In this document: positions 1 to 64,000 of the stretch, piece after piece
Position numbering within the stretch: position 1 is the stretch's first letter
Layout of the letters: each line of letters begins with the position of its first letter
DNA from: Limonium bicolor
Taxonomy: Eukaryota > Streptophyta > Magnoliopsida > Caryophyllales > Plumbaginaceae
Length of the DNA stretch: 64,000 bases
Direction: 5' to 3'
Assembly: GCA_023374045.1 (NCBI GenBank)
Contig: CM041779.1
Span: 266,052,131-266,116,130 of the forward strand
Position numbers and translations under genes: made by a program
Notes under the pieces: generated by a model
What the model saw: only the letters and a program-made list of their open reading frames with translations
Told to the model about the DNA's origin: nothing
The model's database searches: none

Positions 1-357
1 CTGTGAGGTTTATCCATACCCGACATGACACCTGACGTTTGCATCATCAATTACTATGAACAAGGAGGGAAGCTTGGAATGCACCAGGACCGTGATGAGA
101 CGACCGAGTCCATCACCAGAGGAATACCAGTTGTATCATTTTCCATCGGCGATGATGCTGAGTTTATTATGGAGACCAGAAGAGGATGGACTAGCAAGCA
201 AGATCATCCTCAAGTCTGGGATGTGTTGTATTTGGTGGAGAGTCGAGGCTTGTATATCATGGTATTAAGAGCATTAAGCTCAATACCGCACCACCACTTA
301 GTGAACGATACCCACATCCGACCCGGCCGTTTAAATTTGACTTTTAGACAGTATTGA
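1..357 (+). pseudogene. ALKBH1-like 2-oxoglutarate/Fe(II) dioxygenase, C-terminal fragment, frameshifted
   Basis: This is the C-terminal part of a plant AlkB-homologue dioxygenase, a family that oxidatively removes methyl groups from nucleic acids. The open frame at 25-357 shows the family signature: an INYYEQGGKLGMHQDRDE segment carrying the iron-binding HxD pair (HQD), then PVVSFSIGDDAEF, and a family-like C-terminus RPGRLNLTFRQY with a stop at 355-357. The middle is broken. From about 228 the conserved IFGGESRLVYHG block, with the distal iron-binding His, lies in another frame, and the frame returns near 300. That needs two compensating indels, so the open frame lacks the distal His. An in-frame TGA lies at 4-6 and the piece runs off the window edge. 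It abuts retrotransposon pol at 518. It could be the last exon of a decayed host gene or a transduced fragment. Family assignment is confident; pseudogene status is likely. Confidence 0.82.
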
Positions 358-517
358 TGTAATAGCAGTAGCTAAGTGTGTAACCTTGTAAAATACCGTT
401 GGATGAATGAAATAAGAGTTTCCTACTTTCAAGTGTTTGTGTTCAGTTTTGTTGATACCGATAATTCATAACTTCAGGCTATAGTAATGAAAGGAGGGTA
501 CCATCTGCATCCTAGAC
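358..517. other. 3' flank of the dioxygenase fragment up to retrotransposon pol
   Basis: This is non-coding. It follows the dioxygenase stop like a 3' UTR and passes into the pol frame of the Ty3/gypsy element. I see no LTR, primer-binding site or gag here, so the element's 5' half is missing at this junction. The exact breakpoint cannot be fixed from the window. Confidence 0.5.
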
Positions 518-1092
518 ATGGCGCAAGCCAAGGAGTCTGGTAATGTCATCACAGGTATGACAGTTACAAACAACAGTGAATTAGTGATTTATTGGGACTC
601 GATGCTAATACGAGAGATAATCTCAGGTACCTTTCCTATTGATGGTATTAGTGCTTCCGTATTGTTCGACTCAGGAGCTTCGCATTCTTTCATTTCCTCG
701 ACGTTTGCTAGAAGCTGGGGGCCACCCCCGAACAGCTTTCAGACTTTTCAGTCACCCTTCCTTCGAAGGAGAAAGTAGGTTGCACTAGACAGTATACAGG
801 GTTAGAGATCAGCATTATGACTGAGACCTTCCCCATTGATCTAATTGAGTTCAAGAATTTGGGTTTTGACATCATAGTGGGCATGGATTGGCTACAGAAG
901 CATAGGGGCCGCCTTCATTGCGCAGAGCATCGACTACTACTGAAGGGGCCGAGCGGCAAGACAGTGTCATACCGCAGTGTGAGGAGAGAGCCGACTGTCA
1001 AGATCGTGTCAGCATTGTCCCTGATGAAGGATGTTAGGAAGGGCCGACAAGCCTTCCTCTGTTATGTACAGGACACGAGACAGAGCGCGTGA
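518..1092 (+). pseudogene. Ty3/gypsy aspartic protease region
   Basis: This is the retropepsin part of pol, which cuts the Gag-Pol polyprotein. The catalytic motif is VLFDSGASHSF near residue 48 of the first open frame (518-778). The second half (817-1092) continues in another frame with FDIIVGMDWLQKHRG, the usual second conserved block of plant retropepsins. The shift lies near 715-725, where G and C homopolymers adjoin. A second shift near 1080 separates this region from the RT frame. About 24 extra residues in front of the GTFPI segment are explained by a 72-bp GT-AG insert (555-626). Confidence 0.85.
555..626 (+). other. Candidate 72-bp spliceosomal intron in the protease frame
   Basis: The sequence reads ATCACAG|GTATGACAG at the left and AATCTCAG|GTACC at the right. 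Removing 555-626 joins NVITG directly to TFPIDGIS, the normal spacing before the DSG motif in this family. The segment is 72 bp, so the frame is kept with or without removal. A relative at 53924-55323 has three more short GT-AG segments in gag. Confidence 0.5.
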
Positions 1093-1942
1093 CGGACGTA
1101 GACATTCCAGTCGTGGTAGATTTTCCCGACTTATTTCCTGATGAGCTGCCAGGCATGCCGCCTGTGCGCGAGGTTGAGTTCGCCGTCGACTTGTTGCCAG
1201 GTACGGGCCCCATTGCTAAGGCACCCTACCGTATGGCACCGGCTGAGATGAGGGAGCTGAAGCTACAGCTGGAGGACCTCCTCGACAAGGGATTCATCCG
1301 ACCTAGTGTTTCTCCTTGGGGTGCTCCAGTGCTGTTCGTCAAGAAAAGGACGGCAGTATGCGACTCTGCATCGACTACCGCGAGCTTAATGCGGTTACAG
1401 TCAAGAACAAGTACCCATTACCACGGATAGATGATTTGTTTGATCAGCTGAGAGGAGCCAGTGTGTTCTCGAAGATAGACCTCAGATCTGGCTACCATCA
1501 GATTAGGATTGCAGAGGGTGACATTGAGAAGACAGCTTTCAGGACACGGTATGGACACTATGAGTTCACCGTTATGCCATTCGGACTGACGAATGCGCCA
1601 GCCATATTCATGGACTTGATGAACCGACTTTTTAGAGAGCATCTTGATAGTTCAGTTGTAGTCTTCATCGACGATATTCTGATCTATTCAAAAACCAAGG
1701 AAGATCATGAGTTCCATTTGAGACAGGTGTTGAATATTATGAGAGTGAACCAACTGTATGCCAAACTCTCTAAGTGTGAGTTCTGGTTAGACAGCGTGTC
1801 ATTTCTAGGACACATTATATCAGCTAGCGGCATATCTGTAGATCCTGCTAAGATTGAGGCAGTAAGAGTTGGCCAAGGCCGAAGACAGTCACAGACGTCC
1901 GTAGCTTCCTGGGTTTGGCAGGGTATTATCGAAGATTTGTGA
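1089..1942 (+). pseudogene. Ty3/gypsy reverse transcriptase, frameshifted
   Basis: This is the RT domain. It opens with [20 protein letters not shown] and [13 protein letters not shown], continues with [20 protein letters not shown] and [14 protein letters not shown], and contains [12 protein letters not shown]. The catalytic box reads [12 protein letters not shown], a normal Ty3/gypsy variant of YxDD. The frame breaks near 1345, in an A-run before [12 protein letters not shown], and again near 1870, after KIEAVR, so no single frame spans the enzyme. The C-terminal connection ([16 protein letters not shown]) is present. Confidence 0.92.
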
Positions 1943-2595
1943 AGGACTTCTCCAAGGAAGCCAAACCAATGACTAATCTAATGAAGAAGGAATCCCAGTT
2001 CTTATGGTCTGCAGAGTGTGAGCAGTCCTTTCAGACGCTGAAGGATCTCCTGACATCAGCGCCCGTTCTTACTATCCCTGAGGGCACTGATGGGTTCGAG
2101 GTATACTGTGATGCCTCTGGAACCGGTCTAGGCTGTGTGCTTATGCAGCACGGGAAGGTAGTTGCTTACGCATCCCGACAGCTGAAGAAGCATGAGGTGA
2201 ATTACCCCACACATGACCTTGAGTTAGGCGCAGTAGTCTTCGCTTTGAAGATCTGGCGACATTATTTGTATGGTGTGACAGTCACTATCTACTCTGATCA
2301 CAAGAGTCTACAGCATCTCTTCTCGCAGAAGGAGCTGAACATGCGACAGAGAAGATGGGTCGAGTTCTTGAAGGACTACGATATAGACCTGAGGTACAAA
2401 GAGGGCAAGGCGAATGTGGTAGCTGATGCCCTGAGCCGCAGAGCTCATTCATTGTTCACTTTATTAGCAAACAGCAGTATGATTGATGAGATACGAGCTG
2501 CACAGGAGAGCGATCACTATATGCAGAGTATCAGGCAGAAAATGATAGATGGTTGTTTTGAGAGGCTAAAATATGACTTGCGAACTGTGCGATGA
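1915..2595 (+). pseudogene. Ty3/gypsy RNase H region
   Basis: The frame starts in the RT-RNase H connection ([17 protein letters not shown]) and carries the RNase H core. The first Asp lies in [15 protein letters not shown], followed by [36 protein letters not shown] and the final [12 protein letters not shown] motif. This domain degrades the RNA strand during reverse transcription. It is uninterrupted until TGA at 2593-2595; the same frame resumes at 2599 as integrase, so one nonsense codon separates the two. Confidence 0.92.
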
Positions 2596-2598
2596 TGC

Positions 2599-3921
2599 AT
2601 GATTCGACTGAAGGGCCGTTTGTGTATTCCGGAGTCGTCTCCTGATCTGAAGGAGAAGATACTCCAAGAGGCTCATTGCTCGTCCTTATCCGTCCACCCT
2701 GGTTCGTCGAAGATGTATAAGGATTTGAAGGTTCATTTCTGGTGGAGCGGGATGAAGAAGGATGTAGCTGAGTATGTGGCTAGATGCTTGACCTGCCAGA
2801 AGGTTAAGTTTGAGCATAGGAGACCCGGAGGTTTAGTGCAGTCTATGCCTATTCCTTGTTGGAAGTTCGAGGACATTTCGATGGATTTCATTGTCGGTCT
2901 CCCACCGACTAAGGGAGGACTGAACACGATTTGGGTCATAGTGGACCGTCTGACGAAGGTGGCAAAGTTTATTGCGATGAGGGATACCTGGAACGTCCCG
3001 AAGTTAGCGGACTTGTTCCAGAAGGAGGTGATCCGGCACCATGGTGTGCCAAAGACTATTGTTTCTGATAGGGACCCTCGATTTTTGTCCAGATTCTGGG
3101 GACAGGTTCAGGAAGCCTTGGGTACAAAGTTGAAGCTTAGTACGGCGTTCCATCCACAGACCGACGGTCAGAGTGAGAGGACCATCCAGACACTGGAGGA
3201 CATGCTGAGAGCATGTGCCTTAGATTTTCAGGGGAGTTGGTTAGAGCGACTACATCTGATAGAGTTCGCCTACAACAACAGCTACCACTCCTCGATACAG
3301 ATGCCACCATTTCAGGCACTTTATGGTAGACCGTGTAGGACTCCTTTATGCTGGGATGAGACCAGCGAGACTACGCTCCTAGGACCAGAGTACCTAGAGC
3401 AGATTAAGGAGGATGTTCTACAGATTCGCAAGAATATGAAGGCAGCTCAGGACCGGCAGAAATCTTATGCAGACACCAGAAGGAGGGACATTGAGTTCAC
3501 TACCGATGATATGGTATTCCTTAGAGTGTCACCCATGAAGGGGATATTCCGGTTTGGACAGAAGGGCAAGTTGAGCCCAAAGTATGTTGGACCTTATGCG
3601 ATTAGGGAGCGAGTGGGCCCATTAGCCTACAGACTGGATTTACCAGCAGAGCTCGGGAGGGTGCACGACGTTTTCCACGTTTCACAGTTGAAGAGGTATG
3701 TGCCCCACCCATCGCACGTTTTGCAGCCAGAGACTTTAGAGTTGGACCCTGCTCTACGATATGAGGAAGTACCACTCCGCATTCTCGATACGAAGACGAG
3801 ACAGACTAGGAACAAGACCGTTAGCATGGTCAAGGTTCTCTGGTCGAACCATGAGGTGGAGGAGGCCACATGGGAGTTAGAGGACTCCATGAGAGCGAAG
3901 TACCCAGCACTCTTCGAGTAG
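2599..3921 (+). CDS. Ty3/gypsy integrase with chromodomain-like tail
   Basis: This 440-residue open frame is the integrase end of pol. The zinc-binding HHCC set is H26, H33, C63 and C66. The catalytic DDE triad is D96 (MDFIVGLP), D157 (VSDRDPRF) and E193 (GQSERTIQTLEDML), with the expected 35-residue spacing between the last two. A GPY/F-like module follows (LSPKYVGPYAIRERVGPLAY). The C-terminus, VKVLWSNHEVEEATWELEDS, resembles the chromodomain remnant of Tekay/Del chromoviruses, which directs insertion into heterochromatin. It is the best-preserved part of the element but has no start of its own, because it depends on the broken upstream frame. Confidence 0.93.
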   Translation: MIRLKGRLCIPESSPDLKEKILQEAHCSSLSVHPGSSKMYKDLKVHFWWSGMKKDVAEYVARCLTCQKVKFEHRRPGGLVQSMPIPCWKFEDISMDFIVGLPPTKGGLNTIWVIVDRLTKVAKFIAMRDTWNVPKLADLFQKEVIRHHGVPKTIVSDRDPRFLSRFWGQVQEALGTKLKLSTAFHPQTDGQSERTIQTLEDMLRACALDFQGSWLERLHLIEFAYNNSYHSSIQMPPFQALYGRPCRTPLCWDETSETTLLGPEYLEQIKEDVLQIRKNMKAAQDRQKSYADTRRRDIEFTTDDMVFLRVSPMKGIFRFGQKGKLSPKYVGPYAIRERVGPLAYRLDLPAELGRVHDVFHVSQLKRYVPHPSHVLQPETLELDPALRYEEVPLRILDTKTRQTRNKTVSMVKVLWSNHEVEEATWELEDSMRAKYPALFE

Positions 3922-3957
3922 TAGCTGTGTTACTTGTACGGGTTCGTGGTCAAACCC

Positions 3958-3975
3958 TTTTTAAGGGGGGTAGAC
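3958..3975 (+). other. Upstream polypurine-tract-like motif
   Basis: The motif CTTTTTAAGGGGGGTAGA follows the integrase stop by about 35 bp. It nearly duplicates the tract that abuts the 3' LTR at 4349-4365. The same two-copy arrangement occurs in the elements at 57531/58186 and, on minus, 44099/42872. Confidence 0.7.
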
Positions 3976-4348
3976 ACCACTTGGCTTGCGCACATGTTTG
4001 TGCATTAGGTTTTGTTTTGTGTTGTGTTTTGTTGGTATGCTGCGTCATACATGTGGTTTGGACGATTGTATGTGTATGATACATTTTATGTATGTATGTG
4101 CCTTGGTGCACCTGGTTGAATGTATATAGTACCGCTGAGTACTTTTGATCGATGAATGAGATGTGCACTTTGTAGTGCTGTGTTGTGAATGAGTATACCA
4201 TGAGTTTAATTATTTAATATATGTTGTATGCATAGACTAGGTTTGAACCTAGTGGGAGTTACTCCCTAGCAATGGACTGTTTGGTTACTTAGTGGAACTT
4301 GATTCCTTAGGTGAACTGTAGAGGATTAAGGACTTCGGGACGAAGCCT

Positions 4349-4365
4349 TTTTAAGGGGGGTAGAC
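4349..4365 (+). other. Polypurine tract next to the 3' LTR
   Basis: TTTTTAAGGGGGGTAGAC ends immediately before the LTR start TGAAATACCCC. This is the normal position for the plus-strand primer used in reverse transcription. Confidence 0.85.
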
Positions 4366-7300
4366 TGAAATACCCCTAATCTTTAAAATATAATTAAATG
4401 ATCTATTAATGATCTAAGATGATTATTAAACATCTAAATATTATTGGGGAACAATCTATAAGATCTCAACAAGGCAAAACACGCCTTAAGATCGGTAAAG
4501 CCAAAAATGTGCTTTAAGACGCCATGAAGGTTGTATGACCCCAAGTAGGATCCAAAGTGGATTCCTAAGTATTATAATGAATCAAGGAACACAATAAGAC
4601 CATTCTCAAAGAGAACTAAGCTCAGGAACATCCTGTGACACAAAAATGTGCGCTAAAACTCCTTAAAGCACGTTTTTGTGAGATTGCCTTTTTAATTGAT
4701 TTTAATAGGCTTAAAAATTATAAATATCCTTAAATATGATATATAATCATATTATATCATATTAGGAATTTAATTCCAGAAATTTACGAATTTTTACAAA
4801 TTTAATATTAAAATATTAATAAAACCCTAAAGTGGGGCCCGCATGAGTCAACATTGACCAAGCATGGTCAATGGTCAATTAATTGACTCATTTGAATCAT
4901 GGTGGCCGGCTGCAATAAGAGAGGAGGCTGCTTAATTTCCTTGATTGACAATAATGCTACCTAATGTAAGACTTTTTCAAAATAATGTTACTTTTTACAT
5001 TATTTTCAAACTTTACTTACCTTTCCCATCTTCTCCTTCCTCCTTGTCCGATTCCTCTCATCCCAGCCGAGCCCTCTCCTTCCTCTCAAGCTCTCCAAGC
5101 TTGTTCTTGGCCATGGAAGGCAAGTCTAGCTCCTAAGCTCCTAATGTAAGTGTTTTAATGTCATTTTTAGCTCTTTTTCTTCATCTTTTCACCACCAACA
5201 CCTAAAATTCGTGGCTCATCTATTCCTATGGCTTATTCTCAGTGTTCTAAGGTTAGAACAAGAGCTAAACTCGGTTGAGACCAGTAGAGGGACCAAGGTT
5301 GTCCAAATCTACATTTTAAGGTAAAAATGTGCTTTAAGCTCATAACTTTTGATTCCCTTCGAGTTTGGCTGTGAAATTTTGGTCATAGACTCATCTTCAT
5401 CTCCTTTTCATGTGGGATCTGTTGGTTAGCCATTTGGAGCAAGGGTGACCGAGATCCAAGAGAAATACTCTCTTTTAAGGCATTTTTCCAAGGTAAAACC
5501 TAATAACAAGGTAGGATTTCGAGATCTAACTATTCCCTATGTTAATATGGTAGATCTAACACCTTGTGGTGTGTTTGGTTCAGGTCGAAAATACCTAGAA
5601 CTCCCCTTGCATTTTTAAGGTGATTTTTGCCTTAAATCTTACATTAATTATTCCTTATGGTTAAGCTCATGCTTGGAGTGTAACCATATCTTATTTTTGT
5701 GTATTAAACATGTCTAAATCAAGTGGTGAATTTTCCTACAAGTGACCGAGCCTATACAAGGATAGATCAAGGTATAAACACCTTAAACTTATGATTTTTG
5801 CAATCTCTAAGTATATATATATATATGGCCGAGAGTGAACATACACATATAGGTCATATTGACCTAAAAATGTAAAAAAAATGGCTAAGATAAATTAAGC
5901 TAGTCATTTAAGAGATTTAATTAACATAATGGTCAAATTATGACATTATGTGGAAAAATAATTAAACCATGGAGAGGCCGAATATATATGCTATATTTTG
6001 AGACATTTATTGTGTAATTTATTTTGCAAGATCAAGGTTGTAATAAGGCCATGTCATTAGGCCATTTTAATTTAAGTTTATAAGCTTATTTAGTTTTATT
6101 TATGCTTATAATTAAAGTTGGGGCCAATTCGTAATTATTAAGGAATTAGAAAAGCCGTGGGTAATTTAGAGCAATTTAGGGTTTTTAAATGAATTTAATA
6201 AAAATTATAACATTTTATAAAGTTTTGGGTCAAAATTGTAAAAATAGAAAAGTATAGGTCATTATTTGTAATTACCGAAAATTGGTTCCCATTTGGTATT
6301 AGGGGTCAAAGTTGACTATATAGGAGACTTTGACCAAGTTTAGAAAATTTAAGAAATTAAAATACTACCTTATAATGAGATACTTATTAAATTGTAAAAG
6401 ATTTATAAGGTTTGGGGTGGTAATGTAATTACCGAGAATTAAGGGTAGTAAATGGAGTTTAGTAAAGTCCTTAAGTTATTAGAAATTTTTAGAAGTTTAT
6501 TTGGTTAAATTTGGAGTTCATGTGAATTATATAAGTATAATATATGGTATTTATGACATTGTTATAAATAGGTAACAAATGTATAAAAACCGTGAATTAA
6601 AAGAAGTATAAGGTTAGGAATAATGTTTATAACCTTTTGGTATAGTTTGGTAATTTTTGGAATGGTATATAAGGTTTTATAAAGATATATGTATAATATA
6701 TAGTTTTAATGGGGTTAGAAAACTATGTATTATAAATTGGAATTGAATTGTGAGTTTATAGAAGTTTAATGGTTATAAGTGAAAACCGAAAATACTAAGG
6801 CTGTTTGGTATTTAAAAACAAATATAACTATAGGTTATAATTGTTTTAATGATTTAAATGTCATAAGATATGTTATATAACTATAAGATGACATTATATT
6901 AATTAAGAGGTGGATTTTATAAATATTTAAGAACATAGGTGCTGTTCGAAAATAATAACATTTTTAAATGGAATTTATAATATGGTTTTTAATGTTATAA
7001 GAGTTATAACATTTATAATATAAGAGATATTCATTAAAAAGAATGAATATAGATTATGAGACTTACCATATAATAAATAGTTCCATAATACACACATATA
7101 AATAAATATATGTAATGTAGAAAATGTGACATGGTTCAATAATCATAAATTATCATAATTAAAATGATAATAGTTAAGGAGAAAAGAATTATAAACATTA
7201 GATATGGAAATTCTAAAGTTAAGAGTATTCATGGGATAATAAGGATCCTAGATATTAAGAGTATAGTTTACAGATGAATTATACCACATGAAATATAAAA

Positions 7301-9065
7301 AAAAGAGACAAACCTTAGAAAAATAAATACTAAGGTAAGATGCATAGTGCATGACAAAGGATCACACATACAATAATGAAACAAACTGTATGATGTACAA
7401 ACAAACATTAAGTTACATGCGATAACAAGTTTAACAACAACTATACTAATATACAAACAAGACTACGCGTGTAATATAACACCTTTTCCCAATCTCGAGT
7501 TAAACCTAAAACCCGACAACATTGATAGTTAATAACGGGGGGTTAACCGGGAGGTGTTAGTGACGGTACGGGGTACCGTAGGATTGTGTTGTTATACAGT
7601 ATGCTAATCAGTAGCATTGTGTATTGTTTAGTTCGTTAGAGACTACACAAGGAGCATAGGATCTTGCTGATTCATACTCCACCGTAATACACCAGGGTGA
7701 ACGGTATGTTGTTATGTGTCTCTGATTGTCTCTGAGGGCTTCCTCAGTTCAGACTTCTGTGTGATCTGTGATAAGATTGTTTGTCTGAATGTTTAATTTA
7801 ATATGCATGATCTTTATATTTATAGCTGCTCATTATTTACTGTTGATGAGTTAACAGTATTGGTTCGTATATAAGAACCTATATATAAAACGAACTAGCG
7901 GCTATGGTGCTATCTTATACGAAAAATAAGGAACGTCAGAAAAACGTTGTAGCACTAGGATAATAATACATATATATTATCCAAGACTTTCATACGGAGC
8001 ATTGGCCTTTCTATACGCCGCTCTCGTATCTAACACTGGATCCCGAGTTTACAGACTCCGGATTGGACTAATGATCTTGGTCTGCTGTGTTAGAAAATTT
8101 GGTAATGCGATGCGATGGTATAATTAAGTAAATAATGAATGGAAGTAAAGCCAAGAGGATGTGGCTCTTGGTGCGCGCTGTGATCACAAAAACGATACCA
8201 GGATGTCCGCGTACGGGTTCGTAAGTGTCAAGAAAATTTCCCGTGAGCTAGAATGGCTCGTTGGTCGGAGACTACCGTTGGAGTGGCTACTGCCGTGGGT
8301 GACCCGCCATAATATATGGGTAACTAGAGACATGTCGTTTTAATGAGACAATGTCACTAGGTATAACTGAACAATAATACATTTGAGAATTATACAGTGG
8401 CGAACAATATTGGCTTCTACACCATGGACGAGAATTAATACTTATTGTTATTCTCGTTGTTTCGCTTATTGTTCATTGGTTATACTTGTGGTATATTATG
8501 TGTGTTGATGGTTGTGTTGTTGTATGGATTACTGTTGTTTATTTTACAGTTTATATATTAAAATGGTATTGCATGTAATGAACCTCATGCTCTCGACCAA
8601 ATAATTGAGGGGTCTTTGGGGGCATGACGGGGCATGTGATGACATACTCAGCAGGGGCTGATTCCATACCACAAACCATCTTTATTTCAGGTGATTAGCT
8701 GGTGGGTCGCAGCGAGACGTGACCATTGTGATATTACAGTTGGTTTAGACTTGGTACGGTGTGATACTCAGGTTGTTTTGGACTCGGGTTGTTTAACCGA
8801 GGTGTATTTGGTTTAGATGCTCACGGTATGTAATAATTGTTGATGTTAGATTTGTTTTAAGTTGTTTAAGTTCTACTATCTATCTCTTGTGGTCACTGCG
8901 GGAATACGTTTCGCAAGTTGATTATCAGGTAAATCGTTATCACCCGTATGGGCGAGTGATAACAGTGACACCAGTAGGGCGATAGTTTATTATTTACCGC
9001 TGCGAGATATTATTGTGCGCGACTTCTATAGGATTACTAGGAACCGGTTTAGTAGGGGTGTTACA
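4366..9065 (+). repeat. 3' LTR, about 4.7 kb, Tekay-like element
   Basis: The LTR starts TGAAATACCCC and ends GGGGTGTTACA. Both ends match the LTRs at 58203-63399, and internal blocks also match (the AAAATGTGCTTTAAG motif near 5327 and 35035; GGCATACTCAGC-like sequence near 8645 and 53260). The middle (about 5800-7500) is strongly AT-rich. I find no credible gene inside: the short open frames at 7268-7456, 8161-8343 and 9013-9324 have no recognisable domain. There is no partner LTR in the window, so its age cannot be judged. Confidence 0.82.
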
Positions 9066-10057
9066 AAGATGCTTTTATAGTATTTTGCACAGCACTACCC
9101 CACACCAAATAGTAACATTTTCTGGTTCCAGTTCTGGATCCTTGCGGTTTCAAGGTGGTTCCGATTCCGAGTCGAATACGGTTTGGGCCCTAATCTCAAA
9201 GAGAAGATTTGAGACCACTTCGGTTAGTGACAGGTCCTGTTCCAAACTAGTTCCAGCTGATTCCGGGTCTAGCCAGTTTCAGTTCATGTCCGTTTCAGTT
9301 CTACCGGTTCCGATTGGAACCTAACACGTTAACCACCATTAATTTGAGATTAGATTAATTTCAGGCCACTATCATTTTGAATCATTCAGGTTAGATAAGT
9401 TTTAAGATCATATTAGTTTTTGATTCAGGCTTTTGGACTTAATATATTTAAACAATTTTAGATTGCCATCTTCGAGCACGGTTAAAACGTAAAGCTTAGA
9501 GTTGGGTCTAATTATGCCAAAGTGTACACCACCCATCAAAATAGTCTGCTTTGACGCTCAAAAGCCCTGAGAATCAGCTATTCATTTGCAAGTCGGTGTG
9601 ACTTAAACAATATGTTAAACTAAAAACCATCCCCAAATATCCCTGGAAGAATAGTTAACAATGATCCAGAATGCAAGAATTCTATAGCCCATGGAGTATT
9701 GCACACAATACAGCTCAAAAAAAATTTCTGAAATGGGACCAAGAAGTCCCTGAATCAATCACTTACCTTACCAAATGTTGTAAAGACATTTCGAACAGAT
9801 TACACAGGGGGTAGTTGAAAAATCATATTGTTACGTCATCTATAGCTACCGGTAATGTTAGTAAGAGATTTGGACAAGTGTATAGTTGGAGGTGAGTTGT
9901 ATTTGGGGGCTTGTTATGCCAGAGTGGTTGTTACGACTGCTTACAATATTCTGTTACAGGCTGGGTGACTGACTGATTGTTAATGCGTGCGTGAGTTGGT
10001 ATTTAAAGGAGAGAGATTATAGTTGTAAGGAATATGACAAAATAAATGTAGTTCCTC
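9066..10057. other. Non-coding, includes a TTCC/GGTTCC-rich stretch
   Basis: No gene is recognisable. From 9120 to 9320 the DNA is rich in GGTTCC/GATTCCG-type words, a low-complexity pattern. Near 9632-9720 a stretch beginning CCCCAAATATCCC resembles the DNA downstream of the PILS gene at 11474-11590. Confidence 0.5.
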
Positions 10058-11437
10058 TGTTTTCTTCGATGATATTCTTATATACAGCAAGAACGTTAAG
10101 GATCATTTACAGCATCTTAGAGAAGTTTTTGCTCTTCTATCAAGCAATCAGTTAAAAGTTAATCTGAAGAAAAACAATTTTCCGAAGTCTAAGCTTGGTT
10201 ACTTGGGTCATATATTCTCTAAAAAATGTGTAGAGGTTGATCTAGAAAAGATCAAATGTATGATGACCTGGTCAGTCCCTTGTTCGGTCGAAGAGTTAAG
10301 AGCTTTTTTAGGCCTTACTGGGTATTACCGAAAGTTTGTTCAAAATTATGGTATAATTGTTGCTCCCCTTACTGCTTTATTGAGGAAAGACTCGTTTAAG
10401 TGAGATGAGTTTGCCCATTTAGCTTGAGCAGCTGAAAGTTGCTTTTTCATCAGTTCCGGTATTGGCTTCTTTAGAATTTGATGCTTTTGAGTTAGATATT
10501 GATGCTACATATGCAAGGGTATTGTTGTGGTTCTGATACAGCAAAGCAAATGAATAGCATTCTTAAGCTAGCCTTTCTCTCTACGAGCTCAATCCAAACC
10601 AGTTTATGAAAAAGAGCTCATGGCGGTAGTCTTTGTTGTTCAGAAATAGAGACACTACTTATTGGGCAAATATTTCGTGATTCGTACCGATCATTAAGTT
10701 TGAAGTATCTTTGTAAGCAACAAATATTATCTGAGCAGTATAAGTGGGTTACCAAACTTCTTGGCTTCAACTTTGAGATTTGTTATAGATCGGGGAAGGA
10801 AAATGTGGTTGCTGAACATTATCTCAAGAAGGTAGTTCCTCCCTGTATCCTTTGGAAAATGGTTGATGGAGAACTGGAAAATGATCTTAGAAAAATTGTA
10901 CAAAAGCTACTAGTATCGATTGTCATCCATCCTGATTATGTGTTGAAGCATGGTCATATATTCTATAGGGATAATCTTGTTTTGTCTAGTTCCTCTTAGC
11001 TTACTCATGCTATTTTGAAGGAATTTAATGCTACTCCTTCTGGTGGCCACTCAGGTAAATTAAGAACATTCAAGTGACTTTCAGCAGTGGATTTTGGATT
11101 CAAGTGAATTTCGGCGGTGGATTTAGGATTTGTATTTGTATGTTGCCTATTGTGATGTTTGTCAACGAGTCAAGTATAATGCTTTGTCACTAGCAGGGTT
11201 GTTGCAGACTTTACCAATTCCACAGCGGGTTTGGGAGGATATTTGAATGGATTTTGTGACTGGGCTGTCAAAGATTAGGTCGATGAATACGGTTTTGGTT
11301 GTTGTGGATCGTTTCACAAGATTTGTTCATTTCTTACCCTTGAGGCATCCTTATTCTGCAAAGTATGTTGCTGCGAGGTGGTGCGCTTACATGTGTCGGA
11401 TAGGGATCTTATATTTCTTAGCAACTTTTGGATGAAG
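10058..11437 (+). pseudogene. Decayed Ty3/gypsy pol fragment (RT, RNase H, integrase)
   Basis: The fragment starts inside the RT active site ([19 protein letters not shown]) and continues through the connection domain (GYLGHIFSKKCVEVD, FLGLTGYYRKFV). The RNase H remnant includes ELMAVVFVVQK and YRSGKENVVAEH, where the usual VADALSR has become VAEHYLK. It ends in integrase with [19 protein letters not shown], then MDFVTGLSKIRSMNTVLVVVD and FVHFLPLRHPYSAKYVA. Several stops and shifts break the frame, and a 31-bp imperfect tandem duplication lies at about 11071-11131. No LTRs are seen. Word choice differs from the 518-3921 pol, so it is a different, older family. It lies downstream of the PILS gene, which reads toward it. 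Confidence 0.85.
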
Positions 11438-11785
11438 CTTTTGGGAGGTTGATACCCCCAATGGTATCACATATCCCCAAATATCCCTTGATTGATGTAG
11501 AGGTAACAGTAATCCAATGTACATATCATAGCATGATAAAGAAGAGAATAGCAGGCTAGTTCTGTAGATCATGGTGTATTCCGTACATTAATTACATACA
11601 ACAAAGGATGCTATAGAACTTACTATGAGTTTGGCTATTCAACCAAGCACCGGCCCACAGGAAAATCGTCTCCAAATAGAGCAATCAAGCGTAAACAGTA
11701 GCACCATGGGGCGGGAAGGAAGAGTGCAGTTTTACCTCTTCATTTGATGCACTTAACCTTGGGTCAGAAATTAGGGATGGAATTT
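11438..11785 (-). other. Probable 3' UTR and downstream flank of the PILS gene
   Basis: This lies 3' of the PILS stop codon (minus strand) and holds no other recognisable gene. A 3' UTR here is inferred from position only; I did not identify a reliable polyadenylation signal. Confidence 0.4.
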
Positions 11786-14700
11786 TCAAAAGAGTAGGTG
11801 AATATAGAGAACAACCCAAGCCGCCATAGAGAAGATTGCAAAGATATGAACCCAGAAAAGGATAGCAGCTGACTCCCTCCCACATCCTCTCAAATTGGCA
11901 ACTGCACCTGAAAGCACAGATGTAGGCATCGAGTACTGCAGGAGAAGCACAAACCGGAACATCTTGTCACCAGCTGGAAGGAGGCCCAACTTATCAGCCA
12001 ATGTGACAATGCCAAGCCCTGTTGGAGGGACTAGAACCAGCCTCCCGAATATGATCGCCGCGGTTGTCCTGAAACCCAGCTTTGAGCTCCCTGGTCCATC
12101 TACAAGGTTGCCACCCAATGCCAGCAGAATGCAAGGAATCATAGCCTCCCTAATGATGGATTATTAATAAGAAACTTGTCAGAGATATTGACCCGAGTCA
12201 AATTTCTTTCAACACAAACTCAAACTCGTTTATAGAATAATGGATCGAGCATTGAATCGTACCCAAGAATGATGCAGCTGTCGGTGATGAAGAATAATGG
12301 AGAATCACTGGTGAAAATTAGACCCTTCAAGAACGGTACGCAACCTATCACCATAGCCAACACCTGCCACAAGAGAAGTCAGTACATCCAAGTTCTGAAT
12401 CAACACTGACTAAACTGGACGACCGACCACAACCAAAGCAAAATATTATCACAATCTCCAGAATCACATAGAGCATATGAGTGTAGCTTTCAATGAGTCA
12501 AGCACTAAAAAACTTGCACTCTGGCTGACTGATTACACTTCAGGGGCATCAATTGAGAGAGAAAAAACAATCTAAGCAGGCTCAACTTTAAAAAAGAAAA
12601 AGTTTTTCGCACTTCTTGATCCTTCGCTTTCCAAAGGTTTAGATTGTAAGTAATGATATCATAATGCAATGAATATGAAGAGTATTTCCAAGTATTATGA
12701 CTGAGAAATCAATATTATTCTAGTAATCAGCCGCTAACAGTGTGTGGCCATTCTAATAATCCCCACATCATTTACCACAGCAGCAAGCAGAAAATTGTAC
12801 GTAACTGTGTGAGGATTTAACCACCACCAGGCCACAACAAATATTGCAGCACAAAGGTAACACAATAGGAGTAAGCACGTAGGTGAGGTAAACCAGTTCA
12901 ACAGGCCAAAGTTAAGATAACTAGAAAAGAAGTTCAACCCAGTGGTAATCTAGACGTTATACAATAAGGTCCTAAGCACCCACATCACTTTTTTCATTTT
13001 CCTGCACACCTTTCAGGTATCTCATTGATTTCAGGTATCATAACCAGGGAGCATCAGCAATGTAAGCAATCAGTCAGAAATGAGGATAACATGCAATGTA
13101 CATAGTCTTCAATCACTTTAACTTAATTTACAACGAAAGACCTGTGATAAAAAAAAATGCAGTTAATGCTCGCGCAGGTATTGAAGTTTGCACAACTTAC
13201 TGAAGCAATGATGGGAGGCTGTATCAATTGCTTAAGCTTCAACTTATGATATATAAGCACCATCAGATCCTTTATCTGCAGTTGTGAAACTATAAAGATC
13301 AGCTTGTGCATACATCATAGCCACGGTAATTAGAAGACAAACAAATACTACATACAGCAATACAGTTGGATAAAGCAAAAACAAAAGAGTTTGTTGTCTA
13401 TGTATCCGTAAAATAAAATCTTCTAGCTGCACATACACAAACAGATAGGACTGTGGTAAATAATTCTGTCTACAAAGACATGTTAGTGATCAAATACAAT
13501 GCACCAATTCCTCTAGCAAGCAAGATGTAAGAAAATGTGAAAACAGACAAATGCACAAAGACAGATACAGCATACTTCTTATTAGTACCTTCACTTTACT
13601 TGATGCTGGTGCGGGTGCGGGTTCTGCAGTGCCAATTTGTTCATCTTGAGTGAGCAAAGGAACTTGCTCTGGGCTGCCATCTGAATTAGAGCTTGTGACA
13701 GGAAGCTTTGTTTCCTCAACATCAAATGTACCCTCAGGAGGAGGAGCAAGCATATGGAACACATACGTATACAAGATTATAGCACCAACCTGCAGAAAAA
13801 TAATTAATCAATATTTGACTTTGGGCAGCACCAAATCCCTGAGAAATTACATTAAAGCTACATCCAGCAATCAAGACTATTGTCATTGCACAAGTATTCT
13901 CTTAAGGATTCTGAAGACAAGAGATCTTTCATCTGAAAAAGAAAATGTACACTGAAAACAGGAAAAAAAAAAAGAAAAGTATAACTTGGAAGCAGTTTGA
14001 ATCGTCATAAGGAAGGCAAGAAAGCATTCAGTATTGCACAAATGGACAATGAGATACGATGAAAAAGAGGGCAATAGACAACACAAGTGAATCAACAAAA
14101 GGTATACTGGTTGAAGGAAAGGATTAGTAAATCAAAGCATACCCATTGGCCAAATGAAATGTAGGCGGTTCCATCTCTGCTGCATTGCTCTGAATCTCCG
14201 AAAGGATTTGCCTTATCTCGACATAGGGCTGCAAGAAGAACAAGTGGCACATTGCCAATGTTTCCTGCATTGTAGTATCATCCATTCAACATTAAGAACA
14301 GATAGAAGAGAGAATTAAGCATTTAGATAGTTCCTTGCTTGCTGGAAAATGACAGAGCTAAGACTGTGCAAGCTTGGATCAGTGGATTATGGACCATCAC
14401 AGCATGAGTAATACAAAAAATATATCTGAAAAAGCTGACCAATGACACAGGTTACCACCAATAAAAGGTAGATTCACAGACAATACAGCATAGCTTGTCG
14501 ATTTGTAATTACTCAAAAAGAAAAAAGCAAAGTTCACCTATTCCAATATGTATGATTGTAAACTTGAAATAAGGGTACGGCGGGCGGACTATAGTGGCAA
14601 CAATCAAGCCAATCAACGATCCAGCGACAGTAGCCAGTACAATGTTGAAAGGAATGAACCACCTGAGGAATACATGAGACCAAGGGACAGAAGAGTGTGA

Positions 14701-15181
14701 AACTGTTTTAATCAATCGCACAATATAGTAAACGAGAAGTAAATATAGAATAAAAGACGATTAAACGACTAACCACTCAATCATTTTCTCGAGGGTGATA
14801 GATTGTCCAAGTTGTGAGAAGATTAAACAAGGCAGCAGCAGCGTAAAAACCAACTGCAATAAACACTTTTAGAGCCAAGAAAACTCACAGGCACAGCAGA
14901 GATTGCTCAAAATTCAAAAAGCTGAAGAGGAAGTAGTATTTGCATCAGTCTTGATCTGGTCTTACCCCATTGAGCATTCTGCGACCGCTAGAGGGAAGAA
15001 TATTGACATATTTGGAGGCCATGAGGAACCCCATGAAGCATATAGTAAACACCTTTGCAATCGGTAAAACAGCAATCTTAATAGTGCCCAGAAGGGATTC
15101 ACTTCCACCCCCCTGATCATCACCCCCCATTAGCATCATGGTCGCCGCAGCAGGAGACAACAGAAGGATCCTCTCCATCAT
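11786..15181 (-). CDS. PILS6: PIN-LIKES auxin efflux carrier family protein (PILS6-like), 8 exons
   Basis: This gene encodes a PIN-LIKES membrane protein, a family in the endoplasmic reticulum that limits nuclear auxin availability. Exons on the minus strand are 15181-14966, 14853-14774, 14662-14538, 14264-14143, 13789-13589, 13275-13201, 12363-12263 and 12149-11786. All seven introns are GT-AG and phases agree, giving 1284 bp and 427 aa, the usual family length. Family-typical segments are GTIKIAVLPIAKVFTICFMG near residue 35, VRPPYPYFKFTIIHIGIGN and GNVPLVLLAALC in exons 3-4, a hydrophilic loop of about residues 196-250 (APPPEGTFDVEE, SPEQVPLLTQ), and ILLALGGNLVDGPGSSKLGF, TMPTSVL-like SMPTSVLSGAVANLRG and ESAAILFWVHIFAIFSMA near the C-terminus. 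Hydrophobic blocks fit two five-helix halves. It is intact, unlike everything around it. PILS6 rather than another PILS is my best judgement. Confidence 0.93.
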
Positions 15182-16572
15182 CTTCCTCCGAGTGAGTCCA
15201 CCTTTTTCCTTATATTAAACGGAATCTTCTTCCATCAAAGAGAATAATAATACGGTCACGGGTGAAAATGATGGCGAATTCACCCGCAACAAAGGTTGCC
15301 AAAGAGTTCAACCCGGAAGATCAAACTTTGTCGATGTAGCAGAATTCACCTAATCGAGAAAATCAACTGGATATCAATGAAGGAGAATTTTTCCTCTCAC
15401 CCACTACGCCACCCCTTCCTCTCCTCTTGTATTTTAGTTTTCTTCTGGGTTATAAACTATAGGACCGCCCAAGAGATTACGGGAAGGTTGAAGATCCCTC
15501 TTTCCTGTATTAAATGCGTAGAGGAGGTTTATGTCGGCAACCATGAGCAGAGGGAGAAAGGAGCGAGCAAACGTAAAAAACTCATATAACTTTATTCATA
15601 GCGCTATGGAAAAAAAAAATTACCCAAACACAAAGTCCAGACAATTCACTATCGAATCAATCCACGAATGATAAGTTGAAGTTGACTAGAAACAAAGAGG
15701 GTACGTGGAGGGTGGAGGTAATAGGAAAGGGTGAAACTAAGAATGAAGGTGGATTGAGATTTGAAAAAAGACAAGAGTAGAGAACCAACTTTTTAAGATG
15801 AGCTAGAGTTTTTAGATCGAATCAATCCCAGTTAAATTATTAACTGTCATTTGATAAAAAGAAAGTGGAGTTAAATAATTAGGTCCATTCTTTTATAGTT
15901 ATGTGAGTTGTCACTGAAATGAAGTTTAAAAAAATAGAAATAAAAAATGTAAAAAATTGATGTATAGAAAAATGATAAACTAATCAAATAAAAAATGGAA
16001 TAGTGAAATATATATATTAGTCTCTATTTGTCTATTTGACGGTGTGGAAATGTAACGAAGATAATATCTTTTAGGGAATGAAAGGAATAAATCAAACATA
16101 GCAAACTGCCAGTCAAGCGACTTTCCACATCAAATGGAATTCGGTTTCTCTATTTTTCCAGCAACTGAAGAGACAAAATTGACTACGTCTTTCCTAATAA
16201 GCCTGACGAACCGAAAGGATTAGGTTTAACCTCCTGTACAAGCTAGTCGAATTAACTCGCGTAATACCTTCACCTTCCTTCCTCTAAAATCCCTAAAAAT
16301 GCTGCAGGGAACACTTAGCGGATAACAAAGAAAAGGGACTCTGTAAAGCAAACATAGCACCATCTTCTGTTTCGCACAAAAAAAAAAATATCTTCCAGTT
16401 CTTTTCATACGTTTGGAGGGTAGGTGTACCTATAGCCGCAGTGCAGGTGGTTCTAGGTATGCTGACTGTTAGTTGAGAACCGTCCTTTCCAGATGGCCTC
16501 ACACTCATCAGTGGATGCGATGTCGGTGATATATACTTAGTCTATACTAGTATTGTTTTTGGTGGCTTCTAA
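15182..16572. other. Upstream region of the PILS gene, intergenic
   Basis: This lies 5' of the PILS start codon and should contain its 5' UTR and promoter on the minus strand. I could not fix a TATA box or start site. From about 15800 it becomes AT-rich. The open frames at 15296-15589, 16226-16408 and 16293-16508 show no family features and are not called. Confidence 0.45.
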
Positions 16573-16587
16573 AAGATAGCCCATATC
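16573..16587. repeat. Target-site duplication of the LINE, left copy
   Basis: AAGATAGCCCATATC is identical to 17820-17834 and directly abuts the A-tail of the LINE. Confidence 0.95.
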
Positions 16588-17819
16588 TTTTTTTTTTTTG
16601 AAGAGCGAACGAGTATATATTAAGAAAGTAGTTTAAGTACAACTTCCGGAATGGTATCCGGTGTCCATGAACCCGACGTTTGTGTCGTACGGGCATGGTT
16701 AGCTAGGTTATGCGCTAACAGATTATGATCCCTTGGAATATAAAACCAAGATACATCACAGACTGAGTCTAGACTAGCCAAAATACGATCCAAGATGGCG
16801 AGTGTGGGTGACAGTAGCGATGTATTAATACCACCTTGTAGATACTGAATAAGAGCCTTACTGTCCGACAAGAGACGTAGCGATCGGACCCCCGAATCCC
16901 GAGCAGCCTGCAAGGAAGCTTCAATTGCTTTGGCTTCCGCCTCCGCAACCGTCATATCTGCTCGAAATCCATGACCTCCTGCCAAAAGCAAGCTCGAATT
17001 GACACGGCCCACCCATGCCGTCCCCACTCGCTTATAAACATCCAAACTAGCGTCTGTGTAAAACTCTGGCCATAGAGGGTTGACTTGGCGATGTTGTGCA
17101 AGAGCAACAGAGGATGCTGGATCCAGCCCGCTTGCCTGATGCAAGAAACTTGTAGCTTGGCTCCAACCCTGGTCGAAACTGTTGACTTGTCCATGTGAAA
17201 CCTGGCACCTTGCATACCATAACTTCCAAAAGAAAGAGACATAACGGGTGATTTGCTTGACTGACTCTACCCAAATAAACTGAAAGAACCAGTGCTTCAT
17301 TTCCGCATCAGTTGAAATATGTGCAGGCATGCAAAACCCAAACTGCTGCCAAAGAGGGCGTACCACTGGGCATGCATGAAACACATGTAGCATTGTTTCA
17401 TCGGAGTTACATAAACTACAAGCGGTCGGTATGTCTTGGCGGATCCTGTCTTTGATAGCTGTTTTGCATGCGATTGTTGACGTTATGAACTTCCATGCAA
17501 ACAAACGAACTCGAGGCGGAACAGGGAGCGCCCAAACTTTCCTATAAACTGTGGCTTTAACAACCGACGTCGACGAGGATGGTGAAGCCGCACGCTTAAG
17601 GGCCAAAGCCGCATAGTATGCCGAAGAAACTGTATAAGCTCCTGATTTAGTAAGGCCCCAATACCAGAAATCCGATGAGGGCATCTGAGCTGAGGGCGAG
17701 GCAATTGGTGTGGCAACAATATGCTGGATGTCAGAAGGGTCACACCACAAGGCCAGAAGATCACGATTCCAACCATTATCTGATGTTATAAGAGTAGCTA
17801 CAGAGGCGTACTTGTGCAC
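16588..17819 (-). mobile_element. 5'-truncated LINE (L1-type) insertion with poly-A tail
   Basis: The insert reads on the minus strand and ends in a 12-base A tail (T12 at 16588-16599 on plus). It is flanked by perfect 15-bp direct repeats AAGATAGCCCATATC at 16573-16587 and 17820-17834. Only the 3' 1.23 kb of a LINE was inserted, typical of incomplete target-primed reverse transcription. The perfect repeats and unbroken frame point to a recent insertion. Confidence 0.95.
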
Positions 17820-17831
17820 AAGATAGCCCAT
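16620..17831 (-). CDS. LINE ORF2 C-terminal part: zinc-binding RT tail and RNase H
   Basis: This 403-residue open frame is the C-terminal third of a plant LINE ORF2. About residues 55-160 form the RT-associated zinc-binding domain (DFWYWGLTKSGAYTVSSAY, WALPVPPRVRLFAWKF, CSLCNSDETMLHVFHAC). About residues 255-385 form a plant-type RNase H (PEFYTDASLD, AEAEAKAIEASLQAARDSG, LLSDSKALIQYL, PRDHNLLAHNLANHA), with D, E and D catalytic positions visible and the H variant common in plant LINEs near the end. The endonuclease and the RT core are missing through 5' truncation. The ATG lies in the target-site duplication, so the frame starts in host DNA and translation is doubtful. Confidence 0.92.
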   Translation of the reverse strand: MGYLVHKYASVATLITSDNGWNRDLLALWCDPSDIQHIVATPIASPSAQMPSSDFWYWGLTKSGAYTVSSAYYAALALKRAASPSSSTSVVKATVYRKVWALPVPPRVRLFAWKFITSTIACKTAIKDRIRQDIPTACSLCNSDETMLHVFHACPVVRPLWQQFGFCMPAHISTDAEMKHWFFQFIWVESVKQITRYVSFFWKLWYARCQVSHGQVNSFDQGWSQATSFLHQASGLDPASSVALAQHRQVNPLWPEFYTDASLDVYKRVGTAWVGRVNSSLLLAGGHGFRADMTVAEAEAKAIEASLQAARDSGVRSLRLLSDSKALIQYLQGGINTSLLSPTLAILDRILASLDSVCDVSWFYIPRDHNLLAHNLANHARTTQTSGSWTPDTIPEVVLKLLS

Positions 17832-17834
17832 ATC
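17820..17834. repeat. Target-site duplication of the LINE, right copy
   Basis: This is identical to 16573-16587. On the minus strand it supplies the ATG of the LINE open frame (17831-17829). Confidence 0.95.
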
Positions 17835-17974
17835 GGTTTCTAACGTTTTCTTATATTGTTTGTGTGTACTTTTCAGTTATTCACTGTTTAAAAAACACTC
17901 TTTGTTACGCTATATGGATTAGAAACTGATGGTGGAGTAATAATATAAGGTGAAGTCATGACAGAGCAAGAATT
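17835..17974. other. Spacer between the LINE and the long-TIR element
   Basis: This is AT-rich flanking DNA with no feature seen. Confidence 0.5.
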
Positions 17975-17983
17975 TAAAATTTA
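17975..17983. repeat. 9-bp TSD of the long-TIR element, left
   Basis: TAAAATTTA matches 19291-19299. The site is AT-only, so chance identity is possible, but it sits exactly at the TIR ends. Confidence 0.75.
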
Positions 17984-19290
17984 GGGAAATTTAATAACAT
18001 ATCTTGGGTTTTATCCATTTTTTACAAAATATCTTCAAATTTTACAAATTATTACTACATCTCTCAAATTTATTTTACTCTATAATATACCCATGAGGTT
18101 TATTTTACTCACAATATACCCCTGTGAGTGTAACAAATATTTGTTCAGAACATACCTGCACAGTGTACCAATTACATTTTCACGATATACCCATTGAAGT
18201 GTGATGAATTTTTTTTTTCACGATATACCTCTTCAAGCACAAAAGTAATACCACTCTATCTCATAACCGGACCCATCTCATGAAACCTGATTTTACTCGG
18301 TGTACTCATTAAAATTAACGTAAATGCCAGTAAGATTGCAACCAGCACACCACTAGTTACATTATTCATTTCACATTATATATTTTGTAGCTTGGACAAA
18401 CTTGATTGATGTACGTGAAAAAAAAAGACTACAAATTGAAGATCCTTTATGTAGCATGGTGATAGAAGGAGAGTGACAATTATCGCTAAAAAAATACTTT
18501 GGACTTAGATAAAGACTTCCTAGAGCTAGACAGAGGTTCAAGTGACTGGCTTACAAATAAGAAAAGACAACCAGCTTGTGCAATATCCAGATATGTAATA
18601 ATCTATTTTCCCTTATCTAAAATATTCCTCAAGAGACCGTCAAAGATGTAACCAAGGTCTGCAAATAGAACCAACAATATAACAATGACCCAACCCACCT
18701 ATTGCACGGGTAAAGACATCGAAAGAAGTCATATGACCACATATGCATTAACTTCTAATAAAAAGATCATAATAAGATTAGTAAGTGCTATTTAAAAGTA
18801 TATAAAAACTTAAACACCAATCTAAGAGACCAATTTACTAACGATCTAGAACACGAAGTATGGATCTTCTTATTTTCTCTACAAAATCAGACATGACGGA
18901 TAATACTTCACCAAAACTAATAGCTAATTTGACACTGGTATGAAATTATATCATTGACATTGTTTGTGAGACATTACACATGTGTGCTATTTTCAATATT
19001 TGAAGGCAAAACTAGCCGCTACATTGTGCACGAGTATATTATAAAGCCGATACATTGTGTAGGGGTATACTGTGTGAAAAAAAATTCATTACATTTCGCA
19101 TGGATATATAATGAAAATTTAGTCATTACACTGTGCAGGGGTATATCGTAAAAAAGAAATTTGTTACACTCACAAGGGGTATATTATAAAGTAAGATAAA
19201 CTCGAGGGGTATACTATAGTAATTTATGAGGTTTAAGGATATTTTGTAAGAAAAACGGTTAAATCTCAAGGGTATTTTATGAAATTTTCC
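17984..19290. mobile_element. Non-autonomous MULE-like DNA transposon with TIRs of about 280 bp
   Basis: The left end (GGGAAATTTAATAACATATC) and the reverse complement of the right end (GGAAAATTTCATAAAATACC) align and stay similar for about 280 bp. A 9-bp direct repeat TAAAATTTA flanks the element at 17975-17983 and 19291-19299, the length typical of Mutator-like elements. Inside each TIR a unit of about 45 bp built on GATATACCCC...CAGTGTAAT repeats several times. The core (about 18300-18990) has no coding signal. The element would depend on a transposase supplied elsewhere. Confidence 0.82.
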
Positions 19291-19299
19291 TAAAATTTA
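19291..19299. repeat. 9-bp TSD of the long-TIR element, right
   Basis: TAAAATTTA matches 17975-17983. Confidence 0.75.
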
Positions 19300-19314
19300 T
19301 GAGGGTTAAAGCTA

Positions 19315-19323
19315 TTTTGTAAA
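19315..19323. repeat. 9-bp TSD of the MULE, left
   Basis: TTTTGTAAA is identical to 26968-26976. Confidence 0.88.
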
Positions 19324-19425
19324 CTGGGTTGCTATTCGCAGTACAAAATTACTAATCACCGCAGTACAAAATTTGTTTAATTCATATTGACGTTGTACAC
19401 ATGTAATGATGTCGTGTTGTAACTG
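19324..19425 (+). repeat. MULE left terminal inverted repeat
   Basis: It matches the reverse complement of 26875-26967 nearly base for base over the first 90 bp. It contains two direct copies of GCAGTACAAA at 19338-19347 and 19361-19370. Confidence 0.93.
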
Positions 19426-19674
19426 TTGTTTTTTTAAAAAATAATTTCTTGAGCGTAAACAGTAAAAAACACTCTAATTGTTACAAAACATTATAAACCC
19501 GTATAAAAGACGTTAAACCCTTTTTAATCGCATTTAAACGTTATAATTGTGACTCCACATAAGTTAATGACATTTTATGTTGTTTTTGACTAAATTACAA
19601 ACATTGTTACACTTTCAGAACGTTGTATTGAAATCGCAGTCGAAAACGTCAATTTTGGATAAAAAACGCTCGTA

Positions 19675-19684
19675 CTATATATAG
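19675..19684 (+). promoter_or_regulatory. TATA-like box near the MULE left end
   Basis: CTATATATAG is followed by a pyrimidine-rich leader (CTCACTTACTCACTCTCC). The layout matches that of the transposase promoter at 23337 (CTATATAAGG, then CACTCACTCTCC). It would drive transcription rightwards into the GC-rich block and captured DNA. Confidence 0.5.
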
Positions 19685-19739
19685 CCTAACCTTCCTTCGA
19701 TTATTCATTCTCACTTACTCACTCTCCTCTCTCATCTCC

Positions 19740-20310
19740 TTCTTCCTTAAGAATCTCTTCTGACTGCCGGGGGAGCCGCCGCTGGAGTCCGCCCCCCGCC
19801 GCCGCCAACCACCGCCGGACCACCGCGCCCGAAAAAAATTTTTCCGATGAGTTTTCTTTTTTTGAATTTTGTTTTTTTTTGCAAACTTATAGATTTGGGG
19901 TGTCCTGAGTTGAATTTGGTGTTAGTTTTTTGAAATTCAACATCATTTGAGCTAGATCTAGCATGAAAAATTCGAAAATATTCAAAAAAAAGAGAGGCCT
20001 GGGCGAGCAGCGCCGCCGCTCTACTCGGAGAGAATCGAGGACCGCTGCTGCTCGATCTGGAGTCAGGCGAGGATTGGGGCTGCTCGCCTCTGTAGCACGC
20101 GAGGATCCAGCCTGCTCGACCCCTGTGTGTGCGCGCCCGACGACGGAGGCGAGGAGCTGCTGTGCTCGAGTCCACTCGAAGCGAGGAGCACTGGTGCTCG
20201 CCGTTGCTGGAATCGAGGAGCAGCAGTACTCGCCGATAGAGAAGAAGAGGAGCGGCGCTGCTCGCCCCGGTTGCAGGAGAGCACCTGCGCTGCTCGAGCC
20301 AGTTTTTTTT
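19740..20310. other. GC-rich block with repeated CTGCTCG / CGAGGAGC words
   Basis: This is a sharp GC-rich island in AT-rich DNA. Inverted words such as GCTGCTCG and CGAGGAGC recur many times, so all frames stay open on both strands (for example 19963-20322 plus, 19747-20175 minus). The products are Arg/Ala/Ser-rich and match nothing I know. I treat it as low-complexity, possibly captured first-exon DNA, and call no gene. Confidence 0.45.
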
Positions 20311-20311
20311 T

Positions 20312-20520
20312 CTGAATTTTAATATTTTGAATGATTTTTAAATGTTTTAATTTGTTTATTTTTTAATTCTAATATTGTGAATGATTTTTAAATGTTTTAA
20401 TTTGTTTTTTTTGAATTCTAATAAATATTGTGAATGATTTATAAATGTTTGAATTTTTTTTTGAATTGTAATAATCTGAATGATATGATTATAAATGTTT
20501 GAATTTTTATGTTATGAATG
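20312..20520. repeat. AT-rich tandem repeat, about 4 imperfect copies of roughly 58 bp
   Basis: The unit GAATTCTAATATTGTGAATG followed by ATTTTTAAATGTTTTAATTTG recurs with drift. It separates the GC-rich block from the open frame at 20551 and may be intronic, since a TATGCAG acceptor-like site lies at about 20543-20549. Confidence 0.65.
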
Positions 20521-20550
20521 AGGAATATAACTGTGTGATATTCGTATGCA

Positions 20551-20844
20551 GTGATGGATCGACTGAAAAAAGCAGTGAAAAATGTATACACGAAGAGGAA
20601 GAATAAAGACCGGGGTACGGAGCAGCCTATGACGGCCTCGTACTGTCGTGGTGTACGTGCTCCTGGTGAAGGGCCGAGTAATCCTGCCCCCCACATGGAA
20701 GCAGCACGTCATTCATCGTTCCATCCGGGTCAATCTTTCAACGACCCGGCGTTTCAAGTACCTGCACCACCAATGGTAGCGGAGGATGACTCGGCGGTGT
20801 TCGATATACCGAGGGGACGAGAAATGAAATATATCAAAATGTAG
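20551..20844 (+). CDS. Unrecognised short open frame in the MULE left half
   Basis: This 97-codon frame begins MDRLKKAVKNVYTKRKNKDR, then has a Pro-rich stretch with FNDPAFQVPAPPMVAEDDSA and ends in the first copy of a local repeat (20817-20864). I do not recognise the product. It has a basic N-terminus and no membrane segment. A splice-acceptor-like TATGCAG lies just upstream, so it may be an exon of the transcript expected from the TATA box at 19675. It could be a remnant of a MULE accessory protein or of a captured gene. Confidence 0.35.
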   Translation: MMDRLKKAVKNVYTKRKNKDRGTEQPMTASYCRGVRAPGEGPSNPAPHMEAARHSSFHPGQSFNDPAFQVPAPPMVAEDDSAVFDIPRGREMKYIKM

Positions 20845-20864
20845 AAATTCCTAAGAAAGAAAAG
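20817..20864 (+). repeat. Local repeat R, copy 1 (48 bp)
   Basis: ACGAGAAATGAAATATATCA and the following 28 bases match copies at 21159 and 21714. This copy runs directly into ARGONAUTE piece 1. Confidence 0.9.
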
Positions 20865-21113
20865 ATGTGTGACCAGCTTCAATCTAAACTTCCCGGAATG
20901 CCTTTGTTTCTATTGTGCTTGCTGCCTGAGAGAAAGAATTGTGATATTTATGGGCCTTGGCAGAAGAAGAATTTGGTAGAATTTGGTGTTGTCACACAAT
21001 GCATGGCTCCTTTCAAAGTTAACGATCAGTATTTGACAAATGTGCTTCTTAAGATCAATGCCAATCTGGGTGGTCTAAATTCTTTGTTGGTCGTTGAGTG
21101 TTCTCAGGAATGA
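20865..21113 (+). pseudogene. Captured ARGONAUTE4-type fragment, piece 1 (MID/PIWI junction)
   Basis: The 82-residue frame reads as a block of a plant AGO4/6/9-clade Argonaute: LQSKLPGMPLFLLCLLPERK, CDIYGPWQKKNLVEFGVVTQ, then VNDQYLTNVLLKINANLGGL and NSLLVVE. These proteins bind 24-nt siRNAs in RNA-directed DNA methylation. Only this segment is present, without N, PAZ or catalytic parts. It lies inside the MULE between two copies of repeat R, so it is captured DNA and not a gene. The frame is open, which suggests recent capture or weak decay. Confidence 0.87.
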
Positions 21114-21158
21114 TAGTGTTGAAATGAAATATCTAACATGTACCAAAGATTGTATATG

Positions 21159-21240
21159 TCACGAGAAATGAAATATATCAAAATGTAGAAATTCCTAAGA
21201 AAGAAAAGTCCCTGAATTCAAATCCTATGAATCACATAAT
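21159..21240 (+). repeat. Local repeat R, copy 2 (about 82 bp)
   Basis: This matches 21714-21796 over its full length and 20817-20864 over the first part. It runs directly into ARGONAUTE piece 2. Confidence 0.9.
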
Positions 21241-21243
21241 TGA

Positions 21244-21384
21244 GAAAGGAAGCCTGAGCAGATTATTATATTTAGGGATGGTGTGGGTGAATCTCAGTTA
21301 AACCATGTTCTAAACATCAAGCTTGACCAAAATATTGAGGCTTGCAAATTTCTGGATGAAAGCTGGAACCCCAAGTTTATGGTG
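21244..21384 (+). pseudogene. Captured ARGONAUTE4-type fragment, piece 2 (PIWI)
   Basis: In frame 21244 the translation gives ERKPEQIIIFRDGVGESQLN, then VLNIKLDQNIEACKFLDESW and NPKF, a PIWI-domain block of the same AGO4-type clade. In an intact gene it lies well downstream of piece 1. The exons in between, with the first catalytic Asp, are missing here, and R copy 2 stands in their place. Homology stops after NPKF, probably at an exon end, and a hAT MITE follows 26 bp later. Confidence 0.85.
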
Positions 21385-21401
21385 GATGCCCTGTTAATGT
21401 C

Positions 21402-21409
21402 TCTCCCTG
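21402..21409. repeat. 8-bp TSD of the hAT MITE, left
   Basis: TCTCCCTG is identical to 21682-21689. Confidence 0.85.
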
Positions 21410-21681
21410 CAGGGACGGAGCCAGGATGTAAATTATATGGGGTCACTAATTTTTCGAAGAAAAAAAATTATAACATATATGATCATAGTTGGATTTGAAC
21501 CCAGGATAACTTACCTAATATTTTTATCCCTTACCACTATACCATTAACAACTCTCTAATATATGGGGTCACTATACTATATACATATAAAATTTAATTA
21601 TTATACATATAGGAATCTCTACATTCTTGAAAAAACGTGGGGTCACGTGACCCCACGTGATCCCCCTTACATCCGCCCCTG
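21410..21681. mobile_element. hAT-type MITE, 272 bp
   Basis: The ends are CAGGGACGGA and, inverted, CAGGGGCGGA, flanked by an 8-bp duplication TCTCCCTG at 21402-21409 and 21682-21689. Short CAGGG ends with an 8-bp TSD are typical of hAT elements. A CACGTGACCCCACGTG-like palindrome lies near the right end. There is no coding capacity. Confidence 0.85.
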
Positions 21682-21689
21682 TCTCCCTG
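21682..21689. repeat. 8-bp TSD of the hAT MITE, right
   Basis: TCTCCCTG is identical to 21402-21409. Confidence 0.85.
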
Positions 21690-21713
21690 TACTGTTATTG
21701 ATAATACGGTGTG

Positions 21714-21796
21714 TCACGAGAAATGAAATATATCAAAATGTAGAAATTCCTAAGAAAGATAAGTCCCCGAATTCAAATCTGATGAATCACATAATT
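21714..21796 (+). repeat. Local repeat R, copy 3 (about 83 bp)
   Basis: This is near identical to 21159-21240. All three copies can be read in one frame as RNEIYQNVEIPKK, so R looks coding-derived. Confidence 0.88.
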
Positions 21797-21916
21797 AAAA
21801 GTGAATAACTATAACAACATGTTTATTCCACATCCAAACATCTACCAAAGATTATAAATCCCGAAAAGTATGACAACACGAGAACTAACAAGATCAATTA
21901 CGCAATAACCAATAAC

Positions 21917-22348
21917 CTAATTATTTCCTAACCTTTGTTTCTCTATTCCATGTGCTATTACATTACGTCGCATCTCATAAATTGGTTCTTGGTGTTGAAA
22001 ATCAACATCATCGGGCTCAATAGGATCATAAATAACAAGTAGGAATTGAGCGAGAATCATTATCTCCATGTAATTCTCCATCATCCGGCGAACTGATGTA
22101 TCATTTCGTACATGAATAAAAGTCCACTCGTAGTCGCCCTCCAGCCCCAAATACACCATGGTTGTTATGTTTATTCTGCCGAGGAGGGACTGTAATGCTC
22201 AAATTACTCATCGTTGTAGATCACGGAGATTACTAGGATATGGCATAGTAAATTCTACGCGTCTGTGCCCCATTCTTCTATCAAATTGTGCTCCATGCCG
22301 ACCAAAAGTAGCTACATAATTAACGTGCAAACAGAAAGGAAACTCCAT
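21917..22348 (-). pseudogene. Second MULE gene, N-terminal part, two in-frame TGA codons
   Basis: On the minus strand an ATG at 22348 opens MEFPFCLHVNYVATFGRHGA and runs to FTMPYPSNLRDLQR. Two TGA codons follow (22210-22208 and 22201-22199), after which the same frame continues with ALQSLLGRINITTMVYLGLE, EGDYEWTFIHVRNDTSVRR and IYDPIEPDDVD until 21917. Keeping frame across both stops argues for point decay of a real gene. The pattern resembles the N-terminal, PB1-like region seen in front of some plant MULE transposases. The rest of the gene is missing. It is divergent to the transposase gene, with the 95-bp repeat array between the two. The family call is tentative. Confidence 0.6.
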
Positions 22349-22635
22349 TTGATTGTGAGAGCGAAATGGGAATTAAGGTATGAAGAGTTCAAGCAAGATG
22401 TAATTAGACAGATTTTGAGAGCACAGGGTAAGGAATGAGTATGTTGGGACACTAATACCCTCTTTTATAATATTTGAGTAATGGTCACTGACATGTCCAA
22501 TGGCTAGTTCAACGGCTACTAAAAGAAAACAGGGTTATATCATGAATTTTCCCTAAAAAGAATTCACCCCCACTATTCAAATTAGATTCTAGGCGAAGGA
22601 AGCGTACCAAACACACCATGGAGAAGTTGATGATC

Positions 22636-23299
22636 CAGTACAAAGTGAATTCAAAGTTACCATAGGTAATTACTTTTGTCAGGAAAGGTACACGTACCAG
22701 GTCACTGTGCACGTACCAGGTTACCGTTTGCAGTACAAAGTGAATTCAAAGTTACCATAGGTAATTACTTTTGTCAGGAAAGGTACCCCTACCAGGTCAC
22801 TGTGCACGTACCAAGTTACCGTTTGCAGTACAAAGTGAATTCGAAGTTACCATAGATAATTACTTTTGTCAGGAAAGGTACATGTACCAGGTTATTGTGC
22901 ACGTACCAGGTTACCGTTTGCAGTACAAAGTGAATTCAAAGTTACCATAGGTAATTACTTTTGTCAGGAAAGGTACACGTACCAGGTCACTGTGCATGTA
23001 CCACATTACCATTTGTAGTACAAAGTGAATACAAAGTTACCATAGGTAATTACTTTTGTCAGGAAAGGTACACGTACCAGGTCACTGTGCACGTACTAGG
23101 TTACCGTTTGCAGTACAAAGTGAATTCAAAGTTACCATAGGTAATTACTTTTGTCAGGAAAGGTACACGTACCAGGTCACTGTGCAAGTACCAGGTTACG
23201 TTTGCAGTACAAAGTGAATTCAAAGTTACTATAGGTAATTACTTTTGTCAGAAAAGGTACACGTACCATGTCACTGTGCACGTACCAAGTTACCGTTTG
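22636..23299. repeat. Tandem array, 7 copies of a 95-bp unit
   Basis: Units begin at 22636, 22731, 22826, 22921, 23016, 23111 and 23205, with a partial eighth at 23300. Six periods are 95 bp and one is 94 bp. Each unit holds GCAGTACAAA (five exact, two with one mismatch), GTTACC...GGTAAT dyads and GGTACACGTACC-type palindromes. The array lies directly upstream of the transposase TATA box and between two divergent MULE genes. Confidence 0.95.
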
Positions 23300-23336
23300 C
23301 AGTACTTGTAACCTTGTGGCTAGTTCATGAGAACCT

Positions 23337-23346
23337 CTATATAAGG
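23337..23346 (+). promoter_or_regulatory. TATA box of the MULE transposase gene
   Basis: CTATATAAGG lies 37 bp after the tandem array and is followed by a pyrimidine-rich leader (CACACACTCACTCTCC) and the first candidate start codons. Confidence 0.65.
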
Positions 23347-23482
23347 GATGCCTCCTCCATTTCATCTTCACACACTCACTCTCCATATTCTCAAAGCTCT
23401 CTATCTCCTCGCTCTCTTCCAAAAATAATTTCATAAAACTATGCAAGCTCTCTAAACATAAGTCAATCTTCAGATTCCGATC

Positions 23483-26399
23483 ATGAGTATGTTCCAGTAT
23501 CAAGCCCAGTAAGTATTTAGTTTATTGTCTTTGTAAATCATATTCACACTAATATTTCATATTTCAATATTCATCTAACATTCTCTCGACCTTTATTGCA
23601 GGAAAGTGACTCAACCACTGATTCAGATTGGGATGAATTTGATGAAGGCGTTCCAGATCATAATGCAGAGATGGATGACTACATGCAGCAGATGTATATT
23701 CAACCTCCGGTGGTGGATACAGGTTACTTATTTCAAATAAACCAGGTATTTAGGAGTAAAGAAGAAGCGAAAGCTTGGGTAGATAGTGTTGGCCATCCCA
23801 ACCATATCTACACCATAATTCAAAGTTCTCGGTCGGGCCAAGATTTCCACATAACATGCGAGAGGTATTGGAAACCACGAAGGACATCACGACCTGGTGT
23901 CATCAACCGGCGCAGATCATCTGGTTCAAAGAAATGTGGTTGTCCTTTTGAATTAAGGGGTATTACACAAGCTACGGGTGTTTCTTGTAAGTGGGTCACG
24001 GATGGCATAACCATGATCTCGCTGAGTGGGCAGAGGGTCATTTTGTAGGAAAACGCCTGACTGAGGCGGAGGAGATTATGATCGATCAGAGAAGCAGAGT
24101 CGGTGTGCCACCCTGTGCAATTTATTCAGAGCTCACAACAATCAACCCAGAAACGTCAGCAACAAGGAAAGACATATACAACCAGATACAAAAAACAAAA
24201 CTAGTAAAGAGAGATGGTCGATCTATGGTGCAGACTCCGTTGAGTGAGCTAGACAAAAACAACTACTACTACGATTACACTACAGAACCAAGTAAGTCAA
24301 CTCAGTATGTCTCAAATAACTTCAATCATTTAGGGTTCATATTAATTTGATAGATAACATGATTATATTTCACAATTTAGGGGATCAAACACGACTTGGG
24401 TCCATCTTCTTTGCACACCCTACCTCTAGATTACTGCTCCATGCTTTCCCGTATGTCATAGGCATTGATGCTACCTATAAAACAAACATAGCAAAAATGC
24501 CTTTGGTTCAGTTCATCGGGATGACGAGTATAGGCAAAAACTTCAGCATTGCCTTCGCCTTTCTTGTATCAGAATCAACAGACATGTATGTGTGGGCACT
24601 TCAACAATTAAGGGACCTCCTCGGGCGGAATACAACCTCTACATTTATCACCGACAGATGTCTGGCCCTGATGAATGCCTTAGAAGAGGTATTTCCTGAA
24701 TCTCATCATCTCATTACTATGTTGGTGGCACATAAGTAGGAACGTTCAGGGGAAAGCCGAGACTTATATGGGTGATAGAGGATGGGCGGCGGCTGCAGTC
24801 CGAATGTGAACTTCGGTTGTCTACTCGAGCACAGAGCAGGACTACAACGAGAGGTACGAAAATTTAAGAATACATACCGAAGCTACCTACGTTTCATTAC
24901 ATATGTTGCATCAGTCTGGGAGAAATACAAGGAAAAATTATGGAGGCTTGGGTCAAGAATGTGTTGCACTTCGGCAACACAACGACAAATAGGTAAAATT
25001 GTTAATCTTGTAATGTTTAAGATAATACAGTCATTGTTATAGATCTATAAAACTTACTTAAACATTTGATAGGGTGGAGAGCGCACATTCTTCTCTAAAG
25101 GCGAGATTAAGGAGTGCTAGACACACTTTGGATGTAATCTTTCCAAAGATTAACAATCATGTGAATACAAGCATCCGGGAGTTAAAAAAGAATTTTGAGG
25201 CAGCCAGGACAAAACACAGAAGAGAGCACATGAGGGTTCCAATTGCTGACCTGATCGGGAAGGTTAGTACCCTTTGCTTAGATGAGCTAGTCAAGGAGCT
25301 TGGAAGGGCGAATTATGTGCAAATGGACAGCTCACTATGTGGATGTGACAAGGTAACCTCTCATGGATTACCTTGCACTTGTAAATTAAACTACATGCTG
25401 GATAGTGGTATACTATGCTCGAAGAGGGATATACATCGTTTCTGGTATACCCTAAGCTGGGAGGAAAATGAATCAACAATTGATATGCTATCCTACAAGG
25501 AGGTAGAACAGAATAGATGGCGAGATATAGCTTCTGAGGTAGCACAGTTAGATGATCCTACTCTGATGGCGAAATGTTACAGTCAAATCCAAAACTTCCT
25601 TCACCCAGATATGGTGTGCCAATTAGGAGAGCCAATGGAACAGTTTGGGATTGGCAGACCTACCGGGACCTCAAGACCAAACCGACGGGAACCTTCGTCT
25701 TGGGAGCGTAACCGACCAAGGGCAGGCCAGTCAGAAGGAGCGCCATCAAATAGAAGATCACGTGATAGAGGATCATCAAATCTGAGTCGATTCCTGCCCC
25801 TAGACAACTTCCCATACTACCAAAATTTCAACCCCAACCTATATCAATATATGACTGGGTATATTGATGTTCGTGGAGATGGGAATTGTGGTTTCAGGGT
25901 CATTGCTGACTACCTATATTCAAACGAAGAGAGGTGGAAAGATGTCCGTAGAGCATTGTACAATCACATGAAGAATAAAGCACCTGTGAATCAACTATAC
26001 AAGGCCATTTTTAACGAAGGACCGTACAACGGCATGTTAAGAGCATTTCATTGGAATTTAGGAGGGCCAGCACCTCCAGAGAAATGGATGACCACGGAAA
26101 TGGGGTTGGCGATCGCGACAAAGTACACTTCGATAGTAGTTTTCTACTCTACTGTCTTTGGGGGTATGACAAGTGCCACATATCTTCCGCTCGATAATTA
26201 TACCGATCGTGATAGCCCAAGAGGAGAGATCCACATAGGAATTTGCCCTCAGAGTCATTTCGTAAGGTTCGGCATGGTTGATGACTCCCACCCCCCTGTC
26301 TATCCGCAGTGGTTCTTTTATAGAGATTCAAACACTTTCGGACCTTGGATTCATCAAATACAATCTAGGTTAGATAGTTGGATCAATGTTGTACCTTAG
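23483..26399 (+). pseudogene. MULE transposase (FAR1-like, MULE, SWIM, OTU), frameshifted
   Basis: This is the transposase gene of the MULE. A first short exon may end at 23508 and an acceptor lies at 23600-23601, but the exon 1 phase does not fit, so the start is uncertain (an in-frame Met lies near 23671). Domains in order: a FAR1-like zinc/DNA-binding segment (FRSKEEAKAWVDSVG, KKCGCPFELRG); a MULE DDE domain (FPYVIGIDATYKTN, FSIAFAFLVSESTDMYVWAL, FITDRCLALMNALEEVFP); a SWIM-like zinc finger (CGCDKVTSHGLPCTC); a C-terminal OTU domain. Introns fit at 24292-24380 and 24993-25072, with phases that agree. Frameshifts near 24000, near 24710 and between about 24775 and 24940 disable the DDE part. 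The last exon is open. Its layout matches an autonomous MULE that has decayed. Confidence 0.9.
25073..26399 (+). CDS. Last exon of the MULE transposase with OTU-type cysteine protease domain
   Basis: This intact 441-codon frame starts at a splice acceptor (GATAG|GGTGGAG), with VESAHSSLKARLRSARHTLD. The SWIM-like finger begins at C89 and C91. A polar linker with GRPTGTSRPNRREPSSWERN follows. The OTU domain spans about residues 262-415, with D269 and C272 in VRGDGNCGFRVIADYLY and H395 in GICPQSHFVRFGM as the expected Cys-protease residues. OTU enzymes cleave ubiquitin chains. Fused to a transposase, it might stabilise the protein or act on chromatin ubiquitin, but that is inference. Exons upstream are frameshifted. 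Confidence 0.85.
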
Positions 26400-26541
26400 T
26401 TTTCTTTAACTTAGTTGTTGTAACTTAGTCTTTCTTTAACTTAGTTGTTGTAACTTAGTTTTTCTTTAACTTAGTTGTTGTAACTTAGTTTTTCTATAAA
26501 TTAGTTGTTGTAACCTAGTTTTTCTTTAACTTAGTTGTTGT
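26395..26541. repeat. 30-bp tandem repeat after the transposase stop
   Basis: The unit TTAGTTGTTGTAACTTAGTT plus TTTCTTTAAC repeats about 4.5 times with few changes, starting at the stop codon. It lies in the expected 3' UTR. Confidence 0.88.
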
Positions 26542-26648
26542 TTTAATCATATTGACATAAATTTGGTCATTCAATTGTCTATTATTTCAAAAAAAAGTGT
26601 CTCCCCGTAACATTCAAACTTATTCAACTAAGTTTGGTGAAAAAAAAA

Positions 26649-26692
26649 TTTGTACTGCAAATAGTAAAGTATTTTGCTATTCGCAGTACAAA
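26649..26692. repeat. Subterminal inverted pair of the TIR motif
   Basis: TTTGTACTGC (26649-26658) and GCAGTACAAA (26683-26692) form a palindrome about 275 bp from the right end. The second half carries the TIR word GCTATTCGCAGTACAAA. Confidence 0.85.
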
Positions 26693-26874
26693 TTAATTTT
26701 AAGTCAAATTAATAATATAAACACATAAAAATGTAATCCAACACTTTTTTTTACAAAAAAAGGTTCATGTATTGATTCCAACAAAAAAGTAACTAGTAAA
26801 ATTCGCTACCAATCAACTATAAACTACTTCGGTAAATTTTCTTTCGGATATCATTTTTGGAAAAAAAAACACAG

Positions 26875-26967
26875 CGACACATCATTACATGTGTACAACG
26901 TCAATATGAATTAAAAAAATTTTGTACTGCGGTGATTAGTAATTTTGTACTGCGAATAGCAACCCCC
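26875..26967 (-). repeat. MULE right terminal inverted repeat
   Basis: This is the inverted partner of 19324-19425. The motif appears as TTTGTACTGC at 26921-26930 and 26944-26953. Confidence 0.93.
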
Positions 26968-26976
26968 TTTTGTAAA
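26968..26976. repeat. 9-bp TSD of the MULE, right
   Basis: TTTTGTAAA is identical to 19315-19323. Confidence 0.88.
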
Positions 26977-27801
26977 ATATATGTATATATTCAATATTAA
27001 TGTTAAGTATTAAAAGCATACAATAAATGATAAATAGTAAATAAAAATACTTAACGATATAATTTATTGTACTATTAGAATTTTTTTATGAGCAAATGGT
27101 AAAATGTTTATATATGTGTACGCTAAAGAATTGAAAAACTAAACTATAGTTAACTTGATTTGAAACTTAGAATTCAAATTATGGTTATAAAATATATAGC
27201 ACTAGATAACATAAATTAATGTTTCCAGTGTAGTTCATTATATTTACAACACTGAACAAATTAAAATAAATTAATGCTAATTAAAAATAATCACTATAAT
27301 TGTTTTAGATAAGTAATAATTTAAACTAAATTTAAAACAAAATAAATAATATTAAAAAAAAGTGATGTCATCAGGATAATTGGGTGTTTGGCCCCCCAAA
27401 ACCTCAATATAGCTCCGCCACTGATGCTATGTATTCAAATTCTAAAAATTCATAATACAAATCAATAAAACTGAAAATGAAATATCCCAATTTAATTAAG
27501 GTTAGTATTAGTGATTTTAACCTTATGTGCTTTAAAAGAATTTTAAAGGTTATTTAGTGAGGCAAAGCTCAATAGTCATGAATTAATTAGTTTAGAGCAT
27601 GTTCTAGTCACCTCTGGTTCTAAGCCAATACTTGCATTCCGGAGTAATAATTCCGGACCAGAGCCAAGCTTCCGAAACAATTATAGTATGGGGTAGGGGA
27701 CTCTTCTGGAAGCCGTTTGCCTATATTTCACATTTTTGTCACAATGGTCATTTTGGTAATTTTGAGTGGTTTGAAATACTTTGACCTTAAAAGATGGTTT
27801 C
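26977..27801. other. AT-rich intergenic DNA between the MULE and the Athila-like LTR
   Basis: No gene is seen. At about 27400-27424 a GC-richer stretch ends GCTCCGCCACTG, a form common at ends of plant hAT-like elements, but no matching left end was found, so no element is called. Confidence 0.5.
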
Positions 27802-29060
27802 TGATAAGTGGTGAAATGATGTAATTGTAAGGTCTTTATTTACCTTTGTTTCGTGCAACTATTGACCTATTTCACCACTTTATAGAGCGTTTCGTTAATA
27901 TAGGTGAACTCATACAGTTTTGATTAAAATATAGGTAAAAGATCACTTGAGCAATGATATTTGGGAGACTCTCAAGACTTTGTGGCCAAGCTTTAATGCA
28001 CCGAGGAGTGTGTCAAAGACAAGGGGTCAAACAGGATGATTTTGATGTAGAAGAAGCGCTTCTGGTGTGGACCGCCCCAAGAGGACTGCCCCACAGGGGC
28101 AGTCAGGTTGATTACAACGTCTGAATTGTCTCGGGTGTGGACCGCCCCAGGAGAACCGCCCCTGTGGGGCGGTCTGGACGGGATTTTTGCCCAGTAAGTC
28201 ATTTTAAAGACGGGAAAAAGAGGGGTTTTAGACACATTCTTTCATTCTACACTTCCACACACACAAGAGGAGAGAGAAAACGACAAAGGGGGAAAAGAAG
28301 AGGAGAAAGAAGAGGAAGAAGAGAAGAAGGAAGAGCCCACCTTCTCCAAAGCTTCCAAGCTTCAACAATGGCTTCTTCTTACTCTTTTCTAGTTTTTCTT
28401 TTCTCCATGCTTGAGTAAAACTCTATTGTGCTTTGGGATGGGTTTTTGACCCCAAACCCTAGAATGTGCTTATGAATCTTGATTATGCCTTAATGTAGTT
28501 ATTTCTCTCTTAATTATCATTCAATGTTCTTGAATTGATCCCTTGAGTGCATTTGTGGTGAACCCTCTCTACCATTTGGTTTTGAGTTAGGGTTTTTGAC
28601 AAAATTGAGAGAGAACCCTTGATTTATGCTCCTAGGATTAGTGAGTATACTTTAGGGCTTTATTCTAGAACTTGCTTAATGCTACTTAGTGAGTTTAGCC
28701 CTAATTGGTTTAGAGGGTTATTATCATTGTTATAAAAGATAACTATGGCATAAAAAGAGTTGCTAGCATATCTAGGTAGTTTGGATGATTGCCAAATTCC
28801 CAAAGTACTTCTCCATCCAATCCATTAAGCTATCACCTTTAGTTTATTTGTTGTTCTTGCAATTACTCAACCAACACAATCGAGCTTGCCGCCGGCTAAA
28901 CCCCAATTTACTATTTTTATTTCAATTACTAAATACCGAGACTAGGAAGTTAGGACCAACTTCCTTGTGGATACGACACTTGTTGTACTACACTGATTAG
29001 GTGCACTTGCCTATTCCTTGCATTTATTTATATACCTTGTTATATAGCTCTTGCACAACA
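27802..29060 (+). repeat. 5' LTR of the Athila-like element
   Basis: The right end is firm: ...GCACAACA at 29060, 6 bp before the primer-binding site. The left end at TGATAAGTG (27802) is inferred from likeness to the start of the element X LTR (TGATAAGTGC at 33176). It contains a pair of GC-rich hairpins 71 bp apart (28084-28173). Confidence 0.6.
28084..28173. repeat. Two GC-rich hairpins 71 bp apart in the Athila-like LTR
   Basis: Stem 1 is GACTGCCCC / GGGGCAGTC with loop ACA (28084-28104). Stem 2 is ACCGCCCC / GGGGCGGT with loop TGT (28155-28173). They belong to a tandem unit starting GGACCGCCCCA at 28069 and 28139. Confidence 0.9.
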
Positions 29061-29066
29061 AGTTTT

Positions 29067-29084
29067 TGGCGCCATTGCCGGGGA
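29067..29084 (+). other. Primer-binding site (tRNA-Asp type)
   Basis: TGGCGCCATTGCCGGGGA is the usual Athila-type site complementary to the 3' end of plant tRNA-Asp, with one A for the usual G. Confidence 0.85.
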
Positions 29085-29272
29085 AATTGATTCCATCAAT
29101 TTCCCTAGTTTCGGTATTTTAGTTTTAGTTTTTGTTTAAGTTTAGTGTTTTGTTTTCTTTGATTGTGTTTTTGTTTTGGTTGTTTTATTTATCTTTGTTT
29201 ATATTTTATGTTGCTAAGTTGTAGTGCTGGTTGTTATTGTGATTGATTAGGTACCTTGTGTTTCTTCTGTGT

Positions 29273-31111
29273 ATGCCAAGCACTCGGTCTAGTGGCTCCC
29301 CACTTGCTAGTCCGACATCCGAACTTGAGCGCACTCTGAGAAGACGCTTAAGAGATTTAAACATGGTGGATCCAGAACTACCAAAAATTGAGGATAATGG
29401 GCAGTAACAACACCGAGCCCTCTCTGATTACCACCAGCCAGATACCGAAGGGAGGCCTTCGACTATAGTCCTCCCAGTGTTGACATCGGAGGAAGCGAGA
29501 CAATGGGTATTCAAGACCCACTACATTACCGCAGTCCGGGACTTAGGAAAGTTCAGCGGGGAAAATCCGGATGACGCTTTGAACCATCTAAGTCTCTTCC
29601 TCGACTTTTGCAACTCCTTTGGGAAAACCGGTACGGTAAAGGAGAGAATCCGGTTGCAGCTCTTCTCCCATTCCTTATCCGACTCCGCATCGTGATGGTT
29701 TAGAAGCTTACCGTCCAGATCGATCCAAACATGGGCACAAATGGTTCAGAATTTCCTCGCCAAGTACTACCCAACTAGTAGGACGAGACAACTAATTGGA
29801 GAGATCAATACCTTCTGCCAAGAACCCGGAGAAACCTTGTACGACGCATGGGGATGGTTCAAGGAGATGTTGATGAATTGCTCTCACCATGGATTGGATA
29901 ATCAATCGTTATACCTATCTTTCTTCAACGGGCTTGACGATAGCAACCAATTGCTTGTGAACTCATCTACGGGAGGTAGCTTCATGACCAAGTCCCCTCA
30001 AGAAGGAATGGAGCTTCTTGAGACAATGACTAGCAACACAAGGCAATGGGCTAGAAATAAGGGAAGAGCACCACGAGCAGCGGGTCTCCTACATGTCGAG
30101 CCCACCGACCATCTATCCGCTCAACTATCTTCACTCACCAAGATGGTGGAGAAGCTAGCAATAGCTTAAAAGGAAACGACAAAGTCTATAGCTTCTTCAT
30201 CATCACCCTCTCCATCTGCATCTGTTTCAATCCAAGAGGGGTGTGAAATTTGTGCGGGTCCCCATGAGACCCATTTTTACGAAGGAAGAAGTTACATCGA
30301 GGAACAAGAAGATGTTAACTTTGTTAGCAACCGCCTTGGCTACAACTATAACAACAACAATGCCCCATGGAGAAATCATCCAAATTTCTCATGGAGGAAC
30401 AATGATTCCATCCAAGGAGGACCGAGTAATACTTCCAACAACTCGATGGGTTATAAACCTCAAGGGCCACACCAAGCAAACAATTCTCAAATGGGGTATA
30501 GACCTCAAGGTGGCTCACCGGGATTCAAACAACAACAACAACCATCCTCCTCATCTTCTGATGGTAACTTAGCTAGGATGGAAGCCATGATGCAAAACAT
30601 GCAAAGTATGATGATGAACTTCATGACTACCGCCCAAACTAAGTTCACCGAGCAAGAGGCATTCAATGCCAACCAGATGACATTTAATCAGAGCCTTAAA
30701 ACTCAAGTTGATCAAATCTCGGAGTAACTTGCTCAGAGACCGCCGGGCACCTTTCCAAGTCAACTGAAGCCTAACCCAAGAGAACAAGCTAAGGCGGTTA
30801 CTTTGAGAAGCGGTAGGCTCCTAGAAGGACCCTCTCCCCAAGATGAAATTGATGACCAAGAGAAGCAAAATCAAGAAAATCAAAAGGAGGACCAAGAGAT
30901 ACTTGAGGAAGTTCAATCTCCACAGAAAAATATTTCCAAGGAGAAGGAGTCTCCTGAATTACCTATCTCTTCCACTCTTGCTAAACATCTCCCTCCACTT
31001 CCTTTCCCGAATAGGCTCAAAGAAAAGAATTTAGATGAGCAATTTGGGAAGTTTCTAAGTGTTTTCAAGAAATTGACAATTAACATTTCTTTTGCCGATG
31101 CTTTGAAATAG
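29273..31111 (+). pseudogene. Athila-like gag
   Basis: The frame starts ATG at 29273 (MPSTRSSGSPLASPTSELER) and stays in phase across stops at 29405, 29693 and 30167. The gag core includes FSGENPDDALNHLSLFLDFC, MVQNFLAKYYPTSRTRQLIG, PGETLYDAWGWFKEMLMNC and GGSFMTKSPQEGMELLETM, the Athila/Tat capsid pattern. A zinc-knuckle-like CEICAGPHETHFY at about 30245 lacks the last Cys. A Gln/Asn-rich and then acidic linker runs to TAG at 31109 just before the protease. The shell is clear, but the frame cannot be translated whole. Confidence 0.85.
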
Positions 31112-33175
31112 ATGCCCATCTATACAAAGTTCATGAAAGACATTCTCACAAACAAGAGATCTTTGCTAGAAGCTGAAACTGTGCATCTCACTGAAGAAAT
31201 TTCAGCGATCCTACTAAGGCACCCTCCTCCGAAGCTTGGAGACCCTGGTTTGCCTATCATCCCTTGTTCTATTGGTGATTTTAATTGCAGTAGTGGTCTA
31301 TGTGATTTAGGAGCTGGTATGAATCTCATGCCACCTTCAATTTTTAATAAACTTGGGATTGGTGAGTGCACACCTACTACCGTACAATTACAACTTGTTG
31401 ATAGGTCTCTAGTGTTTCCGAAAGGAAAAGTTGAGGATTTGGTAGTGACTGTGGGAACCTTTGTTTTCCTCGCTGATTTCATAGTGATCGATATGGAAGA
31501 AGATGTCAAGGTCCCTTTGATTTTAGGCCGTCCATTTTTAAGAACTGCTAGGACCTTGATAGATGTGGAAAAAGGGAAGATTATTTTGCGTCTTCATGAT
31601 GAAAAGCTTGAGTTTGACATGTCTAAGATAGTGAAAAGACCCGTGCATGCGGAAGCTATTTTTGCAATAGATGTTGTCGACTCCATTTTGCAAAATAATC
31701 CACCCCCTCAGTCTAATTATGATGCTTTGAGTTTTACTTTGCTTGAGTCTGATGATGAACAGGAGATGGATCCGGAGGTGAATGAAATGGTAGCCGCTTT
31801 GGATAGAGCTCCAAGATACTTCATAATGTACTACCCACCACTGGAACCACTGGAGAGAAGCGAGCAAAGGATACCTCCCTCGGTCGAGAAGCCCCCCACC
31901 ATGGAGATGAAACTTCTACCTTCTCATTTAAAATATGTTTATCTGACTGAACCTTGTGATCTACCTGTCATTATCTCCTCCTCCCTCACAGGAGCACAAG
32001 AGGATGGTTTATTGAAGGTACTTCAAAACCACAAGGGGGCAATTGGTCGGTCAATCTCTGATATAAAGGGTATCAATCCCAACTTCTGTACTCACCGCAT
32101 ATTCATGGAGGACAGCTTCAAACCCTTGATTCAACCACAAAGAAGGCTAAATCCGAACATGAAAGAGGTAGTCAAAAAGGAAGTGCTGAAACTGCTTGAC
32201 TCCGACATTATCTACTTCATCTCCGATAGCAAGTGGGTGAGTCCGGTGCAAGTGGTGCCCAAGAAAGGAGGAACTACGGTAGTCCCCAATGATAAGGGTG
32301 AGATGGTCCCTCAAAGAACTACAATGGGGTGGAGAGTGTGCATAGACTACAGAAAACTGAATGCCGCCACTCGAAAGGATCATTTCCCCTTACCATTCAT
32401 TGATCAGATGCTTGAGAGGCTAGCGGGTCAAGACTACTACTGTTTTCTTGATGGTTATTCGGGGTACTTCCAAATCCCCATAGCACCTGAAGATCAAGAA
32501 AAGACCACCTTCACCTGCCCATATGGAACATTTTCTTACCGAAGGATACTGTTTGGCCTATGCAATGCCCCTGCCACATTCCAAAGATGCATGATGGCCA
32601 TATTCTCTGATTTCTTGGAGAAAAGCATCGAAGTGTTCATGGATGATTTCTCGGTGTTCGAGCTCACATTTGAAACTTGTTTGGACAACTTAGATGCCAT
32701 ACTAACCCGGTGTGAGGAGACAAATTTGGTGTTCAACTGAGAGAAGTACCACTTCATGGTTAGAGAGGGGATTGTCCTTGGACACAATATCTCCTCCAAA
32801 GGCATAGAAGTTGATCAAGCCAAAGTAGAAGTCATTGAGAAGCTCCCACCACCGACCTCAGTCAAGGACATTAGAAGCTTCCTCGGGCATGCCGGATTCT
32901 ACAGGATGTTCATAAAGGATTTCTCGAAAATTTCTAAGCCACTTTGTGACCTCTTAATCAAGGATGCAAATTTTGACTTCACCAAAGAGTGTCTTGAATC
33001 CTTCAACACTATAAAGGAATGCCTCATCTCAGCCCCCATTGTAGTGTCACCGAATTGGAGTTCCATTCGAAATTACGTGTGATGCCAGTGACTACGCAGT
33101 TGGGGCGGCTTTGTGTCAGAAAAGAGACAAGGTTTTGAGAACCATCAACTATACGAGCAAGACCTTGAATGATGC
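31112..33175 (+). pseudogene. Athila-like protease, RT and partial RNase H
   Basis: The frame 31112-32740 (542 residues) contains the Athila-type protease (LCDLGAGMNLMPPSIFNKLG, VPLILGRPFLRTARTLIDV) and the RT (WVSPVQVVPKKGG, WRVCIDYRKLNAATRKDHFP, FGLCNAPATFQRCMM, and the catalytic box VFMDDFSVF). TGA at 32738 replaces the Trp codon expected before EKYHFMV, and the same phase continues through VLGHNISSKGIEVDQAKVE and RSFLGHAGFYRMFIKDFSK. After a shift near 33060 the first RNase H block (CDASDYAVGAALCQ) follows, then the sequence is cut at 33175 by element X. Confidence 0.9.
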
Positions 33176-33423
33176 TGATAAGTGCAAAACATATAGACTT
33201 TTAGGGTTAAATACCTTATGAATTGTAATATCTAAAACACATGTTTCCCACTTATTATGCGTTTTTCCTAAGATTTATGTTTTGACATGAACTAATGCAA
33301 TTTATATGTTAAATGTAGGAAAAATCCATGTAATTAAGTAGATTAACTCATGAGGATTTCAACGCAACAAACGGGGATTAAATCGGAGTTCAAACGAAGG
33401 TTTTAGAGGGAAAATAACTCTCA

Positions 33424-33526
33424 TCCGGACTTGCGTCCGGACATGCAAGTCCGGACACAACACGTGGAAGCAAGCTCCGCAGAGCGTCGACATGTCCGAA
33501 CATGCAAGTTCGGACGCATGTTCGGA
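33424..33526. repeat. Two 11-bp-stem, 10-nt-loop hairpins 71 bp apart in the element X LTR
   Basis: Hairpin 1 is TCCGGACTTGC (33424-33434) with GCAAGTCCGGA (33445-33455). Hairpin 2 is TCCGAACATGC (33495-33505) with GCATGTTCGGA (33516-33526). Stem and loop sizes are the same though the sequences differ. Confidence 0.93.
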
Positions 33527-33942
33527 CACGTCGGTAATGACAGCAAATAGGGCTGCATCGACACAGGGTGAAAAGATAAATCAATTTTATCTTTTCACAC
33601 GCCTCTTCCACCAACTTACCCTTCCTTTTTACCCCAATATCACTATAAATATACCTATAACCCTCCATTAATATATATCTGATTCCACCCCCAAACTTAT
33701 GCCATTTTTCCTCCGTAAAATTACCATTACCTCTCCAAAAATCATACACCCCATCTATATAATGTCCACATAAAATCCACACAGCACCTCATCCCACAAA
33801 ACATTCCATTTCCATACCGTTATTCTGTCCAACCTCTGTCCAAAATATTAGCAGTCAAAATAGTGGAGCTGAATTAATTATCTTTTCCAGATGATTTCTT
33901 TTACTTCTTATTCTGTCTTTTTTTAACTATGTTGGGCTAAGA

Positions 33943-33947
33943 GGATA
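33943..33947. repeat. 5-bp TSD GGATA, left, of the gag-only element
   Basis: GGATA at the left matches GGATA at 63400-63404 right after the far LTR. Confidence 0.92.
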
Positions 33948-36900
33948 TGAAATGCACCAAACTAATAAAACATGGATTAAACATCTAATCACATTAATTA
34001 AGGCCTAAACATGCCTTAAAAGTCAACTGAGAACAATAGTGGTCAACACAAAACAAGATATTGCACCCTTTGACTGTTTAGGGTAAATAAATACTCAAAT
34101 GAACTTCTTAGGACCTAAAACTTTTTCCTAAGCATATTAACACATAACTAAACATATTAAAATTGTTGGACAACACTCCAACACAAAGAACAAGCATTTA
34201 CATGCTTCAAGGTCAAGTAGGGCAAAAATGTGCTCTAAGAAAACCTTAAAGGTCTTATGACCTCTAAATGATATAAAATTGGATTCCATGATCAAATATC
34301 ATGTAAGGAACAAAAAAACTGTTCTCAAAGAAATCTAAGCTCAGAAACACCTTGCGACACAAAATGTGCACTAAAATACCTTAAAGCATGTTTTTGTGTA
34401 TGAGCTTTAAGATAATGACTTTTTGTCATTTTAAAGACTAGAGTATATTATTTATAACATTAATGTGACATGATAGACTATATTATAAAGTCTAAATCAA
34501 AGTTTGAAAATAAAATCAAAATGGGTAATTTTGGATGAATAGTACCCAAAAATAACATTTAATTACTAAGTCTTAACCATGGTCCAATGTCACACATTGA
34601 CTTGACCATGCATTGCCGACCTCCTATGGCTGTCATACCCACCCATTAATCAATCTCTAAACAAATATCTAGCCAATCTAATGAGTCACCTATTACTTTG
34701 ATAAAGTAACATTAAATTAACTTATAAGCAAAACTAGCTTAATTATCTCATTTGCCTTGCTTCCCAGCCGACACCAGCTGCCTTCATCCTCTCTTTTTCT
34801 TCTCCATTACCGTAGGAACACACCATATGCAGAGAAGAACACTTTGCTACATAGGTAAGCTTATTAAGCCATTTTATATTCTTTCTCTTCACAGTTCTTT
34901 CCTCTTTCCATGGAGCTAAGCATCAACCATTTCCATCCATGGTTTTAGGTTGTTTTGGAGGTTAAAAGGAGGGCAAATCTCGGCTGTAACAAGGGAAGGA
35001 GGTGGAGAAATCTAATCTTGTTCTTAAGATATAAAAATGTGCTTTAAGCACTTATCTTTTGATTCCCTTCAAATCCAGTTGTGAAACTTTGTTTCCTAGG
35101 CTTATATCATCTTAACATACTTATTCAGTTGATATATCAAGAGCATCAAGGTATAGCCAAATCCAAGCCAAAAACACCATTTTGGCATTTTAATCAAGGT
35201 AAAAATTAGCCATTATAATCTGAGTTATACCAGTTTAAAGCTTGGTTTTAGTAGCTCTTTTGATGCTCTTGTTCTACTGTAAAAACAGGCCGAAGACAGC
35301 CTTGGTTACCTTGGTATTCTAAGGTAAATTTTACCTTGAAAATTTACATTAAACACTTCTTATGGTTAGATCTTGCTTGGAGACTAATCATGCCTTAATT
35401 TCTGTTTGAAAACATGTAAACTAAGCTGTGGAAAATTAATCTCCAAACAGCCGTGGCCAAACAAGGCCTAAACTTGGCAAAAATAAGGTATAAATCACTT
35501 AAACTTACACTTGGTATATTAATATGTGTTTATACATATGTATATATATATGCCGTGAGTGAATGAGTTTATTAAGGTCTTATTTTGACCTTAGGTGATT
35601 AAGGAATGGTTTAGTAAATTTTATAACTAATCAATTAACATAATTGTCAAATTTAAGACATTATGTGGAAAATTGATAAATATGGAAAAGATATGTGTAA
35701 GGCCGAGAGTTTAATGCATTTTTGGGCATTTATGTGTAATTTATTTTATAAGCTAATGTTTGTAATAAGGCCATGTACTTTAGGCCATTTTATTTATGTA
35801 TTTATAAGCTTTTATTTAAGTTTAGGTAATATATATATATATACATATATATATTACCGCAAGGAAATGGGGTACATAGTGTAATTAAATTAAATTTTGG
35901 GGCTATATAATAATAAAGCCGAAAATTGGAGGTTTAAAGGAGTTTAAATAAAAATTATAAGATTTTATAAAGTTTTGGGGTTAAATGGTAATTTCTGAAA
36001 AGTTATGGGTACAAACCGTATTATATGGAAATTAATGGTCAAGGCAATATTAAGGTGGTCAACCTTGACCATATGGTAGGTTTTGACCAAATTAGATAAG
36101 TTAAATAACTTATTTAAGGTTTTATAATAAGATAAGTATTTAATTGTAACAATTTTATAACATATGTGGTATATATATTATTACTGAAGGATGTGAAATG
36201 GTATTATAAACACCCATGGGCTATTAGGAATTTTTAGGAATTTATTTGGTTGGTTTTGGAATTAAAATAAACTATATATGCATAATATAGTTATTATGTC
36301 ATTATGACACTTTGGAATAAAAGATGTGGTGGAAATGTAAAATACCGAAACTATATGTTTAGTAAGGGTGATTATAGCCCTTGGGAGAAATTTGGTGATT
36401 TTTTAGAATAATATAAGAGTATTTAATAAGATATATGTATAATATATAGTTTTAATGATATTATAAAACTATATGTTATAAATTGGGCCAAATGGCAATT
36501 ATAGAAACTTGGTGGGTTAGAAAAATAATTTAGAACAGCACATGGGTCTGTTCGGAATTTTGCAAAAATATAACCATAGGTTATACCATTTTATAAGTTA
36601 AACATGTTATATTATATGATATATATAACATTGTATAAATAATGGGTGAATTTGTAAATAAAGGAAACTATGGATTATGGAAAAGAATAAGGTATAATGT
36701 ATATGCCTATGCGGCAATATAAATAGTTTTGTATAAAAAAACTATAGGTTATAAATTAAAGGAAATAAAAATATCATATTATATGATATTAGTATATGGT
36801 ATAACATTACAAAATGTTATGTGGTCAAAATGGAATTTAAATAAATTAAAGGGCTGTACCGAATTATAAGAGTTGGAAAAATGAGTTTTAGACTATGGTC

Positions 36901-38437
36901 TATAATGTTATAAATGTTATAACAATTATATGGTTTAGGTGGAATTAATATAAGTAAAGGTATTCACATTAAATAATGTGATAAACTATAAATAAATAAG
37001 ATTTATAAACTAAGGTATTTATTGAATAAACCTTAGGAGTTTTAATTATACAACATAAAATGTTACATAATATTAGGATAATAATCTTAATACAAGTTGT
37101 ATAATATAATACAACTAATGGGAATAATCATCTAATATAAGATGATAAAATGTAACATATAATATAAGAGTTTTATAACTCATGAAACTTACCTATATTG
37201 GTAAATATATACATATGCGAGAATAATGTATATAGGGATGGATATATATTATGGTTGGAAACCATATAATATAATGGTGGTGGTTATTACAAAAAATAGT
37301 TACAAACTATAAGTTATGAGTTTTGAATGCAAATATAAATTGCTAAGATAATGGATTATATAATACAATGTATTATAAAGGATGGTGGAAAATAATACAA
37401 TATAATATAATAATGCATGCATACATGCAACTATAGGTTATATACCTAAATTTAATGGTGGATAAGATTAAAGAAATATAATGAATTAAACTTAACTGTC
37501 GAAATGTTTTGACATACGAGTTTTAGTAACAAAGCCGACCGGTTTAGAGAAACCCGTAACAAATAACTGTAGAAATCCAGGGATGAACTTTCGGGGTTAC
37601 TTGTTATTCGGAAATACAGGATATAGTTAGTCATGGAGTCTGACTTCTAGTTTTATTACCGTTTAGATTATACTTCAGACGGAGGCGCTTGACGAGCTAG
37701 TGGTCTACACTGCGCATCCTAGGTCTTGGTGAACGGTATGTAAAGGGGTTTGATCTGGGTTGTCCTAAGGAAACTCCTTGGGCTCGGATTTGGTTGTTAT
37801 CACTTGTGTGTTAAGTGTTTTGGATACATGTATGTGATTGTGTGCTACTGCATTAATTATTTATGCACGAGCGTCCTACGGGACTAACACTACGTCGACT
37901 ATAGATCGACTTATATAAACATACATATACGTTATTGTGATGACAAGACGGTTACTTGATATAACACCATAGTATTAATATTAAGTATATGGTAACCTAA
38001 GTAAAACACTTGGAACGAGTCACGACATTGTCGGTCTCTAGAGCATGGATCTCGAACATGAATATAACCTAGATTACTTCTAGGTTTGCGTGAGACCCAC
38101 TGGGCAGCTAGTTAATAAATTATATTCTCCATAAGACTAAGGGCAGATCTTAAACATTATGAGAGAGAGGGGTGAGTTGAGGTGAGGAATCCAGTGTTGT
38201 TTACGAACTACCTGGTTGCGCATTTGTGATCACTGAGGGGTTCCCGATTGGGTTCCGCTCCAGGTTTATACCCAACGAGCCCTATTTGGATCGTGGGTCA
38301 GGTGGCTACGGCCTTTTATATGGACGTCTTACGAGACAAAAGAGAATAGTCAGGGGCCTCCAGACCTCTGGCGAAATGAGCACCTTTGTTTGTACGGGAG
38401 GACTACTGTCCATGGTGAGGTTATCGGGTTGTCTTAA
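33948..38437 (+). repeat. 5' LTR of the gag-only element, left part
   Basis: It is collinear with 58203-62674 and differs by scattered substitutions and small indels. The first bases read TGAAATGCACC against TGAAATACCCC in the 3' copy. It is AT-rich from 35500 to 37600 with a (TA)n run near 35830. Open frames inside (35663-35884, 37452-37634, part of 38226-38846) are not genes. Confidence 0.93.
38433..38437. repeat. 5-bp TSD CTTAA of the nested LARD, left
   Basis: CTTAA occurs here and at 52954-52958. The intact 3' LTR of the host element has a single CTTAA at 62670-62674. Confidence 0.95.
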
Positions 38438-40096
38438 TGTAACACCCCTACTATTCATACAGTCATTAACGTCCAATCTCCTTACTCATCAGATACACGC
38501 AACGGATACCTACTTACATACATTGGGTGATACAATGCCGTTAGCCACCCACGTGACTAACAAGGCTACTCCTATTACATACAGCATCAGTCTGATGGAC
38601 CGGAATCCCGAGTATTACATATCTACCATATATATTTCATACACCAATACACGCTACATTCTTCCATTCGATACGATACTTCAAATACCATACAATATAA
38701 TCCACATACCGAGTTTACTAAGATCCTTATACAAATATACTACCTCTTCAAAGTTCATACGTACTCACTACGAGACTACTTACTACCCGTTCCTCACAAA
38801 CTACTTACTCCTAATTACAAGGGTGTGCCTCCGGTCTCTTCCTTGACCATATTCGCTTCGGGTACCTGCACACTAAAAAATGTCCCCGAAGGGGTCAGCT
38901 TTCGCCGAGCATGATAACCGCATACCCCGCGTACTAGTGAGGGTACGCCGACCACTTGGTCGAATACATGCGGTTCATTTTCATACAAGCATACATGCAT
39001 ACATGCTCTTACACACAGTACAATAATACTTACACAACATACATACATACAATTCATTACACACAAGGAATACGATATAACCATTCAATACTCACTTACC
39101 TTCTTCCGAATACACATACTTACTACATACACAAGTACAGTTCTTGTTAGCTTCATTGTTCCACCCGGGTTAATCGGGTGGAGATTACTCTTTTACTCGT
39201 TACTTCATACATACGCATACATACTCATACATACTTACGGATCCATACTTACTTACTTTTACTCTTACTCAAGTTAAGTCGTGGGACCTCCGGCCCTAGG
39301 GACTACACCGTCCCACCTCCGGGATTTACTTGACTCACTAATCCGGGATGCTACCCATTTAAGGGATTTGGGCCGCGGACCAGTTTAAGAGTCAGGAATT
39401 GCAGCCAACCTCTTGTGACTCCGCATCCTCACGCGTGGCCAAAGCTATATCGGACTTGTACTCATTCCAATTTACTCACTTAAGTTAGGAGTTAGATAGT
39501 TAGGAATTAGCACAAGTCAACATCCAAGCCACAATAATACAATACACATATACACATACATACGAGGTACAATACATTACACAAGTACAATACGAGGTTC
39601 GAATACCATTCATCATCATTCATATATTTCATGAATTATACAAACTAGTGCTCAAGACAATAAATATCAAGCACAACATAAGTCAAGCACAGGTAAGTGC
39701 AATATAGTCCGATTCATGCATTTATCTTATTTAGGTGGTCAAATAAGCACACAAATCGGGGTAACCAGATTAGGATACAGGGCATGAAGAAATCATACCT
39801 TTCACCGTTGTACTTGTATCCCAACGTTCCTCCGGTATTCACAATTCAAATCCTATGATATACATACAACCGAATAATTAATCTAACTATCATTAACTTA
39901 ATTCGGTTACCCTTACGCTTCCTAACTCATACTTACTAGGTCTTCACATTCCTATACTACATTTTATTTACTTACTTTTAATTACTTAACAATGGTTTAC
40001 TTACACATATATGCACGTATGTATAGGTGGGTATACATATACATACATACATATACTAACCATAGTCTTATAGTTTTTTTTTTTGTAAGTTTTGAC

Positions 40097-40360
40097 CCGA
40101 CCGAACTTGCGACCGACCTTGCAAGTTCGGTCCGAGTCAGTAGGTTACATCGGGTGAAAATTCCAGGGCCGACCGACCTTGCAAGTCCGGTCCCAAGGTC
40201 GGTCCATTCCAGTAAGTTACTTAACGGAAAAATTTTAGCCCGACCGACCTTGCAAGTCCGGTCGCAAGGTCGGTCCATTCCAGTAGCTTGCTCGACGGAA
40301 ATTTTTCTGGCCGACCGAACTTGCATGTCCGGTCGCAAGTTCGGTCCGACCTAGTATTTG
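40097..40360. repeat. Hairpin array A: 4 units of 71-72 bp (left LTR)
   Basis: Units start at 40097, 40169, 40240 and 40311. Each holds an inverted repeat of the form GACCGACCTTGC...GCAAGGTCGGTC. Between the hairpins lies a variable spacer with CCAGTA and CGGAAA words. The copy in the right LTR is 50183-50446. Confidence 0.93.
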
Positions 40361-40674
40361 CATTTTTACTTCTGTTTTCAGTCCCATACTTTACCCATTG
40401 TTTCTCCAATCTTCTTACATGAAATCTCACATGTTTAAACACTACCTAGGCCCTTCAAATTGCCTTAGTTCATCCACTTTACATACTTACTAATTCTTAC
40501 TTGTACAATTTCATTTCCATTCTTTACTTACTCCTCATTCTTATTCTCGCTTGTGTATACTCCTAATGACTCTTAATTATGATTAATTAAGTCTTATACA
40601 ACTTATACAATTATACCCAAACAATGCCTTAACTTATAACCCATTAAAATTTCTCTCGGGTGAATTATGGTGTT

Positions 40675-40926
40675 GGTCCGGGACCTTGTCCAGGTCCTAA
40701 GTCCCGGACCAACACAGATCGGAATTCTCGAATTGGTTTTTGTTATGGTCCGGGACCTTATACATAAGGTAGTCCCGGACCAGAAGCAACTTAACCTCTC
40801 GAATGAATTGGCTAGTGGTCTGGGACCTTATACCAGAGGTAAGTCCCGGACCCTTAATGATTTGCAACTCTCGGGTAGTTTTAGATGGTTGGTCCGGGAC
40901 TTAATACAAGGCCTAAGTCCCGGACC
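40675..40926. repeat. Hairpin array B: 4 units of 70-74 bp (left LTR)
   Basis: Units start at 40675, 40747, 40817 and 40891. Each holds GGTCCGGGAC...GTCCCGGACC, a perfect or near-perfect stem with a 14-18 nt loop. Spacers share CTCTCG words. The copy in the right LTR is 50761-51012. Confidence 0.93.
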
Positions 40927-41335
40927 AACAATGGTCTGTTACGAACTGAGACATTTTTCATGCTCTGTTTCATTGTCTTCTTCCTTTAATCACTTCCTAA
41001 TGGTTTCTAATGTTAATATTACATGTTTAACTACTTATCCAAGCATCTAACTCACCTAAATCCCTCACCAAAAATCAATTCCCTCAACCTACTGCTATCT
41101 CACCATTTCCACTGTTTCATTCTTTTCTTCCTTTCTGTTGCAGAGTTCGAGCTGCTGCTGCTGCTGCTTATGTTTAGTTTTCATTCTTCTTCTACAAATG
41201 CCAACAACCCTTAAGTGACATAGTTTCTCTCTAGATTTTGACATGGTATCCCCTAAAAACTTAAGGTTTCACCACATTAGTTTGTTCACTCATCAAAGAT
41301 CACAACCTGTTCAACTATACATATATGCATCAGAC

Positions 41336-41377
<42 letters not shown>

Positions 41378-42856
41378 CATCAGTTCAAACGTTTACACAG
41401 CAGCAACTTACGTATTTTTGTTTTGACAGATTCCAACTCAACAATTCACTAATGCTAGTTATATGCTCATTTCATTGCTACGGTCATATTGGTTTTACAT
41501 TTACTAAGACATTACACTTGCTCACACACACGCATTATACACAAAACTGAACAGAGGTAGTTTACCTTGTTCTTGTTTTCCTTTTCTTTTCTCTTCTTCT
41601 TGGTTTGCTTGCTCTTCTTTGCTTCTTTCCTTCTCCCTCTACCGGTTATAGTTTCTCAACAATCTAACATTACAACCCATTCATAAATACACCATTCAAT
41701 ACTAAAAACTAACCCTAACATTACTTAAGCTTTTAATGTATATTCTAGGGTTTAGGAGTTTCATTACCTTGCAAGGGAGTAGATGAAACTTAGAGGAGTT
41801 TAAGAACAAGGTTTCCACCCCTTCAAAGAAGCCAAAACCGGCTGGGTACAAGAGGAACCAAACAAGGGTTTAGTTCAAATTCGTTTTGCCTTTAAGGCTA
41901 GAAAAACAATGGAGTTTCGAAGAGATTTTTACCTCAAAAGAACAAGGAGAACAAGGTGGCTCTAATGGTGGTCTTGAAGCTCCAAATGGGGTATACCCAT
42001 AAAAACGAAAATGTGTGTTTTCGAATTTTGGAAAGATAGAAACGTAGCTCTTGGTGAGAGGATTACAATGGTGTAATTTTTGTAATTTTTGGAAGAGATT
42101 TGAGTGGGTTACAAGAGGAGAGAAGGTGAGGTTTTTATGTGTTTGCTCCTTTCTCCATTAATGTCGCATGCTTGGGGAAGAAGAAGGGAAAAAAAATCAG
42201 AGAGTGAGGGAGTGAGGCTGCTACACGTGAGAAAGAAATGAGAATGGGAGAGAGAGTGTGAGAGGTAAGTTTACTTTATGGTTTTTAATTACTTTTGTCT
42301 TTTGTAAATAGAGAAGATAGGTGAGTGTGAGAGGGGGGACAAAATCGGACAGACCCCAGCCCCATGTGGGTTTTGAATTTCTTTTTACATTATTGGACAC
42401 ATAAGTTTTGGTTATTTATGTTTCTACCCCACAACTTCCTGTTTTTGACAGTTTTTACTAATTTATCGTTTTATTGATTTTATTGGTTCTAAAGCTTCAC
42501 TAATATTTATTAATGATTATTTAGTTGACCAAAATTGTGACGAGTCTATTTGACCCGCTTAAAGTCACGTTTTCCCGGTTACCTCGAAAAACGCGCTTTA
42601 ATGTTCATTAGTGTTTTTAATCCATTTTGAGGATCCGTTTTCTTCGGGAGCTGTTCCCATATATTATTTAGGTTCTATTAAACCTTTGGAATCCATATAA
42701 CACGCTAACCGAGGTCTCATACCTCCTATGGTTACTTAACGCTTATTTAGCGTTTTCCGCTTTTTGAGTTATTTATTTCTTTTGGATTTTTTTCCTTACT
42801 AGTATTAATTAGGTACCATTAGGCCCTTAAAATATGTTTAAGTTCGGGGTATTTCA

Positions 42857-42872
42857 ATCTACCCCCCTTAGG
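42857..42872 (-). other. Polypurine tract of the LARD
   Basis: On minus the sequence reads CCTAAGGGGGGTAGAT directly before TGAAATACCCC. Confidence 0.85.
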
Positions 42873-44080
42873 AACTTTGTCCTCAAAGTTGTTCGAGGTT
42901 ATGGGTTTACAATGCTTACTCATTCTTATGTGTCCAATACCAAAGCCATACGTTCTTCCTCCTTACTAATCCCAAATCAGTCACTCAAGGTTCCTCCTTT
43001 CCATACCATACCAATGTACAATAATTACTCTGATCCGCACTACTACCGACCATCCGGTTCCTCATTACCAAATTTATACATACATACAATGCAAGGCTAT
43101 CCCCAAAGCGATGCAATACACATTCCAATCCCGCAGGCGCTCAGGTCATCTAGACACGAGACTCCTCTATGTCCCGCCGCCCTTGGAATAATACAACATA
43201 ATATACTACTATCTTCTCCCGTACCAGCTTCCAACAAATACTTTAGTCTCTAGTCTAAGGATAATCCTTCCCTACGGCTACATAGAAATTTTTCTAAAAC
43301 ATACTCCGGATTCCAATTTGTTCATTACTTCTATCCTATGTGTGATTCTTGTGACCACTTGAGGGGAGCTTCAAGAATCATTCGACCCTGATGTGATCAG
43401 CATCAGTGTTGAACTATCTTTCCACCCCAATTTGTGTTCGGTTTCCCTTGATCTGATCAGGATCAAGTTCGACTTCCCACATCAGGTTCAATCAACAAAT
43501 AATTTAATTGTTTCCATTTTCTATCTTTTTATTCTTTCTAGTCGTGATTACAAATTCATACATCTCCAAAGGATGGAATCAATCCCTCAATCATCCTCAC
43601 TCTACTTCCCAACTGCTTTACTCCATGGTTCAATCCTAATGCTCATTTCATCACCCTTCCCTACTTCCATCCATTACTCACCATCATCTCCAATATTCTA
43701 ACTAAGGAATACTACACTTATAAGATTTAGTTGGCTTCGATTGTTTCAAATATTTTACTTACGATTCCACTACTCATAAACTTCATTCATCTACTATCCT
43801 CATTCATTTCGTACTGCTTCTTCAAAGGTTACAATACTTGTGGAGCTTCATCCACTACTCATTACTTTTCTTTTACTAATACTCTTACACTGGTGTTACC
43901 AGATAGGTACATTCCTCCTATGGTATTTGCATGTTTAATGCCTAGTTACCATAATTACAATATGAATGACTACTTATGTTTACTTAACATAGTACCAATC
44001 ATCAATTTGATTCTCATTTGTGCTATGCACATTACGTTTTATGTGTTTTATTCACAAAACTTACATTAAGCGGTTTTCAC

Positions 44081-44099
44081 TCTACCCCCCTTAAAAGGG
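44081..44099 (-). other. Internal polypurine-tract-like motif of the LARD
   Basis: On minus it reads CCCTTTTAAGGGGGGTAGA, about 1.2 kb upstream of the true tract. It matches the upstream copies at 3958 and 57531. Confidence 0.75.
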
Positions 44100-47000
44100 A
44101 TTACGCCCACGTAATCTACCATATTTTATTATTATTAAACTTTGGTTTAATCAATCTGGCAAACTGAGGCGTTTAGCTTCACTATGGTATACTATATACT
44201 ATGCTCTGGTCAAAGGGTCTTAACCATACCAATGGTTTAGTCTTTGCACCAAGAATTCCTATATGAGTTTATTTAACTCATAATTAATTCGGTTCCAGCC
44301 TATTAGGCTTCAAGGCATTACTAGCCATTATACTATACTTACTAGGTATATTGTCTCCTAGCTAGGGCCCACTAGCTTCTGCTGCGCGACCCTGATAACT
44401 CGGGTTACTTACCCTTCGTGTTAACCTTAATGTGCTATGCATCACCTTTTATCCGTCTATAATGATAAGGTTTATTAAACAAATGTGGTATTCTTTTACC
44501 GTGTTTGAACTCAATGAGTTGTAGGTTTATAACTAGCTCTCTGGCAATCTAGTATACACACTATTTGTACTTCCACGATCATTCGCTAAGCTCCTCCGAC
44601 TTATTGTCGGGCGAGGTTAAGTCACTACTTAGTTGTAGTACTTCCTCTGTTGTCAATAGCTTCTGAATTACACCAGTTCTTCTGGTTCAGTACAAGTGTT
44701 CTTTACTTGTATGACCTTGCATTTCTATGCGTTGGTCCAAGTGACTTTCCTGTATCTCCTTTCACCTTATATTCCAATGGAATTCACATCTTGTGATTAC
44801 TAGTGTGTCGTACGCTCTTCGCGCTTCTTTGGCCTTAGGCCGCACTGTATGTTGCTGAGCTTGCTTGACTGGCTTATACCATGTTTGTGGTGAAAGGAAA
44901 GATTTACTATGGTTTACATTCTTCATATCCCTAGCCATCTCATTAGATCATTAGCTGAACAAGTGCAATGCCAAAACACTCAGTCATACAGAGTGCAGAG
45001 GCGTAAACGCTTGACAGAAAGTCACTTATGTGATAGGAAAGAATATTTCTGTGAGTCATCTCATACTTATACTCCGTGTTATTGCTTAAATACTCCCTCA
45101 TAGCGGTCGCCTGTTGCGCACCGTATTCTTACTCATTGTACAACATTGCTTTTACTGTTTCTGTTACTGTGGTAGTTCCTTTTTACTTAGTGACATTGTC
45201 ATTGTCACCATTTCCTTATGGTGTAAATACACTAGGAGTTTCCTGTGTTTGTGTGTATGACGGTTGTCGTAGCATACGGCAATCTTATTATCTTCCCAAT
45301 GTGGAGATGTCTTATTCCACTTAGGTTTTATGTGTAGGTTAACTTACCTCACATTTATCATCATTTGTGATACAATTTACCAAGTATTTGGTTGACCAAG
45401 GATAAAGCAATTTACCGGTTTACAAGCTCTCTTGAGCGTTGGTCATTCGTGATGTGCAACGTGCACTCACATTGATTGTTTTTGACAATTACTGTCCTCC
45501 CAAAGCTGAGCATTGGTTTAGGCTCTGGCTGTGTAGTTTGCTTGTATGTATATTACCAGGACATCCCACGAAACTTCAAGGGTTCTCTGGTCCCGTTCTC
45601 CAATTGGAGGGTATTCTATCACTGACAAGTGAAATTTCTTGTTGAGGGGTTGTCTCCACTCATAGGTCTCATGACAAGGTTATCATATTGGTGTTTATAC
45701 AACGGTTCACCACATGCTTGAGTGCATATGGAGTATGCTTACTCCTTAAGTCGTAATGGTTTGGAAAATCTCATTTCCTTTTTCCATCGCCCCTTGACAA
45801 TATTTATAAGCGTAGGCTTATTGTTATAATAGATGGAAGCCTTTCCAAGGGTTCACATCTTCACCACATTGGTGGTCTTTGGCTAACGAGGGGGGTACCT
45901 TCCCTTGGGTTTCTCGTAGTGTCCAAGTGTGGACTAGGCCAATGTTGGCATTATCATGATTCTTATGCCTCTGTGCTACCATTGCTACATAAGGCATGCA
46001 GATAATTAAAAGCTTGTCAACTGTATACTAGACTGATGCTCCAGTGACAGTGACACTGAGTTGGCCACTACTCCAAGCCACTCAGGATGTTGGGTTTGAA
46101 TTTATGGTCCAGTTGTTGATTTCTTGTCGTATGAGGCAATATTCCTTGCAAGTCTTGTTAGTAATGGTGTGGGTTTTGCAACCGTTTAAGGTTACACAAC
46201 GCATCAGGTTTATGGCTTTAGGGCCATATTGCTGCAAGCTATGCTCTTTGCAAGCTGCTTATACATGTTTCCACTCCATGTATACCGTCATAGGTTGGAG
46301 GTATTATTGGGCTCCATGGTAGGTCGTGGCATCACGCTTCCGTTCATAGGAGGCCTTTTAGGCACATGGTATTAATAAGTGCCTCTCAGTATCTTAGGGC
46401 ATTTCCTGTTAAGTGAAATCCCTTCGGTGTTCTAACCGAGTGTTCGTTTTAGCTCCCGTGCTCATATCATTACGCTTGTTCAACTGTTGTTAACGCAGAC
46501 ACCCTTCAGGGATCGCTCCTGGGTGTTGGTAGCTGTGCCGTTACATCCGCCTAATGTTTATGATATGTTATCCACTGTACCTTCTTGTGGTGTTGTACTT
46601 GAGTTTTCCCCTTTTGGGTCATGACGCCTCCCGTCCTTGGGTAGACTGTTTATGCTTGTTCCTAGTGTTTTAAGACTAGGTTTGGTATTCCCTTCAATGA
46701 TGGAGTATACTTGTGGTAATCTTGGGGTTGCTCTTGGGAATTCTGTCCCGTTTGTTGAGCATCATGGTGTTCACGTTAGGCGATTGCCTTACTGTGTTTA
46801 GGCTAGGTATACCTTCCAGCTGTCATGTATTGTTGGATTGTTGAGACATATCCAATTCTATACTTATTATCTGTGCTTTTGCACTTCCCAATCCTCATTC
46901 CTTATCTTCAGATGGATTCTCTGAGTTCCTTGACACTTGATCGTCTGAGGTGTCCAGCTGTTCTGATTGAACTCACTCATGGTCCGTAGAACGGAGTTGA

Positions 47001-48486
47001 CTACTTCCCGTGTGTCGCACACTACATGTATACATACGTGGGGTACCATGTTGATACGTTACCACTTACCCAACTATATGTCGGGCCCGCAAGCTCCTTC
47101 GGAGTGCGGTTGTCCCACATCCCGTAACGGGTATACTCGTAGTGTTCGTCACACGCCTAGGTGAAGTATTCTGTTGCCAACTCCTCTTGTATCATCCTAT
47201 GATACTCACTATAATGCTGTTGGTCTGGTTTTAAAATCCAAGGTTTTTAAAAGAGGGTTGTGGTTTTGAAAAGAAAATTTTGGGTTTTAAAACAATGGTT
47301 CGGTGTTAAAAGAAATCTCCCATGGCATAGCCACGTTTGAGGTCTTAACCAAGTCTAGCCTCTCACTGACTGGTATGTTCTAAATACAGTGGTCGGGCCG
47401 TTAGGCCTTTCCAAGGTTCCATACGTCTGGTTGTTAGGATGTGTGATCCTGTGGTTGTTTCGTTACAGTCACCGTACATTACTATGTACTTGTGACGTGT
47501 TAGTGTTCCTTTACATATCTCTGTCTTTACTGCACTTGCCTTGGCAAGTGCGTGGTATCGGTGGTTTTTGGATAATCCTATGCCAATCTCGGTATGGTTT
47601 CCATTGTGTTTGTTAGTCTCGTTGACGCTTCCCTCGATCTTATTGATCTATAATTGGTATACTCGCTCCTTTAGGTAGCTTCTTGGTGGTCTAGACATGG
47701 CTGTCGTAGATCTGGGTACTCCTCCACTCCTTGGAGGTTCCCGTTCTATTTGGTTTAGTGTCGCTCCTTGTGGCTCGTTCCCACACATTTGTGGTGGTTA
47801 CTGAGCCTTCCTTGTTTAGGCACTACGCTTGTAGTCCTATTGGTTTATATCTCACGGTTGTTCTTGTAGTTGTCTGAGCTATATTGGCCAGGTGTTGCAA
47901 CCTTGATGGCATCGTAGTTTTGGAGTTAACCGCTTCCGACTATGTCCTTAGTCGGCTAGCATACCGTTGGTGGTATTATTCAAGTATTACTATCCCGTAG
48001 ACTTGTGTCTCGGGTTCCGTTACTGCTCCCTTTTCGATTCCGTTGCACGGTGAGTGCTTCTTTCCTGCTGTTGGTTGGCTAGCTAGGTGTCGCGACTGCT
48101 AAGCACGTCGCCCCATGCTTTGTAAGTTGTAGCCTCCTCGTGGTTGGAGTGTTCATCCTACCGCTATTACGTGCGGTGCTGTGGTTCAACCGGGATCCAT
48201 CTCCGGGACTTCCAGCTCTTGGTATCTACCATGTGTTGGTTCTTGTTTACTGTGTGATTGCTTCACAACTGCCAGATCGGGTTTTCCCTGAGTATGAGAA
48301 GGGTTTTCTTCTCTCTGGCGTCCTTTCCCAAGTTATACAGTGGGGTTTGCGGCGGGCGGGACTGGTATTGTAGGTATCCGGTACTCACCGGTAGTTCCTA
48401 ACTAGCATATCTAACGCTAACACTCAGCCCTTAGCCCTAAGCTTCTAATTCCTAACTCGGTATTCCTAAATTCGGTATTTCCAGTC

Positions 48487-48514
48487 ATCAGAGCGATACT
48501 TCGCTCTGATACCA
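48487..48514 (-). other. Primer-binding site of the LARD within a hairpin
   Basis: On minus TGGTATCAGAGC (48514-48503) is complementary to the 3' end of initiator tRNA-Met. It overlaps a 10-bp stem ATCAGAGCGA / TCGCTCTGAT (48487-48496 with 48501-48510, 4-nt loop). Confidence 0.92.
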
Positions 48515-50182
48515 CTTTTTGTAACACCCCTACTATTCATACAGTCATTAACGTCCAATCTCCTTACTCATCAGATACACGCAGCGGATACCTACTTACA
48601 TACATTGGGTGATACAATGTCGTTAGCCACCCACGTGACTAACAAGGCTACTCCTATTACATACAGCATCGGTCTGATGGACCGGAATCCCGAGTATTAC
48701 ATATCTACCATCTATATTTCATACACCAATACACGCTACATTCTTCCATTCGATACGATACTTCAAATACCATACAATATAATCCACATACCGAGTTTAC
48801 TAAGATCCTTATACAAATATACTACCTCTTCAAAGTTCATACGTACTCACTACGAGACTACTTACTACCCGTTCCTCACAAACTACTTACTCCTAATTAC
48901 AAGGGTGTGCCTCCGGTCTCTTCCTTGACCATATTCGCTTCGGGTACCTGCACACTAAAAAATGTCCCCCGAAGGGGTCAGCTTTCGCCGAGCATGATAA
49001 CCGCATACCCCGCGTACTAGTGAGGGTACGCCGACCACTTGGTCGAATACATGCGGTTCATTTTCATACAAGCATACATGCATACATGCTCTTACACACA
49101 GTACAATAATACTTACACAACATACATACATACAATTCATTACACACAAGGAATACGATATAACCATTCAATACTCACTTACCTTCTTCCGAATACACAT
49201 ACTTACTACATACACAAAGTACAGTTCTTGTTAGCTTCATTGTTCCACCCGGGTTAATCGGGTGGAGATTACTCTTTTACTCGTTACTTCATACATACGC
49301 ATACATACTCATACATACTTACGGATCCATACTTACTTACTTTTACTCTTACTCAAGTTAAGTCGTCGGGACCTCCGGCCCTGGGGACTACACCGTCCCA
49401 CCTCCGGGATTTACTTGACTCACTAATCCGGGATGCTACCCATTTAAGGGATTTGGGCCGCGGACCAGTTTAAGAGTCAAGAATTGCAGCCAACCTCTTG
49501 TGACTCCGCATCCTCACGCGTGGCCGAAGCTATATCGGACTTGTACTCATTCCAATTTACTCACTTAAGTTAGGAGTTAGATAGTTAGGAATTAGCACAA
49601 GTCAACATCCAAGCCACAATAATACAATACACATATACACATACATACGAGTTACAATACATTACACAAGTACAATACGAGGTTCAAATACCATTCATCA
49701 TCATTCATATATTTCATGAATTATACAAACTAGTGCTCAAGACAATAAATATCAAGCACAACATAAGTCAAGCACAGGTAAGTGCAATATAGTCCGATTC
49801 ATGCATTTATCTTATTTAGGTGGTCAAATAAGCACACAAATCGGGGTAACCAGATTAGGATACAGGGCATGAAGAAATCATACCTTTCACCGTTGTACTT
49901 GTATCCCAACGTTCCTCCGGTATTCACAATTCAAATCCTATGATATACATACAACCGAATAATTAATCTAACTATCATTAACTTAATTCGGTTACCCTTA
50001 CGCTTCCTAACTCATACTTACTAGGTCTTCACATTCCTATACTACATTTTATTTACTTACTTTTAATTACTTAACAATGGTTTACTTACACATATATGCA
50101 CGTATGTATAGGTGGGTATACATATACATACATACATATACTAACCATAGTCTTATAGTTTTTTTTTTTTGTAAGTTTTGAC

Positions 50183-50446
50183 CCGACCGAACTTGCGACC
50201 GACCTTGCAAGTTCGGTCCGAGTCAGTAGGTTACATCGGGTGAAAATTCCAGGGCCGACCGACCTTGCAAGTCCGGTCCCAAGGTCGGTCCATTCCAGTA
50301 AGTTACTTAACGGAAAAATTTTAGCCCGACCGACCTTGCAAGTCCGGTCGCAAGGTCGGTCCATTCCAGTAGCTTGCTCGACGGAAATTTTTCTGGCCGA
50401 CCGAACTTGCATGTCCGGTCGCAAGTTCGGTCCGACCTAGTATTTG
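50183..50446. repeat. Hairpin array A, right LTR copy
   Basis: It is the same four units as 40097-40360. Confidence 0.93.
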
Positions 50447-50760
50447 CATTTTTACTTCTGTTTTCAGTCCCATACTTTACCCATTGTTTCTCCAATCTTC
50501 TTACATGAAATCTCACATGTTTAAACACTACCTAGGCCCTTCAAATTGCCTTAGTTCATCCACTTTACATACTTACTAATTCTTACTTGTACAATTTCAT
50601 TTCCATTCTTTACTTACTCCTCATTCTTATTCTCGCTTGTGTATACTCCTAATGACTCTTAATTATGATTAATTAAGTCTTATACAACTTATACAATTAT
50701 ACCCAAACAATGCCTTAACTTATAACCCATTAAAATTTCTCTCGGGTGAATTATGGTGTT

Positions 50761-51012
50761 GGTCCGGGACCTTGTCCAGGTCCTAAGTCCCGGACCAACA
50801 CAGATCGGAATTCTCGAATTGGTTTTTGTTATGGTCCGGGACCTTATACATAAGGTAGTCCCGGACCAGAAGCAACTTAACCTCTCGAATGAATTGGCTA
50901 GTGGTCCGGGACCTTATACCAGAGGTAAGTCCCGGACCCTTAATGATTTGCAACTCTCGGGTAGTTTTAGATGGTTGGTCCGGGACTTAATACAAGGCCT
51001 AAGTCCCGGACC
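50761..51012. repeat. Hairpin array B, right LTR copy
   Basis: It is the same four units as 40675-40926. The third unit here reads GGTCCGGGAC where the left copy has GGTCTGGGAC. Confidence 0.93.
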
Positions 51013-52953
51013 AACAATGGTCTGTTACGAACTGAGACATTTTTCATGCTCTGTTTCATTGTCTTCTTCCTTTAATCACTTCCTAATGGTTTCTAATGTT
51101 AATATTACATGTTTAACTACTTATCCAAGCATCTAACTCACCTAAATCCCTCACCAAAAATCAATTCCCTCAACCTACTGCTATCTCACCATTTCCACTG
51201 TTTCATTCTTTTCTTCCTTTCTGTTGCAGAGTTCGAACTGCTGCTGCTTATGTTTAGTTTTCCTTCTTCTTCTACAAATGCCAACAACCCTTAAGTGACA
51301 TAGTTTCTCTCTAGATTTTGACATGGTATCCCCTAAAATCTTAAGGTTTCACCACATTAGTTTGTTCACTCATCAAAGATCACAACCTGTTCAACTATAC
51401 ATATATGCATCGGACGGTTTATATATATATATATATATATGTGTGCATCAGTTCAAACGTTTACACAGCAGCAGCTTACGTATTTTTTTTTGACAGATTC
51501 CAACTCAACAATTCACTAATGCTAGTTATATGCTCATTTCATTGCTACGGTCATATTGGTTTTACATTTACTAAGACATTACACTTGCTCGCACACACAC
51601 GCATTATACACAAAACTGAACAGAGGTAATTTACCTTGTTCTTGTTTTCCTTTTCTTTTCTCTTCTTCTTGGTTTGCTTGCTCTTCTTTGCTTCTTTCCT
51701 TCTCCCTCTACCGGTTATAGTTTCTCAACAATCTAACATTACAACCCATTCATAAATACACCATTCAATACTAAAAACTAACCCTAACATTACTCAAGCT
51801 TTTAACGTATATTCTAGGGTTTAGGAGTTTCATTACCTTGCAAGGGAGTAGATGAAACTTAGAGGAGTTTAAGAATAAGGTTTCCACCCCTTCAAAGAAG
51901 CCAAAACCGGCTGGGTACAAGAGGAACCAAACAAGGGTTTAGTTCAAATTCGTTTTGCCTTTAAGGCTAGAAAAACAATGGAGTTTCGAAGAGATTTTTA
52001 CCTCAAAAGAACAAGGAGAACAAGGTGGCTCTAATGGTGGTCTTGAAGCTCCAAATGGGGTATACCCATAAAAATGAAAATGTGTGTTTTCGAATTTTGG
52101 AAAGATAGAAACGTAGCTCTTGGTGAGAGGATTACAATGGTGTAATTTTTGTAATTTTTGGAAGAGATTTGAGTGGGTTACAAGAGGAGAGAAGGTAAGG
52201 TTTTTATGTGTTTGCTCCTTTCTCCATTAATGTCGCATGCTTGGGGAAGAAGAAGGGAAAAAAATCAGAGAGTGAGGGAGTGAGGCTGCTACACGTGAGA
52301 AAGAAATGAGAATGGGAGAGAGAGTGTGAGAGGTAAGTTTACTTTATGGTTTTTAATTACTTTTGTCTTTTGTAAATAGAGAAGATAGGTGAGTGTGAGA
52401 GGGGGGACAAAATCGGACAGACCCCAGCCCCATGTGGGTTTTGAATTTCTTTTTACATTATTGGACACATAAGTTTTGGTTATTTATGTTTCTACCCCAC
52501 AACTTCCTGTTTTTGACAGTTTTTACTAATTTCTCGTTTTATTGATTTTATTGGTTCTAAAGCTTCACTAATATTTATTAATGATTATTTAGTTGACCAA
52601 AATTGTTACGAGTCTATTTGACCCGCTTAAAGTCACGTTTTCCCGGTTACCTCGAAAAACGCGCTTTAATGTTCATTAGTGTTTTTAATCCATTTTGAGG
52701 ATCCGTTTTCTTCGGGAGTTGTTCCCATATATTATTTAGGTTCTATTAAACCTTTGGAATCCATATAACACGCTAACCGAGGTCTCATACCTCCTATGGT
52801 TACTTAACGCTTATTTAGCGTTTTCTGCTTTTTGAGCGTTTATTTATTTCTTTTGGATTTATTTTTCCTTACTAGTATTAATTAGGTACCATTAGGCCCT
52901 TAAATACGTATTAGATTAATTTTAATCCTTATGTTTAAGTTCGGGGTATTTCA

Positions 52954-53690
52954 CTTAACATGACGCCCAACTGGTATTAATTAAACATGGTTTGGATGGG
53001 GCCTTAAGGCCAAGGTAAATTAACTATGGGAACTATTCGCTACGGCGATTGTACATTGTACATTATACTGGAATTATTTCGATATGATCGATTATATAAC
53101 TGTTGTTTGTGATATGATATGAATGTTGGATTGGATGGATGGTTATGTTTATATTCTTATATTACAGTATTGATTATAACTGTAAAATGGTAAAGCATGA
53201 AACCAATCTAAAAATAAGATGGTTAAAATGACTAAGTGACCATTAAGGTCCAGGCCCGGCATACTCAGCGTTTATCGTTGATACTACACCATTATGCAGG
53301 TTGTTGATTATTGTCGAAGCCGAAGTGCGGGAACAGGGTAATTGGAGTTTATTTTGGTTACCGCACAGGGAGTTTATTTGTATAGTGATGTCAAACTGGG
53401 AGTTGTATTATGGTATGGTTATGTATATTCGGGATTGGGTAGACGCTCACTTGTCGATGTTTATGAGTATGGACTTAGTATGATGTATAGGAATTATCTC
53501 GTTATCACAGCGGTTAGCAGTTTGTTTATGTTGGAAGTTGGATATAGTTTGGCTTCGTTACTTGCATGGGCGAGTAATGGCCGGTGACACCCGAGTGAGT
53601 ATTGTTGTTATTATTTATTCTTTTGCTGTAAGACGTTTTATTTATTGCTACGAGAGAGATTATTACGCGTTTAAGGGGAGGGGTGTTACA
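52954..53690 (+). repeat. 5' LTR of the gag-only element, right part
   Basis: It is collinear with 62670-63399 of the 3' LTR and ends GGGGTGTTACA. It opens with the right CTTAA of the LARD duplication. Confidence 0.94.
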
Positions 53691-53694
53691 AAAG

Positions 53695-53722
53695 TGGTAT
53701 CAGAGCGGAGTACCGCTCTGAT
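53695..53722 (+). other. tRNA-iMet primer-binding site within a hairpin
   Basis: TGGTATCAGAGC (53695-53706) starts 4 bp after the LTR. It is overlapped by a 10-bp stem ATCAGAGCGG / CCGCTCTGAT (53699-53708 with 53713-53722, loop AGTA). Confidence 0.93.
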
Positions 53723-54549
53723 GACGAGAAAGTAGGTTAAGACAATGAGCTTAGGATTTGGGAAATTACGGGAAACGTTTGTGAGGTACGAGACGACTCG
53801 TCTTAAAAGATATTGTGATTAGTAATGCAAATTGCGTGATATGTTATCCTTTAAAGGCAATTCAATATCTACTGGTTGTGAACGGTAAATTACCAAGTAT
53901 TTATGTGTCATACTGTACTACAGATGTCTAGGGGAACTAGAGGGCGTGGTACTTGTAGAGGTGGAGGCGGTGACCCCGTGATTCCAGACGTTGCTGAGAC
54001 GATTGCTGCCGTCCTCGCACAGCTTGGTACTCAAATTGGAGGAGCACCAGCCCACCCGCCACGGCCCAGGGAATCGAACTGGCTGAAGTCAGTTACCGAG
54101 ACCCGACCACCTACTTATTATGGGGAGCCAGACCCCGTAGCCTTAGAGCTTTTCATTGTGGAACATGAGAAGGCCTACGAAGCTTTGCAAGTACCTGCCG
54201 GCAAGAAGGTCGTCATTGCTGCTTTCCATCTGAAGGATGCAGCCAGCACTTGGTGAAGGTTGGTCAAGGACCATCATCTGGCTATACCCGACTTTTCGTG
54301 GGCTGCCTTTGTCGAGTTGCTGAGGGGGAAGTACTACCCGGCGTATCTCAAGCAGAAGAAGTGCCATGAGTTCGAGACATTATCCCAGGGAGGTCTGACC
54401 GTGGATGAGTTCTACGCTCGATTCATTGGTCTGCTGGACTTTATCCCCGGTGTTGATTACTCAGAGACCGTGAAAGTCGAGAAGTTCCGGGGGGATTGTT
54501 GTTTCGCATCCAGATGGCGATGGGTGCTACCCTCTATCCTACTATCCAG

Positions 54550-54628
54550 GTATTAACATGAAAGCCATAAATTCTTTACTTACTACATTACCGTTTAACT
54601 TTGTGAGAACTTACCCATGAGATTCCAG
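54550..54628 (+). other. Gag intron 1 (79 bp)
   Basis: ATCCAG|GTATTAAC ... GATTCCAG|GAGTG. It contains stops in the gag frame and is not a multiple of three, so removal is needed to continue the frame into YDAASRMELML. Confidence 0.8.
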
Positions 54629-54768
54629 GAGTGTTATGACGCTGCCTCGAGGATGGAGCTAATGCTCCAGACTCGGGAAGAGACTCTCGGGACAAAGAAG
54701 AGAAAGAACCCTGAGGGAGAGTCTGAGGGTGGAGGAGCATCTCCAGGCGATAGCCAGAAGAAGGGAAA

Positions 54769-54842
54769 GTACGGACTTATCCCATTCTAAATTGTTTACC
54801 ATATTAAATACCTTATGAATGCTGACCCGAAACCTTAAACAG
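54769..54842 (+). other. Gag intron 2 (74 bp)
   Basis: GGGAAA|GTACGGAC ... TTAAACAG|GAAATTC. AT-rich, with in-frame stops; removal gives KKGKKFFQKKG. Confidence 0.75.
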
Positions 54843-54961
54843 GAAATTCTTTCAGAAGAAAGGGTAGCAGGGTCACCAGGGAGCGAAAGGGAAAGAGCCT
54901 GTCCTTCGGTTGACCGGCTCAGTTATAGATGCTCAGCCTCTGAGATCTGCGCCTCCTAAGG

Positions 54962-55045
54962 GTGAGAACGCCTACCTCTTAAATTCAATTGTGACCTTAA
55001 CCTTTACATCATCAGATTGTAACTTAAACTAAATACTATCATTAG
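54962..55045 (+). other. Gag intron 3 (84 bp)
   Basis: CCTAAGG|GTGAGAAC ... ATCATTAG|GCACC. Removal gives APPKGTGQPQRHFYCKRC, leading in frame into the zinc knuckles. Confidence 0.8.
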
Positions 55046-55323
55046 GCACCGGACAGCCCCAGCGCCATTTCTATTGCAAGCGTTGTGGGAAGGACCATCC
55101 TGGGGTCGACTGCAATGGCCACAAAGTTGAGTGTCGGTGCTGCAAGAAAGAGGGTCATCGAGAGTTCGAGTGTTGGATGAACCCTGAGAGCCGTAACTAC
55201 AGGCCACCAAGGAATACTCAGAACACCTCAACTGGAGGATCTGGAGTACCACGAGGCGGTCAGGATGGCCAGACATCTACTGATGCTGGAGCCCAGAAAG
55301 GGAAAGGAGTCGTTAGGACATGA

Positions 55324-57261
55324 GTACCCTGAACTCTGAGAGACCACTGGTGGAAGACTTTTGCTTACTATGTTATGTACTTACCTTGGATGTTAGACAG
55401 AGATATGTTATAAGTATGTGGGAGTGTGTCATTGACCACTCGCCTTTTGTGTATGACTTTTGAGACTAGTTATGTGGACTCGATACGAGTAACCTTGGAA
55501 CCTTGACGGATTATATATATGAACAGGATGTTAATGCTTACATTATCATGTAGCCCATACTCGACGACGCAGAGTCAATGAGACCGATAATTACTGAACC
55601 AGAATTTCCACCTGCATGGCGCACTTGCTATTGCAAGCGCTATGACAAGAAAACCACTGAAATTTCCATCTGCCTTGCGCACTTGACAAAGCAAGTGCTG
55701 CAGCTTCCACTGCAACTGCTACTACTACTTTTTTATTATTACTTATTATTATCTCTTATTTTAATACCAAAAAAAAATTCATACTTTTTCATACAAACCT
55801 TTAAGATTAGAAATCTATGCAACCTTGGGAAGACCGTTAGTCCGACCACTGCAACTGAAGAAATTATACAACCATTGTGATTGTAAACTACACCAGTTTA
55901 ATCGTTCGAGAATTTTCAGACATGGCTTATTAGCCAAATACCATCGAGTGTATACCCGCATTTAATGCTAATCACTACCAGTGATGAATGTTTAGTCCTT
56001 ATGGACAACCATACCCTTTGTAGATGCACCACCGTCAGTGAGGATGGTTGGGAAGTGTAGAGCCAAGTTGCTCAAGCTATTATGCAATCTGCAATACATC
56101 CAATTTAACGGATGAGGGAATGAATATGAACTATGGATGAGATATGATCATGATAAACAGGAAGAAAAAGAATATGTGTTGTACTCAAGGAGATCGAATT
56201 AGGAGAACCAAGTTTGCTAAATTTGGCACGAATTACCACTGATGCCACCAGGGCAATAGCACTTATTACAAAATAACTGATAACATGAACTAATAAACAA
56301 CAAAAAAACCAGGACATCCATCAAAGGGAGATTAACAACAGAATACTTCACAATACCCGTGTGACAGACATTACCAGTTTACTAAACGAGACATGGGACG
56401 ACCGCACTCCGATAGGAGCATGTGGGCCTGACAGACTTATTTATGAGTTAGTCGGGTAAGTAGTAATGTATCAGTACGGTACCCCATGCATGTAGACAAG
56501 TAGTGTTAGGAACACGAGAAGTAGTCAACTCCGTACTAAGGACAGTGATACAGATTACCTCGAAGATGGACGAGAAGAGCCGCAGTTAAACCAACGGGCT
56601 AGAGAAATCAAGAACCTTCATCAGAGAGCAGTAGACAGTATACAGTGAAGACAGGGAAACCTTTCAAGGACGTGAATACGAAGGAAAGAAACATGGAAAC
56701 CCATTATGGATGAATAATATGTAGAATCCTCATAAGGATCGAGCAAGTTCTTACAATCCAGAGGAAATCTACTAGATGACATGGACATAAACGTGTGACT
56801 ACGCAATGATGAGAGACAAAGCTAATATACTAGCAGATACCTCAAACAAGGAACAATGGACTTGGAATGTACCACTCACATGATAATTCGCTCATCTTGT
56901 CTGTTTGACTCATTATATATTAGCTGCTGAGAGTTTATGCCTCTACACTCTGTAGGACTGAGTGTTTTGGTATTGCACTTATGCAGTTAGTAACCTAGTG
57001 GGAATACAGAAAGATGCAATGGATATCAACACGAGTGTGTATCAAAGAACTACAACAGTGTGTTACCCCGGAACAAAACCACCAGGAGACACGGATGACA
57101 AGCTTTATCTCCGTGGACATGTAGGCTGGTACGTCTTAGTATTATAAAGACAAGTGCAAAGAGCACTAAGTACTAACAATAGCCAATGTCATATTACACC
57201 TCAAGCTGAATATCAGTGAGAGAAGACACACATATGTATGCTAGTGATCCAAACGAGAGGA
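55324..57261. other. Interior of the gag-only element, non-coding or fully decayed
   Basis: No protease, RT or RNase H motif was found. A 58-bp imperfect tandem pair at 55604/55662 carries GCGCACTTGC...GCAAGCGC and GCACTTG...CAAGTGC hairpins. The open frames at 55578-55880 and 56962-57147 show no family features. Confidence 0.65.
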
Positions 57262-57497
57262 TACACAACAATGGAAAGAGGCAAATTAAGCCTATGTTCA
57301 TGGGTCTGCACCTCATACGGAGCGAGTGGGCCCATTAGAACGAACTTGGGAGAGAGCACAAATAGTTCAGTGCCTCACCCTTTAAGTATTGTGGAGCCCA
57401 GAAGGGCTAGAGTCATGCCAGTCTCACTGATATGAGGATAATCCACAAGTTGGAGAACTCTTTGAGAGCCAAGTATCCAGCGCTCCTTGTTGAGCGG
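57262..57497 (+). pseudogene. Relic of integrase C-terminus and chromodomain tail
   Basis: DNA from 57265 to 57345 aligns with 3560-3625 of the first element around the GKLSP...GPY...ERVGP module (GAGCGAGTGGGCCCATTAG is shared). Near 57455-57497 the frame LENSLRAKYPALL matches the last residues of the first element's integrase (ELEDSMRAKYPALF). Shifts and stops lie between. It shows the element descends from a full gag-pol ancestor. Confidence 0.75.
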
Positions 57498-57530
57498 CTG
57501 TTGTATACTTGTGGGGTAGGGGCGTAACCC

Positions 57531-57546
57531 TTTTTAAGGGGGGTAG
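57531..57546 (+). other. Upstream polypurine-tract-like motif
   Basis: TTTTTAAGGGGGGTAG lies about 35 bp after the integrase relic, as at 3958 in the first element. It is followed by a tandem-duplicated segment (57593-57715) built on CGTATG...GGCATA and GGTGGT...GGGGCA words. Confidence 0.75.
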
Positions 57547-58185
57547 AGCCTCTTGGCTGTGCACGTGTGTGCACTAAGTTTTGTTTGTTTCGTATGTATG
57601 GCATACAATGAATTGGTGGTATGCGGGGCATACGAGGTTTGTTTGTTTGTTTGTTTATTTCGTATGCATGGCATATAGTGAATTGGTGGTGTGCGGGGCA
57701 CACACAGTTTTGTTGGTTATGTTTGGTACACGGGGCGTACGTTGTTGGTTGTTTGTGTGTGATGTGCACTTGTATGTATGTATCTTATGAGATACCTGTT
57801 TGAATGTTGTATTTACACCCATGTGTAGTACCTTTCTTATGCTACTTGTGATATATATATATATTTATATGCTTTGTAGAATGATTACATATGGTATCGC
57901 CTAGATACAAAATGAATCATTAGATATGGAATGTGGAATGATGGTATGTTATGGACACCTCGGGGAGGTTGTCAGGGTCTGTAGAATTGATAGGAAAAAA
58001 TGGTGCTGATGGATCACCTATATCCATATATGATTGAACTAACGCCACAAAGTGATGGCTATGTGCTGTATAAGCGCAATACGAGGTGTGTAAATGATAT
58101 ATCACATAGATATACATTATGGGAATAATGGGTAGTTATATATTTATTACATACCTATTTGATTAAGCGACTTCGGGATGAAGTC

Positions 58186-58202
58186 TTTTTAAGGGGGTAG
58201 AT
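58186..58202 (+). other. Polypurine tract next to the 3' LTR
   Basis: TTTTTAAGGGGGTAGAT ends directly before TGAAATACCCC at 58203. Confidence 0.87.
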
Positions 58203-61200
58203 TGAAATACCCCAAACTAATAAAACATGGATTAAACATCTAATCACATTTATTAAGGCCTAAACATGCCTTAAAAGTCAACTGAGAACAACAGTGGTCA
58301 TCACAAAGCAAGATATTGCACCCTTTGACTGTTTAGGGTAAATAAATACCCAAATGAACTTCTTAGGACCTAAAACTTTGTCCTAAGCATATTAACACAT
58401 AACTAAACATATTACAATTGTTGGACAACACTCCAACACAAAGAACAAGCATTTACATTCTTCAAGGTCAAGTACGGCAAAAATGTGCGCTAAGAAAACC
58501 TTAAAGGTCTTATGACCTATAAATGATATAAAATTGGATTCCATGATCAAATATCATGTAAGGAACACAACAAAACTGTTCTCAAAGAAAACTAAGCTCA
58601 GAAACACCTTGCGACACAAAATGTGCACTAAAATACCTTAAAGCACGTTTTTGTGTATGAGCTCTAAGATAATGACTTTTTGTCATTTTAAAGACTAGAG
58701 TATATTCTTTATAACATTAATGTGACATGATAGACTATATTATAAAGTCTAAATCAAAGTTTGAAAATAAAATCAAAATGGGTAATTTTGGATGAATAGT
58801 ACCCAAAAATAACATTTAATTACTAAGTCTTAACCATGGTCAAATGTCACCCATTGACTTGACCATGCATTGCCGACCTCTTATGGCTGTCATACCCACC
58901 CATTAATCAATCTCTAAACAAATATCTAGCCAATCTAATGAGTCACATTTTACTATTTGATAAAGTAACATTAAACTAACTTAAAAGCAAAACTAGCTTA
59001 ATTATCTCATTTTCCTTGCTTCCCAGCTGACACCAGCTGCCTTCATCCTCTCTTTTTCTTCTCCATTACCGTAGGAACACACCATATGCAGAGAAGAACA
59101 CTTTGCTACATAGGTAAGCTTATTAAGCCAGTTTATGTTCATTCTCTTCACATTTCTTTCCTCTTTCCATGGAGCTAAGAATCAACCATTTCCATCCATG
59201 GTTTTAGGTTGTTTTGGAGGTTAAAAGGAGGGAAAATCTCGGCTGTAACAAGGGAAGGAGGTGGAGAAATCTAATCTTGTTCTTAAGGTATAATAATGTG
59301 CTTTAAGCACTATCTTTTGATTCCCTTCAAATCCGGTTGTGAAACTTTGTTTCCTAGGCTTATAATCTTCATCTTAACTTATTCAGTTGATATATCAACA
59401 GCTTCAAGGTATAGCCAAATCCAAGCCAAAAACACCATTTTTGGCATTTTAATCAAGGTAAAAATTAGCCATCTTCTAATCTGAGTTATACCAGTTTAAA
59501 GCTTAGTTTTAGTAGCTCTTTTGATGCTCTTTTTCTACTGTAAAAACAGGCCGAAGACAACCTTGGTTACCTTGGTATTCTAAGGTAAATTTACCTTGAA
59601 AATTTACATTAAACACTTCTTATGGTTAGATCTTGCTTGGAGACTAATCATGCCTTAATTTCTGTTTGAAAACATGTAAACTAAGCTGTGGAAAATTAAT
59701 CTCCAAACAGCCGTGGCCAAACAAGGCCTAAATTGGGCGAAAATAAGGTATAAATCACTTAAACTTACACTTGGTATATTAATATGTGTTTATACATATG
59801 TTATATATATATGCCGTGAGTGAATGAGTTTATTAAGGTCTTATTTTGACCTTAGGTGATTAAGGAATGGTTTAGTAAATTTTTAAACTAATCAATTAAC
59901 ATAATTGTCAAATTTAAGACATTATGTGGAAAATTGGTAAATATGGAAAAGATATGTGTAAGGCCGAGAGTTTAATGCATTTTTGGGCATTTATGTGTAA
60001 TTTATTTTATAAGCTAATGTTTGTAATAAGGCCATGTACTTTAGACCATTTTATTTATGTATTTATAAGCTTTTATTTAAGTTTAGGTAATATATTATAT
60101 AATATATATATATATATATATATTACCGCAAGGAAATGGGGGGTACATAGTGTAATTAAATTAAATTTGGGGGCTATATAATAATAAAGCCGAAAATTGG
60201 AGGTTTAAAGGAGTTTAAATAAAAATTATAAGATTTTATAAAGTTTTGGGGTTAAATGGTAATTTCTGAAAAGTTATTGGTACAAACCGTATTATATGGA
60301 AATTAATGGTCAAGGCAATATTAAGGTGGTCAACCTTGAGCATATGGTAGGTTTTGACCAAATTAGATAAGTTAAATAACTTATTTAAGGTTTTATAATA
60401 AGATAAGTATTTAATTGTAACAATTTTATAACATATGTGGTATATATTATTACCGAATATTAAGGGTGTGAAATGGTATTATAAACACCCATGGGCTATT
60501 AGGAATTTTTAGGAATTTATTTGGTTGGTTTTGGAATTAAAATAAACTATATATGTATAATATATAGTTATTATGTCATTATGACACTTTGGAATAAAAG
60601 ATGTGGTGGAAATGTAAAATACCGAAACTATATGTTTGGTAAGGGTAATTATAGCCCTTGGGAGAAATTTGGTGATTTTTTTAGAATAATATAAGAGTAT
60701 TTAATAATATATATGTATAATATATAGTTTTAATGATATTATAAAACTATATGTTATAAATTGGGCCAAATGGCAATTATAGAAACTTGGTGGGTTAGAA
60801 AAATAATTTAGAACATCACATGGGTCTGTTCAGAATTTTGCAAAAATATAACCATAGGTTATACCATTTTATAAGTTAAAAATGTTATATTATATGATAT
60901 ATATAACATGGATAAATAATGGGGTGAATTTGTAAATAAAGGAAACTATGGATTATGGAAAAGAATAAGGTATAATGTATATGCCTATGCGGCAATATAA
61001 ATAGTTTTGTATAAAAAAAACTATAGGTTATAAATTAAAGGAAATAAAAATATCATATTATATGATATTAGTATATGGTATAACATTACAAAATGTTATG
61101 TGGTCAAAATGGAATTTAAATATATTAAAGGGCTGTACCGAATTATAAGAGTTGGAAAAATGAGTTTTAGACTATGGTCTATAATGTTATAAATGTTATA

Positions 61201-63399
61201 ACAATTATATGGTTTAGGTGGAATTAATATAAGTAAAGGTATTCACATTAAAATGTGATAAACTATAAATAAATAAGATTTATAACTAAGGTATTTATTG
61301 AATAAACCTTAGGAGTTGTAATTATACAACATAAAATGTTACATAATATTAGGATAATAATCTTAATACAAGTTGTATAATATAATACAACTAATGGGAA
61401 TAATCATCTAATATAAGATGATAAAATGTAACATATAATATAAGAGTTTTATAACTCATGAAACTTACCTATATTGGTAAATATATACATATGCGGGAAT
61501 AATGTATATAGGGATGGATATTACAAAAAATAGTTACAAACTATAAGTTATGAGTTTTGAATGCAAATATAAATTGCTAAGATAATGGATTATATAATAC
61601 AATGTATTATAAAGGATGGTGGAAAATAATACAATATAATATAATAATGCATGCATACATGCAACTATAGGTTATATACCTAAATTTAATGGTGGATAAG
61701 ATTAAAGAAATATAATGAATTAAACTTAACTGTCGAAATGTTTTGACATACGAGTTTTAGTAACAAAGCCGACCGGTTTAGAGAAACCCTAGCAAATAAC
61801 TGTAGAAATCCGGGGATGAACTTTCGGGGTTACTTGTTATTCGGAAATACAGGATATAGTTAGTCATGGAGTCTGACTTCTAGTTTTATTACCGTTTAGA
61901 TTATACTTCAGACGGAGGCGCTTGACGAGCTAGTGGTCTACACTGCGCATCCTAGGTCTTGGTGAACGGTATGTAAAGGGGTTTGATCTGGGTTGTCCTA
62001 AGGAAACTCCTTGGGCTCGGATTTGGTTGTTATCACTTGTGTGTTAAGTGTTTTGGATACATGTATGTGATTGTGTGCTACTGCATTAATTATTTATGCA
62101 CGAGCGTCCTACGGGACTAACACTACGTCGACTATAGATCGACTTATATAAACATACATATACGTTATTGTGATGACAAGACGGTTACTTGATATAACAC
62201 CATAGTATTAATATTAAGTATATGGTAACCTAAGTAAAACACTTAGGAACGAGTCACGACATTGTCGGTCTCTAGAGCATGGATCTCGAACATGAATATA
62301 ACCTAGATTACTTCTAGGTTTGCGTGAGACCCACTGGGCAGCTAGTTAATAAATTATATTCTCCATAAGACTAAGGGCAGATCTTAAACATTATGAGAGA
62401 GAGATGGTGTGAGTTGAGGTGAGGAATCCAGTGTTGTTTACGAACTACCTGGTTGCGCATTTGTGATCACTGAGGGGTTCCCGATTGGGTTCCGCTCCAG
62501 GTTTATACCCAACGAGCCCTATTTGGATCGTGGGTCGGGAGGCTACGGCCTTTTATATGGACGTCTTATGAGACAAAAGAGAATAGTCAGGGGCCTCCGG
62601 ATCTCTGGCGAAATGAGCACCTTTGTGTGTACGGGAGGACTACTGTCCATGGTGAGGTTATCGGGTTGTCTTAACATGACACCCAACTGGTATTAATTAA
62701 ACATGGTTTGGATGGGGCCTTAAGGCCAAGGTAAATTAACTGTGGGAACTATTCGCTACGGCGATTGTACATTATACTGCAATTATTTTGATATGATCGA
62801 TTATATAACTGTTGTTTGTGATATGATATGAATGTTGGATTGGATGGATGGTTATGTTTATATGCATATATTACAGTATTGATTATAACTGTAAAATGGT
62901 AAAGCATGAAACCAATCTAAAAATAAGATGGTTAAAATGGCTAAGTGACCATTAGGGTCCAGGCCCGGCATACTCAGCGTTTATCGCTGATACTACACCA
63001 TTATGCAGGTTGTTGATTATTGTCGAAGCCGAAGTGCGGGAACAGGGTAATTGGAGTTTATTTTGGTTACCGCACAGGGAGTTTATTTGTATAGTGATGT
63101 CAAACTGGGAGTTGTATTATGGTACAGTTATGTATATTCGGGATTGGGTAGACGCTCACTTGTCGATGTTTATGAGTATGGACTTAGTATGATGTATAGG
63201 AATTATCTCGTTATCACAGCGGTTAGCAGTTTGTTTATGTTGGAAGTTGGATAAAGTTTGGCTTCGTTACTTGCATGGGCGAGTAATGGCCGGTGACACC
63301 TGAGTGAGTATTGTTGTTATTGTTTATTCTTCAGCTGTAAGACGTTTTATTTATTGCTACGAGAGAGATTATTACGCGTTTAAGGGGAGGGGTGTTACA
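58203..63399 (+). repeat. 3' LTR of the gag-only element, 5.2 kb, uninterrupted
   Basis: It starts TGAAATACCCC and ends GGGGTGTTACA, followed by GGATA. It is the full-length partner of 33948-38437 plus 52954-53690 and preserves the empty CTTAA site at 62670-62674. It has no genes. Confidence 0.95.
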
Positions 63400-64000
63400 G
63401 GATATACTCCGGGTGAAGGTTAAATTAAAGTTTGCTTAATTATGTAATCTATATTTTTACCGGCTTAATTAAATACAGTTTGTTACGATTAAAGCTTATC
63501 TCTCGCCTTTTTAATAAATTTCATGAATTTATTAAAATGCTTTACAAAGTCTATTTTGATCAGATCAGTGATAAATAGACAGGTTAATTAATCGATAAAT
63601 CTGTGGAAAACTTATTTTGATTAAATAAGTTAGTATTTTCAGATGTAAAATATAATTCCTCGCACTTAATCCGTTTACATGTGTTTTGCTCAAATCTAGA
63701 TTAGACCGAGCATGTTCTGGTAAACAAGTCCTTTGAGTCTATGATTTAGTCCTTAAGATAGTAACAGGAATTTTGCCAAACTATTATAATAAAACCGGTA
63801 GAGATAGCATAATTAATCATATTATATAAACCTAAACCCAGAGTCCCGTTTTTACCTTACACTCAGTTAATTTTATCTGCTATTTTACTTTATAAAAACA
63901 AGTCAATTAATTCCCCCTTTTTGTGACAAAGCTTAGGTATTATTTTATTTCACTATAAGTCCCACGGTTCGATACCCGACCGCTTCTATCTTACTATACT
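63400..64000 (+). repeat. LTR of element X, right part (runs off the window)
   Basis: It begins with the right GGATA copy (63400-63404) and continues the LTR interrupted at 33947. Near the end GGTTCGATACCC resembles the region just before the LTR end in Athila/Tat-type elements. The primer site is not reached. Confidence 0.65.

Follow-up and report, generated by a model that had tools for sequence, protein, structure and literature searches.

ARGONAUTE4-type scraps, most likely derived from RNA, within a Mutator-like element of Limonium bicolor

The element and its surroundings

The window analysed here, a stretch of 64,000 nucleotides of Limonium bicolor DNA (contig CM041779.1), contains a Mutator-like element (MULE) that encloses pieces of an ARGONAUTE (AGO) gene. 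The element's terminal inverted repeats (TIRs) agree at 86 of 89 positions, and an exact target-site duplication (TSD) of 9 bp, TTTTGTAAA, lies on both sides. Target duplications of MULEs are usually 8-11 bp long, and the TIR- and TSD-bounded MULE proposed in the initial annotation is thus real. Outside the AGO pieces, the following features were recognized:

19315-19323, no strand assigned: left TSD TTTTGTAAA, an exact copy of the right TSD
19324-26967, no strand assigned: MULE, the outermost unit, 7,644 bp, with a TIR pair and an exact 9-bp TSD
19324-19412, plus strand: left TIR, identical to the right TIR at 86/89 positions
19676-19684, plus strand: TATA-like match upstream of the AGO cargo; a pattern match of putative function
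19741-20310: GC-rich stretch (55% GC) between the TATA-like matches and the 96-codon ORF
20554-20844, plus strand: 96-codon ORF, running into repeat A copy 1
21920-22198, minus strand: 93-codon ORF facing the AGO pieces, with no family above cut-off
22636-23305, no strand assigned: 95-bp tandem repeat, 7.1 copies, upstream of the transposase relic
23521-26399, plus strand: relic of a MULE transposase gene with a C-terminal OTU-like stretch; two frame changes and one stop as read
26387-26541: 30-bp tandem repeat, right of the transposase relic
26649-26692, no strand assigned: two extra TIR-like copies inside the right end, their outer ends facing each other
26879-26967, minus strand: right TIR, identical to the left TIR at 86/89 positions
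26968-26976, no strand assigned: right TSD TTTTGTAAA, an exact copy of the left TSD

From left to right, therefore, the element consists of the TIR, the TATA-like matches, the GC-rich stretch, the 96-codon ORF, the AGO mosaic (20817-21796) and the minus-strand ORF, followed by the 95-bp repeats, the transposase relic, the 30-bp repeat, the inner TIR-like copies and the right TIR. The TATA-like box previously noted near the left TIR is present as a pattern match at 19676, and two more such matches lie at 19492 and 19502; its function is putative only. The 96-codon ORF (20554-20841) gave no Pfam match at E<=1, and the minus-strand ORF gave nothing above the Pfam cut-off and one match below it (E 0.2). 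The 95-bp tandem repeat holds the TIR core CAGTACAAA, and the TIR core GCAGTACAAA occurs in it five times without mismatch. The arrangement of the inner TIR-like copies would fit the fusion of an older MULE end with a second short element from the same family. Exact scans of a viral contig collection for the TIR core and for repeat A (described below) returned no match, as expected for a plant element.

The MULE domain (PF10551) was found within 24320-24736 (Pfam, E 9.6e-24), which identifies the relic as MULE transposase. Its reading frames, followed in three frames for each presumed exon and judged by eye with the help of characteristic motifs, change near 23990 and near 24715 and meet a TGA at 24807-24809. 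The earlier statement that the element also carries transposase thus holds for a relic and fails for a working gene, the frame being broken at least three times as read; because of this, the MULE is probably no longer autonomous. At the C-terminus of the relic there is an OTU-protease-like stretch (25791-26396), including GDGNCGF, which resembles OTU domains of viral and cellular proteins only weakly (best E 0.0026). The top matches are named RNA-dependent RNA polymerase, and we take these entries to be nairovirus OTU domains. No Pfam OTU match was returned for 25791-26396 at E<=0.01, nor for 25062-26396 at E<=1, and a literature search for a MULE with both an OTU domain and transposase found none.

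Several other elements are found in the window. Directly to the left of the MULE is an element of about 1.2 kb (18018-19253) with imperfect inverted arms of 27-40 nt in nested order. A LINE-like relic with zf-RVT and RVT_3 domains lies on the minus strand at 16623-17876 and another, with RVT_1, on the plus strand at 31112-32737; each is a possible source of reverse transcriptase. Further away, a Ty3-type retrotransposon stretch (1858-3918) contains RNase H, integrase and a weak chromo domain. Together with the MULE and the AGO4-type sequence, these LINE-like and Ty3-type stretches fit plant nuclear DNA.

The AGO4-type pieces

The cargo consists of three blocks of AGO sequence interspersed with copies of a short repeat, which we call repeat A, and interrupted by a miniature element (MITE):

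20817-20864, plus strand: repeat A copy 1, 48 nt, abutting AGO block 1; 100% identical to copy 2 over 48 nt
20865-21110, plus strand: AGO4-type block 1, MID/PIWI, 82 codons open (Pfam Piwi PF02171, E 2.7e-12)
21135-21157, plus strand: spacer piece resembling 21837-21859 (87% over 23 nt, E 0.016, weak alone)
21161-21241, plus strand: repeat A copy 2, between AGO blocks 1 and 2
21247-21384, plus strand: AGO4-type block 2, PIWI, 46 codons, containing FRDG (Pfam Piwi, E 3.4e-11)
21390-21409, plus strand: left part of AGO4-type block 3, ending in the target duplication of the MITE
21410-21681, no strand assigned: nested MITE, 272 bp, with CAGGG ends and an exact 8-bp TSD TCTCCCTG, splitting block 3
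21682-21717, plus strand: right part of AGO4-type block 3, SPCTVIDNTVCH
21716-21796, plus strand: repeat A copy 3, at the end of AGO block 3

Blocks 1 and 2 correspond to positions 2-69 and 147-191 of the Piwi profile, so that the order and orientation of the pieces match those of an AGO mRNA. The best match of block 1 among solved structures is 'Protein argonaute 1' (3vnb_A, E 6.5e-12), presumably a plant protein. In the search for its relatives, 49 of 54 candidates were kept at E<=0.001 (best 2.5e-29), and the sole Argonaute-named protein among the 49 is 'protein argonaute 4-like [Senna tora]'. For block 2, the search used a profile made from the block itself, protein P0050 and two further AGO4-type segments. 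This retained 262 of 488 candidates, of which 120 were listed, and among the matches listed most of the named relatives are argonaute 4, 4A or 4B, while a few are argonaute 8 or 16. Block 3, which the MITE (hAT-like, we assume) divides, amounts to 16 codons once joined and reads PVNVSPCTVIDNTVCH; its alignment with PDNVPPGTVIDNKVCH of P0051, a Rhododendron protein named 'argonaute 4B-like', has a score of 62, whereas none of 2000 shuffles went beyond 36. The names of the relatives and their identity thus support assignment of the pieces to the AGO4/6/9 clade, as judged from the sequence. The initial description, of sense-oriented MID/PIWI pieces of AGO4 type within a single MULE, was correct, except that it counted two such pieces and overlooked the third scrap of 16 codons. 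A complete PAZ-MID-PIWI protein with catalytic residues is not encoded, as the three pieces together hold about 144 codons. The stretches that would carry the first and the last catalytic residue are presumably absent.

The cargo has decayed, as is evident from stops, missing stretches and two replaced lysines. The frame of block 1 ends in stops, the AGO sequence that should link blocks 1 and 2 is absent, and about 15 codons have been lost between blocks 2 and 3. The two lysine positions were scored on BLAST alignments, without a residue pattern for picking the sequences. Four residues after the tyrosine of IYG, K is found in 23 of 25 aligned hits and Q in the window; the exceptions, P0014 (Y) and P0026 (Q), both fall in sequence that is no longer exon-like, and a 26th hit, P0042, has a gap there. 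At the lysine of KINAK, all 23 aligned hits have K and the window has N. Neighbours of the pocket type, namely Y, Q (in TQC) and K (in LKIN), are kept in the window; we take these positions, and those of the two replaced lysines, to belong to the pocket of Argonaute for the 5'-phosphate of the guide.

Divergence was compared exon by exon. The best amino acid identity of the window to any relative, in sets picked by pattern, is 80, 84, 76 and 93% for exons A to D, and the relatives' own nearest-neighbour identities have medians of 93, 92, 90 and 87%; the relatives at or below the window's identity number 4/32, 5/19, 3/59 and 48/48, respectively. In exons A to C, some relatives are thus no less diverged than the window. 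Exon D (ACKFLDESWNPKFMV) therefore shows no excess divergence, its best identity being 93% and all 48 others lying at or below it. Overall, the AGO scraps look like decayed passengers rather than a working anti-silencing weapon.

Repeat A marks the junctions of the cargo. All three copies begin at the same base of the repeat (20817, 21161 and 21716), the 85-nt alignment of copies 2 and 3 (21157-21241 and 21712-21796) shows 95% identity, and a scan of the whole window allowing 3 mismatches found these three copies and none further. The spacer piece 21135-21157 precedes copy 2, and its likeness (21837-21859) lies downstream of copy 3. The presence of such a repeat (48-85 nt) at the junctions suggests template-switching repair; repeated switching fits better than a single insertion with one duplication, because the latter would give two copies and not three. 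A Helitron was also considered as the carrier of the AGO pieces and rejected, as no clear 5'-TC...CTRR-3' unit could be seen by eye around 20817-21796.

Exon junctions and the origin of the cargo

The window reads straight across all five AGO exon junctions contained in the pieces, introns being judged here against genes of other organisms. Relatives were mostly ORFs called on unannotated assemblies, and such ORFs stop or read through at introns. Annotated proteins were left out of the count because their models are already spliced, as was P0052, whose source is unclear; junctions 1 and 2 were thus judged on 44 of the 49 block 1 hits, and junctions 3-5 on 54 of the 120 listed block 2 hits. The search for relatives kept only proteins of 0.55-1.75 times the query length, limits which favour short ORFs and so under-count intronless genes. 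Because of this bias, and because some assemblies may be transcripts, the following fractions are no census:

Junction 1, CDIYG/PWK: 39 of 41 informative ORFs interrupted or with unspliced sequence (unannotated assemblies); nine read-through ORFs hold both exons, with 25-34 extra residues between them
Junction 2, INAK/LGG: 22 of 23 informative ORFs interrupted or with unspliced sequence (unannotated assemblies); four ORFs hold both exons, with 32-36 extra residues
Junction 3, IIFR/DG: 18 contiguous, 10 interrupted and 1 odd among 29 informative ORFs, among the matches listed
Junction 4, IIE/ACKF: at most 39 of 46 informative ORFs interrupted among the matches listed, an upper bound (P0073 and P0101 are contiguous when read by eye); four ORFs hold both exons, with 30-42 extra residues, among the matches listed
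Junction 5, PPG/TVID: 31 of 33 informative ORFs interrupted among the matches listed, P0059 being contiguous by eye; five ORFs hold both exons, with 25-30 extra residues, among the matches listed

Junction 3 was dropped as evidence on introns, since a site at which 18 of 29 ORFs are contiguous is uninformative. At the other junctions, the read-through ORFs show that introns exist in several genes. Both block-1 junctions are informative in 20 ORFs, none of which is contiguous at both. Single losses do occur. At junction 1 no interruption is found in P0001 and P0006, nor, outside the count, in the annotated proteins P0004, P0013 and P0023; at junction 2 the same is true of P0049. Another of the five annotated hits left out, P0014, is gapless over both block-1 junctions, and its residues after junction 1 are unlike the exon. 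Two relatives are contiguous at junctions 3 to 5, as is the window: P0063, on a contig of 51.9 Mb, may be an independent AGO4 retrocopy, and P0059, on a contig of 1.9 kb, may be a transcript or else, perhaps, another such retrocopy.

The pieces thus lack introns where AGO4-type genes elsewhere have them, which points to an mRNA-derived source, and the cargo is most likely an RNA-derived retrocopy or cDNA patch and not the product of ordinary DNA-level Pack-MULE capture. Fragments captured at the DNA level are expected to keep their genomic structure, introns included. The earlier proposal of Pack-MULE capture is therefore borne out in so far as AGO pieces lie inside a MULE; the usual DNA-level route is made less likely by the absence of introns at the four informative junctions. 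That the MULE nevertheless copied an AGO4-type gene, or a paralogue already intron-free, seems to us quite improbable. It would agree with the usual model for captured fragments, gap filling at the DNA level (PMC8277862 and PMC4858842, both in excerpt), and with the single intron losses listed above, and an intron-poor AGO4 paralogue in the host plant is a possible source. However, the parent would need to be intron-free at all four informative junctions, and 0/20 ORFs lack both block-1 introns.

Within an RNA origin, a small but appreciable chance attaches to the sub-case in which LINE activity put an AGO4 retrocopy directly into the MULE, independently of any activity of the MULE itself. The cargo is intronless in comparison with the genes of other organisms, as a processed retrocopy should be, and the two LINE-like reverse transcriptase relics (16623-17876 and 31112-32737) are near. 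However, neither poly(A) nor a single flanking duplication was seen by eye at the AGO scraps; the 3' end of the cargo stops within PIWI, at NTVCH; and repeat A breaks its middle and is present three times instead of as one flanking pair. The lack of visible poly(A) and the three copies of repeat A make direct LINE insertion the less favoured route.

On the whole, we consider it likely that the AGO4-type cargo came from mRNA and now sits, as a decayed passenger, in a MULE which has, as read, lost its autonomy. A spliced AGO4-type RNA would have been reverse transcribed by some host retroelement, and pieces of the copy would have reached the left half of the MULE, whether out of a retrocopy at another site or as cDNA that patched a break. 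To judge from the anatomy, this placement may have proceeded by repair with repeated template switching, which would have left repeat A at the junctions. The decay of the pieces and the landing of a MITE in the third are both visible in the window. If the left end were transcribed, the AGO pieces would be carried in sense orientation in a non-coding transcript, for which a regulatory role is not the default expectation; the present state of the cargo is probably passive.

Possible roles and relation to known systems

AGO4 carries siRNAs in RNA-directed DNA methylation, or RdDM (PMC11986588 and PMC7385966, in excerpt), and one rival reading is that the AGO4 pieces help the MULE to escape silencing, through siRNAs or a decoy that would lower host AGO4 or as a gene-like shield from RdDM. 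The capture of gene fragments appears, in the excerpted review, to be an effective strategy of transposable elements for evading RdDM (PMC10004981), and VANDAL elements are described as carrying anti-silencing proteins (PMC10398659, excerpt); the pieces here lie in sense behind TATA-like matches, and a minus-strand ORF faces them. However, a search of 18000-28000 for inverted AGO copies that could form a hairpin (seed 12, minimum 20) found ten inverted pairs, none touching 20865-21717, and the cargo is short, diverged and interrupted and the transposase broken. Capture of an AGO gene also needs no special reason: in rice, fragments of over 1000 genes are found in over 3000 Pack-MULEs (PMC10004981, excerpt), so an AGO gene can be hit by chance. 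We therefore regard a counter-silencing role as very unlikely, and would say the same of its more specific form, in which convergent or RDR-dependent transcription of reverse-transcribed AGO4 mRNA within the MULE gives siRNAs that lower host AGO4.

Still more remote is the idea that the 82-residue MID fragment is translated and acts as a dominant-negative peptide, which strikes us as extremely improbable. An ATG at 20865 does open the 82-codon frame. However, the frame covers only part of the MID/PIWI region, the two conserved lysines have become Q and N, and an upstream ATG (20554) precedes block 1 in the presumed transcript.

Among known systems, Pack-MULEs are the closest in form. The AGO4-type blocks are host-gene fragments of the kind by which Pack-MULEs are recognized (PMC4858842, excerpt), and here too MULE ends and a 9-bp TSD surround them in sense order. 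However, Pack-MULEs are defined in the same excerpt as non-autonomous MULEs without transposase fragments (PMC4858842), whereas the present element has a transposase relic besides its intronless cargo; it is therefore not a strict Pack-MULE. A second parallel is the ARF6 retrogene inside MER20, likewise an RNA-derived gene copy within a TIR element, which its authors say, in the available excerpt, could also reflect recurrent retroposition (PMC8277862). That case concerns an almost whole retrogene in an animal element, whereas three AGO4 scraps in a plant MULE are found here.

The right end of the element recalls the multi-TIR MULEs of tomato, of which 61 are reported, 48 with tandem TIRs at both ends and 13 with a solo extra TIR (PMC3310237, excerpt). 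As in those, extra TIR copies lie near one end (26649-26692); they differ in that two degenerate inner copies face each other here.

VANDAL21 and the other elements with VANC proteins are, we assume, Mutator-type, and the 95-bp repeat with its TIR core (22636-23305) recalls, by description, the tandem-repeat targets of VANC. VANDAL elements counter silencing through VANC proteins that bind tandem-repeat regions (PMC10398659, excerpt). They resemble our element in their link to RdDM and in having tandem repeats in a non-coding part. However, VANC is an expressed anti-silencing protein and the AGO scraps encode nothing intact; nor did either of the two extra ORFs of the MULE (96 and 93 codons) match a Pfam family above cut-off.

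A search of titles and abstract openings, with most subscription journals outside its scope, found no report of an AGO gene captured by a MULE, and we see the present cargo as probably an unusual, passive form of a known phenomenon. If the evasion of RdDM by gene fragments holds, as the excerpted review has it (PMC10004981), any such cargo would have a generic use. As the cargo is part of an effector that silences such elements, it is of interest in relation to small RNAs, although its decay argues against a present role. Furthermore, models of gene capture by MULEs operate at the DNA level, whereas the lack of introns in this cargo, together with the repeat at its junctions, suggests that copies derived from RNA can also enter plant DNA transposons, perhaps by way of template-switching repair.
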